Of a stretch of DNA of 64,000 bases, positions 1-64,000 are shown piece after piece. Each line of letters starts with the position of its first letter. Within the stretch, counting starts at the first letter, position 1. The notes beneath the pieces were generated by a model. It did not search any database. It worked only from the letters and a program-made list of their open reading frames with translations, and was not told the DNA's origin. Origin of the DNA: an uncultured Clostridia bacterium (GTDB taxonomy: Bacteria > Bacillota > Clostridia > Christensenellales > UBA3700). The stretch spans positions 124,001 to 188,000 of the forward strand of contig CAMQWP010000002.1 in assembly GCA_947038565.1 (NCBI GenBank), read 5' to 3'. The position numbers and the translations under genes are program-made.

Positions 1-595
1 AAAGACCGAAGTCAGCAACAGTAGTATTAGAAGACAATATAGCGTCTCTAATAATATCTGTATTTACATTAATTCCGTTAACTATACCATCAGCACCAGA
101 ATTCTGCAAGAAGATATTAAGTGCGTGAGAAGATTTCTCACTGATTGTCCAGCTAGCTTCAAAAACTACTGGTTGACCAATCATGTCTTCTAACATTTTA
201 GCGATCTCACCGAAAGTACCACCGAACACATTACCATCAAGCATTAATTCACCAGCTTCGTTTACGAAACCACTGCTAATCAATGCGCTAATCTGCTCAG
301 AAGAGAAATCTGCAAGATTTAAGGTATAGAAATAACCTTGAGTACCGTACAAAATATCATACGCACCCGGTATATTTATCAAAAACATACCAAAAGCCAT
401 AGCAAGTAGTAGATTAGGCTCAAATTTCTTAGAAATAGCTAAGAAAAGCAATAGACAAGAAACAGCGATCATAACTAGATTCAATACAACATCTGTATTA
501 AAAACAGCAAGACCAGTACTCTTCCAAAGATTTTCTAGAGATTCTAAGATACCGCCCGTTTCACCACCGCTTAAAGCGATAGAAAAATTAAACAT
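1..595 (-). CDS. Na+-translocating decarboxylase beta subunit, N-terminal part (runs off the window)
   Basis: I translated this open frame by hand from ATG at 595 (GGAGG-type site at about 603-608) to the window edge, about 198 codons. The N-terminus has a short amphipathic stretch, then a hydrophobic segment and the phrase KKFEPNLLLAMAFGMFLINIP, which matches the KxFEPLLLLPIGFGxLLxNIP signature of OadB/MmdB/GcdB subunits. That subunit is the membrane channel that couples carboxybiotin decarboxylation to Na+ export. A polar loop of about 115 residues then precedes a DFG that I equate tentatively with the family's TDFGPL motif. The next three genes supply the other subunits. The C-terminal ion-translocating core lies outside the window, so the substrate (methylmalonyl-CoA, oxaloacetate or glutaconyl-CoA) cannot be decided here. 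Confidence 0.78.
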   Translation of the reverse strand, partial: MFNFSIALSGGETGGILESLENLWKSTGLAVFNTDVVLNLVMIAVSCLLLFLAISKKFEPNLLLAMAFGMFLINIPGAYDILYGTQGYFYTLNLADFSSEQISALISSGFVNEAGELMLDGNVFGGTFGEIAKMLEDMIGQPVVFEASWTISEKSSHALNIFLQNSGADGIVNGINVNTDIIRDAILSSNTTVADFGL

Positions 596-613
596 TACGA
601 CCTCCTAAGTCTT

Positions 614-970
614 TTAGGCAATAGTGAAAAGAACATCACCAGCACCAACAGTAGCACCTTTAGTAACGGCTACAGTTACAACACCGTCTTTATGAGCTGA
701 CATATTATTTTCCATTTTCATTGCCTCAAGAACGACAACAACGTCACCCTTTTTAACAGTAACACCATCAACAACTGAAACGCCAAGGATAACACCAGGC
801 ATTGGAGAAGGGAATGGAGAGCCAGCGCCAACTGGTTTAGCTACAGCTACAGGAGCTGATGCAACAGGTGCAGCAGTGAATGCTACTGGAGCAGCAGTAT
901 TAGAACCGCCTACTTCTTCTACTTCAACAACGAAATTTTTTCCGTCTACATTAATATTAAATTTACGCAT
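614..970 (-). CDS. biotin carboxyl carrier subunit of Na+-pumping decarboxylase
   Basis: A 118-residue protein with a short N-terminal strand region, an Ala/Pro/Val-rich flexible linker (about residues 24-50) and a C-terminal biotinyl domain. The biotinylation motif EAMKMEN is intact, with the acceptor at Lys85, and the PMPG turn typical of these domains is at about 57-60. It carries CO2 from the carboxyltransferase to the membrane beta subunit. Only 18 bp separate it from the beta gene and 15 bp from the gamma gene, so co-transcription is near certain. The family is shared by methylmalonyl-CoA, oxaloacetate and glutaconyl-CoA decarboxylases, so the domain does not reveal the substrate. Confidence 0.93.
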   Translation of the reverse strand: MRKFNINVDGKNFVVEVEEVGGSNTAAPVAFTAAPVASAPVAVAKPVGAGSPFPSPMPGVILGVSVVDGVTVKKGDVVVVLEAMKMENNMSAHKDGVVTVAVTKGATVGAGDVLFTIA

Positions 971-985
971 AATTATAAGTCTCCT

Positions 986-1546
986 TTAGTTTAAATGTTT
1001 AATAGTACGCACTTTGAATTTAACTTTTCTTTCAGCGCACTCTTGCTCAGTCGCAATAGCGATAGCGGCAGTAATAGCAGCAATAAGTCTTGGATCAGTA
1101 ACGATATCACCATTAGCACAAACGCAATCATTTTGAGTAGCGTCTGTAGCTTCTGTACTTTTAGCTTTTTGAGAAGCCTTAAGGTCACTGATAGCCTTTA
1201 GCATAATAGGTTTAGTAACAGTATTAAACTCAGCTTTAATCTTCGCAAGCTCAGATTTAGCGTCCTGTTTAGTTATTTCTTTTCTTTGCTCGCTGATATA
1301 AATATCATTAAGAGCCTCGTCACGAGTGTCGATAAATGATTTCTTAAGCGATGCAACTTCTGCACGATTGCCTCTGAAAATCAACATCATAGCATCCCAC
1401 TTATCCATATAAGTATTTGAGAATTTAAGAAGTTTAACGATACCAACTAGAAATAAAAGAATTAAGAATACTACTACAACACCGATCAACACTACTATAC
1501 CAGGGTTAACTGTATTCGCCGCAGCGAATAGTAAATTATTAATCAT
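986..1546 (-). CDS. Na+-pumping decarboxylase gamma/delta subunit (OadG/MmdD-like)
   Basis: A 186-residue protein with one N-terminal membrane helix (about residues 14-38, rich in Val/Ile/Leu) followed by a charged helical stalk and a C-terminal segment DPRLIAAITAAIAIATEQE. Small decarboxylase gamma subunits often end in such an Ala/Ile-rich helix followed by a basic tail (here RKVKFKVRTIKHL). The usual role is to anchor the soluble carboxyltransferase to the membrane subunit and aid assembly. At 186 residues it is longer than the common 80-120; the extra length is the charged middle section. Position between the carrier and carboxyltransferase genes supports the assignment more strongly than sequence alone. 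Confidence 0.75.
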   Translation of the reverse strand: MINNLLFAAANTVNPGIVVLIGVVVVFLILLFLVGIVKLLKFSNTYMDKWDAMMLIFRGNRAEVASLKKSFIDTRDEALNDIYISEQRKEITKQDAKSELAKIKAEFNTVTKPIMLKAISDLKASQKAKSTEATDATQNDCVCANGDIVTDPRLIAAITAAIAIATEQECAERKVKFKVRTIKHLN

Positions 1547-1558
1547 AATATGTACTCC

Positions 1559-2956
1559 TTATACACCAAGCAACATCATAAGCGCACTAGCGATATAAGG
1601 ACGCATAGTAGAAAGCTCGATGATATTATCAATATAGCCGTCTTTAGCACTGATAAATGGATTAGCCTGAAGCTCAGCATACTTAGCAGCTAGCTTATCA
1701 CGCATTTCTCCAGCCTTAAGCTCTTCTGGGTAAGCGATACTTACAGCAGCTTGGCTTGTGATAGGACTGATCTCAGCATTAACACCAGCGATAGAGTAAT
1801 CAAAACCGATACCCTTTGATGCAAATAATGTGTAAGCCATACCGATAGCTTTACCAGTGATAACGCTTATCATAGGACAAGTGCTACTATTGATAGCTAC
1901 CATAAGTTTAGCGATTTTCTTAGAAAGACCACTAACCTCATCAGCAAGAGTAGACTTGATACCTAAACAATCTACAAGAGATATGATAGGAAGACCATTG
2001 CTACTAGCTTTTTCAACGAAATTAAGAGCCTTATCGATACCAGCCATAGAAACATAACCGTCATTGATAGAGCTGTCAAAAGCTAAAATACCTACTGGAA
2101 CAGAGTTAATAAGAGTGTAAACAGTCTGAACTTCAGCAGCAAACTTAGGGCTTGCAGCTAAGAACTTACCATTATCAGCAATTGCAGTAAGAGCAACGCT
2201 AACACTATAAGCCTTATCAAGAGCTGGAGTCTCACGATTTGCATCGTCAGTACAGTCACTAACCTCACTAGATAATACTTTTAAAACGTCGCCGATTATC
2301 GCTACAAGCTCTTTATCAGTCTTGTAAGTAAAGTCGCAAACATCAGAGTTTAATGCGTGAGCATCAGCACCAAGAATGTTATTGATTTTAGGATAATCAT
2401 ACTCTTTAGAAGCAATAGCTTGAGGAGAGTCAACGCTGATTATAGCATCTTTTGAGCTAGCGATCACGAAATCAGCCATACTAGCTAAGCTCGCCATCAT
2501 ACCTACAGCAACGCCCTTGATCACACAAATGTGAGGAACGCTTTCTTTAGCATGATTTAGACCAGCAATAACCTGAGCATAAGACTCAAGCATTCTCACG
2601 CCCTCGCCTACTCTAGCACCACTACAATCGATAAACGAAACAATAGGAGTACCAGTTTGGATAGCCTTACTGATCACCTTATTGATTTTTACTGCATGTG
2701 CCTCGCTGAAACTACCTTTCATTACCTCTTGATTTTGTGCGAATAAATGCACAGGAGTCTCGTTAATAGTTGCATAACCAGTAACTACACCCTCACCTAG
2801 AGCCTCTGAACCGTCAAGGAAAGACTTACCAGCAGTGAAAACATCAGTCTCTACGAAACTGCCATCGTCAATTACTTTAGATAAAAAATCTTTAACCTTT
2901 TTTGTAGCTTTGTCGATAGCTTTGATGTTGTCTTGTAACATCTTGTTGTTGTCCAT
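1559..2956 (-). CDS. biotin-dependent acyl-CoA carboxyltransferase (decarboxylase alpha-type)
   Basis: A 465-residue protein of the carboxyl transferase family (PCC-beta/MmdA type), with two crotonase-like halves. The N-half contains SFIDCSGARVGEGVRMLESY and a glycine-rich GVAVGMMASLA turn; the C-half repeats the pattern with GKAIGMAYTL, as in the oxyanion-hole regions of this family. It would move the carboxyl group from an acyl-CoA to biotin on the adjacent carrier protein. It is about 45 residues shorter than usual MmdA (roughly 510), and several family stretches are divergent. I chose ATG at 2956 because GGAGG at 2962-2966 is correctly spaced for it; an ATG at 2968 overlaps that site. Substrate not assigned. 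Confidence 0.82.
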   Translation of the reverse strand: MDNNKMLQDNIKAIDKATKKVKDFLSKVIDDGSFVETDVFTAGKSFLDGSEALGEGVVTGYATINETPVHLFAQNQEVMKGSFSEAHAVKINKVISKAIQTGTPIVSFIDCSGARVGEGVRMLESYAQVIAGLNHAKESVPHICVIKGVAVGMMASLASMADFVIASSKDAIISVDSPQAIASKEYDYPKINNILGADAHALNSDVCDFTYKTDKELVAIIGDVLKVLSSEVSDCTDDANRETPALDKAYSVSVALTAIADNGKFLAASPKFAAEVQTVYTLINSVPVGILAFDSSINDGYVSMAGIDKALNFVEKASSNGLPIISLVDCLGIKSTLADEVSGLSKKIAKLMVAINSSTCPMISVITGKAIGMAYTLFASKGIGFDYSIAGVNAEISPITSQAAVSIAYPEELKAGEMRDKLAAKYAELQANPFISAKDGYIDNIIELSTMRPYIASALMMLLGV

Positions 2957-3457
2957 TTTTACCTCCATGAAATATGATTATTAAAAAATATATTATAATA
3001 TTAATTACAATATTAATGTAAGAGTTATCATTATCACGTCGTACAAGAAGTATAACGCTCTTTGAAAGCTCTTGACTATAAAATAGCAAGCGAATACTGA
3101 TAAAACCTCACTTGCCTAATCCAATCCATAACAATAAAGCTACAAACTGTCTAAAACAATGCAAAATCATACAAGCAAACATCTACAAACCTAACCAAAA
3201 ACTTTAAATATGTAAACTGCTATATAATACAGTGTTTACATATTTAAAATATAAGGCAAATTGATAGATTTAGTCATATTTTGATAGCAAAACTAACAAA
3301 ATTACACTAACTCTCACATATACCATTATAGAGACTAACGCATAAATAAGCAAGCATTTTGACCAATTATATTATTTTTTTTTATCATCATAACTATATA
3401 GCTATTATACTCCAGTATTAAACATATTACAGGCATACTCTCCTATCTAAACTTAAA
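2957..3457. other. 500-bp non-coding gap upstream of the decarboxylase genes
   Basis: No credible reading frame with a ribosome-binding site is visible. The gap holds the likely leader of the decarboxylase operon and one strong inverted repeat (listed separately). The DNA is very AT-rich and I could not pick a convincing promoter. Confidence 0.6.
3203..3248. repeat. perfect 15-bp inverted repeat with TATAAT in the loop
   Basis: Left arm TTTAAATATGTAAAC (3203-3217) and right arm GTTTACATATTTAAA (3234-3248) are exact reverse complements, separated by 16 bp that contain TATAAT (3223-3228). No T-run follows either arm, so it does not look like a terminator. An operator or a DNA-structure element is possible. 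Confidence 0.7.
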
Positions 3458-3483
3458 AAATGCTCCGATATTATCGGAGCATT
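3458..3483 (-). terminator. intrinsic terminator of the ABC exporter gene
   Basis: An 11-13 bp stem built on TGCTCCGATA and its complement with a minimal loop, followed on the - strand by a run of six T. It lies 14 bp past the stop of the ABC gene at 3497. Confidence 0.85.
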
Positions 3484-3496
3484 TCGAAGAATTATT

Positions 3497-5194
3497 TCAT
3501 CTCACACTTCTATATGACAAAAACTTTTTTGACCCATAAAGCGAAGCACTATCTCCCTCTTCAACTATGGATCCATCTTCTATAATAAATATTCTATCAT
3601 ACATAGGTAAAGTGTCCTCATTGAACTTATGACATACATTGACTATAGTTTTATCAAGACATAAAATATTTTTCTCTATTATCTCCGAAGTTTTCTTATC
3701 TAAAGCACTAGTCACCTCGTCTAGAAGCAATATATCAGAGTCACGATAAAGTGACCTAGCAAGATTAATTCTTAATTTTTCACCACCTGATACTTGATTT
3801 ACCTCTTCGTCAATAATAGTTTCAATTTTATTTGGCAGTTTATCAACGAAATCTTCAAGCATTACAAGTTTTAGAACTTTAGTCATCTTATCTGAATCAT
3901 TATCAAATTTAAAATCAATATTTTCCTTCAGTGAGCGATTAAAGAGATATCCTGCCTGTTGACAGTAAGCAACTGATGTATTAATTTGACTCTCTGAATA
4001 ATTATCATAATTAACATTATCAATTTTTATGATACCTGTATAATCATCATAAAACTTGCATATAAGTTTTAATATAGTGGACTTTCCTGATCCACTTTTA
4101 CCTATGATAAGATACTTACCTTTATTCTTTATCTTTATGTTTAAGCTATTAATAATAATCCTGTCCTCATCATTCTGATACTTAAAACTAACATTTTCTA
4201 AGCTAATAACATCATTGAAAGAAATTTCATTATTCCTGTCATCAATCTCTCTATCAACCACCTCCTCAACGGCGTCTCTAAGGCTTGTCATACTTACCAT
4301 TTGAGTTACTACCCATGAGCAATTTAGAATAGCACCGTAGAAAGTCATACCGATAGAATAAATTGACAATACTGACCCCACAAGCACTTCATCTATAGTC
4401 ACAAGGTAACATGTAAATAAAATTAATGCTAGCGTTGCAATAGATCTAATAAATGTACTTATACCACCAGCAATGCTATTTACAAAATTGAATTTTTTTC
4501 CCTGTTCAAGGTTACATCTATTAAATGAAGAAATGCTATCAGAACATACCTTCTCCGCATTATTATTTTTTATAATACTAACTCCTAGTAAATTTTCTTT
4601 AAGTGATCTTATATAGTCCTTATTAGCATTAGACACTCTGCCAATAGATTTATCAAGCGGTTTTTTTATAAATAAAGGCATAATAGCCATAATCAATGTA
4701 AATCCAACCATGCTTAGAGCAATTCGCCAGTCAAGATACAACGCAGCTCCAAAAGCTATAACAACTGTGAAAAGCCCCTCAATGAAATAACTTGTGCAAT
4801 CCGCATAACAAAATACAACTCGGCGGACATCTTGAGTTAGATTATTTATATACCTTGAACTGTCTTCATTAGATAACAATGAGTATTTAGTTGCAAGCAG
4901 TTTATTGATATACCTATTACGAAGTTTAAATATATTTTTGTCGACCATATTTGACTCTTTATAGCCCTTAAGCCAAAAAAGGATAGCGTATACAATAGTC
5001 ACGACAATAGTTACAACTATAGTCACAGTCATATCCTGAAATGTTTTACCGATAGACACTAATGATATTAAACTACCATATAATAATGCAGTTGCGATAC
5101 CTAGCCCACTAACTAGTATAGATATACATGTAGTAGACCAAAAATCCAGCTGATCATGAACAGCTAATTTAAAGTTCTTGAGCATCCTCTTCAT
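3497..5194 (-). CDS. ABC exporter, fused permease and ATPase
   Basis: A 565-residue half-transporter. The first 300 residues or so hold about six hydrophobic segments of a type I exporter membrane domain, followed by a nucleotide-binding domain. Walker A GKSGSGKST is at about 365-373, the Q-loop at CQQAGYLFN, the signature VSGGEKLRINLARSL at about 468, Walker B ILLLDE at about 488 and the switch histidine in VCHK at about 521. All catalytic residues seem present. It would work as a homodimer, or with an unlinked partner, to export lipid, peptide or drug. No bacteriocin or processing gene is adjacent, so the cargo is unknown. It is a single-gene unit with its own promoter and terminator. Confidence 0.85.
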   Translation of the reverse strand: MKRMLKNFKLAVHDQLDFWSTTCISILVSGLGIATALLYGSLISLVSIGKTFQDMTVTIVVTIVVTIVYAILFWLKGYKESNMVDKNIFKLRNRYINKLLATKYSLLSNEDSSRYINNLTQDVRRVVFCYADCTSYFIEGLFTVVIAFGAALYLDWRIALSMVGFTLIMAIMPLFIKKPLDKSIGRVSNANKDYIRSLKENLLGVSIIKNNNAEKVCSDSISSFNRCNLEQGKKFNFVNSIAGGISTFIRSIATLALILFTCYLVTIDEVLVGSVLSIYSIGMTFYGAILNCSWVVTQMVSMTSLRDAVEEVVDREIDDRNNEISFNDVISLENVSFKYQNDEDRIIINSLNIKIKNKGKYLIIGKSGSGKSTILKLICKFYDDYTGIIKIDNVNYDNYSESQINTSVAYCQQAGYLFNRSLKENIDFKFDNDSDKMTKVLKLVMLEDFVDKLPNKIETIIDEEVNQVSGGEKLRINLARSLYRDSDILLLDEVTSALDKKTSEIIEKNILCLDKTIVNVCHKFNEDTLPMYDRIFIIEDGSIVEEGDSASLYGSKKFLSYRSVR

Positions 5195-5232
5195 ATCAAT
5201 AATCCCCCCGACTATATTCTATTTATATTTTA

Positions 5233-5261
5233 ACTATAACATGAAAAACAATAAAAGTCAA
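5233..5261 (-). promoter_or_regulatory. sigma-A-type promoter for the ABC exporter gene
   Basis: On the - strand: -35 TTGACT (5256-5261), 17-bp spacer, -10 TATAGT (5233-5238), about 40 bp upstream of the ATG at 5194. Confidence 0.65.
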
Positions 5262-5301
5262 TAACGCAAATATCATAATCAATGCATAAAATGTCAAACA
5301 A

Positions 5302-5334
5302 AAAGCCCTCTATATATAATGTATAGAGGGCTTT
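5302..5334 (-). terminator. intrinsic terminator after the SGNH hydrolase
   Basis: Stem AAGCCCTCTATA paired with TATAGAGGGCTT, followed by TTTTTG on the - strand, 24 bp past the stop codon at 5358. Confidence 0.85.
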
Positions 5335-5357
5335 GATTATTTAGTTAATATTTTAGA

Positions 5358-6140
5358 TTATATTCTCTTGCTGAATATAAGCTCTTCTAATGCTTCACGC
5401 ATTACTACATAACCATTGATGTTAGGATGCAATCCATCATAAGTGTACTCTTCTTTCAAGTTACCTTTATCATCAGTAAAACGATCGTAAGTATATATAA
5501 ATTCTACTTTTTGCTCTGCGCACATAGTATCATATAAAGCATTTAACTTAATAGTATCTTCATTAAGGTTATATTTTCTAAATGGAGCAGTGCCTTTCTC
5601 GTAAGCTGGCAACACTGACTGCACATAAATATCCATCTCATAGTTATTAGCTGTAGCATCAGCTTGAAGACCATCAATTATTTCAGATAAATAACCATTA
5701 ATCTCTTCGATTGTTGCATTATAAGAAATATCATTGATACCAATTAAGATAATAACGATAGAAGGCTGAAGAGTAGTAACATTTGTTAATCTATCACGCA
5801 TACAAATAGCAGTATCGCCACTGATACCTCTATTAAAGACACGATCAGGAGTAGCACTCTTATACGGATACATATCATTTACTGGAGCGATTTCAGTAAT
5901 AGAATCACCAAAGAATACTAATCTTTCCTCACCCTCGACAAGAGTATCAGCTAACTTCTCGTTTTGCAAGTCAAAGTTTTCTTTTTTAGTTTGCTTGTAC
6001 TGATCATAAGTACCATAAATAGAAGTCCTACTAACAGCTTTAGAAATAGGTGGGATGATCAATCCTAGTAACAATCCTAGTGCTAGAACAGCAAGCATAG
6101 CAATTATTATCTCGCGATAATATTTTTTTATTTTTTCCAT
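5358..6140 (-). CDS. membrane-anchored SGNH/GDSL-family hydrolase
   Basis: A 260-residue protein with an N-terminal membrane helix (about residues 10-34) and an extracellular SGNH domain. Block I is VFFGDSITE with the nucleophilic Ser, block II RGISGDTA with the Gly, block III ILIGINDIS with the Asn, and block V DGLHPN with the catalytic Asp and His. The family comprises lipases, esterases and acetyl-hydrolases acting on acyl esters, often on cell-wall or capsule sugars. The substrate cannot be read from sequence. It is a single-gene unit with a strong promoter and terminator, between an exporter and a membrane protein, consistent with a cell-envelope role. Confidence 0.88.
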   Translation of the reverse strand: MEKIKKYYREIIIAMLAVLALGLLLGLIIPPISKAVSRTSIYGTYDQYKQTKKENFDLQNEKLADTLVEGEERLVFFGDSITEIAPVNDMYPYKSATPDRVFNRGISGDTAICMRDRLTNVTTLQPSIVIILIGINDISYNATIEEINGYLSEIIDGLQADATANNYEMDIYVQSVLPAYEKGTAPFRKYNLNEDTIKLNALYDTMCAEQKVEFIYTYDRFTDDKGNLKEEYTYDGLHPNINGYVVMREALEELIFSKRI

Positions 6141-6172
6141 AAATCCCCTTTTAGTAATGTATTTTCTAAATT

Positions 6173-6201
6173 ATTATACCATACTAAGACATTCGAGTCA
6201 A
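6173..6201 (-). promoter_or_regulatory. strong sigma-A-type promoter for the SGNH hydrolase
   Basis: On the - strand: -35 TTGACT (6196-6201), 17-bp spacer ending in TGG (an extended -10), -10 TATAAT (6173-6178), about 33 bp upstream of the ATG. Confidence 0.75.
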
Positions 6202-6279
6202 TAAAATTGATATAATAAATTATTATTTTCTTGATATATTATAGATTATTTATACAGATTTTTACATTTGAATAATATC

Positions 6280-7320
6280 TTAAACATCATTATTTTCGAC
6301 TGTGGTGTCGTTGCCTGTTATTAACGTATTATTATTATCAATATCATCAATACTATCAATTGGCATAGAGCAAACTAATTTTTCGCCCTCAAACAATCCA
6401 TTTAAAGAACGGCTATTCAGTATCCTAGGTCCACACATCATAAACAATGTCATCCAGACGCAAAGACTAAAATATCCAGTATGCCAAATCATAAATCCAA
6501 CCCCGCCCCATGTACCGAAATCATGAGTTACATCCACGACCGTAAATGCGTCAACTATAGCCTGCCAGCCATATCTAATCTCTGGAATTGGTATATCCAT
6601 TTGAAGCTGAGCAATAGCCACAGGCCAATACTCGATAGGCAAATGAAAACCAAGGGAATAAATACAATATCCAACGCAGAAAGCTGCGAAAAATACTGTC
6701 ATAACTCTAAACATGAACATGCGTTTTTTCATCTCATTTTCTTTAAAAGAAAATACTCTCACGCACTGCATGATAGATAATGGAAGTATCGCTAGAAAAG
6801 CAAGTCCCCACAGGGTTTCTTCTATAGCAAAAAGCACGTGTATCTTTGTAATTGTCGCACTTGTTGCGAAAAACTGAGCGATGAAAAGACATGAGATAAA
6901 GAAGTAAGGAGCAATTTTTTCATAACTAACAACAGCTTTACTAGGAGCAGGTCTTCCACACACTGATGGCACCTGTTCAGATATTTTCATAAGCGTAAGC
7001 ACTATCACGCTAGCGTAAGAAAGCTCTGCAAAAATAGCCATACATCTAATGAAAAGTGAGCTATTAAAGAATGTATCAAACCAAGCAAGCTGATCAAGAT
7101 AACTTGATACAAACACAGTCCTATACGAACCAATAATTACGAATATAGTACCAAATACAAGCATCATTAGTCTATACTTATCGTGTAGTACTCCAGCTTT
7201 AATACTTTTGTACCATATAAAACCACCTATAGATAAATTAGCCACACTAATTGCAACCAAAATCCCCCACCATGGCCATGCCCAAGCAGTATTTGATGCT
7301 GATAAAAAATTCATTATCAT
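6280..7320 (-). CDS. polytopic membrane protein, family not recognised
   Basis: A 346-residue protein I do not recognise. About seven hydrophobic segments are visible, starting at about residue 18 (ILVAISVANLSIGGFIW) and ending near 285-300 (YFSLCVWMTLFMMCG). They are joined by short loops that include an aromatic-rich FGTWGGVGFMIWHTGYF stretch. The last 50 residues are soluble, acidic and Asn/Asp-rich. There is no transporter, kinase or enzyme motif that I can name. ATG at 7320 has GGAGG at the right spacing (7326-7330 region). It stands alone, between an SGNH hydrolase and a divergently transcribed YugP-family gene. Confidence 0.75.
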   Translation of the reverse strand: MIMNFLSASNTAWAWPWWGILVAISVANLSIGGFIWYKSIKAGVLHDKYRLMMLVFGTIFVIIGSYRTVFVSSYLDQLAWFDTFFNSSLFIRCMAIFAELSYASVIVLTLMKISEQVPSVCGRPAPSKAVVSYEKIAPYFFISCLFIAQFFATSATITKIHVLFAIEETLWGLAFLAILPLSIMQCVRVFSFKENEMKKRMFMFRVMTVFFAAFCVGYCIYSLGFHLPIEYWPVAIAQLQMDIPIPEIRYGWQAIVDAFTVVDVTHDFGTWGGVGFMIWHTGYFSLCVWMTLFMMCGPRILNSRSLNGLFEGEKLVCSMPIDSIDDIDNNNTLITGNDTTVENNDV

Positions 7321-7403
7321 AATTACCTCCTATGTAAAAACTTAATTTATTAATTAGTATAGTATATAATATTATAATAATATATATCTATATTACTATT
7401 ACA

Positions 7404-7432
7404 ATATTAAACCATTTACGTATTTTTGTCAA
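7404..7432 (-). promoter_or_regulatory. candidate promoter for the 346-residue membrane protein
   Basis: On the - strand: consensus -35 TTGACA (7427-7432), 17-bp spacer, weak -10 TAATAT (7404-7409). The leader would be about 75 nt. Confidence 0.5.
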
Positions 7433-7635
7433 GGTAAAATAATGCTTATACTAAATTTAAACAATGAAACTTAATATTTTAATGATTACTGATATAATCA
7501 CTCTAGTTTATATTGCAACACTAAATATTATATAAAACCTAAAACTTATCTTTTTGCTTGATGATTAATAGACGATAAAATATTGTTCGCAATAAGTACA
7601 AATATGTGCATTATGTAAAAAGTGTGTAAAAACTA

Positions 7636-7664
7636 TTGTTAATTTTGTAAAAAAATGGTATAAT
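7636..7664 (+). promoter_or_regulatory. extended -10 promoter for the YugP-family gene
   Basis: -35 TTGTTA (7636-7641), 17-bp spacer, TGG directly before -10 TATAAT (7659-7664). GGAGG follows at about 7686, just ahead of ATG 7698. Confidence 0.75.
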
Positions 7665-7697
7665 TTGTAAAATAAATTATTCACTGGAGGTAAATCA

Positions 7698-8465
7698 ATG
7701 TTTTTAGCAATAAGTTTAACAGACCCATTAATGTTAGTAATATTAGCACTAGGTGCTATCATTTTACTTGTAGCAGTTGCTGCATGTATAGTAAATTTCT
7801 TAGTTTATTTCAGGTACTTTGTCTACAACAAAAAAAATAGCGCTGATCAATCTGGTTTTGAGGCAGCAAGGCAAATGCTTGACAACCTTGGCATGACTGA
7901 ATACAACGTACAGAAATGTGGATTTTTCCGTATGATGATTTTCGGAAACTCATACTCACCTGGAAAGAAAACTATTTTCTTAAGAGGTAGCATTATGAAT
8001 ACAAGAAGTATTACTGCGGTTGCCATGGCTTGCCAAAAGGTAGGACTTGCAGTACTTCATCATAATAATGATAAACAGTTTATATCTAGATACAAATTAA
8101 TGTTTATTACAGTGATCGGACCACACACTATCTTACCATTGCTTATCATCGGACTTGCTCTTGATCTTATAGTATTCTTTAGTGGTAGTTTGATATTTAC
8201 ACTAGTAGCTTTATTTGCTGGACTTGCATTATTCATATGCTCTGGAGTGTTTACATTCTTGCAAATCCCAGTCGAGAAAAATGCTGTTAAGATAGCAGAG
8301 AAAACTATGATCGACTTCAATATGCTTGATCAAGCTCAGCTTGTAAAAGTACGCAAGATTTACTCTGTATACATACTTAATTTTATCCTTGCATTTATCA
8401 TGCAAATACTACAAGCTATCAGAGTTATTTTGCAGATCGTATATGTATTTGCTGGTGATAAATAA
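7698..8465 (+). CDS. YugP-family membrane protein lacking the HExxH protease motif (pseudoprotease)
   Basis: A 255-residue protein that aligns by eye with the YugP neutral zinc metallopeptidase family. An N-terminal membrane helix (about 10-38) is followed by SGFEAARQMLDNLG (family TGAETARRILDxNGL), YSPGKKTIFLRG (family YDPxxxVVRLSE), TRSITAVAMACQKVGLAVLHH (family SISAISVASHEVGHALQHQ) and IPVEKNA at 190-196 (family LPVEFNA), then C-terminal helices. The catalytic HEVGH is QKVGL (residues 113-117), so both zinc histidines and the catalytic Glu are gone, while the downstream Glu193 remains. Proteolysis is therefore unlikely. It is intact and well expressed by the look of its signals, so it is not simply a decaying gene. 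It may act as a scaffold or a decoy for a true YugP. Confidence 0.8.
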   Translation: MFLAISLTDPLMLVILALGAIILLVAVAACIVNFLVYFRYFVYNKKNSADQSGFEAARQMLDNLGMTEYNVQKCGFFRMMIFGNSYSPGKKTIFLRGSIMNTRSITAVAMACQKVGLAVLHHNNDKQFISRYKLMFITVIGPHTILPLLIIGLALDLIVFFSGSLIFTLVALFAGLALFICSGVFTFLQIPVEKNAVKIAEKTMIDFNMLDQAQLVKVRKIYSVYILNFILAFIMQILQAIRVILQIVYVFAGDK

Positions 8466-8562
8466 GCACATATCATTACAGAATCACAAATATATATTAC
8501 AATCAACATTACATGATTAATTGCAATTATTAGATAATTTTCAATAATACATAACTAAATAC

Positions 8563-8598
8563 AAATATCCGCAAGTACGCATACTTGCGGATATTTTT
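8563..8598 (+). terminator. strong intrinsic terminator, probably shared
   Basis: A 15-bp perfect stem (8563-8577 with 8582-8596) with a 4-nt loop and a T-run on the + side. It lies between the convergent YugP-family gene (ends 8465) and the LRR gene (ends 8618) and could serve both. Confidence 0.88.
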
Positions 8599-8617
8599 CA
8601 TTATTTCAAGTTAGGTA

Positions 8618-11386
8618 TTAGACAGATAATCTTTTCTTCATAAATATCACAGCTAATATAATAATCAAAATCAGTAATAATACACCAAAAATTGATCCTA
8701 CGATTATCGCAACTGGCACTTGACTTTCTATGACAAAACTAACAGTATTTCCGACTAATTCATAGTTAGTATCAATACAAGTAGCAGTAGCAACATACTC
8801 GCCCGCACCCAATAAAATATCTTTATCGTACGATATTACTAGATCTATACTTGCACCATTAACATCTACAAAAGTAGCAGTTAATACTACATCTTCATCA
8901 AGAATACCGTCTACTAATCCACTGAATACTACTTGTACTTTAGCCTTAGACACAGTAAGTTTCGCATTAAGATATTCGATATTATAATTAATTGATGAAA
9001 GTCCGCTCAGTACAATATCATACTCACCGACATTAGCATTATTTTCTTTATCGTAAGTAGTGCTATACAAAAGAACTCCAAGAACATCATTATTTTCATT
9101 ATTCACAAGCCCCGTGTAAGTTGCTGTGAATATTGGTAATTCCTGTCCATACTCAATAGTAAAACTATCAGCACCAACTGTCGCATCCATTTTATTTATT
9201 ACATATTCAAATTGTTTATCAGACGATATCGCATAGTTTTGATTATCTAAAACAGAATTAAACAAGTAACTTCCTGCATTGATAAACACCATACCATCAT
9301 TTATAGTTAGTGCCACGTTTACAGAATCGTTATGAATCAATCTTGATACAGTAGCGGTTACTTTTTCGCTCTGATCTAGTCCATTATATACAAATACTTG
9401 ATCAGGATTATCTATAATTATTTCAACCATTAATGGTGTGATAATCAAGGCATCAGCGATATTTATCTCATATTTGCTATGCGTCGTTGTCGCGTCTCTT
9501 AAAATCTGCACTGCATACGTTCCCACATTAGTAGGAGGAGTAACACTACTGTAACTCTCCCCAGCCAAAGACATACCTATATAATTAATAGTAAAATCAC
9601 CTAGCCCCGCATCTTGACCATTAATTTGATATGCAATGCTCTTACCATCATACTCCCTTGCGTCCAAAGGTGCAGTATCTATTACAATAGCTGGGAGAGG
9701 TTTTAACACTGCACTTAATTTGACAAAATCAATTACAGTATCCGCAGTAACATTCGCTGTATCTCCACCCAGAACACTTGACCAGCCTTCGTGAGAATAT
9801 CCTAGAGGTGGTGTAAATTCAGGTAATTTAGCACCAGCTACCCACTCACCATTAACTTTTTGCAGATTCATCGGCATACCATACAATTTTTCTTGATATT
9901 CTATTTCGATATTACTTCCATGATAGAATAGCAAATTAAGATTATAAGTTGTAGTTGTATTAGTTATGTTTTCGTGATGTTTGTACACTTCTACATTTTG
10001 AAATACTACAACAGGTTTCATATTAGTTGAAGTATTGAATGCTGCATCATCTAGCTTCGTAAGTTTACTTGTTTGCAACATTTCTATACTCTTTATACTA
10101 TAGCAGCTTCTAAAAATATTCTTGCTGATTGAAGTAACACTACTTGCTATCACTGCACTACTAAAATCTGTATAAGCAAATGCATCATAATCTATACTTT
10201 TCACACCCTCGGGTATGATTAACTTTCCTGATAGATTTTTGCATCCGTTAAAAGTGTTCTTCAGTATTTTTTCAAGCGTACTAGGGATAATTAACTCACC
10301 TTTAAAACCGCAATCCTTAAATGCTGATTCGCCTATACTTTCAACATTATTGCCTAGCTTAACACTACCTTTCAAATTGGTGCAACGGTAAAATGCAGTA
10401 TCACCTAGCGTAATCAGACTATCAGGAAGTATCAAATCACCTTTAAGTGATCCACAATTATAAAAAGCTCTATCACTTATAATCTCTACATTATTTCCAA
10501 TACTTATAGTACCATTAAATTTACATGTATCAAATGCCCTGCTACCTATATTCACTACATTATCACCAATTACTAGGTCACCACTGAACCCAGCACTTCT
10601 AAAGGCTTGCGCAGAAATTTCTTTTATATTATGAGATAGTGTAAGGCTGCCAGTAAATTTACAATTCATAAAAACCGATTGTCCAATTTGAACGATGTTA
10701 TCAGGAATAACCAATGATCCAGTGAAGCCGGCATCCGAAAACACGGCATTCTCAAGAACAGTAAGACCACTACCTAATACCAATGAACCCCTTAAGCCCG
10801 AACAAGTTTTAAATGCAGTAAATCCTATACTAGTCACACTATTCGGTATAGTAAGGTCACCAGATAATTTTTTACAACCTGAAAAACTAGCTGATCCAAT
10901 AGTTAATAGCGAGTTAGGTAGTACAATATTACCTGACATATTACTGCACCTAGAAAAAGCATTACCACCAATAGACTGTAGATTATTAGCATCGCTTAAA
11001 TCAAGTCTTACGATATTAGTTTTGCTCATAAATGCATTAGCTGCAATACTCAAAATTACTGCACCATTCACAGGATTGACTGCGGGAACATGTACTACAA
11101 GATTAGCTGTGCTTATATTTGTTGCACCAACCACTATCGTGCCGTTTGAACCATAAGTCAATTCAGCCAAAACCTCGCCCGGAGCAAGAGTGAAAACGGT
11201 ATCCGTATTAGTCACGCTTACATCATTGATAACATCATTTTCTTCTACCCCTGTATTAGCGATGTAAATACCATTACCACTTTGAGTATCAAGTGTAATC
11301 CACATTACTCCAAGAACAAAAATGATCATTGCAAATATGCAAAACATTGATAACCATTTACCCCTATGTAATTTTCTATCTTTCAT
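8618..11386 (-). CDS. large cell-surface protein with BspA-type LRRs, InlB-like and MBG domains
   Basis: A 922-residue exported protein. An N-terminal signal anchor (about 12-33) precedes about 13 BspA-type LRR_5 repeats of 23-24 residues (roughly 85-420; pattern G.L.IP..V..IG..AF..C). An InlB-repeat-like stretch around 500-540 (YSHEGWSSV) follows, then a string of Ig-like MBG domains (roughly 600-880). It ends in a membrane helix and a basic KKR tail. No LPXTG sortase motif is present, so the C-terminal helix is the likely anchor. Such proteins bind host or mucosal ligands or partner bacteria, inferred from the family. I chose ATG 11386 because GGAGG lies 8 nt upstream; an earlier ATG at 11401 overlaps that site. 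Confidence 0.88.
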   Translation of the reverse strand: MKDRKLHRGKWLSMFCIFAMIIFVLGVMWITLDTQSGNGIYIANTGVEENDVINDVSVTNTDTVFTLAPGEVLAELTYGSNGTIVVGATNISTANLVVHVPAVNPVNGAVILSIAANAFMSKTNIVRLDLSDANNLQSIGGNAFSRCSNMSGNIVLPNSLLTIGSASFSGCKKLSGDLTIPNSVTSIGFTAFKTCSGLRGSLVLGSGLTVLENAVFSDAGFTGSLVIPDNIVQIGQSVFMNCKFTGSLTLSHNIKEISAQAFRSAGFSGDLVIGDNVVNIGSRAFDTCKFNGTISIGNNVEIISDRAFYNCGSLKGDLILPDSLITLGDTAFYRCTNLKGSVKLGNNVESIGESAFKDCGFKGELIIPSTLEKILKNTFNGCKNLSGKLIIPEGVKSIDYDAFAYTDFSSAVIASSVTSISKNIFRSCYSIKSIEMLQTSKLTKLDDAAFNTSTNMKPVVVFQNVEVYKHHENITNTTTTYNLNLLFYHGSNIEIEYQEKLYGMPMNLQKVNGEWVAGAKLPEFTPPLGYSHEGWSSVLGGDTANVTADTVIDFVKLSAVLKPLPAIVIDTAPLDAREYDGKSIAYQINGQDAGLGDFTINYIGMSLAGESYSSVTPPTNVGTYAVQILRDATTTHSKYEINIADALIITPLMVEIIIDNPDQVFVYNGLDQSEKVTATVSRLIHNDSVNVALTINDGMVFINAGSYLFNSVLDNQNYAISSDKQFEYVINKMDATVGADSFTIEYGQELPIFTATYTGLVNNENNDVLGVLLYSTTYDKENNANVGEYDIVLSGLSSINYNIEYLNAKLTVSKAKVQVVFSGLVDGILDEDVVLTATFVDVNGASIDLVISYDKDILLGAGEYVATATCIDTNYELVGNTVSFVIESQVPVAIIVGSIFGVLLLILIIILAVIFMKKRLSV

Positions 11387-11979
11387 TAATAAATCCTCCA
11401 TATAATTTCTTATATACTAACACTAGCAAAACAATATTAAAAACACAATATCAATATATAACTTTAAGCTAGACGTATATATTTAAATAAGTTATAATTG
11501 CATTTTATCATGTGTTAGCTGTAATTCCAACTATTTGCAAAAGTATTATTGCAAATTTCGACATTAATTTACAATTTGAGCAATGTATATATATAAAATT
11601 TACTTAAAATGCATAGAGATTACACGCATTTTACATAATTTTACGATTTATATACATAAATCTAGCAAAATTATCAAAAAATAATAATCAATATCGTATT
11701 TAGTAAAGTATCAATTTAATTAAAACACTACTCTAATTTATTACATTAAATAATAATAGATATTGACAGTATATTTATTATATGTTATATTGGTTTTATG
11801 GGATATTTTTACAAGTTATGTTATTAAGTTCTTGATTATAATAAAATGGAATTAATTTTATCATTATGAAATACATTAGTAATGATATAGAGAAGATTAT
11901 TTGTGTGCAAAATAATCGCTTAAAGATTAAAAAAATTTATATAAAATCGCTTGTTTATTTATATCAGTAAGGAGGGTAA
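11387..11979. other. 590-bp divergent intergenic region
   Basis: No gene is visible. It separates the LRR surface-protein gene from the transporter operon and holds one excellent + strand promoter (11763-11791). The rest is extremely AT-rich without a clear repeat. Confidence 0.6.
11763..11791 (+). promoter_or_regulatory. near-consensus promoter of the GPH transporter operon
   Basis: -35 TTGACA (11763-11768, perfect), 17-bp spacer, -10 TATATT (11786-11791). It implies a leader of about 180 nt before ATG 11980. No riboswitch fold was recognised in that leader. Confidence 0.75.
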
Positions 11980-13959
11980 ATGGCAAAATTAAATATCAAG
12001 GATACTGCAAACAAGGCAGTAACCTACACCAAAACATACTGGAGCAAACCGCCAATTGGTCAATACATTTCACTAAGTGAAAAGATTTCATATGGTGGCG
12101 CACAGATTGGAGTTTTCATATTCCAAGCAATTACTGGATACATGGGATTTGTAGCGAGTTGGTTCTGCGGTTCAATTATGAAAATTGACTTCATGGATTT
12201 CTATATCATAAGTATTATCACTATGATAATGACGTATGTCATGATATTTATGAACCCGATAGCAGTTTTGATTTATGAAAATCATGGCAAGCTCGAAAAG
12301 AAAACCAAAATCCTCGCACATACTATATGGTCACTTCAGATTATAATAGGAATAGCATTATATTTTATCCCTACAGATATTTTTGAAAGCGTTCCTGTTG
12401 TTGGCATTCAAGGATTACCACAAATAGTAGCTAATATTTTGATAGTAAACTCTATTACGAACTACGTTACATGGTTTATAAGATGGAAGTTCTGCGGCAA
12501 GTACGGTAGACTAAAACCGCTTATTATTATACTTGCTGTCCCTGCTGCAATAATGATGTCTATTATCCCCTTCTTGCCTCTTAATAATATTGATTACGCG
12601 TGGAAACTTATAATTTTGCATTTTGCTTTTACGCTAATGACATTTTTCATTAACCACTTTAACAACATACAAGGAATGGTAACATTCATGTCGCCAAACT
12701 CTCAAGAGCGTCAATCAATGTACTCTATTATTCCTATCGTCACCAGCCTTGCACCGTCTGTAATTGGTATTTTCTTCCCGATTTTGATCAGTACTACTGG
12801 TGGTTTTACAGAGCTTCTTACATATCAAATTTTCGTGCCTATTTTTGCCATATCTGGTGCTATAATTACTATCCTTTGCACTCTAAAATGTAAAGAGCGT
12901 ATTATCGAGACTGTAAATGATGAAAATAAACCCAAAGTAAAATTCTTTAAAGGTGCTAAACGTGTCCTTCAAAATAAATATCTTTGGATCATCGAATTTT
13001 CAAAAATAGTAGGAATTTCAGCAAATATTTTCAGTGCTGTATTACAGTTCTGGTTCGTTTACTCACTTCGAATGGAGTGGTTCTTTGGTATCGCGGCAAA
13101 TTTAGTAGTACTGTCTATGACATTCGGAAACTTACTGACGCCTTGGCTTACGAAAAAATACGAAAAAAGAACTATTCTTATCGGATCGAGAGGAATGTCA
13201 CTAGTTTGTATCGTAGCAATGTTCGGTGCTATTCTTATACCTAATAATATTGTCGGAGTTATCGTGTTTATGCTCGCGTCTTTCGCTAAAAACTTTTTCG
13301 TTCCTATCGAAACTGGTATCAACAATAGTCTTCAAGCCGATGCGATGGATTATCACCAATGGAAACATGGCGAACGTGCGGATGGTATGGTTCAAGTTTT
13401 CTCTTGGCTTTTCGGCCCACTAGTTATCCTAATTGGATTTATACTGCCTTTCCTATTCGAAAGATGTGGTTTCACTTCAGACTGGGATGTGCTTTTTAAT
13501 AAAGAGATTATCAAAGACGTATTTAATATACATATCTGGGTAAGTTTCATTAGCTTATTCCTAGCTACTGTTCCATTTATCTTTTACAACTTATCAAAGG
13601 ATAAACACTCACTATGTATTAAAGAAATGGAAGAGCGTGTAGCCGCTTACAATCTTGAGCATGGTATTGACGATAACTCACCTGCCAAAGGCGAAGAAAA
13701 TATCCTGCTAAATGCCGATGATAATACATATATTGATAATATGTTTACTACTTGCGATGATATCATCATCGGCGGAGTAGACTTCGATATGACTGATAAT
13801 ATAAAAATAACCGACACCACACAAGATCCAAACAAGATTTTTGAGAACATTGATACTAACAATATTGACGATATGGTAAGTATTGATAACTCCAATATTA
13901 CTACTTCGCAAGACAATGAGAAACCTATCAATGACACTGATGAAAAGGAGGTACTATAA
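11980..13959 (+). CDS. GPH-family (MFS) sugar/cation symporter with a long acidic tail
   Basis: A 659-residue protein. The first 535 or so residues hold about twelve hydrophobic segments of the glycoside-pentoside-hexuronide:cation symporter family. The signature loop MDYHQWKHGERADGM matches the family motif D(Y)xxWKTGxRADG. The substrate would be a glycoside or uronide co-imported with Na+ or H+. Unusually, the last 120 residues are a hydrophilic tail rich in Asp, Asn, Thr and Ser, where most family members stop after the helices. AAGGAGGG precedes the ATG closely. The next gene, an LRR lipoprotein, starts 2 bp downstream with its ribosome site inside this gene, so the two are translationally linked. 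Confidence 0.85.
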   Translation: MAKLNIKDTANKAVTYTKTYWSKPPIGQYISLSEKISYGGAQIGVFIFQAITGYMGFVASWFCGSIMKIDFMDFYIISIITMIMTYVMIFMNPIAVLIYENHGKLEKKTKILAHTIWSLQIIIGIALYFIPTDIFESVPVVGIQGLPQIVANILIVNSITNYVTWFIRWKFCGKYGRLKPLIIILAVPAAIMMSIIPFLPLNNIDYAWKLIILHFAFTLMTFFINHFNNIQGMVTFMSPNSQERQSMYSIIPIVTSLAPSVIGIFFPILISTTGGFTELLTYQIFVPIFAISGAIITILCTLKCKERIIETVNDENKPKVKFFKGAKRVLQNKYLWIIEFSKIVGISANIFSAVLQFWFVYSLRMEWFFGIAANLVVLSMTFGNLLTPWLTKKYEKRTILIGSRGMSLVCIVAMFGAILIPNNIVGVIVFMLASFAKNFFVPIETGINNSLQADAMDYHQWKHGERADGMVQVFSWLFGPLVILIGFILPFLFERCGFTSDWDVLFNKEIIKDVFNIHIWVSFISLFLATVPFIFYNLSKDKHSLCIKEMEERVAAYNLEHGIDDNSPAKGEENILLNADDNTYIDNMFTTCDDIIIGGVDFDMTDNIKITDTTQDPNKIFENIDTNNIDDMVSIDNSNITTSQDNEKPINDTDEKEVL

Positions 13960-13961
13960 TT

Positions 13962-14810
13962 ATGAAAAAGAAAATTTGTTATATATTTGTGATTGCAATG
14001 CTTATCATATTATCACTTAGCCTTGTAGCTTGCTACAGTGTGAATGGACCTTTTAAGTACGTGATAGAAGATGATGGAGTTCATATGAAACTCTACAGTG
14101 ATATAAGTACCGTATCCGAAGTTGTATTCCCTGACGAAATAGAAGGCGAGCCAGTAGTTGCTCTTGATGACTTTGCAATAGTTAATACTAAATACGTTAA
14201 AACTATCACCATTAGCAAAAATATATCAGTTATTGAACCTTACGCTATAAATAACAATACTGCTCTAGTAGAGTTTATAGTTCACCCTGAAAACAAACAC
14301 TTCAAGGCTGTAGACGGTACATTGTATACTATTGATGGAAAAGAGTTAATAAGTAACCCTCCATCAAACGATATAGAAACATTTACCGTATCTCGCCTCG
14401 ATAAGAAAGATGAAGTTCAGACATGTGATCGCGAATTTATTATCCCTGATGGAGTAGAAGTAATTCGCGAGAATGCTTTCTACCATAACAACATAATGAA
14501 AATTGTCTTTGCTGATAGCGTTATCTCAGTCGGCGAATGTGCATTCTTAAGAGTAGCATACCTTGAAAAGCTAATACTTTCTAAAAACTTAGAGAGCATT
14601 GGTAAGGATGCATTCTCTAAGAATACTCGACTTACCGAACTATTAATAAACGAAAATATTAAATCTATTGGCGAAAATGCATTTTTCGATTGTGAAAACC
14701 TTCTCAAAATAGATATCAAAGCAAAAGAATCGGATATTACATTTGCTAAAAGCTGGAAACCTACTAAACTTGGAAACAAACTAAAAGACTTAGTAGTTAC
14801 ATTCATTTAA
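13962..14810 (+). CDS. BspA-type LRR lipoprotein
   Basis: A 282-residue exported lipoprotein. The signal peptide ends in a lipobox SLVAC with the lipidated Cys at about residue 24. The body has LRR_5 repeats: an N-terminal group around 40-95 (VVFPDEIEGEPVVALDDFAI) and a C-terminal group from about 165 (VIRENAFYHNN, SVGECAFLR, SIGKDAFSKN, SIGENAFFDC). A linker with VDGTLYTIDGKELI, common in BspA proteins, lies between. It is coupled to the GPH transporter gene, which suggests a surface-exposed substrate-capture or adhesion partner; that is inference. GGAGG at about 13947 is well spaced. A terminator follows at 14957. Confidence 0.87.
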   Translation: MKKKICYIFVIAMLIILSLSLVACYSVNGPFKYVIEDDGVHMKLYSDISTVSEVVFPDEIEGEPVVALDDFAIVNTKYVKTITISKNISVIEPYAINNNTALVEFIVHPENKHFKAVDGTLYTIDGKELISNPPSNDIETFTVSRLDKKDEVQTCDREFIIPDGVEVIRENAFYHNNIMKIVFADSVISVGECAFLRVAYLEKLILSKNLESIGKDAFSKNTRLTELLINENIKSIGENAFFDCENLLKIDIKAKESDITFAKSWKPTKLGNKLKDLVVTFI

Positions 14811-14956
14811 TCCCTTACACAATGTTTAACTTTTTTATTTATTAGTATTGTATTGATATGATTTATTCATAAATTTTTTATTATCAATCAGAATATTATT
14901 CAGTAATATGAGTAAAGTTAGTTTTTGGTACAAATTACTATATAAACATATACAAG

Positions 14957-14993
14957 ATACTAGGAAGGCATATGCTCTCCCTAGTATTTTTTT
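14957..14993 (+). terminator. intrinsic terminator of the transporter-lipoprotein operon
   Basis: Stem ATACTAGG paired with CCTAGTAT plus two or three inner pairs, then a run of T, about 150 bp past the stop codon at 14810. Confidence 0.75.
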
Positions 14994-15214
14994 ATATAAT
15001 CAATTTCATTATAAAAAAAATAAAACACATACGTTGCAGTTTTTTGTGTTAACGATTTAATTATTGCAAATACTAATGTAATTTATGAGGCTGAGCATGA
15101 TGTAATTATATCTATTCGGACGGAATTGTCCCAAATGCAAAGCTATTTGTTCAAAATCATTATACTAAGTTAGTCATAAAAAAATATAGTTTCGATTCAA
15201 CTTAAAAGGTTATA

Positions 15215-15473
15215 AAAGTATACGATATATCATTAAGAATAAATGATATAGTAGTACAACCAGACGGAACAATAGAAGTTAATATCCGTATTCCGTCTAA
15301 TCTAATTGGCGAAGAATTTAATGGTTATTGAACTAATACTAATAACCGCAATTATATCAATCGCATTAAAGCACAAAACAGTATTAGGACTATCTAAAAA
15401 AACCATCGTTGATCATACGAAGCTAATTACTGCTGAAAATGCAGAATGCGATATATTTTCACGGCTAAATTAG
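15215..15473 (+). pseudogene. decayed 3' end of a surface-anchored protein gene
   Basis: Two overlapping frames make sense. Frame 1 (15215-15331) reads VYDISLRINDIVVQPDGTIE and onward, similar to the Ig-like domain that precedes the C-terminus of many LRR/InlB surface proteins of Firmicutes. Frame 2 (to 15473) reads a hydrophobic LILITAIISIALKH stretch and a polar tail, like a C-terminal anchor. In-frame stops just upstream and a shift between the frames show it is broken. The region from about 15090 may hold further remains. Confidence 0.4.
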
Positions 15474-15485
15474 GCTTATTTTTAA

Positions 15486-17336
15486 CTAACTGTCTATCAT
15501 TTTTTCATTGCCAAATAACACCTCGCTTTGAATAGCCACAACCTCACTTATTAGATTTTTATGGCTTTCTGTTAGCGTGCCTTTTTTTATTACTTCTTTT
15601 AATGTGTCGACATCATTTTTAGTAATGCCGTACTTACTATTAAGTACTAAATCAATAGCCTTATCTTTATCAGTATTATTCCATATGTAATTAGTATATG
15701 CACGACCCTTTTTTGACCCTTCAGCAAAATGCTGTGATTCATGTACTAACTTGCTTTGCCACGCATCACTCTCTAGCATATCTTTGCCTATTACCATTAC
15801 ATTACCATCAAGGTATGAATTGAAGTCCGCTGATGTTTCGGCAAGCAATATCTTTGAATTTTTTTGACCCTTATTACTAATTGCATTGTGTACACGTTTT
15901 AGCTTGTCAAAATTAGCTGCCTCATTTGCTGTCAGTTCTCCGCTAAATACCGACGTTCCTTGCTGGGCAAGTGCTTGTTGAATTGCTTTTTCTTTGCCCA
16001 TTAGCGACGGAGCATAATACCTATTATCTAGCACTGCTGATGGCTGATTATCAATAGCTACTGCACTATATCCTCCGCCTTCATTTTGTTGTAACCCTAA
16101 CCCTGTCATAAAGCTAGGATTGCCAGAATTTAGCTTTGCCGCAAGACTTGCTTGCTTTGTGCTATTTTGCTTTAGGAATTTTGCCCTTGCACTGTTTGAC
16201 AGATAGGCTATATCTTGACGTGCGACGTCTCTTTGTTTCGCTGTTATCTTGCCTGATGCGAAGCTGTTATCAATGCCCTTGTTTAGTTCCTCAATCTCTG
16301 CCATCTTTGTTTTGATGTCTAAGGTAGGAGAGGCTTTGCGAGCGATGGCTTGTCCTCCGCTCATGGTTGCGCCAGTAAGTCCGCCGACAAGGAATGTATT
16401 TGCTAGTGACTGTGCTGATGTTTCAGAGTAATCTATCTTGTCTTTATATATACTGCTAAGTAATGGATCAGCAAGGTCACTTGCGACTTCCTCTAGTCCT
16501 TCGCCGACAAATGCTCCTGCTGCCTTTCTTGCGGTTGCCTTTACTCCAGTCTGTGCAATAGCTTTGCCACTACTCTTGCCTATACTTTTACCGATAGACC
16601 CTGCAAACGCTTTACCAGTTCCTGCAATTCCTCCAGACATTGACTCGATTAATCCCTCAAGTCCGCCTGATAGTCCGCCGTATAGAAGTGCTTCTCCTCT
16701 TGTTGTTCCCTCATGTTGCAACGCTCTTTCCATGCCACCGCCAGCAGCTGAAGTAATGAATGACGCTTTGCCAAGTGCTGGCCCGACTACTGGTATTGCT
16801 GACATCAACACAGACGGCAACATCTGACCTACTCCAGTAGACACATCTCTTATCACTCCGCCGATTTTGCCATCGCCTTCATACAAGTAACTGCCACTAG
16901 TTCCCTCAAGAAGTGCATCACCCATAAGCCCCTCAACGTGATCAGTGGCAATCCAGTCTTCATCAGCACCGAATATGGTAGCACCTACATCCATGATGTT
17001 TTCGCCGAACTTCAATACTCCCTTTGTTGCATGACCTAACACATCGCCGAGAGTATGTCCTGCCCTCTCAAAAAAGTTCATGTCATCCCGTTCTTTTGTT
17101 ACGAGTTCGGATTTCGGATCATAGTTATTGCTGTTGGTGCCGACCTGACTGTTATATACACTCTTAGCTCCTGATGATAAATTATCATAGCCGTTTCCAC
17201 TCTCATATGCTATTGCTGCCTCTTTATAATCATTCTCTATCTGCCTATTACTTGCATATAGCTGATCGTTACGCTCTTTGTTTGCTCTGTTAATTGCACT
17301 AGCATTTGACACTGCTGTGCCGTACATTGTTTTCAT
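15486..17336 (-). CDS. phage-like polyvalent/virion protein with HExxH metallopeptidase motif
   Basis: A 616-residue protein. Residues 1-75 are polar and helical. About 90-340 is a Gly/Ala-rich region with alternating hydrophobic stretches (GGLSGGLEGLIESMSGG, repeats of SIGKS), like internal virion or tape-like proteins. A polar middle follows, then a C-terminal domain with LVHESQHFAEG (HESQH at 532-536) and a later Glu-rich helix EVVAIQSEVLFG, as in zinc peptidases. Large polyvalent proteins of phages and conjugative elements have this architecture; the assignment is by pattern only. The protein ends abruptly after the motif and may be truncated. GC content is visibly higher than in the flanking DNA, a sign of transfer. 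AGGAGG is well placed before ATG 17336. Confidence 0.6.
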   Translation of the reverse strand: MKTMYGTAVSNASAINRANKERNDQLYASNRQIENDYKEAAIAYESGNGYDNLSSGAKSVYNSQVGTNSNNYDPKSELVTKERDDMNFFERAGHTLGDVLGHATKGVLKFGENIMDVGATIFGADEDWIATDHVEGLMGDALLEGTSGSYLYEGDGKIGGVIRDVSTGVGQMLPSVLMSAIPVVGPALGKASFITSAAGGGMERALQHEGTTRGEALLYGGLSGGLEGLIESMSGGIAGTGKAFAGSIGKSIGKSSGKAIAQTGVKATARKAAGAFVGEGLEEVASDLADPLLSSIYKDKIDYSETSAQSLANTFLVGGLTGATMSGGQAIARKASPTLDIKTKMAEIEELNKGIDNSFASGKITAKQRDVARQDIAYLSNSARAKFLKQNSTKQASLAAKLNSGNPSFMTGLGLQQNEGGGYSAVAIDNQPSAVLDNRYYAPSLMGKEKAIQQALAQQGTSVFSGELTANEAANFDKLKRVHNAISNKGQKNSKILLAETSADFNSYLDGNVMVIGKDMLESDAWQSKLVHESQHFAEGSKKGRAYTNYIWNNTDKDKAIDLVLNSKYGITKNDVDTLKEVIKKGTLTESHKNLISEVVAIQSEVLFGNEKMIDS

Positions 17337-17567
17337 ATTTCCTCCTTTAATGATGTAATATTATATTTAGAATTGCGACACTCAATATCGCACTATTTGC
17401 CTAACTTACCCACCCTATCCCGTCACTACTTGTGATCATTGCAGTATTATCCGCCCTTTTATTGCTTTGTTTTCGTTATATTCCCACTTTTTGCCATTAA
17501 TTGTATTTACACATTCTTTAATCTGTGCTATTATATTGTTATATAACCACTTAAGGAGATTACCATT

Positions 17568-18068
17568 ATGGATAACAAAACTAATACACCTAATCAGGAT
17601 AATAACTCTACTACTAAAAAGCCTATTCAGCTTTATTTGACTGTTTCTCTTATAGTTCTTACTATCATCAGCATTATTCTTAGCTCCGTTTGTATCGGGG
17701 TTGTTATCAATAAAGATAAGCCTACTGACGATAGAACGGTTATAGTGCGGTTAAATTATCTTATCACCACTCAATTTACTAATGTAAGCACATATCCAAT
17801 TGCCTCACTCGCAATTAAAACCGAGAATCCAACTTTTACCGATAGTACTTTTAATGCAGGTTATGGCAAATCCCCAAATGGTCAAGTAACAGAATTCGAT
17901 CTCCCTATAGAAAACCCCCGAATGGGCGAAGGCTATGATGTAAACACTGATTACTTCTTTGATGGTTGGTTTACAGAGCCTGAATATTTGTATGAATGGA
18001 ACTTTGCAGAAGACAGACTCTATCATGAAACAACTCTATATGCAAAATGGACTGTGAAGACTTGGTAA
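17568..18068 (+). CDS. small membrane-anchored protein with an InlB B-repeat
   Basis: A 166-residue protein with a polar N-terminus (about 1-22), one membrane helix (about 24-50) and an extracellular domain. That domain ends in YFFDGWFTEPEYLYEWNF followed by TTLYAKWT, which is the Listeria-Bacteroides (InlB B) repeat with its conserved DGWF, W and LYAKW. With a single N-terminal helix the repeat faces outside. AAGGAG precedes the ATG. It is transcribed against, and sits between, two phage-like genes, as a lysogenic-conversion (moron) gene often is. Function is probably adhesion or surface display, inferred from the domain. Confidence 0.75.
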   Translation: MDNKTNTPNQDNNSTTKKPIQLYLTVSLIVLTIISIILSSVCIGVVINKDKPTDDRTVIVRLNYLITTQFTNVSTYPIASLAIKTENPTFTDSTFNAGYGKSPNGQVTEFDLPIENPRMGEGYDVNTDYFFDGWFTEPEYLYEWNFAEDRLYHETTLYAKWTVKTW

Positions 18069-18085
18069 CAAGTCTTTTTCTATTA

Positions 18086-19198
18086 TCATCTTTTATTTAA
18101 CTTATACCATTTACCACTATATAATACATAATGTATATTGTCGGCTAGTATCACATCCCCTTCAATTTTATTTTTTATATCATCAGAATAACTATCTTGA
18201 AGTTTTTTCGTATAATTTTTGGGTTCGCCTAACCAGTTTTCTTCGAAATCGTATTTTTCATCTTTGTAATTTATATTATATACTGATCTCATTCCGTGAT
18301 TTGACCCTGATGATACAGTATCAGTAGTAATACTGGCTGTTCCATCAGCACCCCTGGCAATCGCTTCCTCATTTTTGATTATTTGATCCTTTTTTTGTCG
18401 ATCTGCTTCTCGCTCTTTTATTCGTCCTGGATCATTTTTATCCCACTCTTGTGCATACTTATTATATTCATCCCAAAGGTTAGTATTATTTGAGCCATGA
18501 CTTTTAATGTCTGCGATTAAGTCGTTTTTGTTTTTGCCACTACCGCTTAAGAAATAGTCATTATCAGTAAATAATTTATTCACTGCTGCTATCAATTCGT
18601 CTTCTCTTTCCTGGTTAATATAATTATTAAATAACGTTGGTGCTTCTCCACCTTCTGCCTCACGCTTAGCTTTTTGCTCTGCTGTCTCTCCGGTAAAGCC
18701 ACCTGCACCCCACGGATTGTCAGTCTTGCCATAGAATGGATTGTCCATTCCTTCTCCTTCAGCAACTACACCATCACCATCAGTATCCATTGACAAGAAC
18801 TTTCTGTCTGTGCCCAAAAACATATCTTTTGGATTTACTTCTGAGCCATGCCCTGTCAGGGTATCGTTTCCAAACTTTTGTGTCATGTCATTTAATAAAA
18901 ACTCAAGATAACTTATCATAGACATTCCTTCTAGGCTGTCTGAGTTGCTCTCCAGTGCTTTGGCTGCATTCATGTACTGACTATAGATGTTATCAATGTT
19001 ATCGTTAGTGCCTTTTGCTATGTTATTAAGGCTGTTCTCATAATTAGTGTTAAGCCTTGCTTGACCACTGCTGTTTGTGCCTAGTCCGCCTCTACCTAAT
19101 GCGGTAGATTGTGACTTGGCATTTTTTTCCGCCATAATCTTGTTTATGTACGCATTTTGATCAGCCATGCTTGCCTCGGCCATTGCTTTGTTATACAT
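18086..19198 (-). CDS. phage-like structural protein, probably 5'-truncated
   Basis: A 370-residue polar protein I cannot place in a named family. The N-terminal 80 residues are helical and Ala/Asn/Gln-rich with a Gly/Ser patch (LGRGGLGTNSSGQARLN). Around residue 125 there is a calcium-loop-like DTDGDGVVAEGEG. A central charged helical region and a Lys/Tyr-rich C-terminus follow. Its composition resembles virion-associated proteins of phages. The frame stays open upstream of the ATG to about 19428 and reads sensibly (FDISESLDIKNNYGLSRDNY) but has no other start and no good ribosome site, so the real gene was probably longer and has lost its 5' end. It pairs with the gene at 15486 as parts of one remnant. 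Confidence 0.55.
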   Translation of the reverse strand: MYNKAMAEASMADQNAYINKIMAEKNAKSQSTALGRGGLGTNSSGQARLNTNYENSLNNIAKGTNDNIDNIYSQYMNAAKALESNSDSLEGMSMISYLEFLLNDMTQKFGNDTLTGHGSEVNPKDMFLGTDRKFLSMDTDGDGVVAEGEGMDNPFYGKTDNPWGAGGFTGETAEQKAKREAEGGEAPTLFNNYINQEREDELIAAVNKLFTDNDYFLSGSGKNKNDLIADIKSHGSNNTNLWDEYNKYAQEWDKNDPGRIKEREADRQKKDQIIKNEEAIARGADGTASITTDTVSSGSNHGMRSVYNINYKDEKYDFEENWLGEPKNYTKKLQDSYSDDIKNKIEGDVILADNIHYVLYSGKWYKLNKR

Positions 19199-19383
19199 AT
19201 CAACCGATTGCTCGTTTTGTTGCTTTTGAGTTAAGTAGTTATCTCTACTAAGTCCATAGTTGTTTTTTATATCAAGACTCTCACTGATATCAAAAGTAAA
19301 GTCATCGTCATATACATTGTCCGATGCACTACTTCCGTAGTTATTCCAGTTATCGTGTACTGTGCCATTGTAGATCCATTTGA

Positions 19384-19506
19384 AGGCATGAAAATATCGA
19401 CTCTTTAGAAAGAGCCGATAAAAAAGCTATATTAATGCGGTTTATTCGTGGAATTATAGTAACAACTGCTACTAATGGCAAAAAAGATATAGAAATAAAT
19501 ACATAA
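19384..19506 (+). pseudogene. possible C-terminal remnant of a serine recombinase
   Basis: A short frame reads NIDSLERADKKAILMRFIRG and then IIVT..NGKKDIEINT and stop. This resembles the last 40 residues of large serine recombinases (a helix with KKAxLxRxI, then a short beta segment with GKKDIEI). It is cut off upstream by a stop at 19381 and directly joins the 5'-truncated phage-like gene. The fragment is short, so the call is tentative. Confidence 0.3.
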
Positions 19507-19541
19507 TTTAGATAAATATATTAATAAGTCTATAAATAGTA

Positions 19542-19576
19542 AAAAGGGCACAACTAATGAAAGTTGTACCCTTTTA
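19542..19576 (-). terminator. intrinsic terminator of the tRNA cluster
   Basis: Long stem AAAAGGGCACAACT paired with AGTTGTACCCTTTT, with T5 on the - strand, immediately downstream of tRNA-Leu. Confidence 0.85.
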
Positions 19577-19579
19577 GAT

Positions 19580-19665
19580 GGTGCCGAAGATGGGACTTGA
19601 ACCCATACGAAGTTGCCCCCGAGGGATTTTAAGTCCCTTGCGTCTGCCTATTCCGCCACTACGGC
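19580..19665 (-). tRNA. tRNA-Leu (anticodon TAA)
   Basis: An 86-nt tRNA with a long variable arm, encoded CCA, anticodon loop CTTAAAA and a GTTCAA T-loop region. The acceptor stem has one U5:U68 mismatch as written. It reads UUA/UUG codons and is last in a four-tRNA cluster. Confidence 0.92.
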
Positions 19666-19683
19666 TTGTAATGTTGATGTTAT

Positions 19684-19757
<74 letters not shown>

Positions 19758-19766
19758 ATAAATAAA

Positions 19767-19841
19767 TGGAGCGAAAGACGAGATTCGAACTCGCGACATT
19801 CGCCTTGGCAAGGCGACGCTCTACCACTGAGCCACTTTCGC
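19767..19841 (-). tRNA. tRNA-Gly (anticodon GCC)
   Basis: A 75-nt cloverleaf with acceptor GCGAAAG/CTTTCGC, anticodon loop TTGCCAA, GTTCGAATC T-loop and encoded CCA. Confidence 0.95.
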
Positions 19842-19859
19842 ATACATTATTTATAAATT

Positions 19860-19935
19860 TGGTGGGAGCTACAGGGCTCGAACCTGTGACCCTCTGCTTG
19901 TAAGGCAGATGCTCTCCCAACTGAGCTAAGCTCCC
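19860..19935 (-). tRNA. tRNA-Val (anticodon TAC)
   Basis: A 76-nt cloverleaf with acceptor GGGAGCT/AGCTCCC, anticodon loop CTTACAA, GTTCGAGCC T-loop and encoded CCA. First gene of the cluster. Confidence 0.95.
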
Positions 19936-20278
19936 ACGACTTTTGTATTATAGCAAATATATCTAAAAAAATCAAGGGATTTTGACTAGTTTTTTTATTT
20001 TTTTTTATTTTGTTCGAAAAGTTCTTATTTTACGCATATTACACATATAAATCACCTTTTTTAAAGTAAGAAAACCCTACAATATATGATTTTGACCATT
20101 AACTACCGCTGCTACATAATATACTATGCTGCAACAATTATAAGTGTTACAATAAATATTAACAAACATTTAATATTTATACAAAAACTATTTTTTATAC
20201 TACTTGATACAAATTACTTAATTTTACTATAATATAATGATCATTATACTAATTATTATTTTTCTCACAAAGACTCTC
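19936..20278. other. AT-rich gap between the tRNA cluster and recG
   Basis: No gene visible. It contains long T and A tracts on the + strand and must hold the tRNA promoter; I could not single one out. Confidence 0.55.
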
Positions 20279-22246
20279 TTAATTAAGAACAGTCTTATTT
20301 GCACGAATTATATCCTTTGTCATAGCGATTGCATCAACACTATCTATATCTATACTATCCGCAATCCCTTTCGCAGTCTTGATCATATCAATAGATACAA
20401 TTACTTTATATTTATTGTATATGTTTACTCCAGATTGTCTTGTGCCGATCATATCTCCATACCCACGTGCTTTCGCGTCAATTTCAGCCAGTCTAACACC
20501 ATCACTGCAAGTTTTCATACTCTCTATCCGCTCAGGCGTTGAAACTGTTCTTACATGCATAAAACACTCACTAGGACGCCCATCGCGTCCAACTCTGCCC
20601 CTCAACTGATGTAGCGTAGCTAAACCATGATAATCACTGCCAATTATAAATATTGTATCTGCCTCTTGAATATCAATACCTACTTCAATTACTGTAGTAG
20701 ACACCAATACTTGTACCTGACCGCTAGAGAACTTAGCCATAGCAGCAGACTTTTCATCAGCCTTTTGTGATCCATACACTAATGCTATGTTATCGCTTTT
20801 TACATAATCTTTTTTAAGCAAATCATACATATTAAAACAAGACAATACGTCAGTTTTATCTATTCCTTTTAATCTAGGACACACAACGAAACACTTGCTG
20901 CCTTTAGCTACTTTACTTGCAATATAACCATACATATCGTAAAGTTTATTTGAGTGAAATACATATGTTTTAATATTACTCACAGCATCATCTCTCTTAT
21001 ACAAATTACTTACAGCTAGATCACCGTATAGACACATAGCAAGAGTACGCGGTACTGGTGTAGCTGATAGTGACAATGCACCTACTGACCGACCCTTCAA
21101 AAGCAGTTTTGCACGTTGCTCAACACCGAATTTATGGAGCTCATCTATAACTATTAGTTTTAAATTATCAAATAATACGCTTTCATTTATACATGAATGA
21201 GTTGCGAAAAGTATATTAATCTTACCAAGAAGCAAATTCTTTAATGTTTCAGCTCTTTCGACTGCATTTGTACTCGCAGTCAATATACCCACACTCAAGT
21301 CGTGATCAGCCAATAGTTTTTTAGCATTTTCATAATGTTGCCTACATAATATTTCAGTAGGTGCCATCATTACTGACTGACCCGAAGAGCATTTTGAAAC
21401 CATTCCCATTGCTAATATAGCGACTATAGTTTTACCACTTCCTACATCACCCAAAACCAATCTGTTCATGCACTTAGCACCGGTCATATCTGCAAGGATA
21501 TCTTCCAACGTTTGCTTTTGCGATATAGACAATTTGTAAGGTAATGTGTTCTCAATATCCGTAGGTAAATCGTAAGTGCGAACTGTGTTTTCAAGCATAC
21601 CTACACGTGATATTCGATACGCAAGTAGATCTCTTACCAACTGATACATGCATAAATTATACTGACCTGTTCTCATATCTTTTATAGTTTTAGGATTATG
21701 AACATTGTTATAAGCAAGCTGAATATTGAACACTTTATTTAAATGATTTTCACAAACGTGAGTTTTCAAGCTAGCGCATACTATTTTGTTAAAAGTACTA
21801 TTGGATATTTTACCCCTGAGCGGATATATAGGGCATATACCTGACATTTTTTTACTACCTGGCTTATCATAAGACGGATTAATCATGCTGTATCTACCTT
21901 TATCCATAGAAACTTGCCCGTAAATCAACCATTCATCATTAGTTAAAACATTTGATACGTACGACATATTAAACCATATAAATGAAATGTCAAAGCCATC
22001 ACAACTACCAACAGCTCGAACATAAGACACCTTACCATCTCTGTGCATAGGTTTTGTTACACTATTAATTTTAACCCTCAATAGTGCGTATTCACCTACA
22101 ATAACGTCTTGAAAAGACATCTCTTTTGTCATATCAATGTAACTATTCGGCATAAATTCGATTAAATTTTCAACGGTAAAAATACCTAGGTCATTTAATT
22201 TTGATAAAGTTTTATCTCCGACACCGCTTATATCAATAAGATTCAT
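20279..22246 (-). CDS. recG: ATP-dependent DNA helicase RecG
   Basis: A 655-residue protein with the RecG order: an N-terminal helix-hairpin-helix/wedge region (GVGDKTLSKLNDLGI at the start), an OB-like wedge domain, then two RecA-like helicase domains. Walker A is LGDVGSGKTIVAI, motif II DELHKFG (DExH box), and later motifs VSTTVIEVGIDI and QLRGRVGRDGRPSECF. RecG remodels stalled replication forks and branch-migrates Holliday junctions. I chose ATG 22246 because AGGAGG lies 5 nt upstream; the longer frame starts with a GTG that overlaps that site. It is last in the fakA-recG direction, as in Bacillus. Confidence 0.95.
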   Translation of the reverse strand: MNLIDISGVGDKTLSKLNDLGIFTVENLIEFMPNSYIDMTKEMSFQDVIVGEYALLRVKINSVTKPMHRDGKVSYVRAVGSCDGFDISFIWFNMSYVSNVLTNDEWLIYGQVSMDKGRYSMINPSYDKPGSKKMSGICPIYPLRGKISNSTFNKIVCASLKTHVCENHLNKVFNIQLAYNNVHNPKTIKDMRTGQYNLCMYQLVRDLLAYRISRVGMLENTVRTYDLPTDIENTLPYKLSISQKQTLEDILADMTGAKCMNRLVLGDVGSGKTIVAILAMGMVSKCSSGQSVMMAPTEILCRQHYENAKKLLADHDLSVGILTASTNAVERAETLKNLLLGKINILFATHSCINESVLFDNLKLIVIDELHKFGVEQRAKLLLKGRSVGALSLSATPVPRTLAMCLYGDLAVSNLYKRDDAVSNIKTYVFHSNKLYDMYGYIASKVAKGSKCFVVCPRLKGIDKTDVLSCFNMYDLLKKDYVKSDNIALVYGSQKADEKSAAMAKFSSGQVQVLVSTTVIEVGIDIQEADTIFIIGSDYHGLATLHQLRGRVGRDGRPSECFMHVRTVSTPERIESMKTCSDGVRLAEIDAKARGYGDMIGTRQSGVNIYNKYKVIVSIDMIKTAKGIADSIDIDSVDAIAMTKDIIRANKTVLN

Positions 22247-22289
22247 GCACACCTCCTAGAAAACCGATTATTTAGTAAGATTTAGGTAT

Positions 22290-22317
22290 AAAAAAAGGGT
22301 CTGATAAACAAACCCTA
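22290..22317 (-). terminator. weak terminator between fakA and recG
   Basis: GGGTTTG pairs with CAGACCC (one G-U), followed on the - strand by a seven-T run. It may cause partial termination after fakA. Confidence 0.55.
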
Positions 22318-22338
22318 AAGATATTAATATATAAGATA

Positions 22339-23964
22339 CTATTCAGCACTAACCATATAATAATAATGGTGCTGACCTCCAAAATACATCTCCACATCAA
22401 GATCATCGTATTTTGCCTCTAGCTCTTCTTTTAATGCATTTGCATCAGCTTCTTCAACGCCTTCGCCGTAGTATAAAGTGATAACACCCTTGTCTTCATC
22501 GACAATACTATCTAACACCGACATTACTACGTCATTGACTTCGCTACTCTTGGCTACGATTTTCTTACCAGTAATACCGATAATATCGCCTTCCTCTAAG
22601 TCAAAACCGTCCATTAACGTCTTACGTACAGCATAAGTTATTTCGCCATAAGCTACTTCGCTAAACGCTTCCGTCATATTATCGACAGTCTTATCGAAAT
22701 CAGCATGCTCGTCAAAAGCTATAGCAGCAGCAATACCTTCAGGAACATTCTCAGTTTTTACAACTCGTACATTCTTACTGCTAAGCTCACATGCTTGTTC
22801 TGCGGCAAGAATAATGTTTTTATTATTAGGAATAACGATAACATTATTAGAATTAACTCTATCAATCACGTTTAAGATATCTTCAACGCTTGGATTCATA
22901 GTTTGTCCACCCTCTATAACAGTATCTACTTGCAAATCTTTAAAAATAGATGATAAACCTTTACCTGTACAGATAGATATCATAGCAATTTTCTTTCTGC
23001 TTGCTTCTTTACGTTTTATAAGCTCTCTATTCTCTTCTAGCATATTATCGATCTTGATTCTATCAAGCTCGCCTAGTTTCAGAGCGTACTTTAATGCTTT
23101 ATTTGGCTCATTAGTATGCACATGCACCTTTACCATAGACAAATCACCGATAGCAATAACACAATCACCGATAGTCATTAGCTTATCACGAAGTATCACG
23201 ATATCCTCTTCAGTAGTAGAATTTTTAAGATTAACGACGAAAAACTCTGTACAGTAAGCGTATTTTATGTTTGCTAGGTCATGAATATCGCCGACGAAGT
23301 TATCTAGTGCGTCAAATGCAAGATCTCCATCGTGATTGATTGACTCCATAGGCACGCCTGCAAGTACGTTATAAAAGCCTTGAAGAACAAACAAGAGACC
23401 TTTACCACCCGCATCAACTACGCCAGCAGCCTTTAGGACTGGTAGCATGTCAGGGGTTCTAGCAAGGATTTCCTCGCCCTTAGCAATAATACCCTCAAAG
23501 AAAGCAATAAAGCCTGAGTTTCTAGTCGCAACAGACTTACTCTGCTCTGCGATATATCTAATAACAGTAAGGATAGTACCTTCTTTTGGTTTCGTAACGG
23601 CACTATAAGCAACATCAGTAGCCTCAGCAAGAGCCTTAGAAAAGGTTTTAGTAGTTAGCTCTTTAGACTCGCCAATCACTTTACTTAGACCTTTTATAAT
23701 TTGAGATAAGATTACGCCAGAGTTACCTCTAGCACCTTTAAGAGCACCTCTAGCAAAAACATTTACTAGTACATCAACTTCGTTAGTATCTAGCTCTGCG
23801 ATTTCGCGAACTGCACTACTCATAGTCATCGACATATTAGTACCAGTGTCACCATCAGGTACAGGGAACACGTTAAGCGAATCAACGTACTCCTTATTTA
23901 TTTCAAGCAGTGTAGCACCGCCTATTAACATTTCTCTTAATTGATTTATATCTATAGTTTTCAT
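22339..23964 (-). CDS. fakA: fatty acid kinase subunit FakA (DhaL/DAK domain)
   Basis: A 541-residue protein, the usual length of FakA/YloV. The N-terminal DhaL-type kinase domain has SLNVFPVPDGDTGTNMSMTM (Mg-ATP-binding Asp cluster) and GARGNSGVILSQI. A middle domain (KVHVHTNEPNKALKYAL) and a C-terminal DegV-like DAK1_2 domain follow. With an acyl-binding FakB it phosphorylates fatty acids so they can enter phospholipid synthesis through PlsX/PlsY. I chose the ATG before KTIDINQL (23964), preceded by AGGAG; the upstream extension overlaps yloU and lacks a site. It sits in the conserved yloU-fakA-recG order. Confidence 0.93.
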   Translation of the reverse strand: MKTIDINQLREMLIGGATLLEINKEYVDSLNVFPVPDGDTGTNMSMTMSSAVREIAELDTNEVDVLVNVFARGALKGARGNSGVILSQIIKGLSKVIGESKELTTKTFSKALAEATDVAYSAVTKPKEGTILTVIRYIAEQSKSVATRNSGFIAFFEGIIAKGEEILARTPDMLPVLKAAGVVDAGGKGLLFVLQGFYNVLAGVPMESINHDGDLAFDALDNFVGDIHDLANIKYAYCTEFFVVNLKNSTTEEDIVILRDKLMTIGDCVIAIGDLSMVKVHVHTNEPNKALKYALKLGELDRIKIDNMLEENRELIKRKEASRKKIAMISICTGKGLSSIFKDLQVDTVIEGGQTMNPSVEDILNVIDRVNSNNVIVIPNNKNIILAAEQACELSSKNVRVVKTENVPEGIAAAIAFDEHADFDKTVDNMTEAFSEVAYGEITYAVRKTLMDGFDLEEGDIIGITGKKIVAKSSEVNDVVMSVLDSIVDEDKGVITLYYGEGVEEADANALKEELEAKYDDLDVEMYFGGQHHYYYMVSAE

Positions 23965-23983
23965 AACTAATAAAACTCCTAAA

Positions 23984-24334
23984 TTATACTCTAATACCAA
24001 CCACGTATACAAGAACACTCTCGACACGCATACCCGTAAGTGTCTCGACATTGTAGCGAACTGAACTTCTAATTGATTCGCAAACAGCATCGGTATTTAC
24101 ACCTTCTTTGATAAGAGCATAGATTTCAATGTTGATTTTATTTTTAACACTCTCTACCTTCACGCCTTTAGCGGAAGCACGTTTATTAAAAAACTCGGCA
24201 ACGCTATCGGTAAGCCTACGAGAGACAAGTGACGCTACGCCATAACAATCACTAGCAACGTGGCTAGCCACCATTGCTATTGCATTATCTGAAATATTAA
24301 GTTTTCCAAATTTATTTATTGTTTTTACAGCCAT
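23984..24334 (-). CDS. Asp23/Gls24 family protein (YloU-like)
   Basis: A 116-residue Asp23/Gls24-family protein. It has the family's GKLNISDNAIAMVASHVASDCYGVASL start, a central KVESVKNKINIEIYALIKEGVN strand pair and the C-terminal ETLTGMRVESVLVYVVGI. These proteins associate with envelope or alkaline-stress functions; the YloU branch is always next to fakA and its exact role is unknown. It starts the yloU-fakA-recG unit, with fakA 19 bp downstream. Confidence 0.9.
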   Translation of the reverse strand: MAVKTINKFGKLNISDNAIAMVASHVASDCYGVASLVSRRLTDSVAEFFNKRASAKGVKVESVKNKINIEIYALIKEGVNTDAVCESIRSSVRYNVETLTGMRVESVLVYVVGIRV

Positions 24335-24355
24335 ATTTCACCTTTCATCCTATAT

Positions 24356-24384
24356 ATAATACACCATACACACACTTTATGCAA
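24356..24384 (-). promoter_or_regulatory. promoter of yloU-fakA
   Basis: On the - strand: -35 TTGCAT (24379-24384), 17-bp spacer, -10 TATTAT (24356-24361), about 22 bp before the ATG at 24334. Confidence 0.65.
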
Positions 24385-24433
24385 GCCTTTTATAATATTT
24401 TTTTACTTTTTTCAAAAATATGTGTCATTTCCC

Positions 24434-24462
24434 TTGATTAATTATTAAATTAGTGGTATTAT
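24434..24462 (+). promoter_or_regulatory. extended -10 promoter of rpmB
   Basis: -35 TTGATT (24434-24439), 17-bp spacer ending TGG, -10 TATTAT (24457-24462). GGAGG follows at about 24483. Confidence 0.65.
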
Positions 24463-24494
24463 AATCAAGTAAATCGCTGATAGGAGGTGTATCT

Positions 24495-24689
24495 ATGTCA
24501 AGAGTTTGTAGTATATGTAATAAAGGCAAGATGTCTGGAAACACAGTTTCTCACTCTAACCGTAAAGCTAGAACTAGCTGGAGCGCGAACGTTCAAAAAA
24601 TCAAGTTAGTTGATGATAATGGTCGTGAAAGTTCAGAGTATGTTTGCACAAGGTGTATGCGCACCATGAAAAAGAACGAGAACAAGTAA
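24495..24689 (+). CDS. rpmB: 50S ribosomal protein L28
   Basis: A 64-residue protein with the L28 pattern: CSICNKGKMSGNTVSHSNRK, TSWSANVQKIKL and C-terminal VCTRCMRTMKK. Two CxxC pairs make it the zinc-binding form. It has its own promoter and terminator and is divergent from yloU, exactly the Bacillus arrangement between spoVM and yloU. Confidence 0.97.
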   Translation: MSRVCSICNKGKMSGNTVSHSNRKARTSWSANVQKIKLVDDNGRESSEYVCTRCMRTMKKNENK

Positions 24690-24723
24690 TCAGCATTTAA
24701 TATATTGAATATTGAGTTCAAAG

Positions 24724-24752
24724 CCTGACTATAACTAGTCAGGTGTTTTTTT
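24724..24752 (+). terminator. intrinsic terminator of rpmB
   Basis: Stem CCTGACTA/TAGTCAGG with a TAAC loop, followed by a seven-T run, 35 bp past the rpmB stop. Confidence 0.88.
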
Positions 24753-25025
24753 ACCCAAAATAGCGTTGTTGCTACCAATATTTAGTAAAAACAAGGATAC
24801 GTACACAATAATAGCGTACTACTCTCCACGACTAAATACAACCTACCCACTCGATCTTTTTGATAACATACTAGATCTACCCGATGCGTCGCATCCAACA
24901 CTCGCATTATAATGTACTGATAAATTAATGTTGCATATACATTATATCTATATATCAACACATCGCAAGATATTGCATTATATTGTATTATGATCCAAAC
25001 CAGTAAATAATAAACAAGAATAAAC

Positions 25026-25061
25026 AAATCGGACACACTCACACGAGCGTGTCCGATTTTT
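25026..25061 (-). terminator. bidirectional-looking terminator downstream of spoVM
   Basis: Stem AAATCGGACAC/GTGTCCGATTT with T-rich flanks on both strands. On the - strand it follows the end of spoVM (25138) and would close the thiN-spoVM transcript. Confidence 0.75.
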
Positions 25062-25137
25062 ATATTATATAATCATCTTGATAGTTAGCGTCCATTACTC
25101 TACTGAAGAGATAACGACATAAACATAAATAAAGGTA

Positions 25138-25224
25138 TTATTTATCAGACTTACATGATTTGCAACATATCTTCCTTAGTACCACCTTAACAAATTTAGG
25201 CGGGGTAAAACAGTAAAAACGCAT
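25138..25224 (-). CDS. spoVM: stage V sporulation protein SpoVM (28 residues)
   Basis: A 28-residue frame too short for usual gene calling. It begins MRFYCFTPPKFVKVV, to compare with Bacillus MKFYTIKLPKFLGGIV: same start, same FY at 3-4, Pro at position 9 and the PKF core, then an amphipathic basic helix and a Lys-rich tail with three Cys. SpoVM marks the convex forespore membrane and recruits SpoIVA to start spore-coat assembly. Support beyond sequence: a perfect GGAGG 6 nt before the ATG (25231-25236), and position between thiN and rpmB as in Bacillus. It implies that the organism sporulates. The Cys-rich tail is unusual. Confidence 0.82.
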   Translation of the reverse strand: MRFYCFTPPKFVKVVLRKICCKSCKSDK

Positions 25225-25236
25225 AACAGTCCTCCT

Positions 25237-25821
25237 TTATCGATTTACTATCACAAGCACTTCACCGCTAGCAACTTTAAGTCGGAACTTATCAGCAACA
25301 GCAACATTAGACATTGTGAGAGAGGACTCTTTGCACAGTGTAACATCGTCAAGCTGCCACTTAACCCCTCTTAGTAGCATTATATGCACTTTGTCGGTAA
25401 AAGGTGACAGAGAAATAGTACTTCCCTTGACAACGTCTATATCAAGGCTATCCGATACCATGTATCCAGTAAAGCCATTACAATAACATACAGCTTTAAC
25501 GCCTGCTTTAACAAGCTGAGACATGAGCCCGATATTCGCGAGGATATGATCAAGCCTACCGCCGTCAAGCCCGTACAAATGCACTTCACCGACCCCCTTA
25601 TCAATAAGATAACTGACCGCATATTCGCCGTCAGTAAGGTCTTTATCGGGATTAAGGACAATGCTAGGTTTATTAATGTCACCGCTTATGCTGTCCATAT
25701 CACCTACCACAATATCACAAACGCCATCACACTTATTATACCCACCATCACAAGCAACGATAATATCAGCTTTTATAACGCCGTCAAATCTTTCACCATT
25801 TAAAACTATAGCACCTATCAT
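25237..25821 (-). CDS. thiN: thiamine pyrophosphokinase
   Basis: A 194-residue protein that makes thiamine diphosphate from thiamine and ATP. Visible family motifs are IIVACDGGYNKC, VVGDMDSIS, NPDKDLTDGEYAVSYLI and HLYGLDGGRLDHILANIGL, covering the catalytic Asp/Gly clusters and the GGRxDH motif, then a C-terminal thiamine-binding beta domain. I chose ATG 25821 because GGGAGG is 4-5 nt upstream; the 16 extra upstream codons have no signal. It is followed by spoVM, whose ribosome site overlaps the end of this gene's region. No TPP riboswitch was recognised upstream. Confidence 0.93.
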   Translation of the reverse strand: MIGAIVLNGERFDGVIKADIIVACDGGYNKCDGVCDIVVGDMDSISGDINKPSIVLNPDKDLTDGEYAVSYLIDKGVGEVHLYGLDGGRLDHILANIGLMSQLVKAGVKAVCYCNGFTGYMVSDSLDIDVVKGSTISLSPFTDKVHIMLLRGVKWQLDDVTLCKESSLTMSNVAVADKFRLKVASGEVLVIVNR

Positions 25822-25896
25822 AATACCTCCCCGAAAAATCAGCACTTCACTGATATAATAATCACGCAAAAAAATAGCATTAATACAATATAAAAA

Positions 25897-25996
25897 AGCA
25901 TGTCATAAGACGAATACAGAACGGCTATAAAAATGCAATCAACACTATATCAACTGCTAACAATTATATTCGTTAAATAATCCTTTACGACATGCT
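25897..25996 (-). repeat. long-range inverted repeat between rpe and thiN
   Basis: AGCATGTCATAA (25897-25908) and TTACGACATGCT (25985-25996) are complementary except for one base. They are 76 bp apart, and on the - strand the second arm is followed by TTTTTTA. It could form a terminator or attenuator in the thiN leader. Confidence 0.5.
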
Positions 25997-26044
25997 AATT
26001 CCATCAAAAATTTTCGCCAATCCCACTACTATAAAGTAGAGTCA

Positions 26045-26695
26045 TTAACCTTTTATTCTTTGAACAGCCGCAGCAGGATCAGAAGCACCGAACACTGCAT
26101 TACCAGCGACTAATACATCAGCACCGCAAGCGACTACACGAGAAGCATTATCACAGTTAATACCGCCATCAACTTCTATTTTAATATCAAGATTACGCTC
26201 TGTGATGATTTGCTTTAGAGCCATGATTTTCTGATCAGTTTCAGCAATATAAGATTGACCGCCAAACCCTGCATAAACACCCATAAGCACAACCATATCT
26301 ATCTTATGAATATAAGGCAAGATAAGATCAAGTGACTTATCAGGATTAAGAGCAAGACCACACTTAGCACCCATGCTTTTAATAGTATCTAACGCACCGT
26401 GAATATCACTTGACGAGTCAGGGTGGAAAGTAACAATATCCGCACCGCTAGTAACGAATTGAGCGACATATTTCTCTGGGTTCATGATCATCAAATGCAC
26501 ATCGAAAGGCAACTTTGAATAAGATCGAACAGCCTTTACAGCAGGCATGCCAAAAGTCAAGTTTGGCACAAAAGTACCGTCCATTACATCTACATGCACG
26601 TAGTCAGCACCCCACTTTTCTACGCACGCAACACTCTCACCAAGCATTGCAAAATCACCAGACAATATCGATGGTGCAATTAGTACTTTAGTCAT
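26045..26695 (-). CDS. rpe: ribulose-phosphate 3-epimerase
   Basis: A 216-residue TIM-barrel enzyme interconverting ribulose-5-P and xylulose-5-P in the pentose phosphate pathway. The motifs are complete: IAPSILSGDF with the Ser, YVHVDVMDGTFVPNLTFG (metal-binding His/Asp), PFDVHLMI, VMGVYAGFGGQSYI and IEVDGGINCDN. One small variation is MGVYAG where VNPGFGGQ-type proteins have VEPG. It overlaps rsgA by 8 bp, so the two are translationally coupled. Confidence 0.96.
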   Translation of the reverse strand: MTKVLIAPSILSGDFAMLGESVACVEKWGADYVHVDVMDGTFVPNLTFGMPAVKAVRSYSKLPFDVHLMIMNPEKYVAQFVTSGADIVTFHPDSSSDIHGALDTIKSMGAKCGLALNPDKSLDLILPYIHKIDMVVLMGVYAGFGGQSYIAETDQKIMALKQIITERNLDIKIEVDGGINCDNASRVVACGADVLVAGNAVFGASDPAAAVQRIKG

Positions 26696-27611
26696 ATCTC
26701 TTCCTCCATTTATCTAATAAATCTTTATAAAGCGTCATATATCTCTCGTAGCGTTCCGCACTCAAAAGACCTTTATCCACAGCATTTTTAACACCGCAAT
26801 CAGGCTCATTATAGTGGCAACAGCCACGGAACTTACAATCCGCCCTAAAGTTATCAAAGTCAGTAAAATACCCCGATAATTCAGCAGGATCAAAGTCCAC
26901 CAATTCAAGCACTGAGAAGCCACAAGTATCAGCAAGTCTAATACCATGACCTATGTCAAATATCTCAACAGTTCTAGTAGTATGCCTGCCACGTTCGACC
27001 TTTCGAGAAAGCTCTCCAACCTCTAGCATTTGTCTACCTACAATAGCGTTTACTATAGACGATTTACCTACAGCAGACTGACCCGCAAGTGACACAAAAT
27101 GATCTTTTATCATACCAGAAAACTCGTCAATACCTTCGCCAGTAAGACTACTAACGTATGCAATATCAGCGATATCATTATACGAATTATCCACATTTTT
27201 TCTAAATTCTTCGTCCATGATATCAGTCTTGTTCACACAAATAATAGGCTTAATATCCTGAATGATACAGTTAATAAGTAGCTTATCTACGAGTAGAAAA
27301 TCAGGTCTTGGTATCGGAGCGATACATATAACTATCGCGTCGATATTAGTAACGTAAGGTCGTGTTAGCTTGTTTTTTCTCGGAAAAATGCGTTCAATAG
27401 CACCTTTTCCCGCCTTATAGACTGATATTTCGACATAATCACCAATGTAGATATCACCTAGCACTCTCAGTTTACCGCGACCAGTACAGTTGACAATACT
27501 ACCGTCTTGCAACAGCACATCGTATAGTCCGCCTACACCTTTTATAACTTGACCAGACCTTAGATCTTTTGCGATCTTAGTATTATTAGTTTGCTTGATA
27601 CTTACCTCCAT
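26688..27611 (-). CDS. rsgA: ribosome small-subunit GTPase RsgA/CpgA
   Basis: A 307-residue circularly permuted GTPase. An N-terminal OB fold (roughly 20-80) is followed by G4 VNKTD, G5, G1 SLAGQSAVGKSSIVN, G2 RHTTR and G3 ADTCGF, in the permuted order diagnostic of RsgA, then a zinc knuckle CKFRGCCHYNEPDCGV. It checks late 30S assembly. The only start available is the ATG at 27611; a GGAGG motif lies just inside the gene rather than before it, so initiation is not textbook. In Bacillus the gene directly upstream is prkC, which is absent here. Confidence 0.95.
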   Translation of the reverse strand: MEVSIKQTNNTKIAKDLRSGQVIKGVGGLYDVLLQDGSIVNCTGRGKLRVLGDIYIGDYVEISVYKAGKGAIERIFPRKNKLTRPYVTNIDAIVICIAPIPRPDFLLVDKLLINCIIQDIKPIICVNKTDIMDEEFRKNVDNSYNDIADIAYVSSLTGEGIDEFSGMIKDHFVSLAGQSAVGKSSIVNAIVGRQMLEVGELSRKVERGRHTTRTVEIFDIGHGIRLADTCGFSVLELVDFDPAELSGYFTDFDNFRADCKFRGCCHYNEPDCGVKNAVDKGLLSAERYERYMTLYKDLLDKWRKRYD

Positions 27612-27718
27612 ATCGCACTATCACATTAGTTTATAAGACAAAAAATGATACGCTAGATTATATTACAAAATTAAATCAATATACTTGTATTATTAGTGAC
27701 AAAATACACTTTAAAAAA

Positions 27719-28930
27719 CTAGTCTTGATCGTCGTAGTTATCGTCTTGATCATCGAAACCACCGTCAACATATAACTCATCTTCGTCGAATTCTTCATCT
27801 TGATACATCACGTCATCATCGTCTTGATCACTCTCAGAATAATCTTTTTCGACAACATAACTACTTACATCAGACTGGTAAGCGTCGACGATATTACCCG
27901 CCTCAAGCACACTACGTCTTAACTGACCGCAAGCACCTTCTATATCACTACCCATAGTACGCCTAAGAGTGACAGACACTCCCTCGTCTTCTAGGAACTC
28001 GATAAAGTCTTGTACTCTATTTTTATTAGTAGCACGCATGTCACGTTCTTTTACATAATTGAGATTAATAATGTTAAGGTGACAAGGCAAGCCTCTAAGC
28101 AACCTTGACAATTCTTCAGCACATTCGATAGTGTCATTAAGCCCTTCCATCATAGAATACTCAAAGATAATCCTTCTACCAGTCTTCTTGAAATAGAACC
28201 TTACCGCCTTCATTAACTCGCGGATATTATACGCCTTATTTACTGGCATAATCTCGTCTCTTAAGATATCGTTTGGAGCATGAAGAGAGATAGTAAGCGT
28301 AACGCCTGGCATGTCCTCTACTAGCGAATAAATCTTATCGCAAAGCCCACAAGTAGACAATGAAATATTACGCTTTCCAATATTAAGTCCGTTATCATGG
28401 TTTGCAAGTTTAAGAAATTTTATCACATTATCATAGTTATCTAACGGCTCACCGCTACCCATAAGTACGATATTAGTTATACATCTTTCGCCATGCTCTG
28501 ATATGTCACGATTGACAGCGATTACCTCGCCTAACATCTCGCCCGCACTCATATTTCTCACAAGACCATCAAGACCTGACGCACAGAACTTACAATTCAT
28601 ACGGCAACCTACTTGAGTACTGATACATATAGTATTACCATACTTATAACTCATAAGCACGCCTTCTATAATATTGCCATCAGCAAGCGAAAATATATAC
28701 TTTCTAGTGCCGTCTTTTTTTGACACAAGACAGCTATGGATCTTGACAGTATTCGCCTCGTAATTCTCCATAAGTTTAGCGATTAATGCATTTGGAAGAT
28801 TCGCCATCTCTGAGAATTCTCGACCTTTTGACAACCAGTCAAATATCTGCTTAGCACGGAACTTAGGCTCGCCTAATTCGACAAGAATACCCTGCCACTC
28901 TTCTAGAGTATAATCAAGTGCATTTAACAT
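27719..28930 (-). CDS. rlmN: 23S rRNA/tRNA adenine C2-methyltransferase RlmN with acidic tail
   Basis: A 403-residue radical-SAM enzyme that methylates A2503 of 23S rRNA and A37 of some tRNAs. The Fe-S motif is CRMNCKFCASG, followed by NIVLMGSGEPLDNYDNV, ISLSTCGL and SLHAPND. The C-terminal catalytic Cys is in GSDIEGACGQLR. After about residue 350 the protein carries an extra tail of roughly 50 residues, very rich in Asp and Glu, that RlmN normally lacks. It overlaps rsmB by 7 bp and precedes rsgA by 107 bp. Confidence 0.95.
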   Translation of the reverse strand: MLNALDYTLEEWQGILVELGEPKFRAKQIFDWLSKGREFSEMANLPNALIAKLMENYEANTVKIHSCLVSKKDGTRKYIFSLADGNIIEGVLMSYKYGNTICISTQVGCRMNCKFCASGLDGLVRNMSAGEMLGEVIAVNRDISEHGERCITNIVLMGSGEPLDNYDNVIKFLKLANHDNGLNIGKRNISLSTCGLCDKIYSLVEDMPGVTLTISLHAPNDILRDEIMPVNKAYNIRELMKAVRFYFKKTGRRIIFEYSMMEGLNDTIECAEELSRLLRGLPCHLNIINLNYVKERDMRATNKNRVQDFIEFLEDEGVSVTLRRTMGSDIEGACGQLRRSVLEAGNIVDAYQSDVSSYVVEKDYSESDQDDDDVMYQDEEFDEDELYVDGGFDDQDDNYDDQD

Positions 28931-30189
28931 TTTCTTAACCTCGCAATAAAGAATCCGTCAAGACCTTTTCCGTCCGGAAGAAGCTGTATAAATCCTTTAT
29001 TTTCCATATCTATATCCATTATTTCTAACTGTACATCATCTCTCATCTTAAGCGTTTTGCCGATGATATTGTAGTTCTCCTCACGTAGCATAGTACATGT
29101 TGAGTAGATAATAACACCACCGCTTTTAGTATAATCAATGGCGTTTTGAAGTATAGCGTATTGGATTTCAGCAAGTTCATTAACCCCATCCATAGTCTTA
29201 CTTAGATAGATATCAGCCTTTTTACCCGCAACTCCAAGCCCACTACATGGCACGTCAGCAAGCACTAGATCGTATTTATAGAAATAATCATGTACTCTTA
29301 CTGTCGCATCCATAACATCAGCGTCAATGCAACTAACGTCCATTCTCTCTGCGTACTCGCGAATTTGTTTCACTCTATGAGGGTGAATATCAGTCGCTGT
29401 AATGTTTAGATTTTTCGCAAGCTCTGTCATATAAACTGCCTTACCACCAGGAGCGGAGCAAATATCTAATATGTTATCTCCGTCTTTAACAGCAGCAGCC
29501 TTTACAACCACCATGCTCGATGGTGACTGGAAAGTTATATCGCCAAGTTTGAATAAATCACCTATATAGGCATTATTTTGAACGTAGAAACCGCCATAGC
29601 CTGATGGAGTATACTCTACGCCCTCATTCTCTAGCATTTTCGCAAGTTTATCAAGGCTTACATACTTAGTATTTGGACGAATATGCTCTAGCGTATGTGC
29701 TTTAGTCTTGATTATATTAGTAGCGACTTCCGCGCCGTATTGTTTGAAATACGCATTCACTACCCACATTGGCACAGAATGCTCTACTGATAGACACTCT
29801 TTAGTATCTTCTGGCAATACGTAATCATAACCGATACAGTTTTTAAGCACGGCATTTACAAACCCTGCTTGAGACTTTTTATTCGCATAAGTAGCAAGGT
29901 CAACCATCTCATACACTACCGCATGATCTGGCACACTATTAAGATATCTAAGCATATACATGCCTAGTTTCAAGATAGTAGTTACTTTCTTTTGAGGTCT
30001 TGATGGTACGATTTTGTTCAAGAAATACTCGATATTAACATTGTTTTCTACCACACCATAAACAATTTTCGTTACCAAACCACGATTATCGCACTTATCG
30101 ATAACCTCGCCTAAAATAATATTGCTATAAGCACCCTCTCGGAAAATCTTATCTAACACATCAAAAGCCAATCTAAAGTCTTTATTCAT
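28924..30189 (-). CDS. rsmB: 16S rRNA m5C methyltransferase RsmB (Sun family)
   Basis: A 421-residue protein. An N-terminal NusB-like RNA-binding domain (about 1-130; RLAFDVLDKIF, AVVYEMVDLATYANKKSQAGFVNAVLK) precedes a SAM-dependent methyltransferase with ILDICSAPGGKAVYM (motif I), ADVPCSGLGV (motif IV with catalytic Cys) and YSTCTM (motif VI with the second Cys). It methylates C967 of 16S rRNA. I chose ATG 30189 because AGGAG lies 5 nt upstream; the 20 codons beyond lack a site. It starts the rsmB-rlmN pair. Confidence 0.93.
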   Translation of the reverse strand: MNKDFRLAFDVLDKIFREGAYSNIILGEVIDKCDNRGLVTKIVYGVVENNVNIEYFLNKIVPSRPQKKVTTILKLGMYMLRYLNSVPDHAVVYEMVDLATYANKKSQAGFVNAVLKNCIGYDYVLPEDTKECLSVEHSVPMWVVNAYFKQYGAEVATNIIKTKAHTLEHIRPNTKYVSLDKLAKMLENEGVEYTPSGYGGFYVQNNAYIGDLFKLGDITFQSPSSMVVVKAAAVKDGDNILDICSAPGGKAVYMTELAKNLNITATDIHPHRVKQIREYAERMDVSCIDADVMDATVRVHDYFYKYDLVLADVPCSGLGVAGKKADIYLSKTMDGVNELAEIQYAILQNAIDYTKSGGVIIYSTCTMLREENYNIIGKTLKMRDDVQLEIMDIDMENKGFIQLLPDGKGLDGFFIARLRKC

Positions 30190-30275
30190 CAATACTCCTA
30201 TATCACATACAAAATTCGCATGTAAATTTTTTCTTAAATATGCGCACAAAATGCCATAATAATTTTTACTCTTAC

Positions 30276-30305
30276 ATTATATCATATAAGGATAATATAT
30301 TGCAA
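30276..30305 (-). promoter_or_regulatory. promoter of rsmB-rlmN
   Basis: On the - strand: -35 TTGCAA (30300-30305), 18-bp spacer, -10 TATAAT (30276-30281), about 85 bp upstream of ATG 30189. Confidence 0.65.
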
Positions 30306-30369
30306 CTATAAAGCGATCAAAATTCCACTTAAAACGCCTCAACACAAATATAATAACCCATAAATACAA

Positions 30370-30396
30370 AAGAAGCACGCAACAAGCGTACTTCTT
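30370..30396 (-). terminator. terminator downstream of fmt
   Basis: AAGAAGCACGC pairs with GCGTACTTCTT (one mismatch) around a 5-nt loop, with a T-rich stretch on the - strand, 30 bp past the fmt stop. Confidence 0.7.
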
Positions 30397-30425
30397 AAAA
30401 TCAAACTATAAAATTATATTCTATA

Positions 30426-31349
30426 CTAGCCCAGAATACTACCTACAAGCACTTCATGACCTCTTAGATAATCACAAGCATTCATAGCTTTGCAATTAGG
30501 CATTTGCAAGCAAGTGATAGCAATACTACCAGTAGCACACGCAACTAAAAGAGTGTCTTTACTAGCGATAACCTCACCGATTTTACCGCATACACTACTA
30601 TTATCTACAACATACGCTTTATGCACTTTGACTATTACGCCATCTAAAGCGGTAAAAGCACAAGGCCAAGGATGCATTCCTCTTATAAAATTATGTATAG
30701 CCTGTGCGTCATTATTCCAATCAATTAATCCATCAGCTTTTTTTAGCATGTGACAGAATGTCGCCATGGAAGCGTCTTGAGGAGTATATACCGCCTCACC
30801 GCTCTCGATAATGTCGAGTGCCTCTATTAATGCTGATGCACCGATATCTTTTAGCCTGTCAAATAATTCGCCTGATGTTTCACTTTCTGTAATATCCGTC
30901 TTACTCATAAGCAGGACATCTCCGCTATCAACCTCGTACTCTGTTCTCATGATAGCGACGCCAGTTTCCGCATCACCATTCAAAATACTTGCTTGTATAG
31001 GACAGCTACCTCTATATTTAGGAAGCAAGCTCGCATGGACATTGATAACGCCATGCTTTGGCATTGCTAAAATCTCTCTCGACAATATCTGACCGAAAGC
31101 ACATGTAACAAATATATCAGCATTCAAATCGCGTAGATCCTCTACGCCTTCACGAGAAATACGTTCGTACTGCAATACCTTTAAGCCAAGCCTTTCAGCT
31201 GCCACTTTGACAGCAGGGGGCATAAGTTTATTGCGATTACCCAGCCTATCAGGAGGAGTAACTACGGCTAATATCTCATGATGAGAGTTTGCTATCGCCT
31301 CTAACGAACTAGTCGCAAAGTCTGGCGTGCCAAGAAAAACTATTCTCAT
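30426..31349 (-). CDS. fmt: methionyl-tRNA formyltransferase
   Basis: A 307-residue enzyme that formylates initiator Met-tRNA. The N-terminal formyltransferase domain has VFLGTPDFATSSLEAI at the start and the active-site stretch NVHASLLPKYRGSCPIQASI followed by TEYEVDSGDV (Asn-His-Asp triad). The C-terminal OB-like domain begins around residue 205 (FIRGMHPWPCAF). It starts 3 bp after the def stop codon, forming the classic def-fmt pair with the deformylase. Confidence 0.96.
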   Translation of the reverse strand: MRIVFLGTPDFATSSLEAIANSHHEILAVVTPPDRLGNRNKLMPPAVKVAAERLGLKVLQYERISREGVEDLRDLNADIFVTCAFGQILSREILAMPKHGVINVHASLLPKYRGSCPIQASILNGDAETGVAIMRTEYEVDSGDVLLMSKTDITESETSGELFDRLKDIGASALIEALDIIESGEAVYTPQDASMATFCHMLKKADGLIDWNNDAQAIHNFIRGMHPWPCAFTALDGVIVKVHKAYVVDNSSVCGKIGEVIASKDTLLVACATGSIAITCLQMPNCKAMNACDYLRGHEVLVGSILG

Positions 31350-31352
31350 AAA

Positions 31353-31805
31353 TTACTCTTGCTCCTCGGTATGTTTTCTATCATAGAAAAGCACACCTTC
31401 TAAATGATCAAGCTCATGACAGTAAGCACGAGCGTCAAGACCCGTAAGCTCCTGACAAATCAACTTGCCATATCTATCTTGATACTCAGCCATAACATGC
31501 ATAGGACGGTCAACTTCACAATTAACACCCTCTACACTAAGACAACCTTCTACACCGATTTGACTACCCGCAACGCCACAAATACGCGGATTTATCGCCT
31601 CAATAAAAACGTTACCAGTATCAATAACAACTGCCTTTCTAAGTATTCCTATTTGTGGTGCAGCAAGACCGACACCGTCAGCAAGCTCCATAGTATCATA
31701 CATATCATCTAATAGCTTGTGAAGTTTAACATTAAAATCCGAAACTGCCCTACATTTTTTTCTAAGTTGCGGGTCACCATCTTTTACAATATCTCTAATT
31801 GCCAT
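31353..31805 (-). CDS. def: peptide deformylase
   Basis: A 150-residue metalloenzyme that removes the N-formyl group from new proteins. All three signature motifs are present: GVGLAAPQIG, EGCLSV (metal Cys) and CHELDHLEG (HExxH with catalytic Glu). It is first in the def-fmt operon, with GGGAG ahead of its ATG and a clear promoter at 31835-31863. Confidence 0.97.
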   Translation of the reverse strand: MAIRDIVKDGDPQLRKKCRAVSDFNVKLHKLLDDMYDTMELADGVGLAAPQIGILRKAVVIDTGNVFIEAINPRICGVAGSQIGVEGCLSVEGVNCEVDRPMHVMAEYQDRYGKLICQELTGLDARAYCHELDHLEGVLFYDRKHTEEQE

Positions 31806-31834
31806 CTTTTATCTCCCTTTATTTTTATAACTCC

Positions 31835-31863
31835 ATTATAACGCTAATTCAATAAATTTGCAA
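31835..31863 (-). promoter_or_regulatory. promoter of def-fmt
   Basis: On the - strand: -35 TTGCAA (31858-31863), 17-bp spacer, -10 TATAAT (31835-31840), 30 bp from the def ATG. Confidence 0.75.
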
Positions 31864-32465
31864 ATGATATTATTTATGTTTGTAAAGTAATTTGTATAAT
31901 AACCAAATAAAATAAATTATTAGCATATTATAAAATACACTTTTTATTCATATTTTATTCATAAGTTATAAGATATTTATACTGATATAAGTAAATATCT
32001 AGTCAAAATATTCAGTTAGATTTATATAATTCATTTATATAAGTATCGTTATCTATTTCCATTAAATTACATATTGCTACAAATTATTACATTCTCTGAC
32101 ATTCTTCGACAAAATTAAACTTTTAAAAACTTTACATTTAAAATTGCAAAAACACATTTTTTAGAAGTTTTTTGGTATTAAAACACTAGAAAATCAAATA
32201 TATTTAAATAAGACTTTCTTATTTAAAGAATAAATCTAAATAATATTACGTTTATTTCATATATTACTTAATACAAGTATTTTCATAAAAACGATTACGT
32301 CTTATTTTGCAATAATTATTATACTAAAACAAACTTCAATATTAGATATATGAAATACATTAGTACAATATTATGCGTTCATTATTAATAATATATAAAT
32401 ATATTTGATGCATATAATATTTGAATTTATACTAAATTGATGTGTATTTAATACATATACACTTG
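31864..32465. other. 600-bp AT-only-like desert between def and priA
   Basis: No frame, stem-loop terminator or repeat is convincing. The base composition is extremely AT-rich even for this genome. It lies downstream of priA and upstream of the def promoter, interrupting an otherwise compact housekeeping block. Confidence 0.6.
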
Positions 32466-34667
32466 TTAGCTCATACTTTGAGGATTGATCTCTACAAACG
32501 ATGAAACTCCTCTACTTTTTTTATCGTCTAAAATATTATGTATATCGGATATCAATTTTTGTTCATTATTTCTATTTATTCTCATGACTATCTGGTACCG
32601 AAATTTACTTTGAATACGCGTAACTGGTGACTTCATCGCTTGCAAGTAGATAAATTCTTCAGGACAAGTTGCTTTTATCAGCTTCAAATTACCGAAAATA
32701 CTTTTTGCAGTATCCACACATTTATCTTCACTCTCCGATGTGACTAGCACTCTGATAATAGTAGTGTAAGGCGGAAAACTAGTTACTTTTCTATTATTCA
32801 CTTCCTTTTCAAAAAACCCTTTATAGTCATAGCTTTTAATAAAATTAAATAGGTAATGCTTTGGAGAATATGTCTGTATCAGCACGCGACCTTTCTTTAT
32901 ACTTCTACCACACCTACCCGCTACTTGAGTGATTAATTGAAATGTTCTTTCACTCGATCTATAGTCACTAAAGTACAAACTCATATCCGCGTCTAATACT
33001 CCAACCAGCGTAACATCTGGAAAATCATGCCCTTTTGCTATCATTTGAGTACCTACAAGCACCTTAGCTTCGCCCTCTTTGAAAGCACCTAATATATCAA
33101 GATACGCTGTCTTTGTAGAAGTAGTATCATTATCCATACGCAAAATACCCACTTCATTTCCTAGCAAATCTCTTAGCTCTCTGACTACTCGCTCAGTACC
33201 GATTTTTCCTTGTTTTATCGACTCACTTCCGCAATCAGGACACTGAGTAAGCGGTTTAAATTTCTTGCCACAATAGTGACACTTCAATAGATTATCTTGA
33301 TGATGATAAGTAAGTGAAACATCACAATCAGTACACTTTGCGATATAGCCACAGCTTTTACACTGCATGTACGAGGCAAAACCTCTACGGTTCAAGAATA
33401 TCATTGCTTGGTTTCCAGCCTCGACAGTATCTATAATACTCTCTTTAAGCTCGCTTGAAAACAACCCGAAATTGCCACGTCTAAGCTCGCCCGCCATGTC
33501 AATAATTTCGACTTCAGGCATGCCGTTTTTCGATATTCTCTTATCCATCACAGCGATTTCATACTCGCCTTTATTAGCCTTTTGATAACTGTCAACTGAT
33601 GGCGTTGCACTGCCTATCACTATATGACACTTATTATAAACTGCTCTATATGTTGCTATATCAATAGTATTATATCTTGGATTTGACTCACTTATGTAAC
33701 TCGAATCATGTTCCTCATCTATTATTATCACGCCTACATCACGAATTGGTGCAAATATTGCTGATCTAGCGCCTACTACTATCCTAGCATCACCATCATA
33801 AATTCTACGCCATTCATCATATCTTTCACCGTCAGACAATCCACTATGCAACATGGCAACCATATCACCAAATCTTCCGCGGAAAATTCTAAGAATTTGC
33901 GGTGTCAATGATATTTCTGGGACTAACATTATTGCGGTTTTCCCTTCTGCAAGGACTTTTTCGATACATGATAGATACACTTCAGTTTTACCACTGCCTG
34001 TGACACCATGCAATAGTATCACGTCTTTTTCACTTTTAAATACTTTATCTACCGCATTATTTTGCATATCAGTTAGTTTTACAGTGATATCAGTAGCAGA
34101 CAAACCTTTAAAAGGAGTACGTTTCACTTCTATACCATACCTATCTATGACGCCAATCTTCACAAGCGCATTGATAGCACTATTACTAAACTCGGTCGCC
34201 AGAATAGTGAAGAATTCTCCGCCTTCCTTTAACCTCTCCAGCACAGCGATCTGAGATTTTGCACGCTTAGGTACTAGAGATAACATTTGATCATAAGTCA
34301 TGCTCTCCGACAAACTGCAATATTCTTTAATCTTCGCCTTGACCTTATTACCTCTAAGTTTTGACGGTATGAACAATCTAAGACTATCAACATAGCGTAT
34401 AAAGAATTTTTCTTTCATAAACGACATCAATTTGATCATTTCAGGCAATATTAACGGATTTTCATCAAGTTTTCGCACAACACACTTCAAGTCAGTGCCA
34501 TATTCACTATACTCCGACTTGCTTATGCAATATCCTTCTATTGTTCTATTACCAAAAGGCACAAGTACACGATCGCCACATTCCACATCAAAGTTGACGG
34601 GTATTTGATAGTCAAATATCCTATCTACTTCACTATTAGATATATCTACTATAACTCTAGCTACCAC
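32466..34667 (-). CDS. priA: primosomal protein N' (replication restart helicase PriA)
   Basis: A 733-residue helicase that reloads the replisome at stalled forks. In order: a 3'-DNA-binding domain (DYQIP near the start, VPFGNR), a winged-helix region, Walker A LLHGVTGSGKTEVYL, motif II IIDEEHD and helicase motifs GSATPSVDS. The zinc-binding strand has CKSCGYIAKCTDCD and CHYCGKKF..CPDCGS, with eight Cys for two zinc ions. VGTQMIAKGHDFPDVTLVGV and QVAGRCGRS follow. Full length and intact. Transcription would continue from the coaBC side only past a terminator at 34863. Confidence 0.96.
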   Translation of the reverse strand: MVARVIVDISNSEVDRIFDYQIPVNFDVECGDRVLVPFGNRTIEGYCISKSEYSEYGTDLKCVVRKLDENPLILPEMIKLMSFMKEKFFIRYVDSLRLFIPSKLRGNKVKAKIKEYCSLSESMTYDQMLSLVPKRAKSQIAVLERLKEGGEFFTILATEFSNSAINALVKIGVIDRYGIEVKRTPFKGLSATDITVKLTDMQNNAVDKVFKSEKDVILLHGVTGSGKTEVYLSCIEKVLAEGKTAIMLVPEISLTPQILRIFRGRFGDMVAMLHSGLSDGERYDEWRRIYDGDARIVVGARSAIFAPIRDVGVIIIDEEHDSSYISESNPRYNTIDIATYRAVYNKCHIVIGSATPSVDSYQKANKGEYEIAVMDKRISKNGMPEVEIIDMAGELRRGNFGLFSSELKESIIDTVEAGNQAMIFLNRRGFASYMQCKSCGYIAKCTDCDVSLTYHHQDNLLKCHYCGKKFKPLTQCPDCGSESIKQGKIGTERVVRELRDLLGNEVGILRMDNDTTSTKTAYLDILGAFKEGEAKVLVGTQMIAKGHDFPDVTLVGVLDADMSLYFSDYRSSERTFQLITQVAGRCGRSIKKGRVLIQTYSPKHYLFNFIKSYDYKGFFEKEVNNRKVTSFPPYTTIIRVLVTSESEDKCVDTAKSIFGNLKLIKATCPEEFIYLQAMKSPVTRIQSKFRYQIVMRINRNNEQKLISDIHNILDDKKSRGVSSFVEINPQSMS

Positions 34668-34862
34668 TTGAAACCTCCTGTATTTTGTTATTAATAATAG
34701 TCATTATTATATATCATTATATCAAAAATTGCGAATAAAGTAAATACATAATAGCCATTATTTAAAAACTTTGACTATTTATCAGCTACGAGTATGTAAT
34801 ACTAGTTATATACACTGCTTATGCCCAGTTATATCCACTACTTATACAATGATTATAAAAAA

Positions 34863-34886
34863 AACTGCACTCATAAGAGTACAGTT
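34863..34886 (-). terminator. intrinsic terminator downstream of coaBC
   Basis: AACTGCACTC pairs with GAGTACAGTT around ATAA, followed by TTTTTTTT on the - strand, 20 bp past the coaBC stop. Confidence 0.85.
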
Positions 34887-34904
34887 ATTATTATTTTAAA
34901 TATA

Positions 34905-36089
34905 TTATAACTTTAGCATGCTGTCCACTATCACTGTCGCAACTTCGGTTTTTGGCATGATATCATATGGCACGACTTGACCGATTGTATTTATAATAGT
35001 AACGATATTAGTATCCACATTAAATCCTGCACCTTTTACAGTCACATCATTCGCGACCACCATGTCAGCATTCTTAGACACTAGTTTATTACTAGCATTT
35101 TCTATAAGGTTACTAGTTTCCGCACTAAATATAATTAATTTTTTATCGCCTTTAATCTTACCTACTGCTCTAGCAATATCTACATTTTTAACTAGTTCAA
35201 GCGTGATAGTCTTAGACTTTATCTTCTCGTTGCTACAAACTACTGGCTTATAATCGGATGGTGCTGCCGCCATGATAATATAATCACTATCGGCAGTATT
35301 ATCCATAACAACATTATACATATCATCAGTACTTATTACATACACGGACGAAAATTCATTAGGAATACAAACACTTACACTTCCATAAACTAATTTAACA
35401 ATTGCACCGCGAGCGTGACACTCACTTGCTATTGCTATACCCATTTTACCACTAGAATGATTCGTAATAACTCTAACTGCGTCGATAGCTTCTTCAGTTC
35501 CGCCACAAGTAATAAGCACTTTCTTGCCTTCAAGATCACGAGTACGGCTAAGTAACTGAACCACTCTCTCGACTAATATTTCAGGTTCTTGCATTTTACC
35601 AACACCTACATCACCACAAGCAAGTCTACCAGAAGTAGGCTCTTCAAAGTGATAACCATAGCCTTTAAGAGTATTCATATTAAATTGGAAGATCATGTTA
35701 TTAAACATGCCAGTATTCATCGCTGGAGCTATTAATTTAATACTATTTGTACTAGCCATCACAGTAGTAGTAAGCATATCATCAGCAATACCACAAGCAA
35801 TTTTGCCTATAACATTCGCAGTAGCGGGAGCGATCAATATAAGATCTGCTTTTTGAGCAAGAGAAATATGCTCTATATTAAAAGATTGAACAGGACTAAA
35901 AGTGTCTGTCACAACAGGTCGATGCGACAGACTCTCAAAAGTCTTCGGAGCGACAAATTTAGTAGCATTGTTAGTCATAATAACATCGACATTAGCGCCT
36001 AGCTTAACAAGCCTAGACACTATCTCGCATGATTTATAACAAGCAATACCGCCTGTCACTCCTAATAAAATATTTTTACCTTTTAACAT
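34905..36089 (-). CDS. coaBC: bifunctional phosphopantothenoylcysteine decarboxylase/synthetase
   Basis: A 394-residue bifunctional enzyme of coenzyme A synthesis. The N-terminal CoaC flavin decarboxylase has GVTGGIACYKSCEI, the active-site region SFNIEHISLAQKADLILIAPATANVIGKIACGIADDMLT (in part), PAMNTGMF, and the catalytic Cys in GRLACGDVGVGKM. The CoaB synthetase starts near residue 185 with KVLITCGGTEEAIDAVRVITNHSSGKMG. Its ATG shares one base with the rpoZ stop (TAATG), so translation is coupled. Confidence 0.96.
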   Translation of the reverse strand: MLKGKNILLGVTGGIACYKSCEIVSRLVKLGANVDVIMTNNATKFVAPKTFESLSHRPVVTDTFSPVQSFNIEHISLAQKADLILIAPATANVIGKIACGIADDMLTTTVMASTNSIKLIAPAMNTGMFNNMIFQFNMNTLKGYGYHFEEPTSGRLACGDVGVGKMQEPEILVERVVQLLSRTRDLEGKKVLITCGGTEEAIDAVRVITNHSSGKMGIAIASECHARGAIVKLVYGSVSVCIPNEFSSVYVISTDDMYNVVMDNTADSDYIIMAAAPSDYKPVVCSNEKIKSKTITLELVKNVDIARAVGKIKGDKKLIIFSAETSNLIENASNKLVSKNADMVVANDVTVKGAGFNVDTNIVTIINTIGQVVPYDIMPKTEVATVIVDSMLKL

Positions 36090-36283
36090 TAGTTTCTGTT
36101 TATAATAACCTTATCATCGTATACCTCTTTCGCGGCAACACTGATAGGTTTTTGCTTAGTGTTCTCTAGGAACTCAGCCTCTTGAGCAACTAATTGCTTA
36201 GCACGAGCTGTAACGCCCATAACTAACTCGTAACGACATGAAGCTTTTTTAATTAGCTTGTCGATTGGTGGATCTATCATCAT
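36089..36283 (-). CDS. rpoZ: RNA polymerase omega subunit
   Basis: A 64-residue small omega subunit. The conserved core is PPIDKLIKKASCRYELVMGVTARAKQL, and the following segment KPISVAAKEV matches the KPVxxAxxEI pattern. It helps fold and assemble the beta' subunit. Position between gmk and coaBC is the standard Firmicutes order. AGGAGG lies just before ATG 36283. Confidence 0.93.
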   Translation of the reverse strand: MMIDPPIDKLIKKASCRYELVMGVTARAKQLVAQEAEFLENTKQKPISVAAKEVYDDKVIINRN

Positions 36284-36516
36284 AATACTACCTCCTAAAT
36301 TTTAGAAAAACACACGATTAAACACGTATTTATCTATAAAGAAAAACTTACGTAATCCTCAAAATTAATATAATGCTATATATATATAGCCTAACTTTTA
36401 TATTGTAACATATACTTACGATTAAATCAAGCGAATATCAATACTGAAACATGATAAAACGAGTAAATAGAATGAAAGAAGCGTATTTTATTCAAATACA
36501 CTTTTAATCTCATTAT

Positions 36517-37122
36517 TTATTTACTAAAATTGTCGATTATATCAAGACAACGCTTAGATCTATGATGTTCGCTACATATGATATTAGACACTTGATTTAC
36601 ACACGTGTCAAGCACATCATTTACAACGATATAGTCGTATTTTGCTGCGAGTTTTAGCTCGCTTACAGACTCGCCCAGTCTTCTCTTAAGCTGTTCTGGA
36701 CTGTCAGTAGCACGACCTACAAGTCTTTCAGACAATACATCAAAACTTTCAGGTGTGATAAATATCATTACTGCCTCGGGCATGATTTTCTTTACTGCAA
36801 AAGCACCCTTTGTATCAATCTCGAGTACGACATCATAACCATTATTAAGCATATCTTCAACGAAAAATTTATTAGTACCATAAAAATTACCGTATACGTC
36901 CATGTATTCAAGTAACTCTTTATTGTGTATCATATGCTCAAACTCAGACATTGACTTAAAGTAATAATTAACCCCGTCAACCTCACCTTCACGAGGTGCT
37001 CTAGTAGTAACTGATACAGAGAATTTGAACTTTTCATTTGCTGAAATAACACGGCTCACAACAGTGCCTTTACCAGCACCAGATGGACCACTAATAACTA
37101 TTAATAGACCTTTATCTTTCAT
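36517..37122 (-). CDS. gmk: guanylate kinase
   Basis: A 201-residue enzyme that phosphorylates GMP to GDP. P-loop SGPSGAGKGTVV, GMP-binding SVTTRAPREGEVDGVNYYF, FLEDM-type substrate loop (FVEDMLNNGYDVVLEIDTKGA) and RATDSPEQLKRRL lid are all present. The ATG overlaps the remA stop codon by one base, with GGAG inside the end of remA. Confidence 0.97.
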   Translation of the reverse strand: MKDKGLLIVISGPSGAGKGTVVSRVISANEKFKFSVSVTTRAPREGEVDGVNYYFKSMSEFEHMIHNKELLEYMDVYGNFYGTNKFFVEDMLNNGYDVVLEIDTKGAFAVKKIMPEAVMIFITPESFDVLSERLVGRATDSPEQLKRRLGESVSELKLAAKYDYIVVNDVLDTCVNQVSNIICSEHHRSKRCLDIIDNFSK

Positions 37123-37436
37123 TAAAACTCCTCCTCGTCAGAGATATCGTCATCAGCCTCCTCTTTAGTAATCTCATCTACTCCAGAAGTTCTAGCGTTT
37201 ACACGCATATTTATAGTAGTTGGATTAAGCGCTGATAAAACTACAAATCTATCAATAGTAACTATCATAGACTTAGTTTTTCTACCACAAGTACAATCTA
37301 AAACCATACACTCGTCTTTTCTTAACTGTATAAGACGTTTATTAGGTGCAGAGTCAACTGTCATAACTGACACTATTTTTTCAATGTTTACCGTATTGTT
37401 AAACCCAATGTTTACAAATCTTTTTGAATTATCCAT
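37122..37436 (-). CDS. remA: RemA-family DNA-binding regulator with acidic tail
   Basis: A 104-residue protein of the DUF370/RemA family. RFVNIGFNNTVNIEKIVSVM, SAPNKRLIQLRKDECMVLDCTCGRKTKSMIV and FVVLSALNPTTINMRV match RemA (NIGFGNIV, SAPIKRMI, YGRRTRAVI, HVILSAVQPETV). In Bacillus it activates matrix and osmoprotection genes. Here the family's YGR is CGR, and a 17-residue Asp/Glu tail is appended. I chose ATG 37436, preceded by GGAGGG; it heads the remA-gmk-rpoZ-coaBC run. Confidence 0.88.
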   Translation of the reverse strand: MDNSKRFVNIGFNNTVNIEKIVSVMTVDSAPNKRLIQLRKDECMVLDCTCGRKTKSMIVTIDRFVVLSALNPTTINMRVNARTSGVDEITKEEADDDISDEEEF

Positions 37437-37487
37437 AATCCCCTCCATACTTTACATTAATAAATTTTATTTTAAACTACTTATAAT

Positions 37488-37516
37488 ATTGTAGCACTTA
37501 AAAACCATTTGGTCAA
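37488..37516 (-). promoter_or_regulatory. promoter of remA-gmk
   Basis: On the - strand: -35 TTGACC (37511-37516), 17-bp spacer, -10 TACAAT (37488-37493), about 50 bp before ATG 37436. Confidence 0.65.
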
Positions 37517-37715
37517 GAGTATTAATATACATGTATATCATTAATTGGTATAAATTACCAAGTGCGATAAACGATAGTATATTGTTACTAGTATAACACA
37601 TAATCTATACAATTGTCTATACTTTTTGTAAAATATATGATTTTTTTTATCTTGGCATCTAAAAAACGCATCATTTTCTTATCTAAAATCTCATATATTC
37701 ACATATTTTGCAAGA

Positions 37716-38591
37716 TTATTCGATATTTTGAATTTGTTCTCTTAATTTCTCTATTTCAGTTTTCATACTAAGGACGTGGTTCGAAACAGACAAATCCGAG
37801 CATTTTGAGCCGATAGTATTCGCTTCACGGTTCATTTCTTGTATTATAAAATCCAAACTTCTACCAAAAGCAGTGTCTTCTTTCATGATCTCCCTGAAGT
37901 GATCAATGTGAGCATACAGGCGTACGAACTCTTCATCAGTCGATACTTTATCCGCATAGAAAACTACCTCATTAAGCAGTTTTGCTTCGTCCACAGCTAC
38001 GTCATTTAATGCTTCGGTAACTCTCGCTAGTAGTTTTGTTTTATACGCATCAATCTGCATTGGTGCGTACTTTTCTATCTCAACTACTGACGCATTTATA
38101 TTGTCTAACTTTTGATTAATGTTTGCACAAATCCTTTCGCCTTCCGACTTTCTCATCGTAACAAGGTTAGAAATAGCAATATTTAATGCACTTTGTATAA
38201 GTAACCATATAACTTCAGCGTCGGGAGTGACATCAATATCAATGAAAACATCCTTCATTTTAAACAAATCGCTTACCTTTATATCGTTTACCACGCCGTA
38301 ATCAGTAGAAATATCTTTTGCAAGCTGCAAAAAGCCTTCAATTGCAGGTTTATTTAGCTTAACTGATAGTGCACTTTCTTCGCTCTCTGAAATACCAATG
38401 TATACATCTACGCGACCACGTGCCACTCGACTCTTAAGCTGAGTACGTACCCTCTCTTCTAGACAATTAAACACTCTCGGCATCTTGATAGCAAGATCAA
38501 GAAACCGATGATTTACCGACTTTAATTCAATAGACACTACTCTACCATCTAATTCCGCAACACCTTTTCCGTAGCCTGACATACTTAGCAT
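37716..38591 (-). CDS. yicC: YicC-family endoribonuclease
   Basis: A 291-residue YicC/YloC-family protein. It begins MLSMSGYGKGVAELDGR and SIELKSVNHRFLDLAIKMPR, and ends with the strongly conserved GRSLDFIIQEMNREANTIGSKC..VSNHVLSMKTEIEKLREQIQN (in part). Members are RNA endonucleases thought to act in RNA turnover. Upstream of remA-gmk, as in Bacillus. It has its own promoter. Confidence 0.95.
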   Translation of the reverse strand: MLSMSGYGKGVAELDGRVVSIELKSVNHRFLDLAIKMPRVFNCLEERVRTQLKSRVARGRVDVYIGISESEESALSVKLNKPAIEGFLQLAKDISTDYGVVNDIKVSDLFKMKDVFIDIDVTPDAEVIWLLIQSALNIAISNLVTMRKSEGERICANINQKLDNINASVVEIEKYAPMQIDAYKTKLLARVTEALNDVAVDEAKLLNEVVFYADKVSTDEEFVRLYAHIDHFREIMKEDTAFGRSLDFIIQEMNREANTIGSKCSDLSVSNHVLSMKTEIEKLREQIQNIE

Positions 38592-38644
38592 AATCTTCCT
38601 CCTAGAACAGTTGATTTATACAACGATCATTTTTAATTATCACA

Positions 38645-38673
38645 ATTATAACACATATTAATAAAATTTACAA
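38645..38673 (-). promoter_or_regulatory. promoter of yicC
   Basis: On the - strand: -35 TTGTAA (38668-38673), 17-bp spacer, -10 TATAAT (38645-38650). GGAGG lies just before ATG 38591. Confidence 0.65.
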
Positions 38674-38717
38674 GCCCCAATTTAAATAAATCAATATATT
38701 CTGGATTTTCGTCTAAA

Positions 38718-40655
38718 TCATAGTTTGCTGATAAGATCTTCATATGACCATATCTCCAAGCCAAGTTTTGTTGCCTTTGCAAGTTTTGAACCTGCATCTT
38801 CGCCAACAACCACTACATTAACCATCTTAGAAACCGTATCTGATACCTTACCACCATTTGCAACAACTAATTCCTTAGCCTTGCCACGAGGGATAGGAAT
38901 ACTTCCAGTCAAGCAAATTGTTAGACCTGACAATACTCCGCTAGACACCTCAAAATCAGCAACGTTAACGCCTTCTTCTAAAAGATCGGCTATAAGTTTT
39001 ATATTGATATCATTTGTTATATAATCATACACTGACTTTGCCATTATCTCACCAAAATCTGATAATGCTACTAATTCTTCCGCATTGCAATCCATCAGCC
39101 TATCTATCGAGATATATTTCTCAGCTAGAACTGTTGCTGATTTTTTACCGATATTACCTATTCCTAAAGCGAAGATAAACTTGCTTAGTCCTACGTTCTT
39201 ACTTGCATGTATCGCCTTTAGGATCTTATCAGTTTTTTTATCCTTAAAGCCGTCTACGGATAAAAGCATGGTACTATCTAATCTATATATATCAGCAATA
39301 CTCCTGATATATCCTCCATTATAAAGTTCCGTAATAGTCCTGTCCGATAACCCTTCTATATCCATTGCGTCACGGCTTGCAAAGTGAGTTATCTTACCGA
39401 TATTCACAGCACCGCAATTGCTTATATTATCACAGTATAAAAATGACCCTTCTCTTCTGACTCTCGCACCGCATGACGGGCAAAATTCGGGTGCTTTAAT
39501 ATCCGTCGACTGTTCATTATGCTCAGCAACTCCTAGTATCTCAGGAATTACATCATTAGATCTTCTTATAAATACTCTACTTCCTAGCTTGATATCTTTT
39601 CTTGCGATATCGTCCATATTATTGAGCGTGGCACGTGAGATAGTAGCACCAGCAAGTTCTACCGACTCTAAAATCGCTAGCGGATTAATTTTACCCGTAC
39701 GAGCAACTTGCCAGACCACATCTTTAAGTATTGTACTGATCTCATCTGCCTCATACTTGAAAGCTATCGCCCATCGCGGTGCTTTCTCAGTACTGCCTAA
39801 CTCGTCACGCATATTGATCGAATTCACTTTAATAACTGCTCCGTCGATAAGATAATCAAGCGTAGGTCTTGCTGTACCTATTCCTTTTATTTTATCTATA
39901 ATATCAGTCATATTATCAGCAAACTGAACATAGTCTCCAGCAGTAAAGCCATTGCTCTTTAGAAATTCTACTATCTCTTTCTGACCATCAAAATGCATAT
40001 CGGCAGAGTATCCGACGCTATAAGCCATGAAGTCAAGATTTCTCTCGGCTGTAACTTTTGCATCTAGATTTCTAAGTGCACCAGCTGCTGCATTACGAGC
40101 ATTTTTAAGCGGAATATCATGAGTATTATTATAGTTCTCTAGCTCAGATAACCTCATAATACACTCACCTTGCACCTCTATCTCGCCCGTATAAGCAATA
40201 GTATGCGGTATGGTACGAATTGTCTTAGCTTGAGTGGTTACATTTTCGCCTTTTATACCATCACCGCGAGTAGTAGCCCTCAAAAGCCTACCGTTATTGT
40301 AAGTAAGATTGACAGTAAGACCGTCATATTTATATTCGCAAGAACATAGAATTTTATCGCTAGAGAGCAATGTTGTGATACGCTTCCACCATGCTTCAAG
40401 ATCGGTATTTGACTGGCTTTTCGCAAGCGAATAAAGCCTAGACTTATGCTCATAACTCTCAAACTTAACAGACGCCTTTCCGCCTACTTTTTTTGTAGGC
40501 GAATTATCTAATACAATGCCAGTAATCTGCTCTAGCACGACTAATCTATCATACATCATATCGTACTCAATATCAGACACTATTGGCGCGTCAAGATTAT
40601 AATATTTATCGGCATACATATTCAGTTTTAAGACCAAATCTTTCATTTCTTCCAT
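38718..40655 (-). CDS. ligA: NAD-dependent DNA ligase
   Basis: A 645-residue ligase. Domain order: Ia (YYNLDAPIVSDIEYDMMYDRL), adenylation domain with CEYKYDGLTV carrying the nucleophilic Lys, and TRGDGIKGENVT and NARNAAAGALRNLD. The OB fold, a zinc finger CPSCGARVRREGSFLYCDNISNCG, helix-hairpin-helix repeats (GIGNIGKKSATVLAEKY) and a C-terminal BRCT domain follow. It seals nicks in replication and repair. It is slightly shorter than the usual 660-670. Transcribed in the same direction as pcrA just upstream, a common pairing in Firmicutes. Confidence 0.97.
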   Translation of the reverse strand: MEEMKDLVLKLNMYADKYYNLDAPIVSDIEYDMMYDRLVVLEQITGIVLDNSPTKKVGGKASVKFESYEHKSRLYSLAKSQSNTDLEAWWKRITTLLSSDKILCSCEYKYDGLTVNLTYNNGRLLRATTRGDGIKGENVTTQAKTIRTIPHTIAYTGEIEVQGECIMRLSELENYNNTHDIPLKNARNAAAGALRNLDAKVTAERNLDFMAYSVGYSADMHFDGQKEIVEFLKSNGFTAGDYVQFADNMTDIIDKIKGIGTARPTLDYLIDGAVIKVNSINMRDELGSTEKAPRWAIAFKYEADEISTILKDVVWQVARTGKINPLAILESVELAGATISRATLNNMDDIARKDIKLGSRVFIRRSNDVIPEILGVAEHNEQSTDIKAPEFCPSCGARVRREGSFLYCDNISNCGAVNIGKITHFASRDAMDIEGLSDRTITELYNGGYIRSIADIYRLDSTMLLSVDGFKDKKTDKILKAIHASKNVGLSKFIFALGIGNIGKKSATVLAEKYISIDRLMDCNAEELVALSDFGEIMAKSVYDYITNDINIKLIADLLEEGVNVADFEVSSGVLSGLTICLTGSIPIPRGKAKELVVANGGKVSDTVSKMVNVVVVGEDAGSKLAKATKLGLEIWSYEDLISKL

Positions 40656-40731
40656 AACACACCTCGTTTAATAGATAATTTCGCGTAAATACACGCATTT
40701 TAGCTATATCAATACTACAAATATTATAATT

Positions 40732-42894
40732 TTATTTTTTAAGCACTAGCGGAGCTAGCTTCAAGTTAAAGTTCTTATTGCCAAGTTTCGGAAAATTTAT
40801 CACTGCATTATCTCCGCTCCTTGACATTATATTACCCTCACCAAACCTAGAATGCACTACTACGCTTCCCACAACGAAAGCTGAAATATCCTTCTGTATA
40901 TCCGTTCTAATATTAGGACTAGCTGAAGGCACATGCACCTGTGATGCGATATTTTCATACTTAGATTTTTCCAATATTTCAAAGCTGTTAGGATCTTTCT
41001 TGATAAGATCAGCCTCAGTCACAAATCTACTTACAGCATTATACTCCACCTTGCCGAATCTAAATCTACTACCAGCACTGCTTATATAAAGTCGTTCTTT
41101 CGCACGGGTGATCGCCACGTACATACATCTACGTTCTTCTTCCATATCCGACGGATTAAGTAACGCTCTTGAAGAAGGGAAAATACCCTCTTCAAGACCT
41201 ACTAAAAATACAGTTTTGTATTCTAAACCTTTTACACCGTGGATAGTTGCCATAGTGATAAACTCATCATCATCAGCGTCATCACTATCACTAATAAGTG
41301 ATATTGACTGCATAAAATCCTCAAGAGTTGCACCATCATTCGCCTTGCAATACTCACGAACAACGCTTATAAACTCGTCGATATTCTCTAGCTTATTTCT
41401 CTCTTCTGGGATATCCATATCATACACTGAGTAGAAGTCAATACGCTCTACCATGTACGCTACGAATTCCTCAAAAGGCAAGTCAAGTTTCTTACGCATA
41501 AGGTCGACGATAAGATCACGGAAACTGCAAAATTTCGCCTTCATAGCATTCGCTAGCACTTCATTATTTTCCACATCTAAAAGCCCGTCTATAAAACTGA
41601 TACCTTTAGCGTAGCAATAATTACGCATTTTCTCGATAGCAGTATCGCCAATACCACGTTTAGGGAAGTTGATTATCCTGACAATACTCTCTTCATCATA
41701 AGGATTTGCGACCATTCTAAGGTACGCAATAGTATCCATGATTTCCTTTCTGTCGTAGAATTTAAATCCGCCTATCAGCTTGTACTTCATACCGTAAAGA
41801 TTCATTTTCTCCTCGAAAATACGAGTTAATGCATTGACACGCACAAGGATTGCAAAGTCTTTAAATGTATAATTATTATAATCAATAAGTTTCCTTATCT
41901 CTTGTAATACATGATCAACTTCTTCTTTATCATTAAAGCAGTTACGGTAATTTACCTTCATACCCTTATCAGACGCAGTCCAAAGCTCTTTACCCATACG
42001 CGTCTTATTATTCTTAATTACAGTATTTGCACAGTCGATAATATTGCCTGTACTACGGTAATTTTGTTGCAATTTATATGTCCTACATGTAGGATAAAAT
42101 TTCTTAAAATTGATTATATTCTCTACTTCTGCACCACGCCAGCCGTAAATACTCTGATCGTCGTCACCTACTACAAATAAATTCTTATGTACATGCGATA
42201 TCATTCTCACAAGTAGCATTTGTATCTTATTAGTATCTTGGAATTCGTCAATATGTATATACCTAAATCGCTCTTGATACTTCCTAAGCACGTCAGGAAA
42301 GTCTTTAAAAAGCAATACGGTTTTAAGAAGTAGATCGTCAAAATCCAAAGCATTATTTCTCTTTAGTTCCGATTCGTATTTCTTAAACACATCACGGATA
42401 AGATCGCAATTCTTACCGCCTAAATGATTGCAGTATGTATCCGCGTCGACACCCATGTTTTTAGCAGCAGATATATGATTACGGACAGTCTTTTTTACCT
42501 CATTGTCATCAATATTTAACTCTTTTAATATACGAGACACCACTCTCGCACTATCATTTGATGTGAATATAGAATAATTAGAAGTATAACCTAATTTATC
42601 TATATCATACCTAAGTACCTTCGCACAAAAACTATGAAAAGTAGATATCCAAGGCGTATTGCCATCAGTAGCAATGCCCATGACACGCTCTTGCATCTCC
42701 TTCGCGGCTTTATTTGTAAAAGTAATAGCGAGGATATTATACGCAGGCACACCCAACTCACTCATTATATATGATACCCTATGTGTAAGCACACGCGTTT
42801 TACCGCTTCCCGCACCAGCAAGAACTAGTACTGCACCTTCAGTATCTAGGACAGGTTTTATTTGTTCATCATTAAGTAGCTTAGTATAATCCAT
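40732..42894 (-). CDS. pcrA: ATP-dependent DNA helicase PcrA/UvrD
   Basis: A 720-residue superfamily 1A helicase. Walker A VLAGAGSGKTRVLTHR, motif II VVGDDDQSIYGWRGAEVENI, motif III/IV LQQNYRSTGNI, motif V TIHGVKGLEYKTVFLVGLEEGIFPS, and motif VI YVAITRAKERLYIS are intact. The C-terminal Tudor-like domain VGSVVVHSRFGEGNIMS, which binds RNA polymerase in PcrA, is also present. It acts in repair and in removing protein roadblocks. Promoter at 42922-42950. Confidence 0.97.
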   Translation of the reverse strand: MDYTKLLNDEQIKPVLDTEGAVLVLAGAGSGKTRVLTHRVSYIMSELGVPAYNILAITFTNKAAKEMQERVMGIATDGNTPWISTFHSFCAKVLRYDIDKLGYTSNYSIFTSNDSARVVSRILKELNIDDNEVKKTVRNHISAAKNMGVDADTYCNHLGGKNCDLIRDVFKKYESELKRNNALDFDDLLLKTVLLFKDFPDVLRKYQERFRYIHIDEFQDTNKIQMLLVRMISHVHKNLFVVGDDDQSIYGWRGAEVENIINFKKFYPTCRTYKLQQNYRSTGNIIDCANTVIKNNKTRMGKELWTASDKGMKVNYRNCFNDKEEVDHVLQEIRKLIDYNNYTFKDFAILVRVNALTRIFEEKMNLYGMKYKLIGGFKFYDRKEIMDTIAYLRMVANPYDEESIVRIINFPKRGIGDTAIEKMRNYCYAKGISFIDGLLDVENNEVLANAMKAKFCSFRDLIVDLMRKKLDLPFEEFVAYMVERIDFYSVYDMDIPEERNKLENIDEFISVVREYCKANDGATLEDFMQSISLISDSDDADDDEFITMATIHGVKGLEYKTVFLVGLEEGIFPSSRALLNPSDMEEERRCMYVAITRAKERLYISSAGSRFRFGKVEYNAVSRFVTEADLIKKDPNSFEILEKSKYENIASQVHVPSASPNIRTDIQKDISAFVVGSVVVHSRFGEGNIMSRSGDNAVINFPKLGNKNFNLKLAPLVLKK

Positions 42895-42921
42895 TCGTTC
42901 ACCTTCCTTATTATATACTAT

Positions 42922-42950
42922 ATTCTATCACATTATCATACATATTGCAA
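42922..42950 (-). promoter_or_regulatory. promoter of pcrA
   Basis: On the - strand: -35 TTGCAA (42945-42950), 17-bp spacer, -10 TAGAAT (42922-42927), 28 bp from the ATG. Confidence 0.7.
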
Positions 42951-43025
42951 GTTATTATATATGCTATACCTACGTACTATCAAATATTCTTTTAGTCCTA
43001 TACAGTAATTATATTCCGTACAAAA

Positions 43026-43040
43026 TGATAATCATTATCA
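43026..43040 (+). promoter_or_regulatory. perfect Fur-type 7-1-7 box upstream of trxA
   Basis: TGATAATCATTATCA is an exact 7-1-7 palindrome identical to the Bacillus Fur box TGATAATnATTATCA. It ends 19 bp upstream of the trxA -35 element and 75 bp upstream of the pcrA -35 element. Confidence 0.65.
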
Positions 43041-43059
43041 AGAATTTACATAGAAAGCC

Positions 43060-43088
43060 TTGTAATTTGGTAAATAATGTGATATAAT
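43060..43088 (+). promoter_or_regulatory. promoter of trxA
   Basis: -35 TTGTAA (43060-43065), 17-bp spacer, -10 TATAAT (43083-43088), about 74 bp before the ATG, downstream of a Fur-type box. Confidence 0.7.
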
Positions 43089-43161
43089 AAGTTAAAGTTA
43101 GTTATAACCGACTTTAGAATACATATAATAGAGTTATAATATAATTCTTAAGGAGATAAAA

Positions 43162-43473
43162 ATGGTAAAGATATTAACAGATGACGATTTTATGAGTGTA
43201 ATAAAAGAAAGCAGTGTACCTGTACTAGTTGACTTCTATGCTGACTGGTGCGGTCCATGTAAAATGGCTGGCCCTATCGTAGAGCAAATAGCTGTAGAGC
43301 TTGAAGGCAAAGCGTTAGTTTGCAAGATGAATATAGACCAATGTCCTATCACGCCTGCACAATTCAACGTGTCAAGTATCCCTTGTTTTGTTGCTTTTAG
43401 TAATGGTAAAGAGTCTCACCGCCAAGTAGGTTTCTCAGGCAAACCTTCTATAATGAAGTTAGTTACTGAGTAA
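43162..43473 (+). CDS. trxA: thioredoxin
   Basis: A 103-residue classical thioredoxin. Active site DFYADWCGPCKMAGPIV with both Cys (about residues 30 and 33), the cis-Pro in SSIPCFVAFSNG, and the C-terminal helix. One extra Cys follows the cis-Pro (IPC), and two others lie in the middle (LVCKMNIDQCP). It reduces protein disulfides together with thioredoxin reductase, which is not in the window. Monocistronic, with promoter and terminator; the Fur-type box upstream suggests iron-linked control. Confidence 0.96.
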   Translation: MVKILTDDDFMSVIKESSVPVLVDFYADWCGPCKMAGPIVEQIAVELEGKALVCKMNIDQCPITPAQFNVSSIPCFVAFSNGKESHRQVGFSGKPSIMKLVTE

Positions 43474-43499
43474 CAGTCAAATTACCCAATACAAATAAA

Positions 43500-43537
43500 T
43501 ATCCGCCAATAGCAGTCATATTGCTATTGGCGGATTT
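43500..43537 (+). terminator. terminator of trxA, possibly shared with the convergent gene
   Basis: A 14-bp perfect stem built on ATCCGCCAATAGCA and its complement, T-run on the + side. It lies between the convergent trxA and 43587 genes. Confidence 0.85.
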
Positions 43538-43586
43538 TGTTATTATTATGATATTAAATTATATATTTATATACTTACTAAAATAC

Positions 43587-44312
43587 TCAGCGTAGCAAAC
43601 CGAATTCAGACAATATATTCTCCATGCCCTTCAAGTGACTTGCATGCACCTTAGATGTGTTGATAGTATACTTAAGACCTATCCACATCGACTTAATAAG
43701 CACTGAATTGCCATGTTCAAGGACGTAGCATATACCCTCGAGAACCGCAAGCGACTCCTCACGTTTGCATTCATTTATACTCTTGTCTATTAGGATCTGC
43801 TCAGAGATTGCAAGTATAAATGGAGATAATTTATCTATCAATGCTGGTGGGATCGTAGCTGATATTGGAGCTTCATCCACGTTTACTATTAGACTATCTT
43901 CAAGTAATAATACTTCAAAAGCGTCCACATAACCGACCATAACATAGTCACAAAACTCACCAAACTGTCCAATAGCTTGATTTGAGGCGAAATTAGTTTT
44001 TAAGAATGATAAGAAATCGATATTTTCCCTATCAATATTAAACAAAATGCCTGTCACAAGGCAAATAACTTTATGCGGATCAGAAGGAAGAGCAAAAGCT
44101 AAGGCATTATTACCCTTAGACGCCTCGCTTAATAGCGTACTGTAAGACGCTAGTCCATTGCAATGAGAAGTGATGAACTTCAACTCTTCATTTGACGCGA
44201 TATATTTAAGCATTCGCTTTATAGTTCTCTGGCAAAGTATAATCTGTGCGGATTTAAGCTCCGCAGTTAATTTTCTAAGTCCATTGATGAGTTGTAGTTT
44301 GTTATCGTTCAT
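43587..44312 (-). CDS. hypothetical protein, 241 residues
   Basis: I do not recognise this protein. It is soluble, with no signal peptide or membrane segment, mixed alpha/beta, and has a hydrophobic core around residues 75-110 (CLVTGILFNIDRENIDFLSF) and 130-155 (DAFEVLLLEDSLIVNVDEAP). It has a GGAGG site and a good promoter, and is divergent from the Crh-like HPr gene across 194 bp. That shared control region and the neighbouring regulatory proteins hint at a regulatory role, which is only inference. Confidence 0.75.
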   Translation of the reverse strand: MNDNKLQLINGLRKLTAELKSAQIILCQRTIKRMLKYIASNEELKFITSHCNGLASYSTLLSEASKGNNALAFALPSDPHKVICLVTGILFNIDRENIDFLSFLKTNFASNQAIGQFGEFCDYVMVGYVDAFEVLLLEDSLIVNVDEAPISATIPPALIDKLSPFILAISEQILIDKSINECKREESLAVLEGICYVLEHGNSVLIKSMWIGLKYTINTSKVHASHLKGMENILSEFGLLR

Positions 44313-44360
44313 ACTTACAAGCCTCCTTACTTATTGCTAATTGCAATAGGTTATACATTC

Positions 44361-44389
44361 ATTTTAACATAGGAAAAATAATAATGCAA
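44361..44389 (-). promoter_or_regulatory. promoter of the 241-residue hypothetical gene
   Basis: On the - strand: -35 TTGCAT (44384-44389), 17-bp spacer, -10 TAAAAT (44361-44366). Confidence 0.65.
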
Positions 44390-44407
44390 GCAACTTGCAA
44401 ATTTTTC

Positions 44408-44436
44408 TTGCAAAAATGCTAAATATGGTATATAAT
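44408..44436 (+). promoter_or_regulatory. promoter of the Crh-like HPr operon
   Basis: -35 TTGCAA (44408-44413), 17-bp spacer, -10 TATAAT (44431-44436), about 70 bp before ATG 44506. It is back to back with the promoter at 44361-44389. Confidence 0.75.
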
Positions 44437-44505
44437 GAATGCAACTAGCTTATAAATTTATAATTATTAAGTGATTTGAGAGTAAAAACAAAGAGAGGTG
44501 TATAT

Positions 44506-44736
44506 ATGAAATCAATTATTATTAAACTTAACATGGCAGAGAAAGTTAAGGACTTCGTGCAAAAAGTAGCTATGTACCCATACGATATTGACCTTCGTAA
44601 TGGTAGATATGTTGTAGACGCAAAGAGCATTTTAGGCATTTTCAGCCTTGATTTATCTAAGCCTATCGTTTTAGAAATATATAACGACGATTGCAACGAA
44701 TTAATAGAAAGTTTAAAGGAGTTCATCGCCGAGTAA
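44506..44736 (+). CDS. HPr-family protein lacking the phosphoryl-acceptor histidine (Crh-like)
   Basis: A 76-residue protein with the HPr fold. YVVDAKSILGIFSLDLSKPIVLEI aligns with HPr VNLKSIMGVMSLGIAKGAEITI. Ser41 corresponds to the regulatory Ser46 of HPr, the site of HPr kinase. The N-terminal loop that carries His15 (GIHARPA) is replaced by LNMAEKVKDF, so it cannot relay phosphate in the sugar PTS. This is the state of Bacillus Crh, which acts only in catabolite control. I chose ATG 44506, preceded by GAGAGGTG. The next gene's start overlaps this stop by one base. Confidence 0.8.
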   Translation: MKSIIIKLNMAEKVKDFVQKVAMYPYDIDLRNGRYVVDAKSILGIFSLDLSKPIVLEIYNDDCNELIESLKEFIAE

Positions 44737-45254
44737 TGCAACTTGATGAACTAGTTTTAGATAAAGTCATAATCCTCTACATGATGGATACTATGGAAAT
44801 ACCACTATCTATAGAGATGATGACTGATATATGTGCCTCGAATGAGTGGGTCAACTATATGGACTGTAGACAGTGCATTTATGATCTCATTGAGTCGGAT
44901 TTTATCGTGAATATCAGCAAAAATAACACTGAGTTATACGTATTATCAGCAAATGGCAAGGATTGCTTGAAGATCTTCTTCACAAAGATTCCTTTATCAC
45001 TACGCGATGATATTAAAGCTCATATCAGGGAGCATTGTCAAAGCTATCGTAGACGTCAAGACTACTTTAGTAATTATTACAAAAATGATGACGGATCTTA
45101 CACTGTAGTACTTAGGATCAATACCCCTTCTCAGCCTCTTATGGAGTTAAAACTTTGCGTACAGTCGTCGACTAGTGCGAAGTGGATACATAAGATGTGG
45201 ATCGAGAAAGCACCTATAGTATACGAGCTAATTCATGCTAACCTCTTAGAGTAG
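44736..45254 (+). CDS. DUF4364 family protein
   Basis: A 172-residue protein of the clostridial DUF4364 family as judged by its pattern. An N-terminal winged-helix-like region (LDELVLDKVIILYMMDTMEIPLSIEMMTDI, YMDCRQCIYDLIESDFI) precedes a basic helix around 85-110 and a beta-rich C-terminus ending in a WIEKAPIVYELI helix. The N-terminal pattern suggests a DNA-binding regulator. Its ATG overlaps the stop of the Crh-like gene (TAATG), which decides the start at 44736 rather than further upstream. Confidence 0.75.
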   Translation: MQLDELVLDKVIILYMMDTMEIPLSIEMMTDICASNEWVNYMDCRQCIYDLIESDFIVNISKNNTELYVLSANGKDCLKIFFTKIPLSLRDDIKAHIREHCQSYRRRQDYFSNYYKNDDGSYTVVLRINTPSQPLMELKLCVQSSTSAKWIHKMWIEKAPIVYELIHANLLE

Positions 45255-45289
45255 TCATACTGCTCTATCCCAATAAAAGGAGAATAACT

Positions 45290-45535
45290 ATGCAATCATA
45301 CAAGACAAAAGGTGTTTGTTCTAGGCAAATCAATTTTGAAGTGGACGGCGATATTTTAACTCACTTAGAGTTTGTCGGCGGATGTGCTGGCAATACTGCT
45401 GGAGTGGCAATACTTGCAGTAGGTAGAAATATCGACGAGATTATTTCACTTACAAAAGGAGTTCCTTGTCGTGGTGGCACTAGTTGCCCTGACCAGTTAG
45501 CAAAAGCTCTTACTGAGTACAAGCTAACTAAATAA
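45290..45535 (+). CDS. TSCPD domain protein (TIGR03905 type)
   Basis: An 81-residue protein with the TSCPD pattern: a beta-hairpin start with GVCSRQINFEV, GGCAGNTAG, and the name-giving GGTSCPDQLAKAL near the C-terminus. Five Cys lie in conserved positions, likely binding metal. The same domain ends some class II ribonucleotide reductases, but the free-standing form has no proven function. GGAG is well placed before the ATG. It is last in the Crh-like/DUF4364 run, 35 bp downstream. Confidence 0.88.
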   Translation: MQSYKTKGVCSRQINFEVDGDILTHLEFVGGCAGNTAGVAILAVGRNIDEIISLTKGVPCRGGTSCPDQLAKALTEYKLTK

Positions 45536-45552
45536 TCTAATATGTTTATACA

Positions 45553-45599
45553 AATAGGCACGTGATATCTTAACTGATAACATATGCCTATTTTTTTTG
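45553..45599 (+). terminator. terminator of the Crh-like/DUF4364/TSCPD operon
   Basis: AATAGGCA pairs with TGCCTATT around a structured 24-nt loop, followed by eight T, 18 bp past the stop. Confidence 0.75.
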
Positions 45600-45640
45600 A
45601 TTACTTATTATATTATTATCTTAATCTATTAAAACAAACT

Positions 45641-45668
45641 GCAAGCATTACATAAAGTAAATGCTTGC
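45641..45668 (-). terminator. terminator of the 225-residue ABC ATPase gene
   Basis: GCAAGCATT pairs exactly with AATGCTTGC; on the - strand a T-rich run follows, 20 bp past the stop at 45688. Confidence 0.65.
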
Positions 45669-45687
45669 AATATAGATTGCTTTTATA

Positions 45688-46365
45688 TTATAAATTATTC
45701 ACTATAGAGTCGATCCTGCCATCTTTTAGAGTGATGACTACGTCTCCGAGTTTAGCATACTCTAAGTTATGCGTCACCATGATAACAGTCTTACCATCAT
45801 CGGCTATTTTCTTCAGAATACTCATCACCTCTAGCCCGTTTTTAGAGTCGAGATTTCCAGTAGGCTCATCAGCAAGGATTATATCAGGATTATGAACAAG
45901 TGCCCTAGCTATTGCAACACGCTGTTTTTGACCACCAGAAAGATTACCTGCTTTTGCGCGGATTTTATCTTTCAATCCTAGTATTTCTAATACTTCTTCG
46001 CCTCTCTTTTCTCTAGCGCCTCTCCTGACGTTAGATATGATTAGCGGTAGACATACATTGTCAATTACAGAATAAGCTGGCTCTAAGTGAAATGCTTGAA
46101 AAATAAAACCGATATGTTTATTACGAAACTCTGCTAGACTATCCCTTGACATCTTAGTGATATCCTTATCATCAATAATGATAGTACCTTTAGTAACGTT
46201 ATCAATAGCACCGATCAAATTCATAAGCGTAGACTTGCCACAGCCCGATTGACCTAAGATAATAGTAAACTTGCCCTGCATTATATCTAGACTAATATCA
46301 TCTAGACCTATTACAGCACTTGATCCTTTACCATATTCTTTTGTGACATCTTTAAGTCTTATCAA
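45688..46365 (-). CDS. ABC transporter ATPase, LolD/MacB type
   Basis: A 225-residue ATPase. Walker A ILGQSGCGKST, Q-loop FIFQAF, signature NLSGGQKQRVAIARAL, Walker B IILADEPTGNLD and switch His in MVTHN are all present; the ADEPTGNLD form marks the MacB/LolD/SalX subfamily. The first codon is TTG, not ATG: AAGGAGA is 6-7 nt upstream of TTG 46365, and no in-frame ATG fits. Downstream of it and in the same direction is no permease, so it probably serves the fused transporter encoded just upstream or an unlinked permease. Confidence 0.92.
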   Translation of the reverse strand: MIRLKDVTKEYGKGSSAVIGLDDISLDIMQGKFTIILGQSGCGKSTLMNLIGAIDNVTKGTIIIDDKDITKMSRDSLAEFRNKHIGFIFQAFHLEPAYSVIDNVCLPLIISNVRRGAREKRGEEVLEILGLKDKIRAKAGNLSGGQKQRVAIARALVHNPDIILADEPTGNLDSKNGLEVMSILKKIADDGKTVIMVTHNLEYAKLGDVVITLKDGRIDSIVNNL

Positions 46366-46417
46366 TTCATATCTCCTTGACTCTCGTAACTATGAAAGTA
46401 TATATTTATTATATTAC

Positions 46418-46446
46418 ATTTTATCATACATATAACAATATGTCAA
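46418..46446 (-). promoter_or_regulatory. promoter of the 225-residue ABC ATPase gene
   Basis: On the - strand: -35 TTGACA (46441-46446, perfect), 17-bp spacer, -10 TAAAAT (46418-46423). Confidence 0.7.
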
Positions 46447-46492
46447 TATATATATAGATAATATATATAATAAGCTATTATATAGTATAAAA

Positions 46493-46518
46493 AAAAGACT
46501 GCACAATGGCAGTCTTTT
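46493..46518 (-). terminator. terminator of the fused ABC transporter gene
   Basis: AAAAGACTGC pairs with GCAGTCTTTT around ACAATG (centre), followed by T8 on the - strand, 60 bp past the stop at 46581. Confidence 0.88.
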
Positions 46519-46580
46519 ATTATTTGACTTTATACTTCTTTATTCTTTCGTACTAATACACTAACCGCATTTTTTTGCAA

Positions 46581-49091
46581 TTACTCCGAACGCAGTGCTT
46601 TTACTGGGTCTTTTTTCGCCGCGATACTCGACGGTATTATACCGGCAAGGAATGTAAGCACGACACTTATAACCACAAGAACAAGTGCTACTAATGGATT
46701 TAATACAGACAAATTAGTTATGACCGCACCATTCGACACAGCTTTTATAATTATGTTTATCGGAATGGTCAGAAGATAAGATATGATTATACCTATCGCT
46801 CCCGCTGCAAAACCGATCATTGTCGTCTCTGCATTAAATACCCTTCCTATATCCACCTTTCTCGCACCGATAGAACGTAGTATACCGATCTCTTTAGTAC
46901 GCTCTACGACCGATACATAAGTGATGATACCTATCATAATAGACGATACAAACAATGATACTGACGCAAATGCGACTAGAACTATTGATATAATAGAAAC
47001 TATTTGCCCCATCATGTCCGTCATAATAGTAGACGGATCATTATAAAGAATATGCTTCTTTTCTGGCTGATTAGATAAGAGATTAAACTCGTCAAGGTAC
47101 TCTTTCAATTCGTCTTTACCTTCAAATGAGTTAGGATAAATTATAATATCTTTTGCAACAGTACTTGCTCCAAGTCGTTGCATAGTGATGTGATGTCTAT
47201 CTGCATCAGTCATGCCCAGAAGTGAACCAGGCACAACAATTGCACCTTCAAGCTCGATGTCTTTTATCTTTTTACCAGTAGCAAGATCCCACACCTTTTC
47301 TTCTGCTTGTGCCTTGCCGATCTTAGAATTGATAGAGTCATTAAGAGCAAAAGGAGTTAGATCAGGATGGTAAAGCACACCCTCTTGATACAACTTAACT
47401 GATGCATCCTTTTTAATTCTCATAACGCCAACTATTTTAAGATTAGTTCCATTATCAAACATATCTTGATTAAAATTGATATTACGCTCGTATTGGTTGC
47501 CCACTCTATCGCCATACCAACTATCATTACCGATCATACTAAACTCTTGACCAATAACGTCTTTAAAAGTGAAGTTTTCCTTAGTATCATATCCGAAGCC
47601 TTCATACAAAGCCTCGCTTATTTCATTAAATTCATTTACTAGCAACACGATTTCATTCTTACTTGTAGGATAATTACCTTCTAATACCTCGTACTGCTCT
47701 GTCATAAATGCATCACTTGCAAGCTCATTAAATAAGTTTGGAGTACCGTACATCATGGCAGTGATTGGATCAGTCTTGAACTCAACTGCATTGAAACTAC
47801 CATCGCTTTTCTTAGTAATAAGATTTGGATTCATAGCGTATTTATAGCTTATTTCAGCATATAACTCCTCTGGCATTTCCGAAATATAATCCATGTACTC
47901 TTGCGTTATTTTATTATAATGGAATACCTGACTTATCATATCATTCATATTAGAATCTTCGGATTCAGGCACTGTAATGATGTCATTATCAGGGAATCTA
48001 TCTTTTTCACCAGCAACAAACTGAGGCGGAGACATTATGCCTTCCATATTCATGTGTTCTTGCATGATCGAGATAGGGTACTGACCTAACATGTTTTTCT
48101 GCATATCTTCCATATAGATATTAAATCCATTAGAAATAGACATAACTAGCGCTATACCGATGATACCAATAGATCCCGCGAATGCAGTCATAAATGTTCT
48201 GCCCTTCTTTGTGAATAAATTCTTAACGGAAAGCCTAAAAGAAGTCCCGATACTCATAGAGGTCTTATTCAATACAGCTTTTTGTTTTTTTATTTGTTGC
48301 TTTTTATGTTTAGCTAATATTTTTTTTGCAGTATTTTCATCAAGTCCATCAACTATAGGCGCTGCCTCTTCTGTATATATCATATCAGTAGATACTAGAT
48401 CCTCTTCAGTAGGAACATAATGATCAGAGTCATCTACTATCTCGCCGTCCAACATCTTGATGATACGAGTAGAATACTTTGCTGCAATATCGTCATTATG
48501 AGTAACCATTACGACAAGTCTATTTTTAGCTACTTCTTGTAAAAGCTCTATGATTTGAACACTATTTACACTATCAAGCGCACCAGTAGGCTCATCAGCA
48601 AGTATTATTTCAGGATTGTTAACTATTGCCCTAGCGATAGCAACCCTTTGCATTTGTCCACCTGACATTTGGTTAGGTTTCTTGCCTAGCATGTTACCTA
48701 AACCGACTTCTGCTAATGCTGCTGTCGCACGCCTACGCCTTTCCTGCGTAGAAACTCCAGACAATGCAAGAGCTAACTCTACATTCTCCAAAATTGATTG
48801 ATGAGTTATAAGGTTATAATTTTGAAATATGAAACCAACGCAGTTATTACGATAAGCGTCCCATTCAAAAGCCTTAAATAACTGAGTAGACTTTCCATCG
48901 ATCATAAGATCGCCAGAAGTATATCTATCAAGTCCGCCTAAAATATTAAGCATGGTAGTCTTACCACAACCAGAAGGGCCTAAAATCGAAACAAATTCGC
49001 TTTTGCGGAACGCAAGATCAACACCCTTCAGTGCCTCTACCGCATTTTCTCCTTCACCATATACTTTTCTAATATCATTTAGCTGTAACAT
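46581..49091 (-). CDS. MacB-like ABC transporter, ATPase fused to FtsX-type permease
   Basis: An 836-residue protein. The N-terminal ATPase (about 1-225) has SILGPSGCGKTTMLN, MSGGQMQRVAIARAI and IILADEPTGALD. A charged linker follows, then a first membrane helix near 290 (FMTAFAGSIGIIGIALVMSI), a large extracellular domain of about 370 residues, and three C-terminal helices with the FtsX signature VSVVERTKEIGILRSIGARK. This layout is MacB-like and suits mechanotransmission: export of peptides or lipoproteins, or antibiotic sensing. I chose ATG 49091, 5 nt after GGAGG; an upstream GTG overlaps that site. Confidence 0.93.
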   Translation of the reverse strand: MLQLNDIRKVYGEGENAVEALKGVDLAFRKSEFVSILGPSGCGKTTMLNILGGLDRYTSGDLMIDGKSTQLFKAFEWDAYRNNCVGFIFQNYNLITHQSILENVELALALSGVSTQERRRRATAALAEVGLGNMLGKKPNQMSGGQMQRVAIARAIVNNPEIILADEPTGALDSVNSVQIIELLQEVAKNRLVVMVTHNDDIAAKYSTRIIKMLDGEIVDDSDHYVPTEEDLVSTDMIYTEEAAPIVDGLDENTAKKILAKHKKQQIKKQKAVLNKTSMSIGTSFRLSVKNLFTKKGRTFMTAFAGSIGIIGIALVMSISNGFNIYMEDMQKNMLGQYPISIMQEHMNMEGIMSPPQFVAGEKDRFPDNDIITVPESEDSNMNDMISQVFHYNKITQEYMDYISEMPEELYAEISYKYAMNPNLITKKSDGSFNAVEFKTDPITAMMYGTPNLFNELASDAFMTEQYEVLEGNYPTSKNEIVLLVNEFNEISEALYEGFGYDTKENFTFKDVIGQEFSMIGNDSWYGDRVGNQYERNINFNQDMFDNGTNLKIVGVMRIKKDASVKLYQEGVLYHPDLTPFALNDSINSKIGKAQAEEKVWDLATGKKIKDIELEGAIVVPGSLLGMTDADRHHITMQRLGASTVAKDIIIYPNSFEGKDELKEYLDEFNLLSNQPEKKHILYNDPSTIMTDMMGQIVSIISIVLVAFASVSLFVSSIMIGIITYVSVVERTKEIGILRSIGARKVDIGRVFNAETTMIGFAAGAIGIIISYLLTIPINIIIKAVSNGAVITNLSVLNPLVALVLVVISVVLTFLAGIIPSSIAAKKDPVKALRSE

Positions 49092-49117
49092 ACAACCCTC
49101 CACTATTTTATATATAC

Positions 49118-49146
49118 ATAATACAACTTTTATTATCTAATAACAA
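49118..49146 (-). promoter_or_regulatory. promoter of the fused ABC transporter gene
   Basis: On the - strand: -35 TTGTTA (49141-49146), 17-bp spacer, -10 TATTAT (49118-49123). Confidence 0.65.
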
Positions 49147-49478
49147 CCAATAATATGTAAATTATGAGTAAACATCAATTGATATAACTAATATTGCTCT
49201 ATACGCATTTTTAAATATATGCTTTCACTACATAATATATACATGGATTATACCTATAGTGATTTTTTATTATATTTAAGCATATTTGCCAATTAGTATT
49301 TTGTTATTATTTTTAAGTATAATTTATGTTAAACTAATACATTTAGCATTTAAATCATTTATATTTAGGTGTAAAACCATATAAAACTGCTTTTAATATA
49401 TATAGTATTTAATTATTTTTTAAATATTCAAATAGCAATTATTACATGTTTTAATAATTCATTAAAACATCATTATAA
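49147..49478. other. AT-rich gap preceding the integrase remnant
   Basis: No gene or clear repeat is visible. If a mobile element once lay here, this would be what is left of its body. Confidence 0.5.
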
Positions 49479-49739
49479 ACTCGATTTGTCATCAAAAACA
49501 ATGTTAAAATAGTAAATCAGCATTTAAAGGCTTTGATATTTAATGCTGCTGATGTTAAGAAAATAAGACTACATGTTATGAGACACTCTTATGCATCACT
49601 TCTAATTAATAGCGGTGAAAGCATCGTACTAGTCGCAAAAAGACTTGGACATGCAAATATTGAGCAAACACTGAACACATATAGTCACATGATGCCAAGC
49701 CAAGAACTGGAGATGGTAAGTAAGCTAAATATATTATAA
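49479..49739 (+). pseudogene. C-terminal remnant of a tyrosine recombinase (phage-type integrase)
   Basis: About 87 codons remain. LHVMRHSYASLLINSGESIVLVAKRLGHANIEQTLNTYSH contains the HxxR motif (HVMR), the LGH-type third motif and the catalytic Tyr of tyrosine recombinases. The first catalytic Arg and the whole N-terminal half are missing, and a stop codon lies directly upstream at 49476. There is no start codon with a ribosome site. It ends 112 bp from the 3' end of tRNA-Ser, a usual integration site. Confidence 0.8.
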
Positions 49740-49818
49740 TAAAAACCATATAAATAAAAAAATAGGTAAAAACAAATTAATGTTTGTACCTATATGTAAG
49801 ATGTGATAAAAAATGCAA

Positions 49819-49845
49819 AAAAGACGCATTAAAATACGTCTTTTA
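49819..49845 (-). terminator. terminator of tRNA-Ser
   Basis: AAAAGACG.AT pairs with AT.CGTCTTTT; the - strand shows TTTTTT after the stem, 6 bp beyond the CCA end. Confidence 0.75.
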
Positions 49846-49850
49846 TAATT

Positions 49851-49939
49851 TGGCGGAGAGTTAGGGATTCGAACCCCAGGTAGCTTCCACCATCACCAGT
49901 TTTCAAGACTGGCGCCATAAACCGCTCGGCCAACTCTCC
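49851..49939 (-). tRNA. tRNA-Ser (anticodon TGA)
   Basis: An 89-nt tRNA with long variable arm, acceptor GGAGAGT/ACTCTCC, anticodon loop CTTGAAA, GTTCGAATCC T-loop and encoded CCA. Confidence 0.95.
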
Positions 49940-50491
49940 TTAATTACTAGTGTATTATAACAAATCCTTACTCAATTGTCAATCATTTTTACGCAATTAT
50001 ATTATTTTTTTATTTTTATTTTTTATACCGTTATTTTTGCACTATATTTGCCACATAATACTTGATTCTCCCGATCAAATTCTACAATATTTAAGTGTAA
50101 TTTCGGCACAATATTATCATGACTTTATAGTTTTTTAGACTACGTTCTTACATGATTTTGCATTGCACATACATATCAAAGGCATGAATAAGTCAATCTA
50201 TATTGAAATATACTTAGGATATATATACTTTGAGATAGATATACAATAGTAGAATACTATAAAAAATGTAAACTTATTTAAACGCTGTAAATTTTATTAT
50301 AAAACAACAAAACCACTCCAATACTTACGCATGAAGTGGCTTGTTATTAGTTAGGCATTTGCCTTATGTAGATTCGCTTTGGACACAAATTAGCCATATA
50401 TAGCATAATAGTTCCTTAGGGACAATTATCCTATATCAACATGTTCTCATATTACGCATACAATATAGCTAGGATTATGTATTAGTCTATC
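49940..50491. other. 550-bp gap between tRNA-Ser and the Cys-rich gene
   Basis: No gene is supported. An imperfect stem near 50305-50350 (ACCACTCC against GAAGTGGC) could be a weak terminator of the Cys-rich gene. Confidence 0.5.
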
Positions 50492-51160
50492 TTAGATCTT
50501 GCAGTCGCAGCCGCAATCATTCGGATACAATGGCAAGTCGAACACGCCATCGCAAACGTCTTGAGTATAGTCTTGACAAGCTGGAATGTACGCATAGCCG
50601 TAGCTAGGCACAAGCAATTGAACGTTCATCACTACCTTTACTATCACTGTAGCACAGCAAGTAATAACGAAAGTAGGACTTGAAGCTGGACCGCACTTAT
50701 ACTCGCCTGTAGGGGCAACTATCGTCGCATCAGCGATAATATCATACGGCATTACTGACTCTGAAGCCACATGCATAACGATATCACGAGGAACGCATAC
50801 ACTACCATAACCCATACCTTGCTTACCGCAAGCATCAACAAATACCACCGTAACAGGGATAATTACATTACAAGTTACCCTCGCACAGCCACAAGAGTCA
50901 GGTAGTTCTGTAACTACTAAGTCACATACCTCCGCTCTAGATCCGCAAGTTTTTGCACTAATGAACTGGAATGGAGTAGTAAGATCACATGGTTTTACAT
51001 GATCAAGATTTACTACAACATCAGTCAAAGTTTCCTGCTTGATGCAAGCATCAAATACTTTCTCGACCTGGATACAAGTTTTCTCACATAGACCTGCTAG
51101 TGGATTACCCTTTAATGGACCAGGCATTTTCTCTGGTTTACAATTATTAGAAAAAGACAT
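50492..51160 (-). CDS. conserved clostridial Cys-rich protein, function unknown
   Basis: A 222-residue soluble protein with about 24 Cys. It starts with a polar GPLKGNPLAGLCEKTCIQVEKVFDACIKQETL segment, of a type I recall from hypothetical proteins of many Clostridia. Two beta-rich blocks follow with matched patterns (CARVTCNVIIPVTVVFVDACG; FVITCCATVIVKVVMNVQLLVPSYGYAYIPACQ), and it ends in CGCDCK. No signal peptide. The repeated beta pattern recalls the SPOCS domain of spore-coat proteins, but this is only a resemblance. GGAGG precedes the ATG. A -10 like that of sporulation sigma factors lies upstream (51189-51197). Confidence 0.7.
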   Translation of the reverse strand: MSFSNNCKPEKMPGPLKGNPLAGLCEKTCIQVEKVFDACIKQETLTDVVVNLDHVKPCDLTTPFQFISAKTCGSRAEVCDLVVTELPDSCGCARVTCNVIIPVTVVFVDACGKQGMGYGSVCVPRDIVMHVASESVMPYDIIADATIVAPTGEYKCGPASSPTFVITCCATVIVKVVMNVQLLVPSYGYAYIPACQDYTQDVCDGVFDLPLYPNDCGCDCKI

Positions 51161-51188
51161 CTATTTCACCTCCTATATATAGTCATAG

Positions 51189-51220
51189 TATATTATGCAA
51201 TAAGTGCTAAATATGTGCAA
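51189..51220 (-). promoter_or_regulatory. candidate promoter of the Cys-rich gene, sporulation-type or sigma-A
   Basis: On the - strand GCATAATATA (CATAATATA at 51189-51197) fits the CATAnnnTA -10 of mother-cell sporulation sigma factors; TTGCAC (51215-51220) with 17-bp spacing to CATAAT allows a sigma-A reading instead. Confidence 0.4.
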
Positions 51221-51399
51221 ACGCGAAAAATATGCTGATAATGACTAAATACATAGCATGATGATGATAATAATGTTTTAATATGTAATCAATATACAAA
51301 AACACTTAATATAGAATCTAATCTTACAGACATGATATCTAATACTCTCCATCATTTAAAGATAATTACCCGATCAAATTATATTATTGCGATAAAAAA

Positions 51400-51426
51400 A
51401 TAAGGCACTGCAAAACAGCACCTTAT
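51400..51426 (-). terminator. terminator of lon-engB
   Basis: An 11-bp stem ATAAGGTGCTG/CAGTGCCTTAT (two G-U pairs) followed by T7 on the - strand, 46 bp past the engB stop. Confidence 0.85.
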
Positions 51427-51472
51427 AATAATTATAATATATATACTTTTGTTATAATGCAAATACTAAATA

Positions 51473-52168
51473 TTATTTAATATCAGAATCTACACTATTA
51501 CTTATCTCATCAGTAGGCATTTCGGCATTAAGTGCCTCATCGTCAAGACGCATTATTTCAATTGCCTCATCATTATCCACACTATTGTCAATAAGCTCTT
51601 GAATCCTATCTAATACTTCTTGTATACCAGTCTTTTTAAGGGCTGATGTAACGTAAATACTAGCAGGAGTAAGCGACAATGAGTTTGCAACAATATTTTT
51701 AGCCTTAACTATTTGGGCTTTGCTTAACTTATCGCCTTTTGTAGCAATAACAGTAAAAGGAATGTTATTATAATACAAGTAAGACATTAATTGTTTATCT
51801 AACGGAGACGCCTCATGTCTTATATCTACAAGCAAAAATACGCATAATAGCTTAGGACTTGTAGTCAAATACCCTTCGATAAGGTGTGCCCATTTGTCTT
51901 GCTCACCGTGAGGAACTCTAGCATAGCCGTATCCAGGAAGATCGACAAGCATTAATTCTCCATTATTGATATCGAAGTAATTAAGTAGTCTAGTACGTCC
52001 AGGCTCGCCACTAGTTTTAGCTAATTTCTTAACATTAGTAAGCATATTTATAAACGATGACTTACCTACATTTGACTTACCAGCGATAGCTATCTCTGGA
52101 GCGTCGTGTTGATGTATCATATTAAAGTCCGCAACTGATATTACAAACTTAGCATTTTTCATTCTCAT
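51473..52168 (-). CDS. engB: ribosome-biogenesis GTPase EngB/YsxC with acidic tail
   Basis: A 231-residue GTPase: G1 IAGKSNVGKSSFIN, G2 around RTRLLNYF, G3 VDLPGYGYARV, G4 VIATKGDKL and G5 TSALKKTG. It is needed for 50S subunit maturation. After about residue 195 a 36-residue acidic extension (DNDEAIEIMRLDDEALNAE) is added beyond the usual family end. The ATG overlaps the lon stop (ATGA), so the genes are coupled. The lon-engB order is that of Bacillus. Confidence 0.95.
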   Translation of the reverse strand: MRMKNAKFVISVADFNMIHQHDAPEIAIAGKSNVGKSSFINMLTNVKKLAKTSGEPGRTRLLNYFDINNGELMLVDLPGYGYARVPHGEQDKWAHLIEGYLTTSPKLLCVFLLVDIRHEASPLDKQLMSYLYYNNIPFTVIATKGDKLSKAQIVKAKNIVANSLSLTPASIYVTSALKKTGIQEVLDRIQELIDNSVDNDEAIEIMRLDDEALNAEMPTDEISNSVDSDIK

Positions 52169-54498
52169 TTTGAAACCGCCTCAGCAAATACTTGCTCTAT
52201 AGTATCCATCAGTTTGAATACTACTGCATTCTTTACTGAATCAGGGATATCTACAATATCCTTTTCGTTTTCTCTAGGTACTAAGATAGTCTTAATGCCA
52301 ACTCGATGAGCTGCAAGAGCTTTCTCTTTAAGTCCGCCAATCGCAAGAACACTACCATTCAAACTTATTTCACCAGTCATAGCAATAGCGTCATTAACTT
52401 TCCTACCAGTAATGCAAGATAGCACCGCTGTAGCGATAGTTATACCAGCACTTGGTCCGTCCTTAGGCGTAGCACCTTTAGGAACGTGGATATGGATATC
52501 GTTATTTGCAAAAAAGTCGTCATCAATACCGTACTTAGCACATCTTGATCTAACTACAGAGATAGCAGTCATTGCCGACTCTTTCATTACATCTCCAAGT
52601 TTACCAGTAAGTTTCAGCTCGCCTTTGCCTTTCATTGTAGCAACTTCGATATCTAATGTAGTGCCACCAACGCTAGTCCATGCAAGACCGCAAACGCGTC
52701 CAACACTACCTATAGTTTGCTTATTCACATCAGGAACTTCACGAACACCTAAAAGCTCACCTATACGAGCTTTATCTACTTTAATGATCTTATTATGAAC
52801 CATCTTAGCAGTATTACCGTTTGATTTCAATACTATCTCACAAGCAAGTTTACGACAAAGATTAGCTATCTTTCTCTCTAGCTCACGAACGCCCGACTCT
52901 TGAGTATAGCCTTCTATGATCTCGATAATCGCATCAGTGTCTATAACTAATTTATCCACATTTAGACCATGCTCTTTAACTTGTTTTGGCACAAGGTATT
53001 TAGTAGCAATCGCTGTTTTTTCCTCGACAGTATAGCCTTCCATTTCGATGATCTCTAGTCTGTCAAGCAATGGCTTGTCCATGCCCGAAATGTCATTAGC
53101 AGTAAGCACAAACATTACATCGGATAAATCGTAAGGTATCTCTAGATAATTATCTCTAAAAGTCTTATTCTGATTAGGATCAAGCACTTCAAGCAGTGCC
53201 GCAGAAGGGTCACCACGCATATCGCGAGTAATCTTATCTACCTCATCTAAAAGGAATAAAGGATTATTAGTCTTAGACTTAGACAAGCTAGACATAACTC
53301 TACCAGGCATTGCACCGATATAAGTTTTCCTATGTCCGCGAATCTCAGCCTCGTCATGAACGCCACCAAGGGTAAGCTGAACATAATCTTTTCCTAGTGC
53401 CTCAGCGATTGATTTTGCGATACTAGTTTTACCGACACCCGGAGGGCCAACAAGACATAATACAGCACCTTTACTCTTACCTTTAGTCATAAGTCTAACT
53501 GCAAGATACTCGACTATTCTTTTCTTAACAAGATCAATACCATAGTGGTCACGATCAAGGATTTCCATAACAGTCTTAAGGTTTTCAGAGTCGCTACTCA
53601 TGTTACCCCAAGGAAGTTCTAGTACCCAGTCAAGATAATTTCTAATAATAGCCGACTCAGGAGCGGACTCATTCATACGCGAGTAACGACCTAAGTCTTT
53701 CAGTAACTTATCTTTTGTCTCGTCATCAGCGTCAAGCATATCTATTTTATAAGAATACTCGTCGAATATTTCTTTTTCAGTATCGCCTAACTCTTCTTGA
53801 ATAGCTTTTATTTGCTCGCGAAGAAGGTATTCTTTATTGTTTTGAGATATCTTTTCATGAACTCTTTGCTCTATCGCATGAAGAATAGTAGAAAACTCGA
53901 CTTCATGAGCAATAGCCTCGCATAAAAGGTCGAATTTGACTTTGATATCACGCTCTGCTAAAAGCGGTTGCTTATCAGTACTACCACTGATAAGACCTGT
54001 CGCGATATTAAATAAAACTTCATGCTCGTCACAACCCTCGATACTATTTCTGATGTGTTTCGGATATTGTCTACCCAGATCATCAGTGAATACATCAAGA
54101 TTTTTCAGGATAAAAGCCTTATACGCAACAAATTCGATATCTTCCAAAAGTCCAGTAACACCAAGCTCTTCCGCGTCAACGCAAAGGAAGTCGTCATGCT
54201 CTAAATATTCGATGATTTCGACAGCACAAAGACCATCGACAAGGATACGATAAGTATTTTCGTCGATTTTAAGTATCTTATTAATGTCAATAAGCGTACC
54301 AACAGTGTGCATTTCGCCTTTTCCAGGCTCATTAGACTCAGGATCTACCTGACAGCTTGCTACGATCTTGATTTTGTTATCTATAGCAAACTTAATAGCA
54401 GCGATTGACTGAGGTCGAACTACATCAATAGATATAGAAGTATTTGGGAAAATAGTTAATGCCCTTAATGGCAACAATGGTAACTGTTTTAACATCAT
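52165..54498 (-). CDS. lon: ATP-dependent protease Lon (LonA)
   Basis: A 777-residue LonA. N-terminal substrate domain (LPLLPLRALTIFPN at the start), a coiled middle segment (EYLLREQIKAIQEELGD), AAA+ domain with Walker A LVGPPGVGKTSIAKSIAEAL and Walker B NPLFLLDEVDKI, and a C-terminal serine protease domain with PKDGPSAGIT (catalytic Ser) and the Lys in GLKEKALAAHRVGI. It degrades misfolded and regulatory proteins. Full length and intact. Confidence 0.97.
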   Translation of the reverse strand: MMLKQLPLLPLRALTIFPNTSISIDVVRPQSIAAIKFAIDNKIKIVASCQVDPESNEPGKGEMHTVGTLIDINKILKIDENTYRILVDGLCAVEIIEYLEHDDFLCVDAEELGVTGLLEDIEFVAYKAFILKNLDVFTDDLGRQYPKHIRNSIEGCDEHEVLFNIATGLISGSTDKQPLLAERDIKVKFDLLCEAIAHEVEFSTILHAIEQRVHEKISQNNKEYLLREQIKAIQEELGDTEKEIFDEYSYKIDMLDADDETKDKLLKDLGRYSRMNESAPESAIIRNYLDWVLELPWGNMSSDSENLKTVMEILDRDHYGIDLVKKRIVEYLAVRLMTKGKSKGAVLCLVGPPGVGKTSIAKSIAEALGKDYVQLTLGGVHDEAEIRGHRKTYIGAMPGRVMSSLSKSKTNNPLFLLDEVDKITRDMRGDPSAALLEVLDPNQNKTFRDNYLEIPYDLSDVMFVLTANDISGMDKPLLDRLEIIEMEGYTVEEKTAIATKYLVPKQVKEHGLNVDKLVIDTDAIIEIIEGYTQESGVRELERKIANLCRKLACEIVLKSNGNTAKMVHNKIIKVDKARIGELLGVREVPDVNKQTIGSVGRVCGLAWTSVGGTTLDIEVATMKGKGELKLTGKLGDVMKESAMTAISVVRSRCAKYGIDDDFFANNDIHIHVPKGATPKDGPSAGITIATAVLSCITGRKVNDAIAMTGEISLNGSVLAIGGLKEKALAAHRVGIKTILVPRENEKDIVDIPDSVKNAVVFKLMDTIEQVFAEAVSK

Positions 54499-54616
54499 CT
54501 AACTCCTTTCATCATGCTAAAGCAGGCTAAACAAATAGTCTGCTAATATTATAACCTTGCATTATACAATAACATATTGGATAAAACAGCAAGGCATCAT
54601 TAACTTTTAAGATATA

Positions 54617-54913
54617 TTAGTCAGGTAAGACGATGTGATAAACGTCATCTCTCTTTGACTGTCTATAAAGTGTTATTTTACTACCAACAGTCTGAACTAA
54701 TGTAGCGCGTAACGACTTAGCTACATAATTACCAACCTCTTTAACATCAAGGTCACTATTTTTTAGAAGTGAAACTTTTACAAGCTCACGATTTTCTAAA
54801 AGATTATCAATTTCTGCGATTACTCCATCAGTTACTCCACCCTTGCCGATACTAGCAAGCGGAGTCATTCTCATAGCTGCCCCTCTAAGGAAAGCTCTTT
54901 GTTTACTTGTCAT
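54617..54913 (-). CDS. yhbY: YhbY-family RNA-binding protein (CRM domain)
   Basis: A 98-residue CRM-domain protein: TSKQRAFLRGAAMRMTPLASIGKGGVTDGVIAEID contains the GxxG-type KGG loop, and ELVKVSLLKNSD.. is the second half. It binds pre-50S rRNA. In Firmicutes it lies just downstream of obg, as here. The nadD and yqeK genes that usually follow are absent at this locus. Confidence 0.93.
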   Translation of the reverse strand: MTSKQRAFLRGAAMRMTPLASIGKGGVTDGVIAEIDNLLENRELVKVSLLKNSDLDVKEVGNYVAKSLRATLVQTVGSKITLYRQSKRDDVYHIVLPD

Positions 54914-55180
54914 ATTTCTCCTATACTCAGTGCAAATACCACTAAGTCAATAGCCACGCAGAACGTGCATCATCTACGCACATTCGCTTACGGACTATTA
55001 TATTATAAATTTATTAATTATTATATTATATTCATATATATCACTATAACTGCGATATTTCTATAAATCACGATATAAATACGTTACCAAATGCATCTGC
55101 TATATAGCCTGATACCACCTCGAACTATTGTATTTTCGATACCCGATCATACGATAATTTGACTTAATTACTACCTAATT

Positions 55181-56440
55181 CTACTCAACGTACTCGAATT
55201 CGATGTCAGTAATATGAACTATATTACCCTCTTTCGCACCCTTCTTTTTAAGTGCTGATATAACGCCCTTATCTTTCAGCATCTTCTGGAAATACCTAAA
55301 TGACTCATAGTCTGATAACACTACGTTTCTAACCATTTGATTAATAAGACCACCCTCAACAAGGAAAGTTTCTTCATCAAGCTGAGTAACGTGGAAGCTC
55401 TTTTTATCAGTAACTTCATACGTGAATGCCTCATATTCAAGCGCCTCTTGACGAGGTGTATTTGCTATTTCCTTGAATACTTCAGTAAGCATATCATCAA
55501 CGCCTTTTCTCATGATAGCACTGATTGGATATACTTTCTTACCGATCTTCTTTTCAAACTCAGCGATAGCATTGTCATCATTGATAAGATCTATTTTATT
55601 AACGCAAACTACCTGCTCTAGTTTAGATAACTTAGAACTGTAGTTCGCAAGCTCACGATTGATCATTAGATAATCTTCGTAAGGATCACGACCCTCAACA
55701 CCAGAAATATCTACAACGTGTAAGATAAGTCGAACTCTTTCTACGTGACGAAGGAAACTATGACCAAGTCCAGCACCTTCACTAGCACCCTCTATAAGAC
55801 CAGGGATATCAGCCATAACAATAGTATCGCCATATCTCTCTACTACGCCGATATTCGGAGCTAAAGTAGTGAAATGATAGTTAGCTATTTTTGGCTTAGC
55901 GCCACTTACTACAGACAGCATAGTAGACTTACCAACATTAGGAAAGCCGACAAGACCAACGTCTGCGATAGTTTTAAGCTCAAGAGTTAACTCACGCTCT
56001 TCACGTTTCTCACCTTTCTGGCAAAAACGTGGTGCTTTACGAAGTGCATTAGTAAATCTAGAATTTCCTTTACCGCCTAGACCACCTGACTCCAAGACAA
56101 ATCTCTCGTCATCAGCGAACATATCACGAATAATTTGACCAGTTTTCTTATCTTTAATAACAGTACCACGAGGCACTTTTATAACAAGATCTTGACCAGT
56201 TTTACCCTTGCAACGTTTAGGAGCACCGTTCTCACCGTGCTTAGCTCTAAAGTGCTTTGCGTACTTAAAGTCCATAAGTGTAGATGCATTTAAATCCACC
56301 TCAAATATAATACAGCCACCATTACCGCCATCTCCGCCATCGGGACCGCCCTGAGAAATAAATTTCTCTGTGTGGAAACTGACAACGCCGTCACCACCGT
56401 CGCCCGCTCTAACAAATATCGATGATACATCTAAAAACAT
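55181..56440 (-). CDS. obg: Obg-family GTPase ObgE/CgtA
   Basis: A 419-residue GTPase. The glycine-rich Obg fold (GGPDGGDGGNGG, ARFCQKG) covers about 1-158. The G domain follows with G1 GFPNVGKSTMLSV, G3 MADIPGLIEGASEGAGLGHSFLRH and G4 VNKIDL. A C-terminal OCT domain (about 345-419) is typical of Gram-positive Obg. It links ribosome assembly to the stringent response. A 267-bp gap separates it from yhbY downstream. Confidence 0.97.
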   Translation of the reverse strand: MFLDVSSIFVRAGDGGDGVVSFHTEKFISQGGPDGGDGGNGGCIIFEVDLNASTLMDFKYAKHFRAKHGENGAPKRCKGKTGQDLVIKVPRGTVIKDKKTGQIIRDMFADDERFVLESGGLGGKGNSRFTNALRKAPRFCQKGEKREERELTLELKTIADVGLVGFPNVGKSTMLSVVSGAKPKIANYHFTTLAPNIGVVERYGDTIVMADIPGLIEGASEGAGLGHSFLRHVERVRLILHVVDISGVEGRDPYEDYLMINRELANYSSKLSKLEQVVCVNKIDLINDDNAIAEFEKKIGKKVYPISAIMRKGVDDMLTEVFKEIANTPRQEALEYEAFTYEVTDKKSFHVTQLDEETFLVEGGLINQMVRNVVLSDYESFRYFQKMLKDKGVISALKKKGAKEGNIVHITDIEFEYVE

Positions 56441-56692
56441 AAACCCTCACTTTACTCCGAACACTAATAATAATGTCCAAGAGTTCGTCATGATATCCTA
56501 GCTGACAAGTAGTCGCAAAGCTATAGATAATGACAATTTAATCGAAATATTGCGAGTATATTATAATTATAAATACTATCATCTAATATAATTAAGCATT
56601 ATAAAAGATAAATTTTCCATATTTGATTATTTTCTAAGAATGTATACTTGATTTGTAATAAACCAAGCAAATCACTCTAAATCTTTCGTATA

Positions 56693-58081
56693 TTATTTAC
56701 TACATTTAGCAATAGCACGAGCGATAATAGTCGCACCGGCTTGCTTACCAGCACCCATTGCAAGGATAACAGTCGCAGCACCAGTAACAGCATCACCACC
56801 AGCGAAAACATTATCCACGCTAGTTTCTTGAGTTTCCTCATTTACTACTAGAGTACCCCATTTATTTATCTCAAGTGCACTATACTCATTTACTAATAAT
56901 GGATTAGGACGAGTACCAATAGACATGATAACTTGATCTACGTCTAATACAAACTCAGAGTCTGCTTTCACTACTGGACGGCATCTACCGCTAGCATCAG
57001 GAGCACCAAGTTCCATCTCAACGCACTTCATACCAGTAACGTGAGTATCACCAAGCACTTCAGTAGGATTAGTAAGCAACTTAAGCTCAATACCCTCTTC
57101 AATAGCATGCTCGATCTCTTCAGCACGTGCAGGCATTTCGTCCCTTCCGCGTCTGTACACTACAAAAACATGTTCCGCACCAAGACGTTTAGCAGTCCTA
57201 GCCGCGTCCATAGCAACGTTACCCGCTCCACAAACTGCAACACTATTACCGCAGAATACTGGAGTATCAGAATCAGGCAAGTAAGCCTTCATTAGATTTA
57301 CACGAGTTAAGAACTCATTTGCACTATATACACCGTTCAAATTCTCTCCCGGAATATTCATAAACACAGGAAGTCCAGCACCAGTACCGATAAATACAGC
57401 GTCAAAATCCTCTAGCAAATCTTCCATTCTGATAGTCTTACCAATAACAGTATTATAAACTATCTTAACGCCGATTTCCTCTAGTTTAGCGATCTCTTTC
57501 TTCACGATCTCGTCTTTTGGTAGTCTAAACTCTGGTATACCATAAGTCAAAACTCCGCCAGCCTTGTGGAATGCCTCGTAGATAGTTACATCTAGTCCAG
57601 CCATAGTACAGTCAGCAGCACAAGTAAGTCCAGCAGGACCACTACCTACAACAGCGACTTTATAGTCAAGTTTAATAGTAGAAGGAACAGCCTTCTCGTT
57701 TTTAGCAAGAGCGTAGTCACCTACGTATCTCTCAAGTCCACCGATAGCAACTGATCCGCCTAGCTTTAATTTTCTAACGCAAAGCTCTTCGCATTGTTTT
57801 TCTTGTGGACATACACGACCACATATAGAAGGCAAGTTATTATCAATCTTGATAGCACGTACAGCACCGTCAAGGTCGTCTTCTTGAAGACACTTGATGA
57901 ACTGTGGGATTTTAACGCCAACAGGGCAACCTTTAGTACAAGGTGCATTTTTACAGTTTATACATCTCTCAGCCTCAGCCTTCATAAGCTCATAAGTAAA
58001 GCCTTCAGATACTTCAGCAAAGTCTTTGATTCTAACATCGCCATCTCTAACTATGACATTATTTCTTTCAGTTTTTACCAT
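56693..58081 (-). CDS. NADPH-linked oxidoreductase large subunit (NfnB/GltA-like)
   Basis: A 462-residue flavoprotein of the glutamate-synthase small-subunit family. N-terminal Cys clusters CINCKNAPCTKGCPVG and CGRVCPQEKQCEELC hold two [4Fe-4S] centres. FAD-binding VVGSGPAGLTCAADCTMAG and NADP-binding VCGAGNVAMDAARTAKRLGAEHV Rossmann motifs follow. Paired with the ferredoxin-NADP-reductase-like subunit upstream, it fits NfnAB, the flavin-bifurcating NADH-dependent reduced ferredoxin:NADP+ oxidoreductase. No glutamate synthase large subunit is adjacent. I chose ATG 58081, with GGAG about 10 nt upstream; it overlaps the end of the other subunit by 14 bp. Confidence 0.88.
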   Translation of the reverse strand: MVKTERNNVIVRDGDVRIKDFAEVSEGFTYELMKAEAERCINCKNAPCTKGCPVGVKIPQFIKCLQEDDLDGAVRAIKIDNNLPSICGRVCPQEKQCEELCVRKLKLGGSVAIGGLERYVGDYALAKNEKAVPSTIKLDYKVAVVGSGPAGLTCAADCTMAGLDVTIYEAFHKAGGVLTYGIPEFRLPKDEIVKKEIAKLEEIGVKIVYNTVIGKTIRMEDLLEDFDAVFIGTGAGLPVFMNIPGENLNGVYSANEFLTRVNLMKAYLPDSDTPVFCGNSVAVCGAGNVAMDAARTAKRLGAEHVFVVYRRGRDEMPARAEEIEHAIEEGIELKLLTNPTEVLGDTHVTGMKCVEMELGAPDASGRCRPVVKADSEFVLDVDQVIMSIGTRPNPLLVNEYSALEINKWGTLVVNEETQETSVDNVFAGGDAVTGAATVILAMGAGKQAGATIIARAIAKCSK

Positions 58082-58904
58082 TTTTCTCTTGCTCCTTTTT
58101 ATAATGCTCACATTCTCTATCTCTATAGAATTTACCTCTATTTACTGACTCCATAAAGTCTACTTTGTGACCGTCGAACTCAGGACCGTCAACACAAGCG
58201 TACTTAGTCTCGCCACCGACAGTAAGTCTACAACAACCGCACATACCAGTACCATCAACCATAGTAGAATTCATACTTACAACAGTATGCACTCCGTACT
58301 GACGAGTAAGGTCGCAAACAGCTTTCATCATGAAAACTGGGCCTACAGCGAATACGCAATCAATAGGGTGACCAGCCTTGATCAACTCCTCTAGCTTATT
58401 CGTAACGAAACCCTTCTCACCGTAAGAACCGTCATCAGTCATTACATAAAGATTATCAGAATTAGCTTTGAACTCATCTTCATAAGTCAAAAGATCGTAA
58501 TTTCTAGCACCGACTATAACGTCGCATTTAAGACCTTTTGAGTGTCTATCTTTAGCCTGAGGATATATAACTGCACTACCGATACCACCACCGACAAGCA
58601 TAACATGCTCAAACTCGTTAAGATCTGTAGGGTTACCTAAAGGACCTACGAAGTCAGAAATACTATCGCCCTCATTCAAAAGTGCAAGTTTGTACGTCGA
58701 AGCACCTATAGTCTGCACTAGGATAGTAACAGTTCCCGCATTGCGGTCAAAGTCTGCGATAGTGAAAGGTATTCTCTCACCGTCGTTGTCTACACGCAAA
58801 ATGATAAATTGACCTGCGTTAGCATTTTTCGCAACAGCAGGAGCACTTATAACGTACTCATTTACATTTTCACTAAGAATTCTCTTTTTGATAATCTTGT
58901 TCAT
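58068..58904 (-). CDS. ferredoxin-NADP+ reductase subunit (NfnA/sulfide dehydrogenase-like)
   Basis: A 278-residue FNR-fold protein. FAD-binding domain with GQFIILRVDNDGERIPFTIADF, NAD-binding GGGIGSAVIYPQAK, and a C-terminal [2Fe-2S] site in GTGMCGCCRLTVGGETKYACVDGPEFDGHKVDF (in part). This is the small subunit of NfnAB-type complexes, which balance NADH, NADPH and ferredoxin pools in anaerobes. It precedes and overlaps the large-subunit gene, the standard order. The extreme C-terminus is Lys/Glu-rich. Confidence 0.88.
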   Translation of the reverse strand: MNKIIKKRILSENVNEYVISAPAVAKNANAGQFIILRVDNDGERIPFTIADFDRNAGTVTILVQTIGASTYKLALLNEGDSISDFVGPLGNPTDLNEFEHVMLVGGGIGSAVIYPQAKDRHSKGLKCDVIVGARNYDLLTYEDEFKANSDNLYVMTDDGSYGEKGFVTNKLEELIKAGHPIDCVFAVGPVFMMKAVCDLTRQYGVHTVVSMNSTMVDGTGMCGCCRLTVGGETKYACVDGPEFDGHKVDFMESVNRGKFYRDRECEHYKKEQEKNGKN

Positions 58905-59083
58905 ACAGCCCTCTATTTATATAAATTTTGTTTAAAGTCATTACGACTATATACTACAAACAATACAGCACTTACTATACCGTTAGATTTTGCTACATTT
59001 AAATTAATATATACACGATACGCATTATGTATGCAATATCAGCAACAGCTAAATAATTTTGATATTGGTTTATCTATGCTTTT

Positions 59084-59710
59084 TCAATCAATATTATAAG
59101 TCTTGCACATGTCAGCCACGCTACAATTCTCACAATTAGGACGCCTCGCGGTGCAAGTATACCGACCGTGATGTATTAGCAGATGATGAAACCTTGACCA
59201 TTCATTAGGTGGCACAGCTAGCATTAGTTGTTTTTCCACTTCAAGCACTTTCGTACTACTAGCAATGCCGATACGATTACTCACCCTAAACACATGTGTA
59301 TCCACAGCAATAGCTTGTCCACCAAAAGCGACAGAATATACTACATTCGCAGTCTTTCTTCCGACACCCCTCAGCGTCATAAGATCGTCGACATTATCAG
59401 GCACTACGCCATCGAAGTTTTCTACGATACTTCTAGCACACTCTATGATCGCTACAGCTTTATTATTATAAAAACCACAAGTCCTTATAAAAGGAATAAG
59501 CTCACCTACTGAAATATCCGCAATTGCATAAGGAGTATTGTAGCACTCAAATAACTTAGGGGTGACAATATTAACTCTTTTATCAGTACATTGTGCGGAC
59601 AAGATGACCGCCACCAACAACTCGAAAGGAGTGGTATAATCCAGCTCGCATACCGCATTTGAATGCTCACAAGCTAACCTATCAATTAACACTTCAATAT
59701 CTATCTTCAT
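59084..59710 (-). CDS. nth: endonuclease III
   Basis: A 208-residue DNA glycosylase/AP lyase. Helix-hairpin-helix LRGVGRKTANVV, with the catalytic Lys in SAQCTDKRVN, catalytic Asp in AVDTHVFRVSNRIG, and the [4Fe-4S] loop CTARRPNCENCSVADMC with the C-x6-C-x2-C-x5-C spacing. It removes oxidised pyrimidines in base excision repair. Monocistronic. Confidence 0.97.
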   Translation of the reverse strand: MKIDIEVLIDRLACEHSNAVCELDYTTPFELLVAVILSAQCTDKRVNIVTPKLFECYNTPYAIADISVGELIPFIRTCGFYNNKAVAIIECARSIVENFDGVVPDNVDDLMTLRGVGRKTANVVYSVAFGGQAIAVDTHVFRVSNRIGIASSTKVLEVEKQLMLAVPPNEWSRFHHLLIHHGRYTCTARRPNCENCSVADMCKTYNID

Positions 59711-60246
59711 AGCTCTACCCCATTATCCATAATATTATAACATATTAAGCATAATTTTTCAAGTATTTTTAGCATCTATACATAAATATATTATATAAAT
59801 ACGCTATTAATATTTAATAAAATTAATATTGAACGATAAAACTGCACTATTATACATGCATTGATAAATAATCAGTATATTCCGCAACTAATATAGCTGA
59901 TTTATCTACGCGATAATGAAATATACAAGATATCTAAACGTATGTATTATTAGCGAATTATGACGCATTTAAACGAGTTAGCTTCTCAAATGAATAATAT
60001 ACCTTACCGATATATGTTGACTGACGATTATATATAATACCTCAAACCACATCAGCCTATATCGTATTTCTTTAAGCAATTAAAGGGTGTATATAAAATT
60101 AACTGAAAAAAAATATTATATCAGTCACAAGCCAACACGTATCAAACATATAATATAAATAAACAAAGTCGCCCACGAATAGCTATTACTACTCATTTGC
60201 GACCTTATAAATGTAATAGTGACAAGACTGCCACACTCCGCACTCA
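59711..60246. other. 535-bp gap between nth and the DUF3343 gene
   Basis: AT-rich with no supported gene. It carries a likely terminator of the DUF3343 gene at 60165-60206 and presumably the nth promoter, which I could not pinpoint. Confidence 0.55.
60165..60206 (-). terminator. likely terminator of the DUF3343 gene
   Basis: AAAGTCGC and GCGACCTT can pair around an imperfect inner stem; a T-rich stretch follows on the - strand, 40 bp past the stop. Confidence 0.5.
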
Positions 60247-60504
60247 TTATCTTAGAGGAACGGCAACAGTCTTACTACCACTTTTCATTAGTTTATATGT
60301 TCCTAGATAAGAATGTTTATCGGTTACCATAAGCAACTCCTGCACCTTACTAGTAAATCTTGACTCTACACGAACGCTGATACCACAACCTAAAGATAAA
60401 TCTCTCGGCGTGTTCACTAGTGTAGATGGAACCCCTCCCTTCCGCAATGCCTCGCTAAAACGCATACTTGCATTGCGTGAAGAAAATGCAACAATTATAT
60501 TCAT
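60247..60504 (-). CDS. DUF3343 protein (putative Se/S carrier-like)
   Basis: An 85-residue protein. MNIIVAFSSRNASMRFSEAL and the GVPSTLVNTPRDLSLGCGISVRV core, with the single Cys in LGCGIS, match the DUF3343 family, annotated as putative selenium/sulfur carriers. I chose ATG 60504, preceded by GGAGG (60513 region); 50 codons of upstream open frame have no start signal and run into the divergent promoter. It is divergent from a cysteine-desulfurase-family gene 92 bp away, a frequent companion. Confidence 0.85.
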   Translation of the reverse strand: MNIIVAFSSRNASMRFSEALRKGGVPSTLVNTPRDLSLGCGISVRVESRFTSKVQELLMVTDKHSYLGTYKLMKSGSKTVAVPLR

Positions 60505-60595
60505 CACATCCACCTCCGTAATTTTGGTATAATGTAAATAGTTCCTAATATAATGTATTAATATAGAAGAAATAATGTTACAAAGAGAGGTAAAA

Positions 60596-61732
60596 ATGAT
60601 ATATTTAGATAATTCGGCAACAACGCGATTTAAGCCTAAAACGGTGCTTGACACCTACTACATCGAGGCGTCAAACTCAAGTAACAGCGGACGCGGAGGA
60701 CATAACGACTGCATGGATGTAGCGAATAAAATATACAAAGCAAGAGAAGAAATCAAGCAATACGTAGGTGCTGATGACAGCTACGAAGTGGTATTTACTA
60801 GCAACTGTACGGACTCACTAAATCTTGCACTACTTGGGTATCTAAGTGGCAAAACTGGGCATGTAATAACTACAATGCTTGAACATAATAGCACTATAAG
60901 ACCGTTGCATTATTTGCAAAATGAAGGCGGAATATCTGTAACGTATCTAAAGCCTGACGCGCATGGTCATATCACTGCTGACATGGTAGAAAAAGCAATA
61001 ACGCCCGATACAATATTCATCAGTATTTGCCATACTAGCAATGTACTGGGTGTCACACAGGACATCACGCAAATAGGTAAGGTAGCGAAAACTCATGGCA
61101 TAAAAATGCTCATTGACAGTGCACAATCACTAGGACATACTACTATCAACATGTGCGATAGTGATATAGATATGCTAGCTGGTTGCGGACATAAAGGTTT
61201 ACAAGCAATGCAAGGCATAGGTTTTTTAATTGTCAAAAACGACATCACTTTAAAGCCTATAAAGTATGGCGGAACTGGCACTGATAGCCACAGTTTAACA
61301 CAGCCCACAATCTACCCTGAAGGATATGAATGTGGCACGCTAAATAGCCCCGCTATTATATCGCTAATACCTGCAATTAATTGGCTTAGGTCAAATAATA
61401 AATCTAGCAAAGTGAAACTAAATGCACTATCAAAAGAGCTTACGAGAGGACTTAAAAACATCGACGGTATCAAGTTATATAGCGAGTATCCGTCTATTGT
61501 AATATCTTTTAGCATGTATGATTCACCCTCTACAGAGATCGCCGACATGCTAAATTATAGAGGCATTGCGGTACGAAGTGGGCTACATTGTGCACCCCTA
61601 ACTCACGAACACCTGAGCACCAGTTGCAATGGTTTAGTTAGGATAAGTCTTGGTAATAACAATACAATATATGATATCCGTGAAGTCATAAAAGCACTTG
61701 AGAGCATATCAAAGGAGCTTGCAAACTACTGA
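60596..61732 (+). CDS. cysteine desulfurase family protein (EF2568 type)
   Basis: A 378-residue class V aminotransferase-fold enzyme. YLDNSATTRFKP at the start, the PLP lysine in GCGHKGLQAMQGIGFL, and the catalytic Cys loop in RSGLHCAPLTH are present, so it should release S (or Se) from cysteine (or selenocysteine). The pattern fits the EF2568 subgroup (TIGR01977), noted in the literature for co-occurrence with selenium metabolism, rather than IscS or SufS. No SufB/U or IscU gene is near. I chose ATG 60596, after AGAGAGG; it is divergent from DUF3343. Confidence 0.87.
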   Translation: MIYLDNSATTRFKPKTVLDTYYIEASNSSNSGRGGHNDCMDVANKIYKAREEIKQYVGADDSYEVVFTSNCTDSLNLALLGYLSGKTGHVITTMLEHNSTIRPLHYLQNEGGISVTYLKPDAHGHITADMVEKAITPDTIFISICHTSNVLGVTQDITQIGKVAKTHGIKMLIDSAQSLGHTTINMCDSDIDMLAGCGHKGLQAMQGIGFLIVKNDITLKPIKYGGTGTDSHSLTQPTIYPEGYECGTLNSPAIISLIPAINWLRSNNKSSKVKLNALSKELTRGLKNIDGIKLYSEYPSIVISFSMYDSPSTEIADMLNYRGIAVRSGLHCAPLTHEHLSTSCNGLVRISLGNNNTIYDIREVIKALESISKELANY

Positions 61733-61916
61733 CATTGCAAACTATTTAACCTAAGTATTTAACCTAAGTATTTACACTTATACTACTGCTCGCCTGTCAT
61801 TCGCAAAGCGGTCTGCAACTCGGACAAAATTTCGGATATTATACGACTATACACTCGGATAACGGACTAGTGTATATAATCTTGCAAAGCAAGTAAAAGT
61901 AGCTAAAACAGCAAAA

Positions 61917-61940
61917 AAAAGGACGATAACTCGTCCTTTT
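61917..61940 (-). terminator. intrinsic terminator of thrC
   Basis: AAAAGGACGA pairs with TCGTCCTTTT around TAAC, with T8 on the - strand; a shorter T-run on the + side could also serve the convergent gene ending at 61732. Confidence 0.85.
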
Positions 61941-62014
61941 TAGCATTTATTTGATTATTTAGCACATATACTTATCACTCGCATAACTATATATTGCAAC
62001 ATGATTTATATATA

Positions 62015-63505
62015 TTATTTCTTTTTAATATAGTTAAGAACTGTATTTTTGATATCTTCTTTCGCAACGCAATCAGTAAATCTTGATATGCGTTTAGATA
62101 GATTTTGAAGAGGCTCAGGGATATCTACACCAGTATAGCTCTCAAGTTTCTTACAAGCAAGCACGCTCTCATCACTCATATCTGTAGTAGTCAAAGCATA
62201 GTACACGTCAGTAGGAAATTTGTAAGGGCTAGCAGTAGACACGATGACAGTCTTAGTTTCATCACTTGACTCTACAGCGTAGTTTGCAAAAACACTTACC
62301 GCTACAGCCGTATGAGGATCTAGAAGATAATCATTTACCTCATAGAAGTTTGCAATAGTATCAAGAGTATCCTCTTCCGAGCTAAAGCCACCCATAAAGT
62401 TAGGTGCTGAGCTTCTTAGCTTATTGAAGTCTAGCTCATACACGCCCTTAGTATTAAGATCATTCATAATCTCCGCAACATACTTATCATCACGACCTGA
62501 TATCTCAAATAATAATCTCTCTAAGTTAGAGCTGATTAGGATATCCATTGACGGACTTGAAGTCTTGTGGAATTCACGATTTATATCATAAGTACCAGTC
62601 TTAAAGAAGTCAGTAAGAACGTTATTAATATTTGACGCACAAATAAGTTTACCGATAGGCACTCCCATACGCATAGCATAATAACCAGCAAGGATATTAC
62701 CAAAATTACCGCTTGGCACGCAGAAATTAATCAGCTCGCCTTCTTCAATCTCATCAGCTGATAACAAGTCCACATAACTAGAAACATAGTACGCTATTTG
62801 AGGAACTAATCTACCCCAGTTAATAGAGTTTGCACTTGATAGTTTGTATCCACTCTCCAAAAGCTCCGCCTTCATAGCATCGTCATTGAATATAGTTTTT
62901 ACAGCAGTTTGAGCATCGTCGAAGTTGCCTTCAATAGCACAAACATACACGTTATCGCCTTCTTGAGTCATCATCTGAAGTCTTTGCATATCTGATACGC
63001 CTTCCGAAGGATAGAACACGATTATCTCGCAGTTTTCTACATCTTTAAAGCCTTCAAGAGCCGCCTTACCAGTATCGCCACTAGTAGCTACAAGAATAAG
63101 AGTTTTGCTCTGCTCGCCTACTTTTTCACGAGAGGCAGTCATAAGGTATGGAAGTAATGATAATGCCATATCTTTAAAAGCACAAGTTGGGCCGTGCCAC
63201 AACTCTAGGATATAAGTTTGCTCGTCAATAGCAACAAGTGGACAAGGATCACCGTCATAAAACTTAGAATAAGCCTTTTCAGTGTAGTCCATAAGTTCTT
63301 CAAGAGAGAAGTCAGAAAGGAATTTTGAAAGAACTCTAGCTGCACGCTCAGAGTATGACATCTCTATCATTTCCTTCATTTCATCCATGCTAACTGTAGG
63401 GAAAGACTCTGGCACGAATAATCCTCCGTCAAGAGAAAGACCCGCTACGATAGCTTCACTGCTAGATACGCTAGTATCTTTTGCTCTAGTACTAATAAAT
63501 TGCAT
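62015..63505 (-). CDS. thrC: threonine synthase
   Basis: A 496-residue PLP enzyme converting O-phosphohomoserine to threonine. The PLP lysine is in GPTCAFKDMALSLLP, the phosphate loop in ILVATSGDTGKAALEGF, and the motifs NSINWGRLVPQIAYY and FCVPSGNFGNILAGYYA are those of the long (yeast/E. coli-like) ThrC class. AAGGAG precedes the ATG. No T-box sequence was recognised in the 370-bp upstream gap. Confidence 0.96.
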   Translation of the reverse strand: MQFISTRAKDTSVSSSEAIVAGLSLDGGLFVPESFPTVSMDEMKEMIEMSYSERAARVLSKFLSDFSLEELMDYTEKAYSKFYDGDPCPLVAIDEQTYILELWHGPTCAFKDMALSLLPYLMTASREKVGEQSKTLILVATSGDTGKAALEGFKDVENCEIIVFYPSEGVSDMQRLQMMTQEGDNVYVCAIEGNFDDAQTAVKTIFNDDAMKAELLESGYKLSSANSINWGRLVPQIAYYVSSYVDLLSADEIEEGELINFCVPSGNFGNILAGYYAMRMGVPIGKLICASNINNVLTDFFKTGTYDINREFHKTSSPSMDILISSNLERLLFEISGRDDKYVAEIMNDLNTKGVYELDFNKLRSSAPNFMGGFSSEEDTLDTIANFYEVNDYLLDPHTAVAVSVFANYAVESSDETKTVIVSTASPYKFPTDVYYALTTTDMSDESVLACKKLESYTGVDIPEPLQNLSKRISRFTDCVAKEDIKNTVLNYIKKK

Positions 63506-63881
63506 AATAGCTCCTTATAATAATGTGATTATGATATGATACGACCTTACTAGATAGTGCTAGATAGGTCAAAAGCATACTTGATAATCGACAAGTTTTG
63601 TTGAATTTTTGATATATTTAAAGCAGTAATAAAATACCGCAATAATTTCTAATGGTTATGCTAATATATATAATCTTGCAAAAATAAATATTTTACTGAC
63701 TATACCTTCGCTTATATATAAGGCAGTACGCTCGCAGAGTGCGTGATAAATACACAAATATGATACTTCCAAGCACTACAAAATAAGAAGATCTCACTAC
63801 TTAAAGCACTTGATTTGAGCATAAAAGGGCTAACCACATACGCAGTTAGCCCTTTTTTTAAAATTAACTAATATCTGCCTA
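63506..63881. other. upstream region of thrC
   Basis: No gene visible. Contains the terminator at 63823-63856 and the thrC leader; I looked for a T-box (GGTGGNACCGCG on the - strand) and did not find it. Confidence 0.55.
63823..63856 (-). terminator. strong intrinsic terminator downstream of the last partial gene
   Basis: A 12-bp perfect stem AAAAGGGCTAAC/GTTAGCCCTTTT with a 10-nt loop. It follows, on the - strand, the gene ending at 63882. Confidence 0.85.
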
Positions 63882-64000
63882 CTATTTTATATATTTACTT
63901 ATAAAATCAGGTGTTTCGTTATCTTCACAACTAACAGTAAGAGTGATATCGACATTAATTTTATCAGCGATATTTCCTAGATTAGTATAGAAAACGTCCA
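63882..64000 (-). CDS. C-terminal end of an unidentified protein (runs off the window)
   Basis: The last 39 codons of a - strand gene: VFYTNLGNIADKINVDITLT, then SCEDNETPDFISKYIK and stop. The alternating hydrophobic pattern could be the end of an alpha/beta regulatory domain such as ACT, but I cannot identify it. A terminator follows directly. The rest lies beyond the window. Confidence 0.6.
   Translation of the reverse strand, partial: DVFYTNLGNIADKINVDITLTVSCEDNETPDFISKYIK

Follow-up and report, generated by a model that had tools for sequence, protein, structure and literature searches.

The palindrome TGATAATCATTATCA, at positions 43026–43040 of the window (the whole 64,000-nucleotide stretch of DNA from an uncultured Clostridia bacterium that was analysed), is, judged from its sequence context, probably the operator of the only FUR-family regulator detected in the genome, a predicted PerR-type peroxide sensor that reads Fur-box-like sites. 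We infer, with good support, that the thioredoxin gene trxA downstream of the palindrome is under peroxide control, and thioredoxin is probably part of the peroxide and oxygen defence of this organism. The box, the promoter behind it, the diagnostic residues of the regulator and the recurrence of the box at peroxide and oxygen genes are all computed results.

The probable operator and the trxA promoter

An earlier note on this DNA had reported that the palindrome matches all 14 defined positions of the 7-1-7 Fur box and lies 19 bp upstream of a promoter TTGTAA-17-TATAAT preceding trxA. Both statements are exact: the operator, of the form TGATAATNATTATCA, is an unstranded feature at 43026–43040, and the promoter scan places, on the plus strand, the -35 hexamer TTGTAA at 43060–43065 and, after a 17-bp spacer, the -10 hexamer TATAAT, which is preceded by TG, at 43083–43088. 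The centre of the palindrome is at approximately -62 relative to the start of trxA transcription, which, like the other starts used here, was deduced from the promoter hexamers. It is highly likely that a FUR-family protein uses the site as a genuine 7-1-7 operator.

trxA itself (43162–43473, plus strand) encodes a 103-residue protein with the sequence WCGPC, which is recognised as thioredoxin by NCBIfam TIGR01068 (105 bits, cut-off 96.8) and Pfam PF00085, and because it is followed by a terminator-like stem-loop of the intrinsic kind at 43501–43535 (plus strand), it is likely to be monocistronic. On the other side of the box lies a divergent helicase gene (40732–42894, minus strand), which we take from its motifs to be of the UvrD/PcrA type, and whose promoter TTGCAA-17-TAGAAT (42922–42950, minus strand) was found by the scan and is kept in G001, a genome of the same genus.

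The regulator

A single FUR-family gene was detected in the genome, which comprises 2.09 Mb in 35 contigs and is 95.6% complete; the product has 125 residues and the gene adjoins a rubrerythrin gene. The earlier note had advised that fur, perR or zur genes be sought, and the one found is of the PerR type. Its nearest NCBIfam models are those of PerR (93 and 81 bits, both short of the curated thresholds, 200 and 180), with Fur scoring lower at 39 bits, and its best solved relative is the PerR of B. subtilis (PDB 2fe3). When the search was extended to 46 genomes of the family, eight had no match and a ninth had a weak match only. There were 39 strong matches, from which the first listed copy in G022 was dropped (it has an internal stop and gives no PerR-type ORF); six weak matches were also left out. 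The resulting alignment contains 38 proteins from 37 family genomes together with the 2fe3 stretch.

In all 38 family proteins, including the one from the own genome, H37, D85, H91, H93, Asp104 and four cysteines in two CxxC motifs are present. According to PMC8638851, sensitivity to H2O2 is set by residue 104, an Asp for PerR but a Glu for Fur, and the choice between a PerR box and a Fur box by residue 61, where PerR has Asn and Fur has Arg. All 38 proteins carry the Fur-type Arg61, and the Asn61 of PerR is found in none. On these residues, the family regulator is best described as a PerR sensor on a Fur-type DNA reader: its recognition helix has the arginine of Fur, and it would therefore read Fur-box-like sites. 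This combination would explain how a Fur-like operator comes to serve a peroxide regulon in a genome with no recognisable Fur. Separately, a perfect inverted repeat, AAATATTATC-ATA-GATAATATTT, was observed between perR and the rubrerythrin gene (locus L012, 1329–1351).

Recurrence of the box

The 220 nt upstream of each perR gene were scored against TGAKAATNATTMTCA, a pattern that was chosen after the perR boxes had been seen. A box matching at least 12 of the 14 positions is present in 31 of 37 regions (the perR of G035, with only 58 nt upstream, is excluded from this number), against 0 of 38 for the backward control. Such boxes are found at least once in each of the six genera, the perR genes being related to one another and not independent. 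Of the 31 boxes, 29 precede an exact TTGACA, with a gap of 5–8 bp in 20 cases and 13–18 bp in nine. A rubrerythrin ORF, whole or cut, was present in the fetched stretch for 33 of the 38 perR genes, and four of the five stretches without one are only 1.6 kb long. The own perR gene reaches only 10 of 14 against the strict pattern. Its box is centred at +11 and that of the G001 gene at +10; the perR box lies 3' of the -10 in two of the three genomes of the genus and upstream of the -35 in other genera. The trxA box, 19 bp 5' of its -35, has nearly the same layout as the family perR boxes, and the position upstream of the -35 and off the promoter, to which the earlier note had drawn attention, is thus shared with most of the relatives' perR genes.

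The exact pattern TGATAATNATTATCA occurs only once in the own genome, at trxA, and its backward control does not occur. Across the 46 family genomes the exact pattern occurs four times and its backward control not at all; the earlier note had judged a perfect palindrome unlikely to arise by chance at this place. Of the 34 genomes with a completeness of 90% or more, the own genome alone has such a site. Three of the four are at redox genes, namely trxA, a rubredoxin-[FeFe] hydrogenase gene in G001, where the site directly follows a TATAAT ahead of the gene, and perR-rbr in G030, where it lies upstream. The fourth is inside an ORF in G041, a genome in which the family search found no FUR-family gene. 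Promoter inspection found no good -35 for the G001 rubredoxin-[FeFe] hydrogenase gene. An ortholog of that gene was sought in the own genome and rejected, the only match being weak and incomplete (31% identity, E 3.8e-6).

Inexact matches weigh less. If up to one departure from the strict pattern is tolerated, the own genome yields 11 sites and the backward control 8; if up to three are tolerated, the window yields 25, a number that none of 100 shuffles reaches, their mean being 8.0. We read this excess in the window as AT-rich texture, which the shuffles seem to understate, since no comparable surplus over the backward control is seen genome-wide. Near matches alone cannot carry the argument, and looser matches are given little weight.

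The relaxed pattern TRAKAATNATTMYYR, which was widened to take in the box of the own perR gene, TAAGAATGATTACTG, finds 11 sites in the own genome, four of which are in the promoter regions of trxA, perR-rbr, a second rubrerythrin gene and a desulfoferrodoxin gene. There is no numerical excess (6 forward and 8 reverse matches, where the backward control gives 10 and 12); it is the locations alone that are telling. Of the other seven sites, four are intergenic, one of these standing between polA and a transporter-like gene; one is at a start codon, and two are within ORFs or at their margins. The second rubrerythrin (NF045767, above cut-off) has its box centred at +8 if TTGTAT-17-TATAAT is taken as its promoter, two others scoring equally. 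The proposed promoter of the desulfoferrodoxin gene (PF01880 above cut-off, TIGR00320 below), TTGCTT-17-TATTAT, begins 16 bp past the box, two other hexamer pairs scoring slightly higher. Outside the relaxed set, TGATAACTATTATCA, which departs from the strict pattern at one position, is found 9 bp 5' of a TTGTAA-17-TATAAT promoter, with the same hexamers as that of trxA, which precedes a flavin reductase-rubredoxin gene (PF01613, PF21349; G000:C27, locus L011, 1186–1896); this gene is likely to be co-regulated with trxA. An operator common to perR and peroxide-defence genes is found in this way, the own perR, second rubrerythrin and desulfoferrodoxin boxes being included through the relaxed pattern only; their half-sites read ATTACTA/G, versus ATTATCA in the trxA box, a difference that counts against the proposed reading.

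The Bacillus-type PerR box, TTATAATNATTATAA, was tried as the local operator and rejected. It occurs at 47 sites, its backward control at 28, and none of the 15 contexts judged by neighbour translation is at a redox gene, versus redox places for 5 of 19 Fur-like sites (Fisher P 0.04). Two further sites of the Bacillus-type box are in coding sequence and at a PEBP-like gene. At site 1501 of locus L009, TTATAATAATTATCA overlaps the -10 of a TTGACA-17-TATAAT promoter that precedes a PEBP-like gene; a divergent gene some 580 bp away has a product resembling hybrid cluster protein. At site 1501 of L201, TGATAATGATTACTA stands in a long stretch 5' of the DNA polymerase I gene.

Conservation in relatives

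G001 is the sole syntenic relative among the genomes compared. Its trxA is 72% identical, its pcrA-trxA intergenic region measures 163 bp, against 267 bp in the own genome, and it keeps both flanking promoters around a single gap of 101 bp. In the MAFFT alignment, with the ends read by hand, the segment that fills this gap in the own genome spans 42958–43058 (unstranded) and contains the operator. The box, whose conservation before trxA in relatives the earlier note had put forward as a check, is therefore missing from the one syntenic relative; it is also missing from all 24 other thioredoxin upstream regions that were scored, G001 included, in which the best match is 11 of 14 (five of 30 loci had been dropped because they had no WC[GA]PC ORF). 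Thioredoxin relatives in named genomes (80 loci, at most 53% identical) were not used for promoter conservation. The absence from G001, a kind of result that the note had listed as refuting its idea, limits the operator claim to the own species and does not undo the evidence for the operator, so that on present data the control of trxA appears to be a property of the own species. The segment 42950–43070 was considered as a repeat or mobile element and rejected: its only strong match is to itself, the next in the own genome having E 0.118, and in relatives there are short matches, the best with E 6e-4, over the palindrome or other pieces.

The relaxed pattern, counted forward and reverse, gives 6 and 6 matches in G001, against 2 and 3 for the backward control, and 5 and 6 against 1 and 0 in G002, another genome of the genus; each has nine relaxed sites. 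Those of G001 include three at redox genes (perR, a superoxide dismutase gene with the box 11 bp before its ATG, and the hydrogenase gene); the remaining six are split evenly between coding sequence and places ahead of, or between, other genes. One G001 site, CGATAATCATTATCA (L210, G001:C4:15670), stands just before an M60-like peptidase gene, an odd partner for such an operator. No clear peroxide gene was found among the eight G002 contexts examined, in which one relaxed site lies about 90 bp past the end of a thioredoxin-like ORF. Another of these G002 sites, TGATAATGATTACTA (L216, G002:C10:6454), lies about 300 bp 5' of the gene for an anaerobic ribonucleotide reductase (NrdD).

Proposed mechanism and alternatives

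We infer that PerR binds at TGATAATCATTATCA and that it responds there to iron and H2O2. Under anoxia, PerR carrying Fe(II) would occupy the site near -62 of trxA; oxidation of the iron-binding histidines by peroxide would then release PerR, and its release would shift the expression of trxA together with that of the other box-bearing redox genes, namely perR-rubrerythrin, the second rubrerythrin, desulfoferrodoxin and flavin reductase-rubredoxin. Repression would be exerted by covering the UP-element or alpha-CTD region 5' of the -35, and would be lifted by peroxide. Because the perR box is downstream of the -10 in the genus and upstream of the -35 elsewhere, while the need of the operon is probably the same, our analysis leans towards repression rather than activation at trxA. 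The position of -62, which is not a usual one for a repressor, speaks against PerR acting in this way, and if the same PerR operator instead served activation, in a class I-like geometry, then anoxic Fe-PerR would keep trxA on and peroxide would lower its expression. Upstream boxes are indeed found at trxA (gap 19), flavin reductase-rubredoxin (gap 9) and 29 perR genes, as well as, with one of its several candidate promoters, at desulfoferrodoxin (gap 16); the gap classes of 5–8 and 13–18 bp differ by approximately one helical turn; and operons of D. vulgaris with predicted PerR control fall under oxygen stress, according to a personal communication in PMC545781. The perR boxes at repressor positions in the same genus (own and G001) argue the other way, as does that of the second rubrerythrin, for one of its three equally scored promoters, and it would be odd physiology for defence genes to be activated under anoxia, so that activation, while it deserves to be taken seriously, is considered unlikely.

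If the palindrome were a chance product of AT-rich intergenic DNA, inside a 101-bp indel and bound by no regulator, then its absence from the syntenic relative would be expected, as would the near equality of one-mismatch sites and backward control in the own genome; the four exact sites against none, with three at redox genes, and the recurrence of the box at perR genes and own-genome redox promoters would not. A rough binomial estimate puts the probability of at least three further redox promoters among 17 sites at 1e-6 to 3e-4, assuming 10 redox operons of 250 bp and with patterns that were picked after the perR boxes had been seen, and we regard the chance origin as improbable. Even less credible is a true Fur box through which an iron-responsive Fur would repress or activate trxA according to iron status. 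The sequence does equal the 7-1-7 Fur consensus, and the only detected FUR-family protein does have the Fur-type R61, but that protein has D104 and not E, no second FUR-family gene was found in a genome that is 95.6% complete, and the boxes are at peroxide and superoxide genes instead. The iron genes covered were feoAB, whose upstream region has no box (best match 9 of 14), and downstream of feoB, past a small Cys-rich ORF, there is a DtxR/MntR-like gene (PF01325, PF02742), which suggests probable iron or manganese control independent of the FUR family. Control of trxA by iron through Fur, as the earlier note had proposed it, is therefore unsupported: the sole FUR-family protein detected has the sensing residues of PerR, feoB has a DtxR/MntR-like gene nearby, and the motif, whose presence at iron genes the note had named as a check, is missing at feoAB. 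The note had also suggested that thiol redox capacity might be tied to iron status or to peroxide stress, and of these the iron link finds no support at feoAB while the peroxide link fits the rubrerythrin, desulfoferrodoxin and perR boxes. It is very improbable, and the least likely explanation of all, that the operator serves the divergent pcrA gene, instead of or besides trxA: the box does lie between two divergent promoters, and a further minus-strand site resembling TTGATA-18-TATAAT ends at 42954, but it is about 75 bp from the conserved pcrA -35 as against 19 bp from that of trxA, and the other recognisable targets are redox genes. As a separate observation, feoA, feoB, the small Cys-rich ORF and the DtxR/MntR-like gene stand in that order on G000:C5 (loci L181 and L198).

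Relation to known systems

In B. subtilis, perR is autoregulated and its targets are peroxide-defence genes. The PerR of that organism (2fe3) shares with the present regulator the ligands H37, D85, H91, H93 and D104 and the two CxxC motifs, but here residue 61 is R and not N, the operator is TGATAATNATTATCA-like and not TTATAATNATTATAA, and the targets are rubrerythrin and desulfoferrodoxin genes. An engineered PerR N61R (Caux-Thang 2015, as cited in PMC8638851 and PMC8638967) has Arg in the recognition helix and reads the Fur box; the Arg61 described here is natural, and is invariant in 38 of 38 family proteins. A natural protein with the PerR-type Asp and the Fur-type Arg, LIMLP18590, is described in Leptospira (PMC8638851, PMC8638967), but its metal site is nearest to that of Zur (PMC8638967), whereas here all of the PerR ligands are present and the partner gene is rubrerythrin.

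Among anaerobes, the perR-rbr operon of Clostridioides difficile resembles the present one and is derepressed by peroxide; the PerR regulon there is, by its description, rather restricted (PMC8546684, PMC11980386), and the trxA1B1 operon is controlled by sigma-B (PMC10880999). The roo1-roo2 genes of Desulfotalea psychrophila have a predicted PerR site, GTTAATGATAATCATTAct, with a Fur-box-like core (PMC545781, Table 7), but the organism is a Delta-proteobacterium, the site is a prediction, and roo is an oxygen-defence operon and not thioredoxin. The PerR regulon of Staphylococcus reaches the thioredoxin system through trxB, that is, through thioredoxin reductase and not thioredoxin, and with a staphylococcal PerR box (PMC2869319, PMC4266091). 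In Synechococcus 7002 the reductase is again in the PerR regulon, and the thioredoxin genes are reported as unchanged in the mutant (PMC4628125). In the open-licence literature, a scope outside which most subscription papers fall, no report was found of a family-wide Arg61/Asp104 PerR, or of PerR controlling trxA at a Fur-like box.

It can be proposed, tentatively and as somewhat less than an even prospect, that in this family (37 of the 46 genomes) oxygen defence is governed by a natural hybrid of PerR sensor and Fur reader, whose operators are Fur-box-like, lie mostly 5' of the -35 and perhaps act beyond simple blockage, and that the regulon in this species takes in thioredoxin by way of the 101-bp segment between the two promoters. 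If this is true, then many “Fur boxes” in anaerobes without Fur may be peroxide operators, and the thioredoxin pool of this organism would be tied to peroxide sensing. A perfect Fur box need not imply iron control, and a natural misreading is thereby corrected. The residue-61 rule derived from the PerR mutation (as cited in PMC8638851) predicts that Arg61 and Asp104 should go together with Fur-like operators at peroxide genes, as they do across this family, and residues 61 and 104 would provide a simple sequence test for assigning the operators of FUR-family proteins in anaerobes.

Elsewhere in the window, positions 8618–11401 encode a large surface-type protein with BspA-type leucine-rich repeats and MBG domains.
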